DNA of 64,000 nucleotides from Branchiostoma floridae. Its lineage: Eukaryota > Chordata > Leptocardii > Amphioxiformes > Branchiostomatidae. The translations under genes and the position numbers were made by a program. The notes beneath the pieces were generated by a model, which did no database searches, was not told the origin of the DNA, and saw only the letters and a program-made list of their open reading frames with translations. This document shows, piece by piece, positions 1 to 64,000 of the stretch. The DNA is taken from NCBI RefSeq assembly GCF_000003815.2, contig NC_049987.1:4179963-4243962 (forward strand), read 5' to 3'. How positions within the stretch are numbered: position 1 is the stretch's first letter; each line of letters starts with the position of its first letter.

Positions 1-408
1 TTGTTCAACTTCTGGCGCATTTCGCATCAAAACATGGGTTTTCTCAGGTGGGTATGACATAAACAAAATGTATTCCGCATCACCCTCGGTCCCAGCCCGT
101 TCCGCGGTCAGACTTGTACCACGGGTGATACGGAATACACCATGTTGTATTGGAATACACCATGTTGTATTCTGTATGAATAGACTGATCACATAGCCCT
201 GCTCACCTCTGTTAAAACTTAAATAAGCAAGTTGAAACAAATTCAAACGTTTGACAGACATGCAGCCACTCATCCATTGGTCAAATCTCAAATTGGCGTA
301 CTATGATTGGTTGAACCGTGCGCTACTTGTGATGGACAATTTATTTATTTACTTACTAAATATGTATCTTAAGGGTAGTCCCTTCAGTTATTTTTTAACT
401 GATTTCCA
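1..408. repeat. Unique left flank with an AT-rich TIR-element fragment
   Basis: No exon was recognised here. Bases 41-170 resemble two other places in the window (about 22612-22748 and 50067-50205): all have a GTATTCCG/TACAACA-type end and a central GGGCGAT or GGGTGAT block. They look like members of one short inverted-repeat family. Homology to the second copy of the duplicated segment begins only at about 409. Confidence 0.4.
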
Positions 409-635
409 AGGGAGCCCTTTAATACAAAATCATAACAAATAAAGAAACAGGAAAATTATACAAACATGGGATTGAATAAACGACAAATTATTTATTATAC
501 AATATAAAGCATCCATCAATTCAAGGTCAATAAATGATACAAAGATCTTAGGCAAACTCAAAAGAATAACAGGATTGGTATATTGTTTTCCAAACTGTGC
601 TTTTACAGTACCAATAGAAGTATTTTGTATCATAA

Positions 636-16475
<15,840 letters not shown>

Positions 16476-16865
16476 GAATTTGGAAATGTAACATGACCAT
16501 AATTCTGCTTTGGCCACGATTCTTCATGTTTCCTAACATGTTACCTAACCAGTACCATTTAGTGACTTTCACTGCTTTTGTTTAATGTAATTCTAGTCTC
16601 AGGCCAGTCAGCTAAGATTGTGCGTTGTATTATGTCAATGAAGGTTAGACATTCAGGAATAAGATGCAAAAGATACATGAGCTCAAGAAGCTAGATTAGC
16701 TTTGGGTCAGATTCATAAGTACCTTTTACGAGTCACTGACAAAAGGTAGTTGATACTACCAAAAACATCATACCGTTTGGAAAACTATTCAGTTGCCTGT
16801 GTAACTGTTACCATACATACTGGTAAGATTGTGTGACGTATGTAACATGTACTATGTAAAATTGT

Positions 16866-16871
16866 AATAAA
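16866..16871 (+). terminator. Poly(A) signal AATAAA of CCDC174 copy 1
   Basis: AATAAA about 390 bases after the CCDC174 stop. The same hexamer is kept at the matching place in copy 2 (42057-42062). Confidence 0.6.
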
Positions 16872-16970
16872 CCGTACAAAGTGTCACAGAATTCAGTGGT
16901 TCGACTATTAGTTTATTGGAGTCAAACTGCTCTAGCCATGTAAAATGTTACAGCTACTCTTCCAAGACTA

Positions 16971-17353
16971 CAGTTCTTAGCAACCACCTGGCCATTACGA
17001 CCGAAAATTTCCCCCTTTGACGTAAGCATTAAGCGACCTCTTCACAATGACCACCTGGTCAACGTAACTGCGACCGCCAAAACTTGGGACCAAATCCCTT
17101 AACAACCGTGTCATTTTCAAATCTTGAGGTGTCATGCATTTTCAATGATAACTAGGGTGATTTTGTGCCGAATTTGGCCAGTTTGTGTCGGATTTTGACT
17201 ACCATTACGATATTATGTTTTTAAAAAATATGGCTGCGGATGCACGTGCGTGTGCTTGCAATTTGCCATTAAACACAACGGAAACCATTCAAACTATGCA
17301 TCGGGTATGTTTTGCACTGTCCCCCGAGTGGTCGTCTTGGGCAGGTTTGACTG
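16971..17353. mobile_element. Tc1/mariner-like MITE with TA target, copy 1 only
   Basis: The left end CAGTTCTTAGCAACCACCTG and right end CAGGTTTGACTG are flanked by TA on both sides. Copy 2 has the uninterrupted site at about 42165. The CAGT...ACTG ends with a TA target are typical of the Tc1/mariner superfamily. No transposase is present. Confidence 0.65.
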
Positions 17354-18081
<728 letters not shown>

Positions 18082-18109
18082 TAAGCAAGTTGTCAAACTG
18101 CTAATGTTA

Positions 18110-18190
18110 GGGATGTCCCTGTAGCTCAACTGGTAGCAGCCTCATAGTTGAGCTCCTGGTTCCAATGAGTTGGTAAAGGGGGACCCCAGT
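18110..18190 (+). repeat. tRNA-derived SINE fragment, copy 2
   Basis: Counterpart of 820-905. It has an A-box-like TAGCTCAACTGG and a GGTTCCAATGA B-box-like block. Confidence 0.6.
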
Positions 18191-18343
18191 TTATCTATAC
18201 AATATTGTTAATATTATAAAACTGATACTTCAGGCATACCATCCTGCAATTTACAAATGATGTGTTAAGCAATAGATTTCCCTATAGCAAGAGGGACACA
18301 GTCATTCTGTAAAAAAAGTTCATATATATGCAGCATTTTGGTT

Positions 18344-20182
18344 CTAACTACTCAACCTCTGTTCCATCTGTTCCTCAAGCTCAAAGTAGAAAATTGCTTT
18401 TGAGTAATCACCAAGGTCTCTACAGGCAGTGCACAGATTGTTAAGTACAACTGCAATGTTAGGATGTGCAGTGTTCTCACCATAGATAGGCTGCATCATC
18501 TGTAGTGACTGTTCATAATATATGATTGCCTTTCTATGATCACCAAGGTTCCTCCAGGCACCACCCAAGTTGTTAAGTGTGTTTGCTATGCCAGGATGTG
18601 CAGTGTCCTCACCATAGATAATCCTGTTCATCTGTAGTGATTGTTCATAGTAGCTAATGGCCTTTCTGTGATCACCGAGGTTCCTCCAGGCGACACCCAA
18701 GTTGTTAAGTGAGTCTGCAATGTCAGGATGTTCAGTATCCTCACCATAGGTAATCCTCTTCATCTGTAGTGATTGTTCATAGTAGCTAATGGCCTTTCTG
18801 TGATCACCGAGGTTCCTCCAGGCGACACCCAAGTTGTTAAGTGAGTCTGCAATGTCAGGATGTTCAGTATCCTCACCATAGATAATCCTCTTCATCTGTA
18901 GTGATTGTTCATAGTAGCTGATGGCCTTTCTGTTATCACCAAGGTAATTCCAGGCACCACCCAAGTTGTTAAGTGTGTTTGCAATGTCAGGATGTGTAGT
19001 ATCCTCACCATAGATAATCCTCTTCATCTGTAGTGATTGTTCATAGTAGCTGATAGCCTTTCTGTGATCACCAAGGTTACTCCAGGCGACACCCAAATTG
19101 TTAAGTGAGTCTGCAATGTCAGGATGTGCAGTGTCCTCACCATAGATAATCCTGTTCATCTGTAGTGATTCTTCATAGTAGCTGATGGCCTTTCTGCGAT
19201 CACCAAGGGTCCTCCAGGCACTACCCAAGTTGTTAAGTGACTTTGCAATGTCAGGATGTGCAGTGTTCTCACCATAGATAATCCGCCTCCTCTGTAGTGA
19301 TTGTTCATAGTAGCTGATGGCCTTCCTGTGATCACCAAGGTAACTCCAGGCGGCACCCAAGTTGTTAAGTGAGTCTGCAATGTCAGGATGTGCAGTATCC
19401 TCACCATAGATAATCCTGTTCATCTTTAGTGATTGTTCATAGTAGTTGATGGCCTTTCTGTGATCACCAAGGTGACTCCAGACGGCACCCAAGTTGTTAA
19501 GTGAGTCTGCAAAGGCAGGATGTGCAGTATCCTCACCATAGATAATCCTCTTCATCTGTAGTGATTGTTCATAGTAGCTGATGGCCTTTCTGTGATCACC
19601 AAGGGTCCTGTGGGCGACACCCAAGTTGCTAAGTGAGTTTGCAATGGCAGGATGTGCAGTGTTCTCACCATAGATAATCCTGTTCATCTGTAGTGATTGT
19701 TCATAGTAGCTGATGGCCTTTCTGTGATCACCAAGGTAACTCCAGGCACCACCCAAGTTGTTAAGTGAGTCTGCAATGTCAGGATGTGCAGTGTTCTCAC
19801 CATAGATAATCCGCCTCATCTGTAGTGATTGTTCATAGTAGCTGATGGCCTTTCTGTGATCACCAAGGTCCGTCCAGGCATTACCCAAGTTGTTAAGTGA
19901 GTCTGCAATGTTAGGACGTGCTGTGTTATCACCATAGATAATCCTCTTCATCTGTAGTGACTGTTCATAGAAGCTGATGGCCTTTCTGTGATCACCAAGG
20001 TCACTCCAGGCGGCACCCAGGTTATTCATTAAATCTGCAATGGCAGGATGTGCAGTGCCCTCCCCATAGATATGGTGCACTGTCTGCAGTGACTGCTCAA
20101 AATAACTAACAGCCTTTCTATGATCACCAAGTTTCACCCAAGTGTAACCTAAGGCAGAGAGTGCATTGGCTACATCAATGTG
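18344..20182 (-). repeat. 132-bp coding tandem repeat (TPR array, copy 2)
   Basis: Thirteen full 44-codon units plus a partial, against seven plus a partial in copy 1. First and last units correspond between copies, so about six units were gained or lost internally. Codes for [16 protein letters not shown]-type helices like kinesin-light-chain or nephrocystin-type TPRs. Confidence 0.9.
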
Positions 20183-23100
20183 TGGGGTGTTTTCACCATA
20201 TGTTGATATTTTATTCCGAAGTGTTTCTTCTTTGCACGTCACAGAACTTTGGTAATCACATAGACTTTCGTACACCTCTGCTTTCAGTTCTGAAGAGTTG
20301 TCAAACAAAATGGTCTGATTTTTCTGTGACTGGCTATTGCTCAGTTGTGAGATGACTTTCTTTAATGGCCTTGCCGTGTAATAGTATCTCATGAGCTGCT
20401 GTCTATTTGAGAAGTAAAATACTTTCTTCAGTTTTGCCCCAATGTCAGTATCTCTCGCTATTGATGATAAGGCTGACATGTTTTCCACCTGACCATGATT
20501 GTTCATGTATGTCCGCAGCCTCATTTCTGCTGAGATACTGACCATCACCATCAAGTGATGTGCGTTCTCAGCATTGACGACCCCGCCGTTTTTAAGCTCC
20601 TGAATAGTCTCCCAGATTGTGGTCGGTTGTATGTTATGAAGTAGCGCCCAACACGACACTGCAAGGCTTGAAAAACGATACACTTCTTTCTTTACGTTCA
20701 ACAGACTTGCACTTAGACCTTTGATTTGAAATGTTGGCACATTCTCATTAAGTATAGTGTTTGCCATTACCAATTTGAAAGGAATTGTCCCCTTATTTAC
20801 TTGAAGTTGCTGAGTACAAAGAGACATGTGGTCATCGACCAAGCCCTGTTCTCCTGTGATCAAAGACACATTTCCCAGGATACTAGCAAGGTGGTAGCCT
20901 TTCTTCGAATGGAACGTTATGTCGTCTTTAAGCACCTTGGTCATATTGCTTGGTGTGTGGATAAGTCCTGTGCTGTTACTACCCCTGCCCAGTGGAGTCT
21001 TACATGCATGTGGCATGGCTCCATCAAACGAAAACCCACGTGGTGTAACAGAGTCATAGTACCAGCTGTCTAATGGGTCCCCTGAGAAGAAATTATTTAG
21101 AGACTTAATCCCCATGGCTGGGAGAATGGTTTCTCCCAGATTGATCACTTTGAGGTGCAGATAATGTGTGAGGTTGCGGAAATACTTAGCATTATGTTCT
21201 GTTTCCCCCTCTATCAAAATAGCAAATTCCAGATCAGAGTACGGAGTTACCAACCCTGTGGCTTGTGAACCCAGGCCTATCATGGCATACTTACAGGGAG
21301 GGGGGCCCATAATCTCTATACATTCATCTACAAGCCCAGCTATGAATGTTTTTCTTTGATGAACAATAGTCTCAAACAGTATCTTGATTGCTTCCACTCT
21401 CTTCTTCTCCACTTCTCTTAACTTAGGGTCATCTTCATCAAGGCTGTACGGATCTATTTCCTCATCGATCCTTTTCATTTCTCTCTCCGCACAGTCACGA
21501 TCCTCTTTCAACATCAATTTATGTTTCTCTGTATCATCGATGTGTCCCTTTTGTTCAATATCCAGCACATGCTTAACAAATGATTGGGTTATGGCCTGGA
21601 TTGCTTTCTCGATGTCTTCTCTTTTCGATCTTACCAGTGCTGCATTACAGAGTGCAGCAGCCTTGGTGAAATCACCTCCGTCTTTTGACTGGATTCCTCT
21701 CTTGAGATAGACTTCGCCCAACCTGACAGGGGCTCTGCCTCTGTATTATGTTGACCTGAAACAAAAGATAAAGAAAAATTTTTAATTGGACTCTGACTTG
21801 TCTTCGTCTGTTCGACAAACCTAAAAAAAATTCCACATAAAAATTTAGATGATTTTTTATGCGTCCCTTCACGCACACTTGTGGCATCGTTGAATGTAAC
21901 AGTAACAGTTATTACCTTTGCTTTCCTCCAGATACATATACTTGAGGCACAGGTACAATGGTTAAAGTTTTGAGTATCACTTCTTATTGCATTGCAACTT
22001 TTGTTTGAAATGCCTGGATGGCATAGCCTGGGTACCACCCAAAAAGTAGTTCGCTCCGGCGTTCATTATATACTATATACAGTCGCTTCTAGGTCTGACA
22101 TTCATTATACACTATATACAGTCGCTTCTCTGTGTTTCTGTCTGGGAACGCTGACCATCTTAACGTCATGGAATCGTCCAAATTTTGGCGCTGATTGGTC
22201 CCCACATATTCATTAGCAAATTATGGAATGGGTTCAAGCGCTCGTTCGAACCAGTGTTCCAATACCAGAAAAGCCCCCGTCCCCTTGCACATGCGGGCGC
22301 TGGCCTGTTGTCATCGTCGAAAGTCGGAAGTGCTCTAGAACCCATTCCCTGCTTCGCTCATTAACTGACGTTAGCACCAAACAGTTTGAATGTGCATGCC
22401 TGCAGACGGATAGCAGAAGCAAACAAAGGAGCGAACTACTATCCGGATGGTACCAAGGCTATGGATGGCAGTGATAGAGGCGAGAAATATTTAGAGGCCA
22501 TATCCATACTGTATACAAAGTGCTGTTCATCAATGCAATTTTTTTCAAAGATCTCGCAATTTCTATAGATTAAAAATCATTACACTCTTTGGACTAACGT
22601 TATGTCTACAGAATACAACACGGGGTATTCTGTATCGCCCAATGTACTTGTATGGCCCGACTGCAGGTAGGATTGCCCGAAGGCCGGAGGGCGATCCGAC
22701 CCACGGGAGGGCTGGGACTGAGGGCGATACGGAATACCCTGTGTTGTATTTTATTTATATGTCAAGTACCCAAGAAAACCTAAGTTATTTGCAAAAAAGA
22801 TGTGACATAAACTGCACATGGCGTCAACAACTTCGTCAATTCAAACAAATGAATTGGGCAAAGGAACAAAACAGTTGTTCGAATTTTCGACAATTGTGCA
22901 ATTAAGCGAGTCGAGTCGTTCAAATTGAACTATGGAGCCCCGAACCGTACTGTAAAATATAGATCAGTCGGAGCACCGATATGGAACATACTGTAGATAT
23001 ATACTGGGTATGATATAAAAATACTTACCTTTGACATGAACAGACTTGAGTGCAGCTGCAAAGCTTTTTTCTGCTCTGTCTAGGTCCCCTGTCTGTAGGG

Positions 23101-26100
23101 CCTTGGAACCTTCCTGCAGATGGTCTTCATATGTTCTATGTTTATAAGAAGAATATCATAATTAATATGCATTTTGAAAATCTATTTCAAAATGTATTTT
23201 CTTGGTGATACTTTTAAATCAGCTATCAATATTACAATAAAACAGAATACTGTAACATAAAATTGCTAAAAATGCAAAGAAATTGATATTTCAGATTTCA
23301 ACTTTGCTTATTGTTGTAAATGTATATTATATTAGATGTACTGTTACTGTATTTGATTATATGTAACTAACCTCAAACTTTCATCATCTCCCAGTGGTGT
23401 GATATCTGTGACTTTACTCTCTTCTGAAGCATCACTATTATTTAATGTCTTTCAATAGTTTTGAACACCAATTTTGTTTGCTGCCTCCATTAAACTGTGC
23501 AAAACATGCAAAAGATAGAGATCAACGTAGTCAATTTTGAAGCTAAGTCAGGGCTCTAGCCAGCGTCTGTTTTTCTGTTAATTGACGGAAATTTGCTGCG
23601 TGTGACGGAAAAATTTTAAAACCAAACCTTGACGGACAAAAATCCTTGGTGGAAGCTACAGGCGGCTTGGGGACGCCGTCCACGGCCGTAAAAGCCACAC
23701 ATGCACTGTTTGTTTTGCTATTGTTATTATTGTTGACGAAGTGTGTCGGCGCCCTTTTGCATACAATAATCTCATTTAAAAAAACGTTTTTCAAGGTCTC
23801 AGTTCAGTCTCTGTAACTCCTGGAATAGTATCTTCGTGACAATGGGAATTGGCTGACAGAAAAAAAATTTCGAGCTGGCTAGAGCCCTGAGCTAAGTGTA
23901 AGGTATCTCCACCTTTGTATGTCTGGATGGAGTTGAACATCCTGAGTAACATCAGGCTTTCTGATGTTCCCAAACTGGTGTCCGGCGGTGGGTCGTCTTT
24001 CTCTCGAGCTCATTTTTGATCCTTTTGATGTTGAGTGCTGCAAGATAATTATTTTGATTCACAATTGTCAGCAATTTTTATGCCTTGCACTCCACTACAA
24101 CGTGTATACTTTATGTTATTAATATATATAGAAAATACATGTATGTTAATCTTTTGGTAAGTCATGCTCTTTTTTTGCATTAATTCTACACTTATTGTAT
24201 GCTGTATACCAGATCTTTACACATTTGATGAGTGAGGCACACACAGCCTTAACACAGCAGGAAAATCTCCTGGCCAATGGGTCTAATTATAAATAACATT
24301 TTTGTGGCAGTAGTGTACACTGGTCTTGGTCTTCTCTAAATCCTTGCACAATCATAGATTGGCTGATGGCTTATCCAATGTTACGGTAAATTTTCAGGAA
24401 AAAAACTTAAGATATCCTTGAGATAGCATTACGCTCATACACTCTCAGAGTGTATCATTTTGACATGTGATTATGACAACTACTATATATTGTAACTAAT
24501 CTATCTCACCATAGTAGTATAGTAGGGACAGGATGAGTCCCATTATTCTGGCGGTGCAAGGTGGTGCAGGTCAAAGGTCATCGCCTGCCGATATTATTTA
24601 TTCAGGTATAGCAGGTCAGAGGTCAAATATGATTTATTCAGGCGGCGCAAGTGTAAGGTCAGATATTATGTATTCAGGCGGAGCAGGTCATAGGTCACAT
24701 ATTATTTATTCAGGCGGAGCAAGTGAAAGGTCAGATATTATTTATTCAGGCGGAGCAAGTGAAAGGTCAGATATTATTTATTCAGGTAGAGCAGGTCAGG
24801 GGTCGGTCAGATATTATGTATTCAGGCGGAGCAAGGTAACTATGACAACCCCACCCCACCCCAAATGAACCTCCCCCTCTCCAATCGTGAATGACATACC
24901 CTTATTTGGCCTGGTTCTAAGTCTCTGTGGTATAAAATAAAGATGACAATGACCGTTTGATTTTTTCCGTTCTTTTATTCTCTACTTTTAAAAGTCAGCA
25001 TCCAACGTGAACTTTTGCTGTTCAGAGGAGGACATCACGCCCATCTTCTGGTACTCCCCCACCCTCTTCTCAAAGAAGTTGGTCTTTCCCTCCAGAGAAA
25101 TGTTCTCCATGAAGTCAAAGGGGTTCTCGCTGTTGTAAAGCTTACTGCACATGAGTTCCCCCAGCAGCCTATCTGCGACAAATTCGATGTACTGTTTCAT
25201 CAGGTCTTGATTAATCCCAATCAGCCTCACGGGAAGAGCTTCCGTCAGGAACTCTTGCTCAATCTTAACAGCATCGTCGATAATCTGGTGAATGCGCTCC
25301 TCACTAGGCTTATTGATCAGATAGCTGACCATAAGACAGGCAAAGTCGGCGTGCAGACCCTCGTCTCTACTGATCAGCTCATTAGAGAAAGTCAGCCCCG
25401 GCATGAGCCCTCTTTTCCTCAACCAGAAAATTGCTGCGAAGGCCCCGGAGAAAAATATCCCTTCCACAGCGGCAAACGCAACCACACGATCCCCAAAAGT
25501 GCTTTTCTCGTCTCCACTCCATCTAAGGGCCCAGTCAGCCTTCTTCTTTACACAAGGTATGGTCTCAATGGCACTGAACAGATGCTCTCTCTCATGCGGA
25601 TCCTTCACGTAGGTGTCGATTAAGAGACTGTACATTTCAGAATGAATGTTCTCAATGGCAATCTGGAAGCCATAGAAGCACCTTACCTCAGTCACCTGCA
25701 CCTCTTTGGTGAATCTCTCTACCAGATTTTCATTCACGATACCGTCACTAGCTGCAAAAAACGCCAGGACGTGTTTGATAAAGTGTTTTTCGTTGTCATT
25801 CAGACTCTCCCAATTCTCCAAGTCCTTAGAGAGATCAACTTCCTCCGTTGTCCAGAATGATGCTACGGCCTTCTTGTACATGTGCCAGATGTCGCGGTAT
25901 TGGATGGGAAAAATGACGAAGCGTCTGGAGTTTTCACGCAGTAGGGGCTCACACTGCATCTCTCGGTCTACAGAGACCTTCAGTGCGGACTCGTTAGGCT
26001 TCGGTGGCTGCGCTGGAAGCATCATGCGGCGGTTCTGTTAGCAAAAAAAGGAAGACCTTTTATCTGGTCTGTCACCATGTATTTGCATATTTACATTTGC

Positions 26101-29100
26101 TTCAGACGAGTCGGTACTCTGATTGGTCCAGATATACAGAGTTTAGGGGGGATACGTAATTTCTTAGCTCAAGTCGGGGTGAAACAAAGGTCAGCCTGAA
26201 GGGGTCGCATAATCCGGGCGGCTTCATCGTTATATGTCACATACTAATGAACCTATTTGAACGTAAAGGTAAGTATCACGTGTGAACATATGCCATGCAC
26301 ATACATGCATTGAATCATTGCTTTGGAGTCGCTATACGTCTTGCTCCGGAGTAGCTCCGGAGTAGGTATTGCGATAGGTATTGTGTTGTTCTGAATTATT
26401 CTTTTGTCGGTAGCGTTATGATTATCCTTTTTATCTGCATCCCTTCTAGTTCATATCCCTGCGGTATCATCGAGTGCATATTTCCACCGACCGTTGGTTG
26501 CTTCTCACGGCATAAACAATGCCTATTTTACGTCTTTTGTTTCAATTCGGGAACCGTCTTTGATCGTGGTCTGGTCTTAAGGGTGGTCGCGGCGTTTATC
26601 TTTCTGAGAACGGCACTGATTGATGACTTACCGTCTTTCCCACCAACTCTGTTATGATATCACCATGGTTACACGTACACATCCCTATGGGGGTACCAAC
26701 TCATCAGTTGTTGAAAGGGCCGAACAGATCTATTCCCACGCCGAAAACAATGCCCTGATAATTGTGCCTTCTTTCCCACCAACTCTGTTATGATATCACC
26801 ATGGTTACACGTACACATCCCTACGGGGGTACCAACTCATCAGTTGCTGAAAGGGCCGACAATGAATATAAGATCTGTTCCCACGCCGAAAACAATACCC
26901 TCATAATTGTGCCTTTTGTCTTCGTGCTTCGTCCCAGACGCCGTGCATATTTTCCGGGATGTGGGGGAAACCCCTGACACCACCTATTGTTCTAGATCTC
27001 TATAAAACTCTAAGAGCCAGGGCGAAATTTAGTTGACCATCGGCGTGGGAACTGCGAGGACGTCTCGGCTCTACTGATATCTCTCTTCTGCGCCGGCCAC
27101 CTCCGCAAGCTGGACAGCCATCGCCCGGTAAGTCTGTCATCATGTTTTCTTTAAGTCTTTCCTCTTGCAACCATAGACCGAAAGAGGCTAACAGTCTTTA
27201 GGCCGATACATGCTTTGAGGGTTGTGTTGTTGTTTGTATATTGACCAAAGAGCTCGATTAGGTGGACGCAACTTTGTTGGACGTATAGACTAGTATTGGA
27301 AAACGGCTTTTCTGTCCGTTGTTTTAACATGTCGCTTTAGTTTGGGGCACTGTCTCAAGAGAGAAGGACCCGGGGTTGTGAAGTTTTGTCCCTCTAACCA
27401 AAATTTATTGTTCGACCAAAGCAAGGAATGAAGAATCGCTCAAATAGACAAAAGTTGTTTGCAACCCGGGTAAAACTAGAATATATGTTACTGTATTTTC
27501 TCTGCATCAAAACGTGTTTTGAATCAAAACGTGTTTTGAAAAAAAAAAAAAAACTGTTGCAAAGGTTGTACCAGGTCATTTTTGTTTAGCTTTCGTGTGG
27601 AGTATCGTGTTATGTTTGACACTAGGGGATTCGTGTGAGAACGTTACGAAAACTCTTGCTGTTGTTGTTGTGTCATGTTTGTAGTAAATTTCTTTAAGTA
27701 AAAAAAATACGCCCTAGATTATGTGATACGCTTTATGTTATGTCGAATGCTACCTATGTCATTACCAACTTTGAAACGTAACAGTACGTGTGTCACAGTT
27801 TTGTACCGAAAGTTTTCGCCGCTACCAAAACAAGTATTCGACCGGCAAAAAAACGATTTTGTTCGTTTACAAAGAGCACCGAACCCCTTTCTTTGTCATG
27901 GAATACTGATGAGTGTGCGGTCGTCGTTCTAACAAAAGCACTGGAGTGTTGTACAAATTCAGCGTTTCAAACAAAGCTTTGTATGTTCTTTCAGAACCCA
28001 GCAATGATCAAGAGTACAGTCAACTAGTCATGGCGTTTACTTGTGAAACGTGCGGAAAAACCTTTGCCCAAAAACGTAGTCTCACCCGTCACCAAAAGTC
28101 CCACGACACCACGACCTACCTCTGCGAGATCTGCGACCGTCTAACCTATAAACCTATAACCGTCTCGACAGTTTTAAGCGTCATCAAAAGCAGCACGACC
28201 CGACCGCACCCACGCACGAGTGCGATTTTTGCGGCAAAAAGTTTTCTAGACGAGACAGCCTACTTCAACATCGGCGGCTGCACGAGAAACCCAGGCCGGC
28301 ACCCACGTTTTGGTGCCGACCGTGTAACGTGGCGTTTGACACGCNNNNNNNNNNNNNNNNNNNNNNNNNNNNNNNNNNNNNNNNNNNNNNNNNNNNNNNN
28401 NNNNNNNNNNNNNNNNNNNNNNNNNNNNNNNNNNNNNNNNNNNNCTCCTTCCGGATAAGAAGCTGCCCGCAGGGCCTAGTTTAATTCGGCCGATCGTTGG
28501 CCCAATCGCATAAACAATCCACATCAGCCATTTGCCCAATATGGTCACAGGGACGTTGAGCAACACGGGGCGTCTACTGCTAGTGCACGGAAAAGGGTTT
28601 CCTCCGCAGACGGGGCCGGGCCGTGTCAAACGCCACGTTACACGGTCGGCACCAAAACGTGGGTGCCGGCCTGGGTTTCTCGTGCAGCCGCCGATGTTGA
28701 AGTAGGCTGTCTCGTCTAGAAAACTTTTTGCCGCAAAAATCGCACTCGTGCGTGGGTGCGGTCGGGTCGTGCTGCTTTTGATGACGCTTAAAACTGTCGA
28801 GACGGTTATAGGTTTATAGGTTAGACGGTCGCAGATCTCGCAGAGGTAGGTCGTGGTGTCGTGGGACTTTTGGTGACGGGTGAGACTACGTTTTTGGGCA
28901 AAGGTTTTTCCGCACGTTTCACAAGTAAACGCCATGACTAGTTGACTGTACTCTTGATCATTGCTGGGTTCTGAAAGAACATACAAAGCTTTGTTTGAAA
29001 CGCTGAATTTGTACAACACTCCAGTGCTTTTGTTAGAACGACGACCGCACACTCATCAGTATTCCATGACAAAGAAAGGGGTTCGGTGCTCTTTGTAAAC

Positions 29101-32100
29101 GAACAAAATCGTTTTTTTGCCGGTCGAATACTTGTTTTGGTAGCGGCGAAAACTTTCGGTACAAAACTGTGACACACGTACTGTTACGTTTCAAAGTTGG
29201 TAATGACATAGGTAGCATTCGACATAACATAAAGCGTATCACATAATCTAGGGCGTATTTTTTTTACTTAAAGAAATTTACTACAAACATGACACAACAA
29301 CAACAGCAAGAGTTTTCGTAACGTTCTCACACGAATCCCCTAGTGTCAAACATAACACGATACTCCACACGAAAGCTAAACAAAAATGACCTGGTACAAC
29401 CTTTGCAACAGTTTTTTTTTTTTTTCAAAACACGTTTTGATTCAAAACACGTTTTGATGCAGAGAAAATACAGTAACATATATTCTAGTTTTACCCGGGT
29501 TGCAAACAACTTTTGTCTATTTGAGCGATTCTTCATTCCTTGCTTTGGTCGAACAATAAATTTTGGTTAGAGGGACAAAACTTCACAACCCCGGGTCCTT
29601 CTCTCTTGAGACAGTGCCCCAAACTAAAGCGACATGTTAAAACAACGGACAGAAAAGCCGTTTTCCAATACTAGTCTATACGTCCAACAAAGTTGCGTCC
29701 ACCTAATCGAGCTCTTTGGTCAATATACAAACAACAACACAACCCTCAAAGCATGTATCGGCCTAAAGACTGTTAGCCTCTTTCGGTCTATGGTTGCAAG
29801 AGGAAAGACTTAACGAAAACATGATGACAGACTTACCGGGCGATGGCTGTCCAGCTTGCGGAGGTGGCCGGCGCAGAAGAGAGATATCAGTAGAGCCGAG
29901 ACGTCCTCGCAGTTCCCACGCCGATGGTCAACTAAATTTCGCCCTGGCTCTTAGAGTTTTATAGAGATCTAGAACAATAGGTGGTGTCAGGGGTTTCCCC
30001 CACATCCCGGAAAATATGCACGGCGTCTGGGACGAAGCACGAAGACAAAAGGCACAATTATGAGGGTATTGTTTTCGGCGTGGGAACAGATCTTATATTC
30101 ATTGTCGGCCCTTTCAGCAACTGATGAGTTGGTACCCCCGTAGGGATGTGTACGTGTAACCATGGTGATATCATAACAGAGTTGGTGGGAAAGAAGGCAC
30201 AATTATCAGGGCATTGTTTTCGGCGTGGGAATAGATCTGTTCGGCCCTTTCAACAACTGATGAGTTGGTACCCCCATAGGGATGTGTACGTGTAACCATG
30301 GTGATATCATAACAGAGTTGGTGGGAAAGACGGTAAGTCATCAATCAGTGCCGTTCTCAGAAAGATAAACGCCGCGACCACCCTTAAGACCAGACCACGA
30401 TCAAAGACGGTTCCCGAATTGAAACAAAAGACGTAAAATAGGCATTGTTTATGCCGTGAGAAGCAACCAACGGTCGGTGGAAATATGCACTCGATGATAC
30501 CGCAGGGATATGAACTAGAAGGGATGCAGATAAAAAGGATAATCATAACGCTACCGACAAAAGAATAATTCAGAACAACACAATACCTATCGCAATACCT
30601 ACTCCGGAGCTACTCCGGAGCAAGACGTATAGCGACTCCAAAGCAATGATTCAATGCATGTATGTGCATGGCATATGTTCACACGTGATACTTACCTTTA
30701 CGTTCAAATAGGTTCATTAGTATGTGACATATAACGATGAAGCCGCCCGGATTATGCGACCCCTTCAGGCTGACCTTTGTTTCACCCCGACTTGAGCTAA
30801 GAAATTACGTATCCCCCCTAAACTCTGTATATCTGGACCAATCAGAGTACCGACTCGTCTGAAGCAAATGTAAATATGCAAATACATGGTGACAGACCAG
30901 ATAAAAGGTCTTCCTTTTTTTGCTAACAGAACCGCCGCATGATGCTTCCAGCGCAGCCACCGAAACCTAACGAGTCCGCACTGAAGGTCTCTGTAGACCG
31001 AGAGATGCAGTGTGAGCCCCTACTGCGTGAAAACTCCAGACGCTTCGTCATTTTTCCCATCCAATACCGCGACATCTGGCACATGTACAAGAAGGCCGTA
31101 GCATCATTCTGGACAACGGAGGAAGTTGATCTCTCTAAGGACTTGGAGAATTGGGAGAGTCTGAATGACAACGAAAAACACTTTATCAAACACGTCCTGG
31201 CGTTTTTTGCAGCTAGTGACGGTATCGTGAATGAAAATCTGGTAGAGAGATTCACCAAAGAGGTGCAGGTGACTGAGGTAAGGTGCTTCTATGGCTTCCA
31301 GATTGCCATTGAGAACATTCATTCTGAAATGTACAGTCTCTTAATCGACACCTACGTGAAGGATCCGCATGAGAGAGAGCATCTGTTCAGTGCCATTGAG
31401 ACCATACCTTGTGTAAAGAAGAAGGCTGACTGGGCCCTTAGATGGAGTGGAGACGAGAAAAGCACTTTTGGGGATCGTGTGGTTGCGTTTGCCGCTGTGG
31501 AAGGGATATTTTTCTCCGGGGCCTTCGCAGCAATTTTCTGGTTGAGGAAAAGAGGGCTCATGCCGGGGCTGACTTTCTCTAATGAGCTGATCAGTAGAGA
31601 CGAGGGTCTGCACGCCGACTTTGCCTGTCTTATGGTCAGCTATCTGATCAATAAGCCTAGTGAGGAGCGCATTCACCAGATTATCGACGATGCTGTTAAG
31701 ATTGAGCAAGAGTTCCTGACGGAAGCTCTTCCCGTGAGGCTGATTGGGATTAATCAAGACCTGATGAAACAGTACATCGAATTTGTCGCAGATAGGCTGC
31801 TGGGGGAACTCATGTGCAGTAAGCTTTACAACAGCGAGAACCCCTTTGACTTCATGGAGAACATTTCTCTGGAGGGAAAGACCAACTTCTTTGAGAAGAG
31901 GGTGGGGGAGTACCAGAAGATGGGCGTGATGTCCTCCTCTGAACAGCAAAAGTTCACGTTGGATGCTGACTTTTAAAAGTAGAGAATAAAAGAACGGAAA
32001 AAATCAAACGGTCATTGTCATCTTTATTTTATACCACAGAGACTTAGAACCAGGCCAAATAAGGGTATGTCATTCACGATTGGAGAGGGGGAGGTTCATT

Positions 32101-33156
32101 TGGGGTGGGGTGGGGTTGTCATAGTTACCTTGCTCCGCCTGAATACATAATATCTGACCGACCCCTGACCTGCTCTACCTGAATAAATAATATCTGACCT
32201 TTCACTTGCTCCGCCTGAATAAATAATATCTGACCTTTCACTTGCTCCGCCTGAATAAATAATATGTGACCTATGACCTGCTCCGCCTGAATACATAATA
32301 TCTGACCTTACACTTGCGCCACCTGAATAAATCATATTTGACCTCTGACCTGCTATACCTGAATAAATAATATCGGCAGGCGATGACCTTTGACCTGCAC
32401 CACCTTGCACCGCCAGAATAATGGGACTCATCCTGTCCCTACTATACTTCTCACCATTTTCACTGTTTCCCTGATCTTCTCTGAATAACTGACACGATGG
32501 TCCAGAGTCTGTCTTGTCCCGGAATCCTCACAACTTCTCAGGGCTTTCTTGTACATGGCAGCTGCCTTGGAGAACTGGGATACATCAGAGGTTTTCTTGC
32601 CTTTCTCAAGATAGAAATCTCCAAGAGATTTCAAAACCTCAACCTCCAAGAACATATCGCTATTTTCTATTGCGGTCAATAATGTTTCTGTGTAAGTCTC
32701 CTGAGTGGAATGCTGAGGTTTTTTGTTACTTCTTTCTAATTTGTCACAAACCTCTGCCACCCTTAAGACATTACTGTCAGCAGTACCCCAGTAGTCTGGT
32801 AACAACCACCGGAAGTGTGGAGTGTACCCCTGCAGCAGTTGTCTGGAGAGTTTCTCCATGTAGCCGATACGATGTTCCAGCGTTTGTCCCATGTCCGAAT
32901 CTTTGCAGCGCAGTAGGGCAGCGGCATACAGGGCAGCAGCCTTGTCAAACTCTGCTGAATCTTTACTGAGCTTGCCTTTCTGAAGATGCAGGTCTTCAAG
33001 ACTTTTCAAGACTTCTACCTCAATTAAGAGGTCCATACGAACAATGGCTTCTCTCAGTGCCCGCCCATAAATGACTACTTGTTCATGCTGACTCTTGAGG
33101 CCCAACTCCAGGTTCTGTAACTTGTCTGCCAGGCTGGTCATGTTGTTGTCACACAT
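18344..33156 (-). CDS. NTase-fold / TPR-array protein, copy 2 (one frameshift)
   Basis: Five coding exons on the minus strand: 32455-33156 (ATG at 33156), 23913-24037, 23372-23434, 23029-23135 and 18344-21755. Phases agree throughout. Exon 1 (234 codons, [14 protein letters not shown]) has two helical LGDFYLEKG...AAAMYKKAL repeats. Exon 4 has another such repeat. Exon 5 carries [20 protein letters not shown], a charged linker, the nucleotidyltransferase signature [20 protein letters not shown] (GS, then D-x-E), and 13 full 44-residue TPRs plus a partial one. One base is missing near 21725 (CTGTCAGG against CTGTACAGG in copy 1), so exons 1-4 are out of frame with the 1125-codon main frame. That frame could start at the ATG at 21721. 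Intron 1 is enlarged by the 7.9-kb palindrome. The function is unknown. NTase-TPR fusions suggest a sensor or effector role, which is inference only. Confidence 0.75.
21724..21730 (-). other. Frameshift site in copy 2 NTase-TPR gene
   Basis: Plus-strand CCTGACAGG here, CCTGTACAGG in copy 1 (about 3650). Copy 1 keeps the frame at this point ([13 protein letters not shown]). Confidence 0.8.
22024..22461. mobile_element. TIR element, TAGCCTGGGTACC family, 9-bp target duplication
   Basis: Starts TAGCCTGGGTACC, ends GGTACCAAGGCTA. TGGATGGCA is repeated at 22015-22023 and 22462-22470. The subterminal AGTAGTTCGCTCCGG is also inverted at the other end. Nine-base duplications suggest a MULE-like origin. 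Relatives are at 3924, 44939-45060 and 57601-58382. Confidence 0.85.
22612..22748. repeat. Short TIR repeat (TACAACA...GGGCGAT family)
   Basis: TACAACACGGGGTATTC at the left and GAATACCCTGTGTTGTA at the right are inverted, with CGCCC/GGGCGAT blocks inside. Related to bases 41-170 and 50067-50205. Confidence 0.65.
23548..23890. mobile_element. MITE with TCAGGGCTCTAGCCAGC ends, copy 2 only
   Basis: TCAGGGCTCTAGCCAGC and the inverted GCTGGCTAGAGCCCTGA bound a 343-base insert. GCTAAG is repeated on both sides (23542-23547, 23891-23896). It lies between exons 2 and 3 of the NTase-TPR gene. Confidence 0.85.
24504..24512. other. Target-site duplication, left (TCTCACCAT)
   Basis: Direct repeat of 32449-32457. 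It contains a second copy of the exon-1 splice donor of the NTase-TPR gene (minus strand ATG/GTGAG). Confidence 0.85.
24560..24840. repeat. Subterminal 36-bp repeats with DR1 motifs, left arm
   Basis: Units of about 36 bases read GGCGGAGCAAGTGAAAGGTC then AGATATTATTTATTCA. Perfect AGGTCA-N-AGGTCA direct repeats occur at 24568-24580, 24613-24625 and 24685-24697. The other units have AAGTGA-A-AGGTCA or close variants. Confidence 0.9.
24988..26025 (-). CDS. RRM2: Ribonucleotide reductase small subunit, left arm of palindrome
   Basis: Intact intronless 345-aa class I R2 (beta) subunit. It holds the diiron-tyrosyl radical used with the large subunit to reduce ribonucleotides to deoxyribonucleotides in the cytosol. 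All ligands are present: D94, E125, H128, E188, E222 and H225. The radical tyrosine is Y132 (ENIHSEMY). The C-terminal FTLDADF tail, which docks on the large subunit, is kept. It is highly similar to animal RRM2/RRM2B throughout, but the N-terminus is short and has no KEN box, so it resembles RRM2B in length. Start: ATG at 26025 (a second Met follows at once). An AATAAA signal follows the stop (mirror of 31985-31990). Lack of introns suggests a retrocopied or element-captured gene. The protein is identical to the right-arm copy. Confidence 0.95.
26026..26130 (-). promoter_or_regulatory. RNR2 promoter, left arm
   Basis: Read on the minus strand toward the gene: CCAAT (26122-26126), octamer ATGCAAAT (26081-26088), then AGATAAAAG (26057-26065) as a weak TATA-like element about 35 bases from the ATG. 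CCAAT plus octamer is common in S-phase promoters such as histone H2B, which is suggestive only. Confidence 0.5.
26634..26914. repeat. Direct repeat, period 136, in left arm
   Basis: TCTTTCCCACCAACTCTG starts at 26634 and again at 26770. The two units are nearly identical, including GGTTACACGTACACATCCCT and GCCGAAAACAAT. The pair is mirrored at about 30050-30330. It lies between the RNR2 and zinc-finger promoters. Confidence 0.85.
27001..27007 (+). promoter_or_regulatory. TATA box of left-arm zinc-finger gene
   Basis: TATAAAA about 30 bases before the likely start of a non-coding first exon that ends at a strong donor (27127/27128). Mirrored at 29957-29963. Confidence 0.6.
27030..28344 (+). 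pseudogene. C2H2 zinc-finger gene, left arm, frame-broken and running into the gap
   Basis: A 5' UTR exon of about 100 bases ends CGCCCG/GTAAGT at 27127. The intron runs to TTCTTTCAG at 27994. Exon 2 has an ATG at 28030 and starts [20 protein letters not shown], a complete C2H2 finger. Finger 2 begins CEICDR and resumes two frames away as [11 protein letters not shown]. Between them lies a 23-base block containing AACCTATAAACCTATAACC, which looks like the cause. A third finger ([21 protein letters not shown]) and the start of a fourth (CRPCNVAF) follow before the Ns. The linkers are not TGEKP-like. It could be a DNA-binding protein of the element. The same damage is in the other arm. Confidence 0.65.
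28345..28444. other. Assembly gap (100 Ns) at palindrome centre
   Basis: Exactly 100 Ns, probably a gap of unknown true size. Bases 28445-28621 to its right are not repeated on the left, so the loop is asymmetric or partly missing. Confidence 0.95.
28512..29935 (-). pseudogene. C2H2 zinc-finger gene, right arm, frame-broken
   Basis: Mirror of the left-arm gene: 5' UTR exon from about 29935 to 29837, intron to 28971, ATG at 28935. It has the same first finger, the same 23-base disruption in finger 2 and the same third finger. Past the arm end (28622) the restored frame continues only about a dozen codons into the unique centre before a stop near 28580, so the two arms end differently. The outer limits are approximate. 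Confidence 0.6.
30834..30938 (+). promoter_or_regulatory. RNR2 promoter, right arm
   Basis: Mirror of 26026-26130, with CCAAT (30838-30842), ATGCAAAT (30876-30883) and AGATAAAAG (30899-30907) upstream of the ATG at 30939. Confidence 0.5.
30939..31976 (+). CDS. RRM2: Ribonucleotide reductase small subunit, right arm of palindrome
   Basis: Mirror copy of 24988-26025 with the same 345 residues. The same six iron ligands (D94, E125, H128, E188, E222, H225), radical Y132 and C-terminal FTLDADF are present. It is transcribed outward, toward exon 1 of the NTase-TPR gene on the opposite strand. AATAAA at 31985-31990 lies only nine bases after the stop, then a T-rich stretch. No frame damage is seen, so the gene is either under selection or very recently copied. 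Whether either copy is expressed cannot be told from sequence. Confidence 0.95.
31985..31990 (+). terminator. Poly(A) signal of right-arm RNR2
   Basis: AATAAA just after the stop codon. It is mirrored at 24974-24979 for the left-arm gene. Confidence 0.6.
32124..32404. repeat. Subterminal 36-bp repeats with DR1 motifs, right arm
   Basis: Mirror image of 24560-24840. The perfect DR1 motifs are read as TGACCTnTGACCT on the plus strand. Confidence 0.9.
32449..32457. other. Target-site duplication, right (TCTCACCAT), overlapping exon 1 splice donor
   Basis: The exon/intron junction of exon 1 (32455/32454) lies inside this 9-mer. The donor still reads GTGAGA, followed by the element end. Confidence 0.85.
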
Positions 33157-33666
33157 GTTGCTACTTTAACTCCAAGCACTGACTGTTGATTAAGATAAAT
33201 GTATTTGTTAGTCTTGGAGGTAATATGCAAGATTGTAGACCTTTGTAACTCAGTTAGATATACTCAAGTCAGCTGCCTGCATGGAAGCACAAAGGAAAGA
33301 CTAGCCGACTGCTCAGCCTACCCCTGCGTCAGGGATCCCAGCAGCAGTATAATCAAACATAGGATGATCAAACAAAAATGGATAGTGAGTGAGTGAGTGA
33401 TTAATATAGGCCATACAGTACTGATTACAAATTAAGAAGTGGGAGGTTAAAAAGAAATATTCAAATCGATCTAAGAACTCTTGATATTATTACCCATTAT
33501 ACACACCTAATCTTCTTGGTACAAGTAATATTTCATTCACTAAACTATTGGTATAGATGTTGAGAAACCTTAACCATTGTGAGGACATGTTTGACAGGAA
33601 TTATCGGTGTCCTTGAAACGTTTTGTGACAGCATTTATTAGCTTAAAATAACACAAGATGTCTGTG

Positions 33667-34190
33667 CATGCCCGTAGCCAGGTGGGCTTTGGGGGGTTTG
33701 GAATAACCCCCCCACACGATCAAATGTCCGCTTTTTCACGCTCGAAGGTTCACTTTTTCATTTTTTTCCAAAGGCATGATTGATTTGCATTTTTCACTGA
33801 TAGACATTTCATTCAATCTTAGTGAGTCTATTAGCAAAATTTGCCTCGGAAAGTGCAGGAACTGGCTTTTCAGAGGGTCCAGATTTCAAAATTCCCCCGG
33901 ACCTCCATTGCAAAGCCTCGCGCCTTTGGTATCGGACATGGTGAAAATATGTTGGGGGAGTCGGCCTCAAAGACTTATGGCAAAAGTCTTGTGTATTTCA
34001 ATAAAAATTCCATTAAACTTTTGCCCGTCAAAATGCAGGAAATGGCGTTTCAGAGGGTCAATATTTAATTTTTTTTCCGGGGTAGCATGCCCCCGGAACC
34101 CCCTAGACAGCTCACGCCTGCGGCGCTCAATGGTCCAACAAGTACTAAAAAGAACCCCCCCCCCCAACCAAAATCCTGGCTACAGGCATG
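33667..34190. mobile_element. TIR element, CATGCCCGTAGCCAGG family, target duplication CTGTG
   Basis: Ends CATGCCCGTAGCCAGG and CCTGGCTACAGGCATG, with CTGTG at 33662-33666 and 34191-34195. Copy 1 has the empty site near 8650. Same family as 5196-5741 but an independent insertion. Confidence 0.85.
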
Positions 34191-35420
34191 CTGTGCCCTA
34201 GGACATTTCCAAAACCATATCCAGTTACTTGTCAATGAGCAACTGCTTTTTGGCGTATCTTATTACCTGGATGTCTAACCTTCATCGACGTGTCTGTTCC
34301 CTTGTTATATATGTACCCCAGCAGTTCAGACTCCACAATACACAAGTCATTGCAGACTTCCATAGCCCTGTAACCTGTCAGGATATAAACAAACCTGTAT
34401 AAATCTCACCTGGATGTCTGAGACTCCACAGCTGTAAACCTGCCTGGGTAGAGACTCGCTCCTTTCTCTCTCTTCTGACAAAAGTTCTAGTTGTTTTTTT
34501 TTTCCCTCTGGCTTGTCCTGTACGCCTGCCGGGACTTTTCATGCAGTCATAACTATTTATATCAGGAGTTAGTCTTATGATCGACTCTGTAAACCATGAC
34601 GTGGTATAATAGATCACTTATTACCTCACGTTTACACCTTTGGTCACTTGGCTCTGTGGTGGCTACACAGTTATGTACATGTAGTTCTCCTATTACATTG
34701 TGTACATTGTTGCTCAATGTTGGTACAGCTCAGGAATAGACAAGACTGATATATAATTATATAGCTTTGTGTTGTTTTGTCGAATTCTGTGGTCTAACGC
34801 AGTATGGCCTATCCCAATGGTATGATGACTTGTTTACACTCTCACAACACTACTAGTAATTCACAATGAAAGTTAATAGATAAAAGTTTATGATATATCA
34901 GTAAAGAAAGGGATCAGGTGACAAGACTCTCTCATGGTTTTATCACATCATGCATTCTGGGAGTAGACTGGATCATTTTGATTTCAATCCAAAGGGTATC
35001 CGAGAAGCTGTGATGTTTATTACCTTCGTCGAGAAGGTTATGTTTTGGGTAGCGTTTGTATGTATGTATGTATGTACAAATTGTATGTTACTTTGTAATA
35101 ATACTTGACTGATGAATCATTCCAACAATAATATGTTATGTTTGCAAAAAAACAAAGAAAGTATATATTTAGTTTAAGATTACATGATAATATTATAAAC
35201 TAAGGTCAATTATGGTACAGATATCAGCATTGTTCAAAATGTGACTTATTATTCATGGCAAATTTTTTATGGATAATTATATCAAAATTTAAGATATTTT
35301 TCTATCCTATATTCTGTTATTTGAACTTGATACATTAACAATTGTTTCTTTATCAGTTTAGACTCTTACATCAAAGCTTTTTAATCCTTGTTTTTGTTTT
35401 GCCATAAAGCAGTCACACAT

Positions 35421-36351
35421 GGGTTTACGGAAAAGCCTGGGCCCAGCAGGCTAGCCTGCAGGCTAGCCAGGCCACCCTTTTTGGGCCCCAAGGCTATTGA
35501 TGGGGTTTGACCCATTAATAGATTTTTAAAAACCTACAACTGGGTAACCGACAATTCCAGTGCATGCAGGGTGCATTGGACAGAAGGCAACAGTTTGGTC
35601 ATATCTATGGGGGATTGGGGTTCAATGGTTTACAGCAATGAACAATCAACATCAACTACTGTAACTTCAAGGGTTATTAGTACATTTACTTTTCCTTTGA
35701 CTATACTGGCAGTCATTCCTACAATACTTATAGTGGCTATCAGTAATTGTCCTGCATGAGAGAAACAAATAGCACAAACAATACTAACGTTACACGTCAT
35801 ATTATACACCCCCCTCACATACAATTGACACATATAAACGCATAACGTACATCCATTCCTACATCCATGCTCACTGACACTTGATGTTTGAGACATCTGT
35901 TTCAAATTTGATGTTTTGGCAAACAGCCCTATCCTAGAGGACCAACTGTTGTCTTGGGTTACCACTGACCCAGTTTTTCCACAAAGAAATTTCATGTACA
36001 AACACACACTCTCATACATGCATGACATCTGTTTTGAATTTGATGTTGTGCGCTATCATTTCCTGACCCATCCTAGTATTCTTTATTTCGCCTAGTACCC
36101 CTCCCCTTCAGTCTTAATTTAACATTTCCAGCATTTTCTGTTGTATACTTGGAATTTAATTCATGATCAACTGTTACCTTTCCCCATCCCAGCCCCATCC
36201 CACCCACAGCTGGGATTGTCATTGACCCAGTTTTTTATTTAAAAAAAACTTCAGCTGCAGGTCAAACCCCATGCATAGCCTTGGGGCCCAGAAAAGGTAG
36301 TCTTTCAGGCTAGCCAGCCCAGCTCCTGGGCCCAGGCTTTTCCGTAAACCC
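35421..36351. mobile_element. TIR element GGGTTTACGGAAAAGCC, 9-bp target duplication GTCACACAT
   Basis: The left end GGGTTTACGGAAAAGCCTGG is matched by CCAGGCTTTTCCGTAAACCC at the right. GTCACACAT is repeated at 35412-35420 and 36352-36360. The empty site in copy 1 is near 10133. The ends also contain GGCTAGCC palindromes. No transposase is present. Confidence 0.85.
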
Positions 36352-36449
36352 GTCACACATTCTAGCAACTGGATATGATTTTAGATTGATGTAACCTTCA
36401 TTGACGTACATTGTTTTTGTTTGCTTGTTTGTTAATTGTTACTTGTTAA

Positions 36450-37200
<751 letters not shown>

Positions 37201-38215
37201 CATCAACAGTAGCAGTCAACATGTATGATAGTTGGAGACATTGTTCTAGTCATGATAGGCCTAAGTCACATTTCCTTCAGGGCCCGGCTGGGCTATTTGC
37301 AGAAACCAAAAATTAAAGTTTATGCCAATTAATATCCACAAAACATGCTGTTGAATCATTTTTGGTATGTTTTGTGTCGTTTTTTATATCATCCTTTTTA
37401 TTCCCCAAACTACATGTACCCGGTCGGGTCTTTTGTGGAAATGTGACGTTAGCCCTATGTGTAAATGTTGTTATGTTTTGAGAACATAACTTGAAAAGCC
37501 TGTTATCTTTTTGTCCCACTATGTTTCAAACAGAGGTGCGAGACATGGGTGTCGGCTACTACGCCTTCTCAAAGGAAGAGACAGAGCGACAGAAACAGAT
37601 GGAAACCCTCAGTATGCTGCGGGAGGAGGTGGGTATCAGTAACAAGTCTCACTCAACTTGTAGTAGATGTCCCTTTTTCAATCAAACCATTTTGTAGTGA
37701 TATAGTAATACTAGTAGGTCTTAGATGACAGTGTTGGAATTTGAGAACTGCATACAGAACTGATCATCATTAAATCTAGATTTTAGATATCATTAGACTT
37801 GAGCTTTTTATTGCCAGCTCCTCATCTATGATTGTGTATATTTTAAAACAATGTTGCAAAAATGTCTTCTCTTCTTCCAGTTCCATGCCAACTTCATTAA
37901 TTTGAATACTGTGTCTTAGAGCTTAACATTTGAAATAATCTCCAAGCAGATCCATCAGGGGCAACGGCAATATCCAAAGGGCAGAATACCCAAGATCTGC
38001 AAACACTCAATCAGAGTCAGGTAGCCGGAAACACAGCATCTTTCTTCCTAAGAGCAAAGTGCACAAATTACAATTATCTATCAATTTTTCCTCTATTAAC
38101 ACCATGATCAGACCCAGGACCAGAGGGTAAAGAGAGAGAAGTTGAAGGAGAAGAGAAAAGCAGCACTACAGGCCAGGCTGGCTAAGGTGAAGCAGAGGAA
38201 GGCAAAGAGATTGAA

Positions 38216-38230
38216 GGGGGAGGGGGCGAG
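38216..38230 (+). other. Frameshift site in CCDC174 copy 2
   Basis: AAGGGGGAGGGGGCGAG here against AAGGGGGAGGGGGGCGAG in copy 1, one G fewer. The exon becomes 138 instead of 139 bases. Confidence 0.8.
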
Positions 38231-39363
38231 GTGGAGGATGAAGGTCAAGGTAGGTCAAACTTCCGGATGAACATTGACATAGATTTATGTGTGATTTTGA
38301 CTTGTAACAATTATACACGTATTAGACCCGTCCAGTAGATACTGTTAATGTGAGTTAAAGGAATACAACTGTAGTGAAATATAAGTAAACTGTTCATTGA
38401 ACCCCTATTGTGTTCATGGCATAAACTAGAATCATGTAATCCCCATAAACTACATATTTCCCCAGCATACACTATATACATTTCCCCTGCATGATGAATA
38501 AAGACTAAACTTTACGTGATTAACACTAAGTACTAAATTTTTGGCTGACGTGTCCGCAGCAATTGATCAAAAGTGACAGGTAACCCGTCTCTATACATGT
38601 AATTTGCAAGCTTCCTTTACTGACCTCTTGCAAAGAAATCTGGCTTGGAAAATTTAGTTTACTACATGTATGTCCCAACTCTTCCAAGTGTTGGTTAGGT
38701 CAATGTAGAAATTAGTCTTTATTCATAATGTTATTTACAAGCACAGATCAACTTTCATGCTAACTGTTCTTCTTGTTGTGGTGCCCTTGAAGACGGCAGC
38801 CCTGACCTTGGTGCTAAAACAGAGGAGGTTCAGAAGGAGCCTGAACCTGAACCTCTGCAGAGGGACGAGACATGGAGACAGTCTGCACCTCTCAGGGAAT
38901 GGGACAAGGGAAAAGGTACGTACTGCTGTTTTTTTACTCAGTAGACACCATGCAACAAGATTCTATGATCACTTCAAGGTGTTGTGGTCGTTAGACCAAG
39001 TTCGACTGTATGAACCCCTGATTTGGGCAAGTCTATGACAAATCTGTGGGACTGAAATTGAAAATGGGAAAACTCAAATGAAGTAGGTAGCGCTAGTTCA
39101 CCTTTATCCGCTGGTAACCTATAATCGTTGTTTCTAAAAACAAGGTATTTATGGACATCATGTCGACGGTTTAAAACTGTACAATTGTGAAAATGTCGCA
39201 ATTTGAAACTGCCATCCTTTAGCTTGATGCCCCTAAATGCCCTCTGCTTAGAGACAACGGATATAGGTTACCCTGCGGATAAAGGTGAATTATCGTTACC
39301 TCTTCGTCACCAATCTTGAACACATCTTGAGCTGGTTAGATTCAAATTGATGATGAGTTACAA

Positions 39364-40540
39364 GCCACTGTCAGTGGCTGGACAGGCACTGACAGGGGCA
39401 TTTCAGACGCAAATCAGCAGAAGACCTCCACTGACAGGCCTGCAATACGTCTGGCAAGTAGAAATCGGGCTCTGCACTGATCTCGGACTGTCTTGACAGG
39501 CCTGAAAGTGCTCAGGACTGTCTTGACAGGCCTGAAATACGACTGTCGATGACAGTCCCACCACGCCAATCACAGTCTTGTATTAATTAGGCATCTAGCG
39601 AATCAGATACCAGGTCCTTTAATTGGCTGCAGGCCCAGGGAAGTTTGAACTGAGACAGTTAGATTTTTGAGCTCAGCTATAGAGAAAGGACAGCAGGGAT
39701 ATTTACTCTGTATCCAGGTCTCCATCTCTCAGACTAATGCAGCTTGGAAAGGAGATTAATTGCCATAACTATTGTTTGGAAGTACTGTGGATGTGGGGGA
39801 AAGTGTACATCATGTTTCTGAGGTAAGATAGTAGTGACAAATGGCCACATTTTGAATTTTGACAATTGTTGGGAGGGGGGCATGGCAGACTGTGCTATAG
39901 ACTGGGTGCCTTAAACGAATAGGTACAGAAATTAAACCACAATCATGTACATTTGTGTACAGTCAGTTGTATCTTGTTCTTTAAGAGACTTATTTGGTTG
40001 TGGTTTCAGAAATTGACATATTATATAAGCATTTTGAAATTGTCAAATCAATGACAGAGGAGGTTGACGATGCCCCATTCTTGTCTATAATGTTTCTGCT
40101 TCTGTTACTTTTTGAAGCATTTTGCAGTTGCATAAATTTCTGTACTCTGTTTAGATAGAACCTAGTTAGCCAAAATCTTTCTATTGTTCAGTTTTTGTAT
40201 AAATGTTACCTCCAAAATCTAGTACATCAGCAGAAGTGTTTTGTTATGTAAGAGCAGATCTACGACTGTCAGCGTCTGTTTTACGACTGTCAGCCTCTGG
40301 GAATCCACGACTGTCAGTCATGATTCAACGACTGTTTTACGACTGTTCTACGACTGTCAGCCACTGGGAATTTATGACTGTCAGTCATGATTTAACGACT
40401 GTTTCTATGACTGAAAATTTGCATATTTTGTGAATAATTAGTGGCTGATACAGTGCACTGACAGGCCCTGATCAGAGGCAAAACAGTGCTGTCTGACAGC
40501 CACTGACAGTGCCATTCCAGGCCTGATAGTTTGTTAAGGG
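39364..40540. mobile_element. 1.2-kb insertion full of CTGTCAG/CTGACAG, with 27-bp flanking repeat
   Basis: A 27-base sequence beginning TAGATTCAAATTGATG lies at 39337-39363 and again at 40541-40567, and once in copy 1 near 15416. The insert starts GCCACTGTCAGTGGC and carries the inverted CACTGACAG near its right end. About fifteen TGACAG/CTGTCA motifs occur, densest at 40260-40400. No protein was recognised. Confidence 0.75.
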
Positions 40541-42056
40541 TAGATTCAAATTGATGATGAGTTACAAACTTCATTGTCAATTCTTTTGGGTCTAAAATTG
40601 AATTTGATCCCTGGCAAACATCCCGTTGAAACTTCTACTCAAGATTTGAAAACAGTGTTTTCAGGAAAATTGAGTGACATTAGGACTTGTAGGGCTGATG
40701 TTGAAAACAACAGTGTATGTCTGAATACCGGGTAGTGAATAGTTGTTAATTGTTCAATTTTGCAGCCTCAAGGATGACTTACTTTTCTTCTTGCCTGGAG
40801 CCAAAAATCAAGCAAGATCTGAATTATCACTTTTCCCATCTTGCGTATACACATGGGTTTGCATGGGGAATCCTTTGTTTGCATGGGGGAATTCATGGAA
40901 TAAAAATTTGGTCTTTCACCGAAAATCACCCCCCCCCCTCCCTCCTAGCATTGAGTTCCCTTTAAATACAGACTGCAGTGTATTTTTACTCTCTCGTATA
41001 TAAATATGTACAATCACGTTTATATAGAATGCTTTTTTATGTGCATTAAACAACCTGGTTGAAATTCATTCTAATGACAGCATTTTTCTTATCTTTCAGA
41101 AAAACATTTTCCATGGATCAAAACAAAGGAAGAACTGGAAGATGAGAGGCCGTCAGAGTTTGCACCACCAAAGGAGTACTACAAATCATCCCCATCCAAA
41201 CAACAAACTCTTCCACAGAAGCGGAAAGTTTCTTGGAAAAAGAAACCAGCAACTTCCAGTGTTCAAGCTGATGTTAAAACAGATAGAACATCTTCATCAT
41301 CATCATCATCATCACAAGAAACAATGACGACCCAGCCAACACAACCTTTACAGCCAACACAACCACCCCCACAGCCAACAATGCAATATCCCCCTTTCCC
41401 TCCTCCTCCCCCCACAATGCAGGGTGTATTTCCCCCACCATTTATGCAGGGTTGGCCTCCCTACCCTCCACCACCTATGCACTTTGACCCTTCAACTTTA
41501 CCTGGTAACCCAAACCCATCACCATATGCCGTTGCTTCAAGTTTTGCTACGAATACGACAACCATGGCTGAAACCACACCTCGGACTTCTACTAATTCTG
41601 CCTCTCAACACGATACATTGGACAGCGCCCTGTCTTATTTCAGGAAAAATGCAAATTGAGAATACAAGAATGTAACATGATCATAATTGGTAATAATTGT
41701 TTACCTAACATAATCATTTGTATCTTACCAATAACATGTAGTGGCTTTCACTACTTTCATTTAATCAAAGGCTCATGCAAGTCAGCTAAGATACATGTAC
41801 GTAAATAAAGGTTAGGCATTCAGGTAATAAGATACACAGGTAGAAGATTCATGTGCTCAAAAAGCTGGAAACATGTTGGTTGGATCAAGGAGGTCCTTGG
41901 TTGGATTCACTTCTAGTACCTTTCATGTGTCAGTGAGGAAAGGTATCGGATACTATCTAAAACATCAGTCCATTTCCAAAATGCATACAGTTGCTTGAGT
42001 AACTGTTACCTTACAAAAGATTGTGCATATGTAACATAAATTTTACGTTGAATTGT

Positions 42057-42062
42057 AATAAA
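42057..42062 (+). terminator. Poly(A) signal of CCDC174 copy 2
   Basis: AATAAA about 400 bases after the stop, matching 16866-16871 of copy 1. Confidence 0.55.
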
Positions 42063-42951
42063 CTGAATTGTCACAGAATTCAGTGGTTGGCTTAATGGTT
42101 TACTAAGTAAAACTCCTTTAGCTGTCACATGTAAAATGTGACTGCTACTCTTCCAGGACTATCTTTAAATTCAGATGAATTTTGATAAGGGGAGCCAAGG
42201 GTAGAAGCTGGTTTTCTCTGTAACTGATATGAGACTAATCTGACATTGTGTTAAACCTATACAATCATGTAGGAAAAAATATGGTGTTGCCGGGGTACCT
42301 GACCAACCCTAGCCTTTTTCTATTACAAAGGACATAAAATGTTGTATTTACAAAAAAAAAATTCCAAATTCTCAGACTTTCTCACTTTGTCAGAAAAAGT
42401 CAACATCACACTTCAATCTTTGTTCAGTTTTGTAACATACTTAATAATGTAAACCTGACCTCACTTTTTATCCACTCTTGAGAACAAAGTAGTAGTCTGT
42501 GACATTTGTCATGGAGGTACCTCACAACTCACTCACTCAACTGGTTACTGCATTTGTGCTGCTACATGTAAGTATGGTACCCAGGCTAATCCATTGCATC
42601 CAAGTGGCTCCAAAGTCTCAATCCAGAAGTAGCTGTAGATGGCGTTTTGCATTTGCATGAACTAAACGCTATCTTAGATCATACTTGCGTGTCATTTTCT
42701 TAGATTTCTAATATACAGTAAAATTAAATCACACTTAACTTGTACAAAGACAAAGAAGATTGATCTTGGCTGTTCAGTCAATGAAGATTGGCATTTTTTT
42801 GCCTTCTCCCAATACATGTATCTGCTTGGATTCACGTCATACTAGTACTGTATTCATGCAGAAAAGAGATGAATGTCTATATAAGGAATTTGAAGGAGGA
42901 TGGGTGGTGAAGGGGGACACATGGAACTTTGGAGAGAACCAAGTGCAATCT

Positions 42952-44030
42952 ACTCTCCAAGCAGAGGCTAGGCTCCGGCTGTTTTTTAACGTTTGTTTTA
43001 GTCGTTTTTATCGGGCTTTCTATTTTTTTTATATCTTAGGCCATGTTGACTTGATTATATGGATGACATCCTCCGGGAACTCCAAAACTGATGCGAGCAA
43101 GCGAATAAAAAAAAAGTTTGGCCAAAAAAAAAAGTTGCCTTCAGTATGAAATCAAAGTGGCCAGGAAGGTTGAACATAGGACTAAACACACATAGTATGG
43201 TATACCAACAGTTAGGTGTAGGGACCAGTACATCATACGGGTGCAAAACATTTTTTTTCTTCTTGGACCAATCCGAAAAAAACAGACCTGAAAAAAACAA
43301 CAGAGGAACAGGTTTTGCCAATTACAAAATGGACACACTACGTCGGCAGCCATTTGGGGTCTAACCGGGGGGGGCCAAGAAGACAACAAGAGCGAAGTCA
43401 AGTAGAGTTTATAGTCAATTGCACCAAGTTTCTACAGTCAAAGGTACAGAGACAGTTAGCCTTTATTACATGGAGATGGGATTTTAAAATGCAGTGGGAG
43501 TCCAATAATCCACCAAACAGATTCCTCTGTAGCAAAATTGACCAATTACCATTGTTTTCAGTATTTCCAATTCTCAAGTTTCCACAGACAATCATGTCCA
43601 GGTTCATGTCCGGACCTGGAAATGATCCTGTGGACCTGACTTTTCTGTACTGGTACCTCCCCCAACCTACAATAGATTTTTTTTCTTTCTGTCCTTTCAC
43701 ATCTTATTCTTTGACTTTAGATTCATTTTGGCATTCTATGGCATTAGTTATCTGTTTTTTCTGATACTTTTTTTTCAATCTACGGAATATTTGTGCTCAT
43801 TCTACAGCTGCTTTACACAATTCATTGTGTGGTCGAAAACTTTCTTTTTTTTTGGAAATGGCCGAAAATTGGTGCGAGCGCGGATGTCATCCATATAATC
43901 AAATCAACGTGGCCTTACTGTGTCAAAATTAAACCTGTTTAGCTGGCGTACTTCAAGAAAAATGACAAAATAGAAAGCCCGATAAAAACGACTAAAAAAA
44001 CAGCCGGAGCCTAACCTCTGCTTGGAGAGT
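42952..44030. mobile_element. 1.1-kb TIR element, 11-bp target duplication AAGTGCAATCT
   Basis: Ends ACTCTCCAAGCAGAGG and CCTCTGCTTGGAGAGT. AAGTGCAATCT is repeated at 42941-42951 and 44031-44041. A second inner inverted pair (GATTATATGGATGACATCC and its complement) lies near 43050 and 43890. Open frames inside are short and show no transposase motif. Confidence 0.85.
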
Positions 44031-44433
44031 AAGTGCAATCTCCTAAAACAAAGCTCATGAATGATTTTCTTTTTTAGTACTACATGTATGATAATGTCTG
44101 GTTATGAAGTCGAGACGTTCCACAGATTCATACACATAAGATTAGACATTCTGGTGATCAATAAATGAAATATGTAAGGTAACAGTAGTTCAAGCAAATG
44201 GATAGATTTTGGAAGCAATAGTAGTCCTAATTTGTATTTAATTTTTACATCTTTGTATGCTCCAAATCAATAAAAAATGGTGGTTCTTTTCTTGTCATTC
44301 CCTTTGAATTGGAAATCTCTCCAGTTGCTTGAGTAACTGTTTGTCAGTGTTACCTTGGTTCTGCAGATTTCTTCATGCATTAAAAACTACAGTGAAGACA
44401 GTACATATGAAGAATCCGTTTTCAAGTTCATTT

Positions 44434-44439
44434 TTATTT
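44434..44439 (-). terminator. Possible RBMX2 poly(A) signal
   Basis: TTTATT on the plus strand (AATAAA on minus), about 700 bases after the RBMX2 stop. Other hexamers could serve. Confidence 0.35.
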
Positions 44440-44938
44440 CAACCAGTTCCTTAAGCAATTTTTTGGCAAAAAGAACAATAACTACAATGTACGTATACGA
44501 AATTGAATTGATATAACCAAATTACTGCTTTCTTCTTTTGTCTGTTTAACTGATTCATTCTGATTGAGATTTGATACCAACTGGGTAGTCGTAGTACAAA
44601 ATGTAGTATCCAGTATTTGACTACACCTACATCATGTAATAACATGACAAACACTTGTTAGCGGGGGCAATCATCTACATGAATACATCACAATGGTATA
44701 AATACTATAACTGATGTTTTTACATTCATTTGATACAAGTAGCTATAGTAAGTCTACACGTACCTGGAGAAGAACAAAGCAGAAAACAAGGAGAAATTCA
44801 ATGCATTTCATACTCTTAAAACTTCTGTACAGTTCAACTCAGAATCAGATACACCTGATTGTATCATTAGCGCTCATCATTTTTGTACATAGGAAACCAT
44901 TAAATGATAATCACAGTTCTAGTCTCACATGAAGTTTA

Positions 44939-45060
44939 CAGCTTGGTTACCACCCTCCATAGTAACTGCTGGCTCAATGTTTTCACTTGCTTACCAGGAT
45001 GGTTTGTAACCTAAAAGATTGAGCCAGCACTTACTACAGAGGATGGTACCCAGGCTATTG
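44939..45060. repeat. Small TIR repeat, TAGCCTGGGTACC family
   Basis: GCTTGGTTACCACCCTCC...GTGAGTT-like left arm and GGATGGTACCCAGGCT right arm, with TGCTGGCTCAAT/ATTGAGCCAGCA facing each other. About 120 bases long. Confidence 0.6.
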
Positions 45061-45137
45061 AAAACAACCATAAAATGGTCACAAGAAGTGACATGCCAGT
45101 TTTAGGTAAGTACTACTGTTGCACAAACATGTATCAG

Positions 45138-46394
45138 TCATCTCCTGTCCCGGTACCCTTTATCCCTGCTTTTCTTTCTTTCTTCGTGGCTCTCTCTTTC
45201 CTTTCTATCTCTATCCCTCCCTCTCTCCTTATCACGTCCCCCTCTATCCCACGGATCGCTATATGCCGTGGCTTTGCTTTCCTTGTCGTTACTAGTACTC
45301 CTGTCACTATGTCGTTCCCTACTACTACTACTACTATCTTGATAACTGTTGCCATCCCTTTCTTTCCTGTTTTGGCCAACAGTTCCTCTAATTTCCCAGC
45401 CTCTTTCGTTCCTGTCTTTTTCTCTGTGGTAATTGTAATCGTCTCTACCTTCCCTAGAGTCCTTCTTGTCTCTATCCCGTCTGCTATCCTGGTGATCATA
45501 TCTTTGACCCTTGTAGTCTTGTCTGTCCTGTGCCTCCCTCCCATCACGTCTGCTTGGAGCACCATCTCTCGAGTCTTGTGAGTACTTCTCTCTTCTGTTG
45601 TCTCTTGCGTCTCTGCCAGTGGTTGTACTACTGTCTATCTCACTCCGTCTCTCTTCCCTGTACCCTCCACCTCTGTTTTGTCTGTCCTTCTCCCTGTAAT
45701 CGTCCCTTTCTTGTTTCACTCCTTCACTCCTTTCTCCTCGGGTCCCACGTGCGTCCGCTAACCTCGCATCGTGTCTGCCCTGCTCCGCTGCTTTATACCC
45801 GGGATCGTCTTTTTCTTTCTTCACGCGTACTGGAGGTGACGCGGACTCTCGAGCGCTTCTCGATGCACCCCTTTCTTTGTCTTTGTCCTTCTTTTTCTTC
45901 TTCTCTTTCTTCTTTTTCTCCTTCTTTGCTTTCTTCGTTGGTATTTCGTACTCCTCTTCTGAAGCAGACGGCGATGGTGTCCTGGGCGCGACGCCTTCTT
46001 GTCGGATCTTCTTCGTGATGTCATCATCTTCTTCGTGTTCTTTCGGTACGCGATAATTGGAGACGTGGTCCACGCGGATGGTCCTACCCTTGATCTTGAC
46101 ACCATTGAAGTTGTCCACAGCTAGGACAGTACTTTTCTGGTTTTCGTAGCAGATAAAAGCAAAGCCTTTTGGCTTACCGGTTTTCTTGTCGCGTACCATG
46201 TTGATGTTGACGATTTCACCATACTGGGAGAAGACGCAGAGAACATCGCCCTCCGTTAGCTCATAGGGAAGGCCTCCCACGAAAACCCAGGCACTGTCGC
46301 TGTATTGGTCATGCCAGGATTTGCCAGACCCAGAGCTCAGTTCCTGGTCACTCAGTTTTTTGATGGCGTTCACGTTGTACATGTATCCAGACAT
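45138..46394 (-). CDS. RBMX2: RBMX2, RNA-binding motif protein (spliceosome RES-complex type), single exon
   Basis: A 418-aa open frame from ATG at 46394 to TGA at 45138. Residues about 34-115 form one RRM with RNP2 WVFVGGLPYEL and RNP1 KGFAFICY. The flanking signature FSQYGEIVNINMVRDKKTGK and VDNFNGVKIKGRTIRVDHVS is diagnostic for RBMX2, the metazoan counterpart of yeast Ist3/Snu17. In yeast this protein binds pre-mRNA in the activated spliceosome and is part of the RES retention and splicing complex (family knowledge). After the RRM come a SPSASEEEYEIP stretch, a lysine-rich block (KKEKKKKEKKKKKDKDKE) and a long R/D/E/S-rich tail, longer than in the human protein. No intron is needed. CEP57 starts 727 bases away in the opposite direction. 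Confidence 0.95.
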   Translation of the reverse strand: MSGYMYNVNAIKKLSDQELSSGSGKSWHDQYSDSAWVFVGGLPYELTEGDVLCVFSQYGEIVNINMVRDKKTGKPKGFAFICYENQKSTVLAVDNFNGVKIKGRTIRVDHVSNYRVPKEHEEDDDITKKIRQEGVAPRTPSPSASEEEYEIPTKKAKKEKKKKEKKKKKDKDKERGASRSARESASPPVRVKKEKDDPGYKAAEQGRHDARLADARGTRGERSEGVKQERDDYREKDRQNRGGGYREERRSEIDSSTTTGRDARDNRREKYSQDSRDGAPSRRDGREAQDRQDYKGQRYDHQDSRRDRDKKDSREGRDDYNYHREKDRNERGWEIRGTVGQNRKERDGNSYQDSSSSSRERHSDRSTSNDKESKATAYSDPWDRGGRDKERGRDRDRKERESHEERKKSRDKGYRDRR

Positions 46395-47120
46395 GTTGGT
46401 AGATGTTTCAATTCAGCCAGGAACACCTATACAATATCACACAAATATAGCATTGTCCGTGACACTACAAATGGCTCTTAACACCCATAAATTCACGGCA
46501 ACAACGACACTGAAACGTCTGTGATTCCCCTTGAAAATGGCGGAATGGAGACAACGCTGGGAGGGCGACGCAACATTTATTTGTTTAACAGCTTTGAAAA
46601 AATCACATTACTTGCATAAAAGATAAATATAGTGATAAAAATAAAAATTTCTACTTTCAATTGTTTCTGAAGCATGCAAAAATATTCATCATATTGCGGA
46701 ATTATGACAAAGGTTTTTTTACAATGTGTATTTTAATGCCTTCAATTGTGAAGGGTTCAGAGGTGATATGCAATTTACAAGCAGATGTAGGATAAATTTT
46801 GTGTTTTACTCATTTTTTTCTGCATAGTTTCTTATATCTCTCTAAATGGTAACTTTATCTATGTGTTAATTATAGTTAAGAGAAAGAAATATTGCAGTGG
46901 GAAATATATACAAAATGTGTCAAAACAGACGTAAAAACAATTCCAACCACACATCTGCTTGAAGATTACGAGCTGGCCAATCAGAGGACAGCAGCTCTAG
47001 GCGGGAACCCGGATGTTCGGCTGTTGAACTTTCAAAAACAGAAAGGGTGTCTGTCAAAAACAAACGGGCGGAATTCTTGTAAATTTTTACCAATATTTGC
47101 GACGGCTGGGAGTCCAGGGA
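46395..47120. promoter_or_regulatory. Shared divergent promoter region RBMX2 / CEP57
   Basis: About 0.7 kb between the two start codons. On the RBMX2 side AAAATGGCGG (46535-46543) matches a YY1-type site. On the CEP57 side are GCCAATCAG (CCAAT box, about 46977) and GCGGGAA (47001-47007), an E2F-like core. There is no TATA box near either gene. The middle is AT-rich, so two separate core promoters are also possible. Confidence 0.45.
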
Positions 47121-50100
47121 ATGGCGGACAGGTTTGGATCGGTATGTAGACCGAGAATATTGTTGAATTTCAGTGTAAAGCGTTTTGTGTATTTTGTCTG
47201 GGTTGTTGTTTACGGTACGCGATGGCATAAAGAGCCGCCCCCCTCCCCAAAGTCATCACCGAGCACATAGATTTTGAGTATCACCTCATCAATTGATGAC
47301 TAGGTAAATTATGATTTAGACCCTGAGACACGTTAGATATTATAGAGATCGGTGAGATATCGTATATGTATATGCATGGACAAAATATATGATAAAGTCA
47401 AAGTTTTATAGTAGGCTGTTGGCAGTACTAGTAGCTAACTGAACCTTTTCAGTCTTACTGTTTATGTCTGATCATATGACATTTCTTCAAAGCAGTTTGT
47501 TGTGATCCAACGTTAGCTTGAAAAACGGTCTTCGTCAGCAACACTAGAAGACCAAGGTTGCAGTACTAGTAATATTTTATTCTTGAGAGTTGAGACTATA
47601 CTTGGTTCTTGGGATGAAAATTGTTGTTGTCCTCATTATTGATATGTCTAATAATACTAGTATGCTAGACGTAGTCTCTTGGTGCTTGGTAACACATGGT
47701 TCATATTTGAGTACAGTTGATTGTCTCTCTTCACTTGGATGAAATAAAGTCTTGGATGAATTGAATTGAATCCATTCCATAAATATGGGACACCTGTGAC
47801 AGCTAGTCATGCTGTCCTGATGACAGCAACAGCTGCTGTAAAACAACAGCTGCTATGCTATGTGAAAGGGAGAGAATATATTACCACTAATACCAGGGCT
47901 TAAAATTCATTTTTGGGAATGGGTGGACAGGTGCACCTACATGATACATCACACATGGAACCTAAAAAGTTAGGTGCATGCGTAGGAAAAATTTTTGGTT
48001 CACAGCACAAAATGAGCATAAATCATTAAATGCAGAATGTCAGTAAAACATAATTATTACTAACACAGCTACCTCTCTTCAGGCAAGTTCAGGGCTTGAA
48101 TCTAAAATTATATAGCTTACTAGTACTAATTCTTAACAACTAGTAACACTACATGTAGTACTAGACTGTAGTAGCAAAGCTACTATTAGTTTGGTCTGTC
48201 AAGTTGTCAACTTTGTTATGGCCCTTGGGAGTTGTATGATACATTCCAGTTTACATCATACCCAGCCGGGCCGTATTTATGGTTTATATTGTTGTTCCGA
48301 CCGGTCCATATTTAACGGTACTGCTCAGGGCGCCATAGTTTGATTTCAACAATTCAAACTCGTATGTGCCGCTGTCAAAAATTCTAACAGCTGTTCTTGA
48401 ACCAAACTGAATGAAGAGACTGCCTGGTTCTTTTGTTTGAATTGACAAATAATTTTGTTGATGTGATGAGCATTTATATGTATGTCATCATTTTGTCATG
48501 TATCTTTTGCTCTATTTTGCAAAGAACCCGAGTTTCCTGTTGTTGTCATGATGTAAATGAAATATACAAATGTAACACGGGTTATTCCATACTTTACCTC
48601 AGTCACGACCCTTCGGATTCTGTCGGAAACGTTGAACCGTTTACCAAAAAAATCATAACCAGTAACTTTGCTTAGTTTTTACTAGTGTTCGGCGTACATA
48701 TTGGTTCATCTGACAATTTTTACAAAGTCATATTTTCCTCTCCCCATGTGCAGCCCAGTCCATACGATGGCTCTCCTGGCAGACCGACTACCTACCAGCC
48801 GGAGGGCGCCTCGGGGTTCGACAGGTCCCCTTCCCTGGCATCATATCAGGAGTATCCCCCTACCAGACCCTTCATCAACTACCCGGAGTACACCCGATCA
48901 CCCAGCAAACCTGTGTCAACCTTTCCTGAGAGTAACAGCAGAGGTGATTATGTTTCTAATGACCTTCACATCCAGTTTTACAGTTAAACTGACCAAGTCC
49001 AGGGAGCAGTGTTGAAAAATTCAACTGGGATAAGTTGGACAAGTTTTGGGAAATTCACTGGCCCTGTAGGTGCAAGTCAACAGACCTGAACCAACTTTTC
49101 ACTGGCCCAAATTTAAATGACAAATTAATACTATGCATTTTTACTTGCAGCAAGCTGCAAGGGCTAAGTCTTTGATAGTTTCAACCACATAAAGACCAAA
49201 GGTTTAAGCCAAATTAAGGACCTACATTTGTAAGATGCTTCCTGCTTGCTAGATAAATTCATACTTCATGTTACTTATAGTAGTTATACTGTTAGGAAAT
49301 GACAAAAAGCATGCAACACAATATATGTAATACATGTAAGATAATACTTGAAAAGCTTCTCAGGCTTATCAGTTGGGAAAGCCACTAGGTGTGTTTTAGA
49401 GGGTATTGGACCAATATCTACCCACATGTAGCACAATACCCATGGAAAACATCACACTGGCCCAATTACAAGTATGGTAGACCATGATTAGCACTTAAAC
49501 TTGACCAGGACAATTAGGTCAATGAAATTGTCTAACCCTCATATCAGACTATGCAGAAGTTATGACATTCACAAATACCACTCTCTCTCCCCAAAGCTGT
49601 GATTTCAGCACTCAAAGGACTGCAAGACAAGATCAGGAAGCTGGAACTAGAGCGGACCCTTGCAGAGGACAACCTGCGTTCGCTGGCGTCAGAGACACAG
49701 CAGTACAAGAATGCTCTACAGAAGAGGGATTCCGAGGAAGAAGAGGAGAGGTTAGAGGTCAGGGAACCGACCATCCCCCTCTCCAGACACAGTCAAGGTA
49801 AATTCCTGTTCCCCTATTTGTTACATGCTCTGTCCGTAATACTGTAAATGCATTTAAGTTCGCAGGGATTTAATTTCACAGTAGAGAGAAAAAGGAACTT
49901 ATCGTGGTGGTTTTAACTTAAGTCCGCGGTGAAGCGACCACCGTGAAAACTGCAAACATTAAACCACCGCGAAAGTTTCTGCATTTACAGTATTAGGCTG
50001 TGTTTATTCCATATATGGATGACATCCTCTGGGAATGCCAAAATTTCTGATGTTGGCATGTGGAAGGAATATAGGATACAAATTACAACATGGTGTAGTT

Positions 50101-51615
50101 TGTATCACCCAAGTTACCAGCCTGACCACGGGTAGGATTGGGTGATTTGACCCGCAAAAGGACTGGAACTGAGGGTTTAAAGGGAATACACCATGTTGTA
50201 TTCTATTCATGTCATACCCACTCAGGGAAAACACACATTTCAATGCAAAATGCAACAGAAGTTGACAAATTTGGTGTTCTTGAGTAAAAAATTTGAACAA
50301 CAGCAGTTCCAAAGTGTCGATATTCAACTTTTCAGCGGCACTTGCGACACACTCCAAGTTCCAACTCAAAGTGCATTTTCAATGATTCATTGGAAGCCCA
50401 TATGTTAACTGTAGAGCCATGTGCGATAACTCAAGTTATCACCCAGTCTGGAACATTTATAATTATATCAAATGTTTTGGCAGCCCAGGTTTGACATAGA
50501 ATTATCATAGAACTAACTGAAGTTGATAGGGAGTAGATAAAACTTCAACAAAATCAATTCTTAACGTGTCCAAAAGTCCCTTTTCTCCTGTTTTCAAACA
50601 CATTTTCACTCCACACATTCATTGTCCATGTTCCTTACATTCTGTATGTTTGAAACTCTCTGAGCATCAAGCAGTTCACCTCTCTAAAGCTCCTGTCTTG
50701 TCTCTGTTTTTTCCCCTCTAGCTAAACCTAGAGCTTCCTTCCAGCAGATGATGGACCAGTTGTCCCAGGGGGAGGCCAAGTGCCAGGCCATGAATGGCAA
50801 ACTCAATGGTTTCCACCTTATTTTTACCTCTCATCTTCCCTAGGCTTACTACCCTGTTTCTGTAATGCACGTATTCCTTACAAGATCACCTCGTGGTTGC
50901 TGGCTTCTATAAAACACACACAGCTGCAATTCAGTATGATCAGGGGTGGATAAGCATTTGCGCAAGTTTTATGAAAAACGCATGCAAAATCGTATGATTA
51001 TGAATCTCATCAAAATGTACAAATCATTAATCTGTTTGTATATGAAATTTTTTATTATCATGACTTATGGATGTTATCAAAATACTAGAGTACAGAAACA
51101 TCTATGCAGAATCATTGATTGAATGTATCTTATCAAAATGCATAATGCCAAAAGTATGGAATGTTATCAAAACGCACAAATCACTAGTACATGTATATGG
51201 AAACATAAAAATCTTACTGAAATGTACAAATCTCTGTCGTAAACAAACTCGAAAGGATTTTCTAAAATCTGTGCGAATGCTTAGTCACTTCGGATAAAAC
51301 TTAGCTTGTATACTGCCTTGTAGTACTACCTTGTTCCAAGACAATATTTAGATGCATTATAATATTTACGACTGTCCAACTGCAGGCTTCGTCAGAATTC
51401 TCCAACTCAGAATTCAAATGACCACTTCCCTACTAGTACATGCATGATGTACTATGCCACAGCCAGAAAGTGTAAATACATGCTGTAGTGATGATCTAAG
51501 ACTATAGATACGTAGCATTAGTTGTACTACAGTTTGTAGTAGTAGTAGTCAGTGTTCTCACCAGGATTTTTTCACAGCGTCAGGGCAGGGGTTCGGGGGC
51601 CGCCGAAGGCCCCCG

Positions 51616-51646
<31 letters not shown>

Positions 51647-54600
51647 GCCCCAGGGGGGCGAAGCCCCCCGGAAGCTCTTGCATTTTAGGCTATTCAGAAG
51701 GCTTATTGTATCAGTTTTTAGGGGCATATCTACGATAATTGTAGCAGTTTGACATAACGATACTTTGAGTCAAAGCATCAAAGACAACTAAAAACTCATA
51801 AACAACAAACTTTACTCAGCTCAACAGTACTCATAAATATTGTCCGGTTTGCCACCAACTTTTTCTAGATAAACAACTTTGACAGTCTCTGTTTCCATCA
51901 TATTTTTTTTCATCGTAAACAGAACAAAACACGCAGAAACATGTGCTCGGCACGGGGAATCCCCGGCCGACTTTCAAGTTCGCGATCGGCGGACGAATAA
52001 TGCGTTCACATACGAGGTGTCGGACGTAAAAACAACAAGAATACCTTTGCTTCCTTTTGATATGAGTTTTGGGCCCGCAAAATCTCCAAAACGGCAGAAA
52101 TTTTCGGGGTAAAATACGGTAAAATTTGCTCTAAAAATGGCGGTCGTTGCTGTTGTTTATCCTAAACCAATGAGATCGCTAGCTTCCCCTGACGTCACAG
52201 AGACGCATCAGATCTCGCGAGAATTTTTTGCGAGATTTTACGATGTTTTCGCCGCCATTACCGCTAGCTGCCTGCATGCACGCACGATGTTTTCGTCATT
52301 TCTCAACGCAAATTTCTCGATCTTTGGAAGGTTTTAGATGATTTACAAGTATACTGCAACATAAAAGGGAATGTATACAAGTGCTATTTTTGTGCAAGTC
52401 CAAGAAGCGTTTCTTGCCGTTCCGATTTTAACCGGACTTGAACCGAAACTTTTTACAAGTTTTGTGCCGGTTCTCTGTTTACAGTACAGAACGCACGCCG
52501 CGCAAGGGGCGGTCCTGGGTGGGGGCTGCGAGATAGCGGTACGCGGGGTGCTATAAAACACCTCCCTTCGAGCTGAAACTTCCTGAAACAGCGGAGGCGC
52601 GTGCTTGGCACGTGCTTTCGCATTTTTACTACGGTATTTTTCCAGTTTTCCCCCATTTTTTTGCCGCTACGCTGGGTGAAAATACAGCGTAGCGGGCTTT
52701 TTACAGCGTCATTTTTCCAGCCCACAGCGTATCGGCCCGCTATGCTGAAAAGGCCTGGTGAGAACACTGCAGTAGTAGTAGTAAGCTTGTCCTGTCTTCT
52801 GTATCATCAGTGATATGTAGTTGTTAGTCAGTAGTTGTAGTAGTAGATGTAGTAGTAGCTAACTGTCCTATCTTCTGTCCTGTGCTGCATGTATATTTGT
52901 AGACACACAGAGTGAGCTGTGGAGAGCCTATCTTCCACTGCATGCAGGAAGTGATGCCGACACGCATGCCACTATCATCCCTGGTACTGTCTAGCACAAA
53001 TATCCAACACACTTGCACATTCAGTAGACAATATACAATCTTGAACAGTTGCTTCTTGACTTTTAGGGTCACATTACTAAATGGGAACCACTTGGGAAGT
53101 ACATGGAAAGGAAAAGAGGAATGGAACACAAAAACACACAAAACCTACAAAAATTGTCATTAAAACTCTACAAAAGAAATATAATGAAGACCAGAAAGAA
53201 CTGTTCTTCATATTTTTACTTGTTTGTGCAAGTGAACGTTGGTACATACATGTACATGCATGTTGGATTGATGTGATCTTTTCTTTTGTTTGGCAAACCT
53301 AACCTATGCCTTCATATGGTCCGGTACTCAGGTAGGTTTATACTGTTGTGTCTCTTCTTGCTCAGTCAAGAATCATGATAAAATCTACTTAAGTTATAAT
53401 AAGTTGTATGACAATAAGTGCTGTGATCATGAGTCGCTGCTGTTGCTTGCCTTTTCAGCTTAGAATCATTGTCTGCTTGGGTTAATGCATGGGATTTCAA
53501 CTTTTCTCCCCACATGCTATTCTGACTGTCTGACCCCTTCAAATTTAATTTGTGAGTCTCTTTCCAGCTCGATGTTGGCTTTTTCCATCCATTTTGCCAC
53601 ATTGAATTTGGAAATAAAGTTTAAAAATCAAAACGAGACTGTGATGTGTATCACTGTCAATATTTTCAAGTTTCCGTTTAATCCGTACACAAAGAAGCAA
53701 TCTCACCAACAAGATTTCGATCAGTTTCCTGACCGTTCTTGTCAGTTGATATAATCCGAAAGCCTATGTGAGTATGCAGGGCTCGAAATTCATTTTTGGG
53801 ATTAAGTGCACTGGTGCACCCAGCTTAAAAAATTGGGTGCACCAAAAAATGTTTGGGTGCACCACTTAAATTTCAGTAGAATGTCAAAAAAAACTAATAA
53901 CAAAACTTAGTTACAAGCTATCAAATTCTTAAACAAATTAGTAACATGACATTTTTATCTTTCTAACACTTAGATGTCAAGAATATGATGTATACTAGTA
54001 TACTTGATATCTTACCATACATAAACCTAAGAAAATATTTGGGTGCACCCTGTGCACCCACTGAAAAAAATTGGGTGCACAGTTCCAATTTTGGGTGCAC
54101 CTGGGTGCACATGCACCCAGTATTTCGAGCCCTGGTATGTCATGTATCCGACCGTTTATTCCAACGCCTTTGTTGTGTATCCTGAATTGAGTTGTGCCAT
54201 CAGCAAAAACTGAAAAAGGCCTGACCACTGGCGGATCCAGAACTTTGCTTAGGGGGGTCTGCGGGCACGCAGCGTAAGCTGCGCGGGGGGAGAGCACAAG
54301 AGGGGGGCCCCCCTCTCATTGGGGGGGGGGGTATGGGGGGCCTCTCCCAGAAAATTTTTAAGATTTAGAGGCTCTCTGGTGCATTTTAGAGCCATCTCTG
54401 AGCAAATTTGAGAAGCGAACCAACACTGATTTTTCGTCCTTTTTGTGGCTGCCAAGTTCATGTTAGGGAATTTTTTTGGCAACTACGACTAAGGACAAAT
54501 GAAACAAAGGCTAGCTCATCCTTGATATTCATAAATGATGCCACTCTACCCAAACAATATCGCAAAATTATTTGTACCTAGCTGCCGATGTGACTTGCGC

Positions 54601-57600
54601 CGCGAAGCCGCTCGCGCCGCGCCCATATATAAAACGCATAAAAAGTTTGTGGGGTCTGAGCGGCTTGCCGGAAACTATTTTGAAAGTATCTTACGCATTT
54701 TAATTTGCATATATTTCGGATCTTTTTGCTTCCGTAGTGGCAAGCGGTAATCGGGGAGAAATGATGACAAAGACGTCGGCACGATGCGACTATTATTTAA
54801 AATGTAGCGGGGAGGGGGGTGCCGGCGCGCGACGCCGATCAAAGTTTCCCACGGCGGGCTCGACCGGTCGCGCCTCTCTAGCCCATGGCGGACGATAGAA
54901 ATTATCATCATCAGTTTATTACAAATCATAAACTTCCGCTGATTTTCTGGAGCTCTTACAAAATATTCCACGCTATTTCTATATCTTTGAGCGTCGATTT
55001 TTGGCTTACAGCGGCCTACCTGTGATTGAAAAATTGATGATGCGTGCCGCGCTCCGTCACCGGGCTTTTTTTCTACTGTAAGTTTACGTGACTCGGGGAC
55101 GTGCGCTGTCGAACGCAACGTACCGAAATATAAGTTCGAATTTACTAAAGGATACCAGTTAATAAATCTCTTTTGAAGTGAGAGCGGTTTTGTTAAGTTG
55201 TTATCGATTTGTTTGTGTCCTCCGCGTAGACCTCCGGTAGCACTGTGTTTTCATTTGATTTTTTTTTTGCGGGCCGAAGGGGGAGGCCCTGCGCGCCTCC
55301 CCCTAAATCCGCGCGTGCTGACTATATATACATGTATATGTTTCAGGTCAATTCAATTTGAGAAGGGTCAGTGCACTGACCGTAAACTTGTTGGTAAGAG
55401 TTTTTCTTTGCTCATGGAAAGAATGTTTAAAAAAAATCTTCACTGTCCTGATGGTCCCAGATGAAGTCCCATGTGAATACATGGCATGTGTTTGTGCAGA
55501 GATCGAGAGCCAGCTGGGTGCAGCTGAGCAGCGATGTAACCTGCTGGAGAAACAGCTGGACTACATGAGGAAGATGGTGCAGAATGCTGAGACTGAGAGG
55601 AACAGGGCCATGGAGAGGCAGGTCGCACTGGAGAGGGAGAGGGACACCTACACAAGGTGGGTACTGCAGAGCAAAGGCCAAGAAAATTATGTAGGCATGC
55701 ACCAAGGGTCCATTTTGAATGCCCTCAGCTGCAGTATACTTGTACTACTAAGTTGTAGAGTCCCATCTCTGGGGAAAATGTACGAGCAGGTGAAATCTTT
55801 TATTATTATTCAGAGACAGTACAGACTTTGGTAAAAAAATAAGGATTTGGTATAAAAGAAAGATTTTGAGGCTGTAAGAACCCCTAGTTTGAAATGGTTA
55901 ATCCCTATTTATAAGTATAACCTGTACTTATGTATGCCATCTCTTTCAAAATGGCGGTATCATTTTGAAACTAATAAAATTTGCCCACCATTTGACATAA
56001 ATTTCCATAATTAACCAGAGATGAATCTCAATAAAAAAAGGTCCTCTAGATTCCCATTGCACCATTGATCCATCTTGCTTTTATACGTGTAACTATTAAT
56101 GAGCATGTCTTATTTCATTTTGGTACATGTGTAAGCCAATCAGCACCTAGATTTCAAATGTCCAATCTGGTGGACATACATGTACAGGCCAACACATTTT
56201 TTAATGTTTAGCAAGAGAAAGATGGTTTCTAAGTGTTTTCGGACAGTATTTGCTGGTGCCGGCATGATCACCCAATACCCACAGATCATATGGATCGAGA
56301 TGAGGTAGAACTTCTGATTCTACCAGAACAGATGATAGTGGAAAGAGCTGCTAACACTGTGTAAATTTCTAGGACTCATGTTTTGATCTGCATAGAACAA
56401 TGTCATTTGACTGTTTGATTAGAATGACTCTGACCCTACTGTACAACTTACAAGTGTAAAATCTGTGCTAAGTAAGAACTGTTACACCTCCATACTGTAC
56501 TACTTTCTGTTGTATGTTAACCCATCTTCCCTTCCTCTATATTAGAGATGAGAGAACATCAGTACCAGACTCCTCCCCAGCTCACAGGTGCATGTTACTG
56601 ACTTCTGTATCTGAACTGTATCTGTTTGGGATTTTTTACCTTCTATTAACAGTATTTATCTTTCTAAAGAACTTCAAGAATACACATCAATATGTAAGTA
56701 GTTCTCTGTACCCTCCTTATCCTTATCCTTTTCATTTTGAGATTCCAAGTCCAGTTTCAAACATGTACTAGTACATATACATTGTTTGGTGTAGGTTGGA
56801 TTAGTTGTATTTAAGGGGGGTTAAGGAAGCCATTTACGAGCGCATTTATCGTCCATCTCTCAATCGAAAGGGGGGGCTGAGAACTGACCTTTCCAGTGCT
56901 TGGAATGATGTTTTAAAGTAAATGATGGTTTTATTGATATATAGACACTTATTATCATTATATCCCTTGTTAGCCTTTCTTATTTTGCTAGAATGTATCT
57001 AAGAACCTTTGTCAGTTACCTTTTTGTTTATTTAGAACACTGTTTAGAACACCTCTGTAGTTACCTACCATGTTTACTTTAGAACACCTTAGCCGTTACC
57101 TTTTTATTTAGAACGTAAGAAGTATTCTTTATTCCTCAGTGTTGTAAACTTTTATTTTTATTTCACTGAAGAAGAACGACGGAGGTCGTTTGAAACGTCT
57201 GAAGTAAATTTGATTTATCCAGAAGTAGAGATTCAACTTTCATCTTTTCATTATATTCCTGGATGTATAATCTTCACAAACGTAAGTGTTACATGTAGTC
57301 TCTAAATGTTAGGTCTTCATTATTCATGTCATTTGCCAACCTGAAGATGAACCTTCATGTTAACATGTTGTTGTGTTTAACTCTGATAGACGAGAAGCTC
57401 TGGGCAAAGCAGACAAACTTGCCGACCTGGAAAGAGAGCAGCAGAAGTTGGTAGCCATGCAGACATTAGCTGAGGTTTGTAGAATTGTGATATCGGGGAA
57501 ATTTGTGGGGTCGTGTGGCGTGACTGCAGGTTGTTTGGCCAAGAATCTAGAGGTCCTGTGACAGTCATACTACCGATCTTGTGGCCATGAGGATATTTAT

Positions 57601-60600
57601 TAGCCTGGGTATTATCCGTATAGTAGTTCGCTCCTATGTTCGCTTCTGCTATCTGTCTGGAGACTTGCGCATTCAAACCGTTTGGTGGTAATGTCAGTTA
57701 ATGAGCAAATGTAGGAATGGGTTCTAGAGCGTTCAATAACAACAGGCCTCCCATGAGCGGGCGGAGGGCTTGTTACACCGGTTCAAACGGTTCATAATTC
57801 ATTCAAATTCATTCAAACCCATTCCATAATTCGCTCATGTAGGGACCAATCAGCGCTTGCGTCCAAAATTTGGAAGATTCCAGACGTTTAGATGGTCCAT
57901 GTTTCCAGACGGAAACACAGATAAGCTACTGTATATAGTGTATAATATTTGTCAGAGCTGGCAGCGACTATATATAGTATATAATGAATGCCGGAGTGAA
58001 CTACTTTCCGGATCAGGGCTCGAAATTCATTTTTGGCATTAGGTGCACTGGTGCACCCAGCTTAAAGAATTGGGTGCACCAAAAAATGTTTGGGTGCACC
58101 ACTCAAATTTAAGTAATAACCTACTAATAAAACTTAGTTACAAGCTATCAAATTCTTAAACAAGTACCATGACAGACATTTTTATTATCTTTCTAACACT
58201 TAGATCTCATCATGTCAACAATCTGATGTATACTAGTATACTTTGATATCTTAACATACATAAACGTAAGAAAATATTTGGGTGCATCCACAGAAAATAA
58301 TTGGGTGCACAGCTCTAATTTTCGGTGCACCTGGGTGCACATGCACCCAGTATTTCGAGCCCTGCGGATGGTACCCAGGCTAGATATTTATTGCTCTTCT
58401 CCTTACTGCTTACTTTATGGCTCTTCTCCTATTGCAGAATAAAATCAAGGAGTTACAGGAGAGATTAAAAGAGGAGCAGCACCAGAGAAAGCTGGTACAA
58501 CAACGAACAAACGAGGTGAGTTCTTAGGTCAGCACAACTCCATGAAGATGTGAAAGAGCAAAAAATGAAGAATCTATTATTAGTGTGTTTAGTGATTTGT
58601 TAAACCTTCCTGACCAGTTTGATTTCCTAAGACAACTTTTGCTTGGTCCAACTTTTTTTTATTCCCATGCATGTCATCCATATTGAATTAGTATGGCCTA
58701 ATCATAACCAGGACTGTCTTCAGGACCAGTCAAGACGGAAATTTGCTAGTTTGGACCGAAAATAATTTTACCCCATCTGTCCCAAAATGACACGAAACTG
58801 TTGAAAATATACTTTCGTAAGCTTAAAATGACATATCTATCAACAACATGGGCTCCAAAACAATGAGAGGGACAGAAAAAAAATTAAGCTGGAGACAGCC
58901 CTGGTTATAACATAAATTTGGCTGGTGTTTGCTCAGTTTTTTTTGGTTGACATGTGACCGCATTGGCATGTGACTGAGTTGTGTGCAGTAGGTAATGCCA
59001 GCATGTGCCTGTGCCTGTTCCAGCTGCAAACACAAGCTGAGACTAACAGAATATTGTTAGAGGCTGCTTCTCCACAATCTTCACCCAAACCCAAGAAGAA
59101 GAAAGTGAAGAAAAAGGTGAGTTACTAAACCCTAGTCTACATTCAATTTGTGATTTTCTTGTGTTGGACCATAAGGCACAAAACTTGTGCCTGCCTGCTC
59201 ACTCTTTATTTTCTTATCAGTCCAAAAGCCAATCCACCCCTTATAATACATAGTCAGATGTGTGGATGTATCAACTGTCAATATTCATAGACTAAATCTT
59301 CAAAATTGACTTTTACTTCTAATCCAAGTAAGTGCTAATCTGTTTTGTGGCAGGAGCTGATGGTTGTTATTCTAAATCTTGCATCACTTTGCAGTGCTGA
59401 CATGCATGTGCTTATCAGAGAACAGAACAATTCTGTATCCTCACTAACCCTTAGGCTTAAGTTCCAAATCAACAGTTGCAAATATCAGTCCACTGTAAGA
59501 GACTTAAGTTTATCACTGGTCCTGTGTTGTACAGAAAGCATCCAAACAACAGTGTTCCAGCAGACCCCGGACCCAGCCAGGCACACACTACAGACTGAAC
59601 CTCGGGGACATACCATTTGTAGCAGGAAAGGTGAGCATCTCATTAAGTTATTGCAAACAACATAGACAGCAAATGGTATATGGTAGCGTGGTGAGATTCA
59701 TGGATCAAAAGCGACCTCTAGCAGTTCATTGAATAACTGCAGCATAATAGTAGCTATTGATTGTGCTTGTATTACAGCGCCAGTTTCTCTAGCCATGGTT
59801 GTTTTTTGCGCAAAGGATGATCCATGTGTGTGGAATTTTCCCCCCAATAGACTATTTTGAACCACACAGACTTAATCGTGATACTGATAGAGAAGATTTT
59901 GCTCACAAAGGGTTGGCACACTCCATTAACAAAGGAACGCGTTCGAAAGACATTTCCCAAACCTGTAAGAAATATACATATATTAAGTGGATGGGCACGA
60001 GTGGAGGAAGGTTGTAATTGACTTGGTTCAGGGAAAGTCGAACACAATTTCTACAGGGTATTATTTGCCGACATTTGTGATGACAAACGTATAGATTAAG
60101 TTTGTGAGCAAAATCCCCCCCAATGACGAAAGCAATTTGTGTGGTTTAAACTCGTCTCTTTCTAGCATGTCTAGTTTGTTTTGATGCCATTATTTGTTTG
60201 TGCATGTCAGCATGAGCAAATGACAACTTAATCTTTTAAAATGCTTGAATTACAACTGTTTAAATGCTTGAATTACACTTGCTTAACAAGATTGAAAATC
60301 TTAGTTCAATTGAAATGATGTGAAACTACTGATACAACTTAATGCCTTCAGCATTAAAAGAAGCCCAACCCAAACCATCCACTGATCATTGCTATTTGTC
60401 TGTCCCCACCCACCCCCCTCCCCCCTGACAACTGCTGTGTGATTTCTGCTTCTCTGACTTGCTGTTTTCCGGCTGGTTTGTCAGTCCACCACCCCTAGTC
60501 ATTCATTAGGTGCTAATGTACAGCGGGTTATCGCCCTCATGAAACGTCACAATCCCGCACTGTGCAATGACCAGATGGCCAATCGGAAGACAGCGCGGAG

Positions 60601-62186
60601 GCTGCTGCCGTCGTCAGGGGACTCGTCCACGGCCAGCGCGTCGGAGAGCGAGTTGTCGGACTTGTTGCAGGGACTTCAGGATGAGTTCGGCCAAATGAGC
60701 TTGTAAGTTTACTTCTTGTTGGAGTTGAGCTCAAATACCTTGACATGTAGCCTAGCAATTAACTGGTTCTGATCTGGTAACTGGGAGAAATCCTGGGAAG
60801 GGCATCTCAGCTGGGGCTGCACTATCTCCCCATTGTGCACTGAGCTTAAAGTGAACATTCAAACAAACATGATGAAAAAAAGACACTATTAGTATTACGC
60901 CATTGCACCAGCCAGTTCCTGCAGGGCTCATGTAAAATGTAGGGGATAGGTGGACCCATAGAACGTGTTGATAAAATAACCAAACCAATGTGAAATGGTG
61001 TTCGAGCAAGTGCCTCAAGTACAGTAAAGGAGAAGTGCTTGTAATCCCTTACTGTACAGAAAAAAACAGCTGCCAAGGAAACTTGCTGCCGTACATGTAC
61101 ATGTATGTGTCACTAGACACTATATTACATCAAGGATCTTAATGTTGCCTGTATTGTGTGTTACAACTCCCAGCGAGCACCAGGACCTGACCCAGCAGAT
61201 CCGAGAGGCGGAGGACACGTTAGGGAGGGAGGATCTGGAGAGGGAACTGGAGCAGCTGGTCAAGAGGATGGAGGCCAAAGGGGAACAAATCGCAAAACTC
61301 AGGAAACACAAGATGCAGGTGGGGAAAACTCAGCTATTTTTCTGCAGGGACTTGATTTTGCACCAGAAGGGTTTTGCCATGTTTTGAAACTTTGTGTTTC
61401 AAACAATTATGTCATGAATTTTGCACTGAAAAAGAAAAAGGAAATACCAAATCACAGTGAGCGTATTATATTTACAGGATGCTTTATAAAACTACAGAGT
61501 TATTTCTGGATTAACACTTTTCGTTTATGATATGATACTAGTGCATAATACAAAACATAATGCATTAAAAAGTACTCATGGGGAATATGTAACAATATAC
61601 TTGAATGTAAGTTCATCTGCGACGGTAGGCTTTGGGTCATTTCAACTTGATAAGAATCAGAGGACTGATCGAAAGCTTGTTGGTAAGCGCTTTATTTTGC
61701 GTACGGATATACATGTATGGTTCTCAAAATTGTAACATAATGTAACAATATAATATTGTTTTCGCAATAATTGCACAATTACCACAATGATGAAATACAT
61801 GTATGACTATATTTCATGTAACAGCCAAAACATTGTATATTTTGCAGGTTTAGGTACAAAGTTTATTACACTTGTTCAGGCATTTGAAAAAACGTTTTTT
61901 TGTATCTGTGTATAATAAGATTATCTTTTAAATTTCAATTGTCCTCCAGCTAAAAAAACACAAGCCTAGGCCGCGATCCGCCGACGTGAAGTCCGTCGCC
62001 ATCCCATTGTCGGAGCAGGCCAGCGAGGTGCAGGTGGTAACCACGGTTACAACGAAAGGCGGCGGCGCGGCCCCCATCAGGGTGGTCCGTAACCCCGGGC
62101 AGGTGGAGGTGAAGAGGAGGATGTTGAAGGACATGCAGACGTTACAGACTTCCCTGAGGAGGGACGACCTGTACTGGGACTGCTGA
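47121..62186 (+). CDS. CEP57: CEP57, centrosomal protein of 57 kDa, complete, 13 exons
   Basis: Exons: 47121-47141, 48754-48943, 49597-49797, 50722-50808, 55500-55656, 56546-56587, 57390-57474, 58438-58515, 59024-59116, 59535-59630, 60485-60702, 61174-61318 and 61950-62186. They total 1650 bases, 549 residues, with consistent phases. It begins MADRFGS. The conserved RSPSKP...FPESNSRA precedes a coiled coil (ALKGLQDKIRKLELER; CNLLEKQLDYMRKM; EREQQKLVAMQTLAE), the N-terminal centrosome-localisation region of the family. The C-terminal microtubule-binding half has YRLNLGDIPFVAGK, VIALMKRHNPALCND, LQDEFGQMSF and ELEQLVKRMEAK, and ends LKDMQTLQTSL...YWDC. CEP57 anchors and stabilises microtubules at centrosomes (family knowledge). 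Exon 4 has a weak donor (AATG/GTTTCC). Intron 4 (4.7 kb) is full of repeats. Confidence 0.93.
47142..48753. other. CEP57 intron 1
   Basis: No gene seen. A degenerate piece of the GGGCTCGAAATTCATTTTTGG element family is near 47895 (AGGGCTTAAAATTCATTTTT). GTACTAG/CTAGTA short repeats are frequent. Confidence 0.5.
49839..49993. repeat. MITE, ATACTGTAAATGCA family
   Basis: ATACTGTAAATGCATTTAAG at the left and TGCATTTACAGTAT at the right. Inside are CGCGGTGG/CCACCGCG blocks. A second member is at 62273-62467. Confidence 0.75.
50067..50205. repeat. Short TIR repeat (TACAACATGGTGTA family)
   Basis: TTACAACATGGTGTA and TACACCATGTTGTA face each other around GGATTGGGTGATTTGACCC. Related to 41-170 and 22612-22748. 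Confidence 0.6.
51550..52769. mobile_element. 1.2-kb CpG-rich TIR element in CEP57 intron 4
   Basis: CAGTGTTCTCACCAGG at the left and CCTGGTGAGAACACTG at the right, within a TAG trinucleotide run. The interior has C- and G-rich blocks, ACAGCGT repeats near both ends, an AAAATGGCGG site (about 52134) and TCTCGCGAGA (about 52214). No transposase was recognised. Confidence 0.85.
53777..54134. mobile_element. MITE, CAGGGCTCGAAATTC family, target duplication GTATG
   Basis: CAGGGCTCGAAATTCATTTT left, TATTTCGAGCCCTG right, and GTATG on both sides (53772-53776, 54135-54139). The interior repeats GGGTGCACC/TGCACCCA, so it is strongly self-complementary. Confidence 0.9.
54222..55315. repeat. GC-rich repeat region in CEP57 intron 4
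   Basis: The left side has GGCGGATCCAGAAC...TTAGGGGGGTC. The right side has GGGGGAGGCCC...CCCCCTAAATCCGCGCG, roughly inverted. Between them are CGCCGCG blocks and C/G runs. It resembles a decayed TIR element, but ends and target duplication are not clear. Confidence 0.45.
55347..55393 (+). other. Exon-like island A in CEP57 intron 4
   Basis: Preceded by TTTCAG and followed by GTAAG, a 47-base block that can read QFEKGQCTDRKLVGK. A similar block is at 61633-61682. Confidence 0.3.
57601..58382. mobile_element. TIR element, TAGCCTGGGTA family, 9-bp target duplication GATATTTAT
   Basis: Starts TAGCCTGGGTATTATCCG, ends GGTACCCAGGCTA. GATATTTAT is repeated at 57592-57600 and 58383-58391. It is interrupted near its right end by the MITE at 58014-58364. 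Confidence 0.9.
58014..58364. mobile_element. MITE, CAGGGCTCGAAATTC family, nested, target duplication CGGAT
   Basis: Same ends as 53777-54134. CGGAT at 58009-58013 and 58365-58369. It sits inside the element 57601-58382, so it is the younger insertion. Confidence 0.9.
61633..61682 (+). other. Exon-like island B in CEP57 intron 12
   Basis: Can read QLDKNQRTDRKLVGK and ends CTTGTTG/GTAAGC like island A. Differences between the two islands fall largely at third codon positions. Confidence 0.3.
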
Positions 62187-62272
62187 TCCCGGGACTGAGA
62201 TCCTGAATAGTGTCCTGGGAACAAGGGGTGTCTAAGCATTTGCACAAATTCTAAGGAAATCGTACAGAGAAC

Positions 62273-62467
62273 TACTGTAAATGCATTTTCATTTGCAGGG
62301 ATTTAATTTTGCTCAAGCAGGAAAAAGGACTATATATTCGCGGTGGTTTTAAGTTCATGGTAGCACCATGCACTGTAGTCTCTTACTACCATGGAAAAAT
62401 GTTCGCGGTGGTTTTAAGTTTATAACCGCGAACATAAAACCACTGCGAACATTTACATTTACAGTAT
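62273..62467. repeat. MITE, ACTGTAAATGCA family
   Basis: TACTGTAAATGCATTTTC left, ATTTACATTTACAGTA right. GCGGTGGTTTTAAGTT occurs twice inside. It lies in the probable CEP57 3' UTR. Confidence 0.75.
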
Positions 62468-62786
62468 TTGACTCTTACAAAATTGTTCTTTTTTCCCTAA
62501 CTGGGGCTCAGAGACTTTTTATGGTGATTTCATGTTAATTTTGTGTGTCAAAGCAGCCATCCTCTATCCTGTTATCCTGCCTGGCTTGCACTTATTAAAT
62601 ACAGGTCCAGTACGATACACCAGGGTTTCGGTGTTTTTGACCTGTACCTAATTGATTGTACCGGTACTGTATCGGTATAGTGTACCGTACACAGCTCGAC
62701 AAACCGGCCAACCATTGCCTGAGTCATAAAACAAAGTGGGATGTTCAAGAAGGTGACGTTGATCTGCGCAATGGCAGACAAACTGA

Positions 62787-62792
62787 AATAAA
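62787..62792 (+). terminator. Likely CEP57 poly(A) signal
   Basis: AATAAA about 600 bases after the stop. Another occurs at about 63902. Confidence 0.45.
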
Positions 62793-64000
62793 GAGTTGCT
62801 AACGACCTATTGAATATGTCTATATACTGGTATACGCTTGTTTACTGCTTTCAAGTCAAAGTAAGTAAGAAAACATACATTTTACTTTTTCCCAGCTCAG
62901 CAGTTGGCCAGCTTAAAAGAGTATGTTTTTCGTCATTGTATGTTTGCATTGTGATTTGTGCATTTTGTCATAAAGTTTGTGCGAATGTTTAGGCAACCCT
63001 GGGGAACGAGAAGGGCATTTGGAACATGACATACCGCAAAGGGACATTCTGTAGACAGCAAGCACCTCTTAATAGTGCCCTCTAGTGTTGTTTTTGGTGC
63101 TGCACTGGTGTTTATGTACAATCCAGATTTACTAGCAGTACTGAGTGCAGTCCGTGTGAAAATGTAGTCCATACCACAGCAAACTTTACGTGTTACAACT
63201 AAAAAGTATTGCAAAGTATACTTAGTGTTGTTATCCCACTATAGTGAAATACTACGGTGAAAAGTAGGATGTCTTGCCAATGTGTATATGTCAAATTTGT
63301 ACAGATTCTTTTATTTAAAGTCTGGAGTTTCTTAAAATCTATTTGTTTATATCATATTCAGAACAACGTAGTCCATGTACAAAATAGCAATGGACAAGCA
63401 GCTCCATCATTCAGCGCAATTCTAAAACAAATTCTGAGATGAAATTCTATACCTTAGTGGTTTCTTGGCAGCTATACCTGTTTGTAGACAAAGTGACACA
63501 TAGGTCAGCAAGTTGCCTTGCTATTTTAGTAGCAGGGTATATTTCTACATTAAGGGGTGCTAGCCCTTTTTACATGCTTAAGGCACCCCCATTTTATGTC
63601 CCCTCTAAAAGATTGGTGCAGCCCCAACTAACCAAAAAACTCTACCCAGGATTGAACCGGATTATACCAGTTACCATTGCAACTAGTTTGTACCGAATGC
63701 TCACCTGTGAGCCTGATACCAATTGAGCTACAGGGACATCCCTGCACAAATGCTGTACTACAATCTTATTCAGTTAACCATTGTTAACTGCTGTACCTGA
63801 TTTGTCAAGCATGAAGATTTTTGACATGCATTATGAAATGTTGCAGCTTTTATGGGTAAGTTGTCTTATTAAGCTTTTTTATTTGCATGTATGAATCGAT
63901 CAATAAAAGTGTCATCAATATCAGATCCAGCTGCGTACTTATTACTTGCCTCTGGATGTCAGTAGTTAGCTGTGTCTTCAACATTACTGTAGGTAGCTTG
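62793..64000. other. Right end of window, no gene
   Basis: AT-rich sequence with the SINE at 63560-63746 and a late AATAAA near 63902. No exon was recognised. Confidence 0.5.
63560..63746 (-). repeat. tRNA-derived SINE
   Basis: On the minus strand it begins GATGTCCCTGTAGCTCAATTGG (A box TAGCTCAATTGG) and has GGTTCAATCCT as B box, then a GGGGCTGCACC-type body. Best preserved of the three copies in the window. Confidence 0.7.

What the first reader, a model, noticed from the sequence alone, without database searches (positions are those of the whole stretch)
24513..32448. A 7.9-kb palindromic element with a metabolic gene in each arm
Seen: two arms of about 3.8 kb in near-perfect inverted orientation, a 9-bp flanking direct repeat (TCTCACCAT), and an empty site in the paralogous copy near 7431-7440. 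Each arm carries RNR small subunit, zinc-finger gene and terminal repeats. Known: fold-back elements such as FB and Galileo have very long TIRs but are not known to me to carry ribonucleotide reductase. Inference: a fold-back transposon that captured RNR2, or whose biology uses it.
Basis: partly seen in the sequence, partly recalled or inferred. Interest (0 to 1): 0.92.

Follow-up and report, generated by a model that had tools for sequence, protein, structure and literature searches.

The report
Mirror-image derivative of a lancelet provirus
The 7.9-kb palindrome is a mirror-image piece of a virus-like Polinton element that is present in many copies in this animal (probably lancelet) genome and took an enzyme gene from its host; related mirror-image elements, several with a gene of their own, appear to live off the same element.

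Summary
The palindrome is real: arms of 3,831 bp, 99.87% identical, an RNR small-subunit gene in each. The flanking duplication is 6 bp (CACCAT), not 9; an empty site exists at about 7429-7440. It is not an FB/Galileo-type transposon. Its tips give at least 58 matches in the 513-Mb genome. Five longer copies (15-24 kb) between the same tips together encode PolB, ATPase, adenovirus-type protease, chromo-integrase, PC4, Bcl-2 and, in three of them, RNR beside one tip: a Polinton/Maverick (adintovirus-like) provirus family. The RNR gene is intronless, closest to the host's own RRM2 among the sequences compared, and under purifying selection. The window element is the RNR end of that virus copied back on itself; the readable side of its centre fits a fold at a 6-bp inverted microhomology inside PolB. 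Nine further inverted-repeat elements have the same tips; six carry a zinc-finger gene not found in the five longer copies. Six have the RNR end of the virus, three the Bcl-2 end. Four, two of each, share one central loop, so a mirror core seems inherited while both ends change together. Copy-back during protein-primed replication and mobilisation in trans are inferred, not shown.

The parts
24507..24512 (.). target-site duplication CACCAT, left copy
   Evidence: empty site
24513..28343 (+). left arm: RNR end of the virus, tip to early PolB
24591..24840 (+). 36-bp iterons of the tip, holding AGGTCAnAGGTCA (DR1) sites
24988..26025 (-). ribonucleotide reductase small subunit, 345 aa, intronless, read towards the tip
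26270..26400 (+). intergenic stretch holding one copy of the ~75-bp motif that forms arrays in the related mirror elements
27913..28343 (+). 5' fragment of the PolB gene (C2H2 fingers), frame broken once
28344..28621 (.). spacer: 100 N (28345-28444), 28445-28585 mostly unexplained, then PolB sequence in the direction of the left arm up to the fold
28608..28625 (.). copy-back junction with inverted microhomology GGCCCG/CGGGCC
28622..32451 (-). right arm, reverse complement of the left
28619..29052 (-). 5' fragment of the PolB gene, right arm
30564..30694 (-). motif stretch, right arm
30939..31976 (+). ribonucleotide reductase small subunit, right arm, identical protein
32124..32373 (-). 36-bp iterons, right tip
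32452..32457 (.). target-site duplication CACCAT, right copy
7429..7440 (.). empty site in the paralogous copy of the flank

Best explanation
The window element is an integrated, mirror-image defective genome of a Polinton/Maverick (adintovirus-like) virus family. Shown: it has the family's tips and a 6-bp target duplication, its arms are the RNR end of the virus, and the longer copies supply PolB, integrase and packaging genes. Inferred: while the linear genome was copied from one end by the virus's own polymerase, the growing strand reached early PolB, paired with itself at GGCCCG/CGGGCC about 84 nt apart, and copied its own sequence back to the tip. The product has two identical ends, each with the terminal origin and integrase site, so viral proteins acting in trans could copy and integrate it. 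RNR would serve the parent virus by supplying dNTPs outside S phase (inferred). Related mirror elements went further: several have their own zinc-finger gene and iteron arrays, keep a mirror core with a shared loop, and carry either the RNR or the Bcl-2 end of the virus on both sides. That both ends change together suggests that each genome passes through one self-complementary strand.
For: Tips: 58 matches (40 of 139 candidates scored) and 59 (40 of 151). 6-bp duplications exact in 13 of 15 elements read: 9 of 10 inverted-repeat elements, 4 of 5 longer copies. Genes of longer copies: rve 1.9e-12, Chromo 2.1e-11, PC4 2.3e-27, Bcl-2 1.1e-12, Pox_A32 2.1e-5; gene order. Arm collinear with longer copies. 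Fold junction and 6-bp microhomology; 43 of 147,376 position pairs tested in this PolB stretch reach 6 bp. Gapless inverted-repeat elements L054, L057, L058. Shared loop in L050, L052, L056, L057 with different ends. Matching end/core junctions on both arms in 6 of 9. RNR: 10 copies, no stops, dN/dS 0.04-0.17 in 45 pairs.
Against: Only the right side of the window's fold can be read; the left lies in the 100-N gap, and 28445-28585 beside it is unexplained. L058 has different junctions on its two arms; L053 and L060 are cut by N. L054 has another centre. L050 and the C4 copy show no matching 6-bp duplication. RNR was not seen in 2 of 5 longer copies, one of them with 6.9 kb of N in one piece. 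PolB (23.9 bits, cut-off 25.8) and protease (20.6, cut-off 21.3) fall below Pfam's cut-offs; MCP has no Pfam or PDB match. Protein priming, mobilisation in trans and activity were not tested.
Confidence: 0.7

Rival explanations
1. An ordinary provirus integrated first, and its right half was later replaced by a copy of the left half through repair or gene conversion in the chromosome.
For: Arms can be homogenised by conversion; the window's arms are 99.87% identical.
Against: It must keep the far tip and the 6-bp duplication in 9 of 10 inverted-repeat elements, and does not explain one loop shared by elements with different ends.
Confidence: 0.13
2. The elements are long inverted-repeat transposons of the host that recruited viral ends; mirror symmetry is simply their terminal repeats, with no copy-back step.
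For: Six of nine related elements carry a zinc-finger gene not found in the longer copies read.
Against: No transposase found in them (ORFs listed for L054 and L057 only); tips and 6-bp duplications are those of the provirus. The window element has no such gene.
Confidence: 0.08
3. Host use: the inverted repeats are kept because their transcripts fold into double-stranded RNA and silence the virus.
For: Inverted copies of viral RNR or Bcl-2 sequence in each element.
Against: RNR and most Bcl-2 frames stay open, and RNR is under purifying selection across copies. No RNA data seen.
Confidence: 0.05
4. Assembly artefact: a read turned back on itself.
For: A 100-N gap in the centre of the window element and of L052 and L060.
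Against: Left and right host flanks differ and carry the 6-bp duplication and a paralogous empty site; L054, L057 and L058 have no N.
Confidence: 0.03
5. An FB/Galileo/Rehavkus-type fold-back transposon that captured RNR.
For: Long inverted arms and tandem repeats near the tips.
Against: 6-bp duplications, not 9; the integrase in the longer copies is rve with chromodomain.
Confidence: 0.01

Closest known systems
Polinton/Maverick (polintoviruses) and Adintoviridae
   Same: Gene set of the longer copies: PolB, rve integrase with chromodomain, packaging ATPase, cysteine protease; inverted terminal repeats; 15-24 kb (gene set as in passages of PMC4028283, and PMC11071296). The 6-bp duplication as a Polinton mark is recalled.
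   Different: RNR small subunit and Bcl-2 at the ends; I saw neither reported in the listings and passages of my searches. The window element lacks nearly all these genes.
Defective and incomplete genomes of adenoviruses
   Same: Polar derivatives that keep the origin-bearing end; incomplete particles hold left-end DNA (passages of PMC5033970). Palindromic defective genomes of protein-primed replicons are recalled, not looked up.
   Different: Here the derivatives are integrated in a germ-line genome, occur many times, and some have their own gene.
Fold-back transposons (FB, Galileo) and Rehavkus
   Same: Very long inverted arms; tandem repeats near the ends.
   Different: 6-bp duplication and a viral integrase in the longer copies. 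Rehavkus: 9 bp and a PHD finger (table passage of PMC6446971).
Virophages and other satellite viruses
   Same: Inferred dependence on another virus's proteins, with a gene of its own.
   Different: No capsid or polymerase gene of its own seen; shares the helper's tips.

Membership tests
Polinton/Maverick | rve-family integrase | tested here: met
   PF00665 1.9e-12 and Chromo 2.1e-11 in L042; present in longer copies, not in the window element
[quoted passage not shown]
   PF03175 2.3e-5, 23.9 bits under the 25.8 cut-off; protein priming not tested
Polinton/Maverick | genome-packaging ATPase | tested here: met
   PF04665 Pox_A32 24.6 bits over 22.8
Polinton/Maverick | adenovirus-type cysteine protease | tested here: inconclusive
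   PF00770 20.6 bits under 21.3; African swine fever virus S273R chain 1.2e-6
Polinton/Maverick | double jelly-roll major capsid protein and penton | tested here: inconclusive
   no Pfam or PDB sequence match; naming is recalled; no fold made
Polinton/Maverick | terminal inverted repeats with 6-bp target duplication (recalled) | tested here: met
   13 of 15 elements (C4 end re-read)
[quoted passage not shown]
   definition from passages of PMC11071296; no reference proteins at hand
FB/Galileo fold-back transposons | own P- or MULE-type transposase | tested here: not met
   none among the Pfam matches of the ORFs scanned; ORFs under the size cut-offs were not scanned
Rehavkus | 9-bp target duplication | tested here: not met
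   6 bp
Satellite virus | dependence on a helper | not testable with these tools
   inferred from missing replication and capsid genes

The most novel reading that the evidence does not exclude
A heritable class of mirror-image satellites: genomes that are one self-complementary strand read twice, keep a common central loop and their own zinc-finger gene with iteron arrays, exchange both ends at once for either end of the helper Polinton virus, and integrate with the helper's machinery. The window palindrome would be a fresh first step of such a genome, formed by copy-back from the virus itself.
Probability: 0.45. Interest if true: 0.86.

Novelty: new variant of a known kind. Interest (0 to 1): 0.74.

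Why it matters
Polintons are thought to be both transposons and viruses, but how they replicate in animals is hardly known. Mirror genomes with a readable fold point are a fossil record of strand switching during linear replication, and can be read in any lancelet genome. A virus of an animal that carries its host's RRM2 and a Bcl-2 gene would be set up for non-dividing cells. If the mirror elements are satellites, an animal provirus has parasites of its own, with a genome form (one strand, folded and read twice) that would explain why the two ends always match.

Tried and rejected
Rehavkus/MULE was my first idea, from the 9-bp duplication and the tip minisatellite; dropped when the duplications proved to be 6 bp and the longer copies proved to encode an rve-chromo integrase. 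A viral origin of RNR from giant viruses: IMG/VR relatives (36 loci; 5 taken into the tree, 3 of them compared pairwise in print) are 63-71% identical, the host gene 86-88%. An Rfam family in four mirror elements: none at gathering scores. Relatives of the ATPase, MCP and PolB in IMG/VR: none confirmed. A structure prediction was not asked for, since the tool's text names other sources than these loci.

Unanswered: the search for Bcl-2 genes in the genome (all busy) and for PC4, so the Bcl-2-end elements are known only from loci found by their tips. Paper PMC1450207 is not held.

Literature: ten searches. I saw listings with titles and abstract starts, and passages of PMC6446971, PMC11071296, PMC4028283, PMC12220804 and PMC5033970; PMC11071308 held none of six terms. 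None of what I saw reports RNR in an animal Polinton or mirror-shaped Polinton derivatives; most subscription journals are not in the library.

Full report
What is there. The window element runs from 24513 to 32451 (7,939 bp). Its arms align over 3,831 bp with 4 mismatches and 1 gap. Each arm has, from the tip inwards: 36-bp repeats, an uninterrupted RNR small-subunit gene of 345 aa read towards the tip, about 1.9 kb of intergenic DNA, and about 140 residues of the start of a PolB gene with C2H2 fingers, broken in frame at the same place in both arms. The spacer of 278 positions holds 100 N. The flanks share CACCAT, six bases, on either side, and joining the flanks matches a paralogous stretch at 7169-7783 with 88.7% identity over 628 columns.

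What it comes from. The first 200 bases match 58 places in the 513,431,437-base genome, with 40 of 139 candidates scored; a second tip gave 59 matches, 40 of 151 scored. Both counts are lower bounds. I take the species to be a lancelet, probably Branchiostoma floridae, from recall of the assembly size; no call confirms it. Five longer copies were read in pieces: C2:3827921-3843025, C12:5266444-5282028, C14:20813632-20830277, C12:19841177-19865099 and one at C4:27381981. Pfam (ten ORFs): rve 1.9e-12 and Chromo 2.1e-11 in one ORF, PC4 2.3e-27, Bcl-2 1.1e-12, Pox_A32 2.1e-5, DNA_pol_B_2 2.3e-5 (below cut-off), Peptidase_C5 3.9e-4 (just below cut-off). The protease also matches the African swine fever virus protease S273R at 1.2e-6 and the Bcl-2 protein Mcl-1 at 1.9e-7. 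The presumed MCP and penton have no Pfam match and the MCP no PDB match; I name them by recall. The order in the C4 copy is tip, Bcl-2, PC4, integrase, penton, MCP, protease, then ATPase, PolB and RNR, tip. RNR is present in 3 of the 5 copies; it was not seen in C12:5266444 or C14:20813632, and the latter has Bcl-2 matches beside both tips and a piece with 6,865 N. The presumed MCP gives 22 matches in the genome, 18 of them at 92-100% identity. This gene set is that of Polintons and adintoviruses (passages of PMC4028283, and PMC11071296).

The RNR gene. Of 61 Pfam matches to RNR in the genome, six exon pieces at C2:25894937-25896881 form a gene with introns, the host RRM2. The viral gene is intronless. 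Four viral copies compared in print are 85.6-87.8% identical to the host exons, 77-79% to mouse R2, 78% to human p53R2 and 63-71% to three IMG/VR contigs; the tree separates the viral copies from the rest with 100% support. Only two vertebrate proteins and no other invertebrate were included. Ten copies have no stop, and dN/dS is 0.04-0.17 in all 45 pairs. The residues that correspond to the iron ligands and radical tyrosine of mouse R2 (recalled) are in place, and no KEN motif is present; in RRM2 that motif marks the protein for destruction outside S phase (recalled). The gene thus looks like a host RRM2 copy kept by the virus for making dNTPs (inference).

How the palindrome arose. Read on the minus strand from the right arm, the sequence follows the parental PolB gene to GACACGGCCCG and then turns into the reverse complement of parental sequence further on in PolB. 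GGCCCG and CGGGCC, about 84 nt apart in the parent, pair at the turn. In that PolB stretch, 43 of 147,376 position pairs tested reach six matching bases. The left side of the loop is lost in the N gap, and 28445-28585 is mostly unexplained. I infer that a growing strand folded on itself and copied back to the tip. The result has two origin-bearing ends and was integrated with its own target duplication.

Other mirror elements. Nine more inverted-repeat elements with these tips were read: L050, L052-L058, L060. Arm identity ranges from 81% (L050) to 99.9% (L060); L054, L057 and L058 have no N. Exact 6-bp duplications flank 8 of these 9, the exception being L050, and 4 of the 5 longer copies, the exception being C4. 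Arms of six (L052, L053, L054, L057, L058, L060) are the RNR end, those of three (L050, L055, L056) the Bcl-2 end. The Bcl-2 frame is open in 5 of 6 arms and in two pieces in the sixth. RNR is cut short in all six RNR-end elements; stops occur in L057 (both arms, one each) and L053 (left arm). Inside the ends lie arrays of a ~75-bp motif and of 20-bp repeats with TGCTCCGGAGTA. Six of the nine (L050, L052, L053, L054, L056, L057) carry a zinc-finger and acidic protein of up to 234 aa; it was not found in the other three, two of which hold N, nor in the five longer copies or the window. Its gene gives 108 matches in the genome, 150 of 172 candidates scored, in 70 loci; 16 hold a divergent pair, 1 a convergent pair, and 53 only one direction. 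None of the 19 match clusters with MCP contains it. dN/dS is 0.21-0.79 in the 26 comparisons between elements; the two arms of L057 differ by 9 non-synonymous and 2 synonymous changes, as in decay.

Inherited mirror core, exchanged ends. The asymmetric centre of L057 is found in L052 (97%), L056 (96%) and L050 (97% over 102 bases plus a second piece), although L057 and L052 have RNR ends and L056 and L050 have Bcl-2 ends. The junction between viral end and core is the same on both arms in 6 of 9 (L052, L054, L055, L056, L057; L050 within about 21 bp), different in L058, and cut by N in L053 and L060. L054 has another centre, as after a second fold. The simplest reading is that each genome passes through one self-complementary strand, so that a change at one end is copied to the other. 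This is inference from anatomy; neither protein priming nor mobilisation in trans was shown.

Ends. Each of 29 tips examined has AGGTCAnAGGTCA-type direct repeats with a one-base spacer: 103 sites, on one strand only, none at spacers 0 or 2-8, against a mean of 0.025 (highest 2) in 200 shuffles. The tips are related, so this is not 29 independent cases. Such repeats are bound by nuclear receptors of the RXR/HNF4 kind (recalled). Host factors at the tip may help transcription or initiation, as NFI and Oct-1 do in adenovirus (recalled).

Verdict. The finding is real and more interesting than its first reading, but of another kind: a copy-back derivative of a Polinton-type provirus, in a genome that also holds what look like mirror-image satellites of it.

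Noticed in passing
24591-24840 and 32124-32373, and 29 tips in loci: AGGTCAnAGGTCA (DR1) direct repeats in every tip examined, on one strand, no other spacing 0-8.
   Followed up: partly
G000:C6:25541115-25547027: Two MCP matches facing each other 3 kb apart, in the order expected of a large palindrome of the Bcl-2 end; not fetched.
   Followed up: no
L043/L044 (G000:C14:20813632-20830277): Bcl-2 matches beside both tips of a longer copy, as if the ends of a whole virus had been exchanged too.
   Followed up: no
L039:1484-1957: A second PC4-like stretch (45% identity) between tip and Bcl-2 in the C2 copy.
   Followed up: no
L056:912-1001 and 5962-6051: A second tip sequence lies 89 bases inside the outer tip, mirrored on both arms.
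   Followed up: no
window 1064-2947, 18344-21721, 7363-8019, 32428-33156: Duplicated tetratricopeptide-repeat genes in the flanks; the element sits near the end of one copy's ORF (32428-33156).
   Followed up: partly
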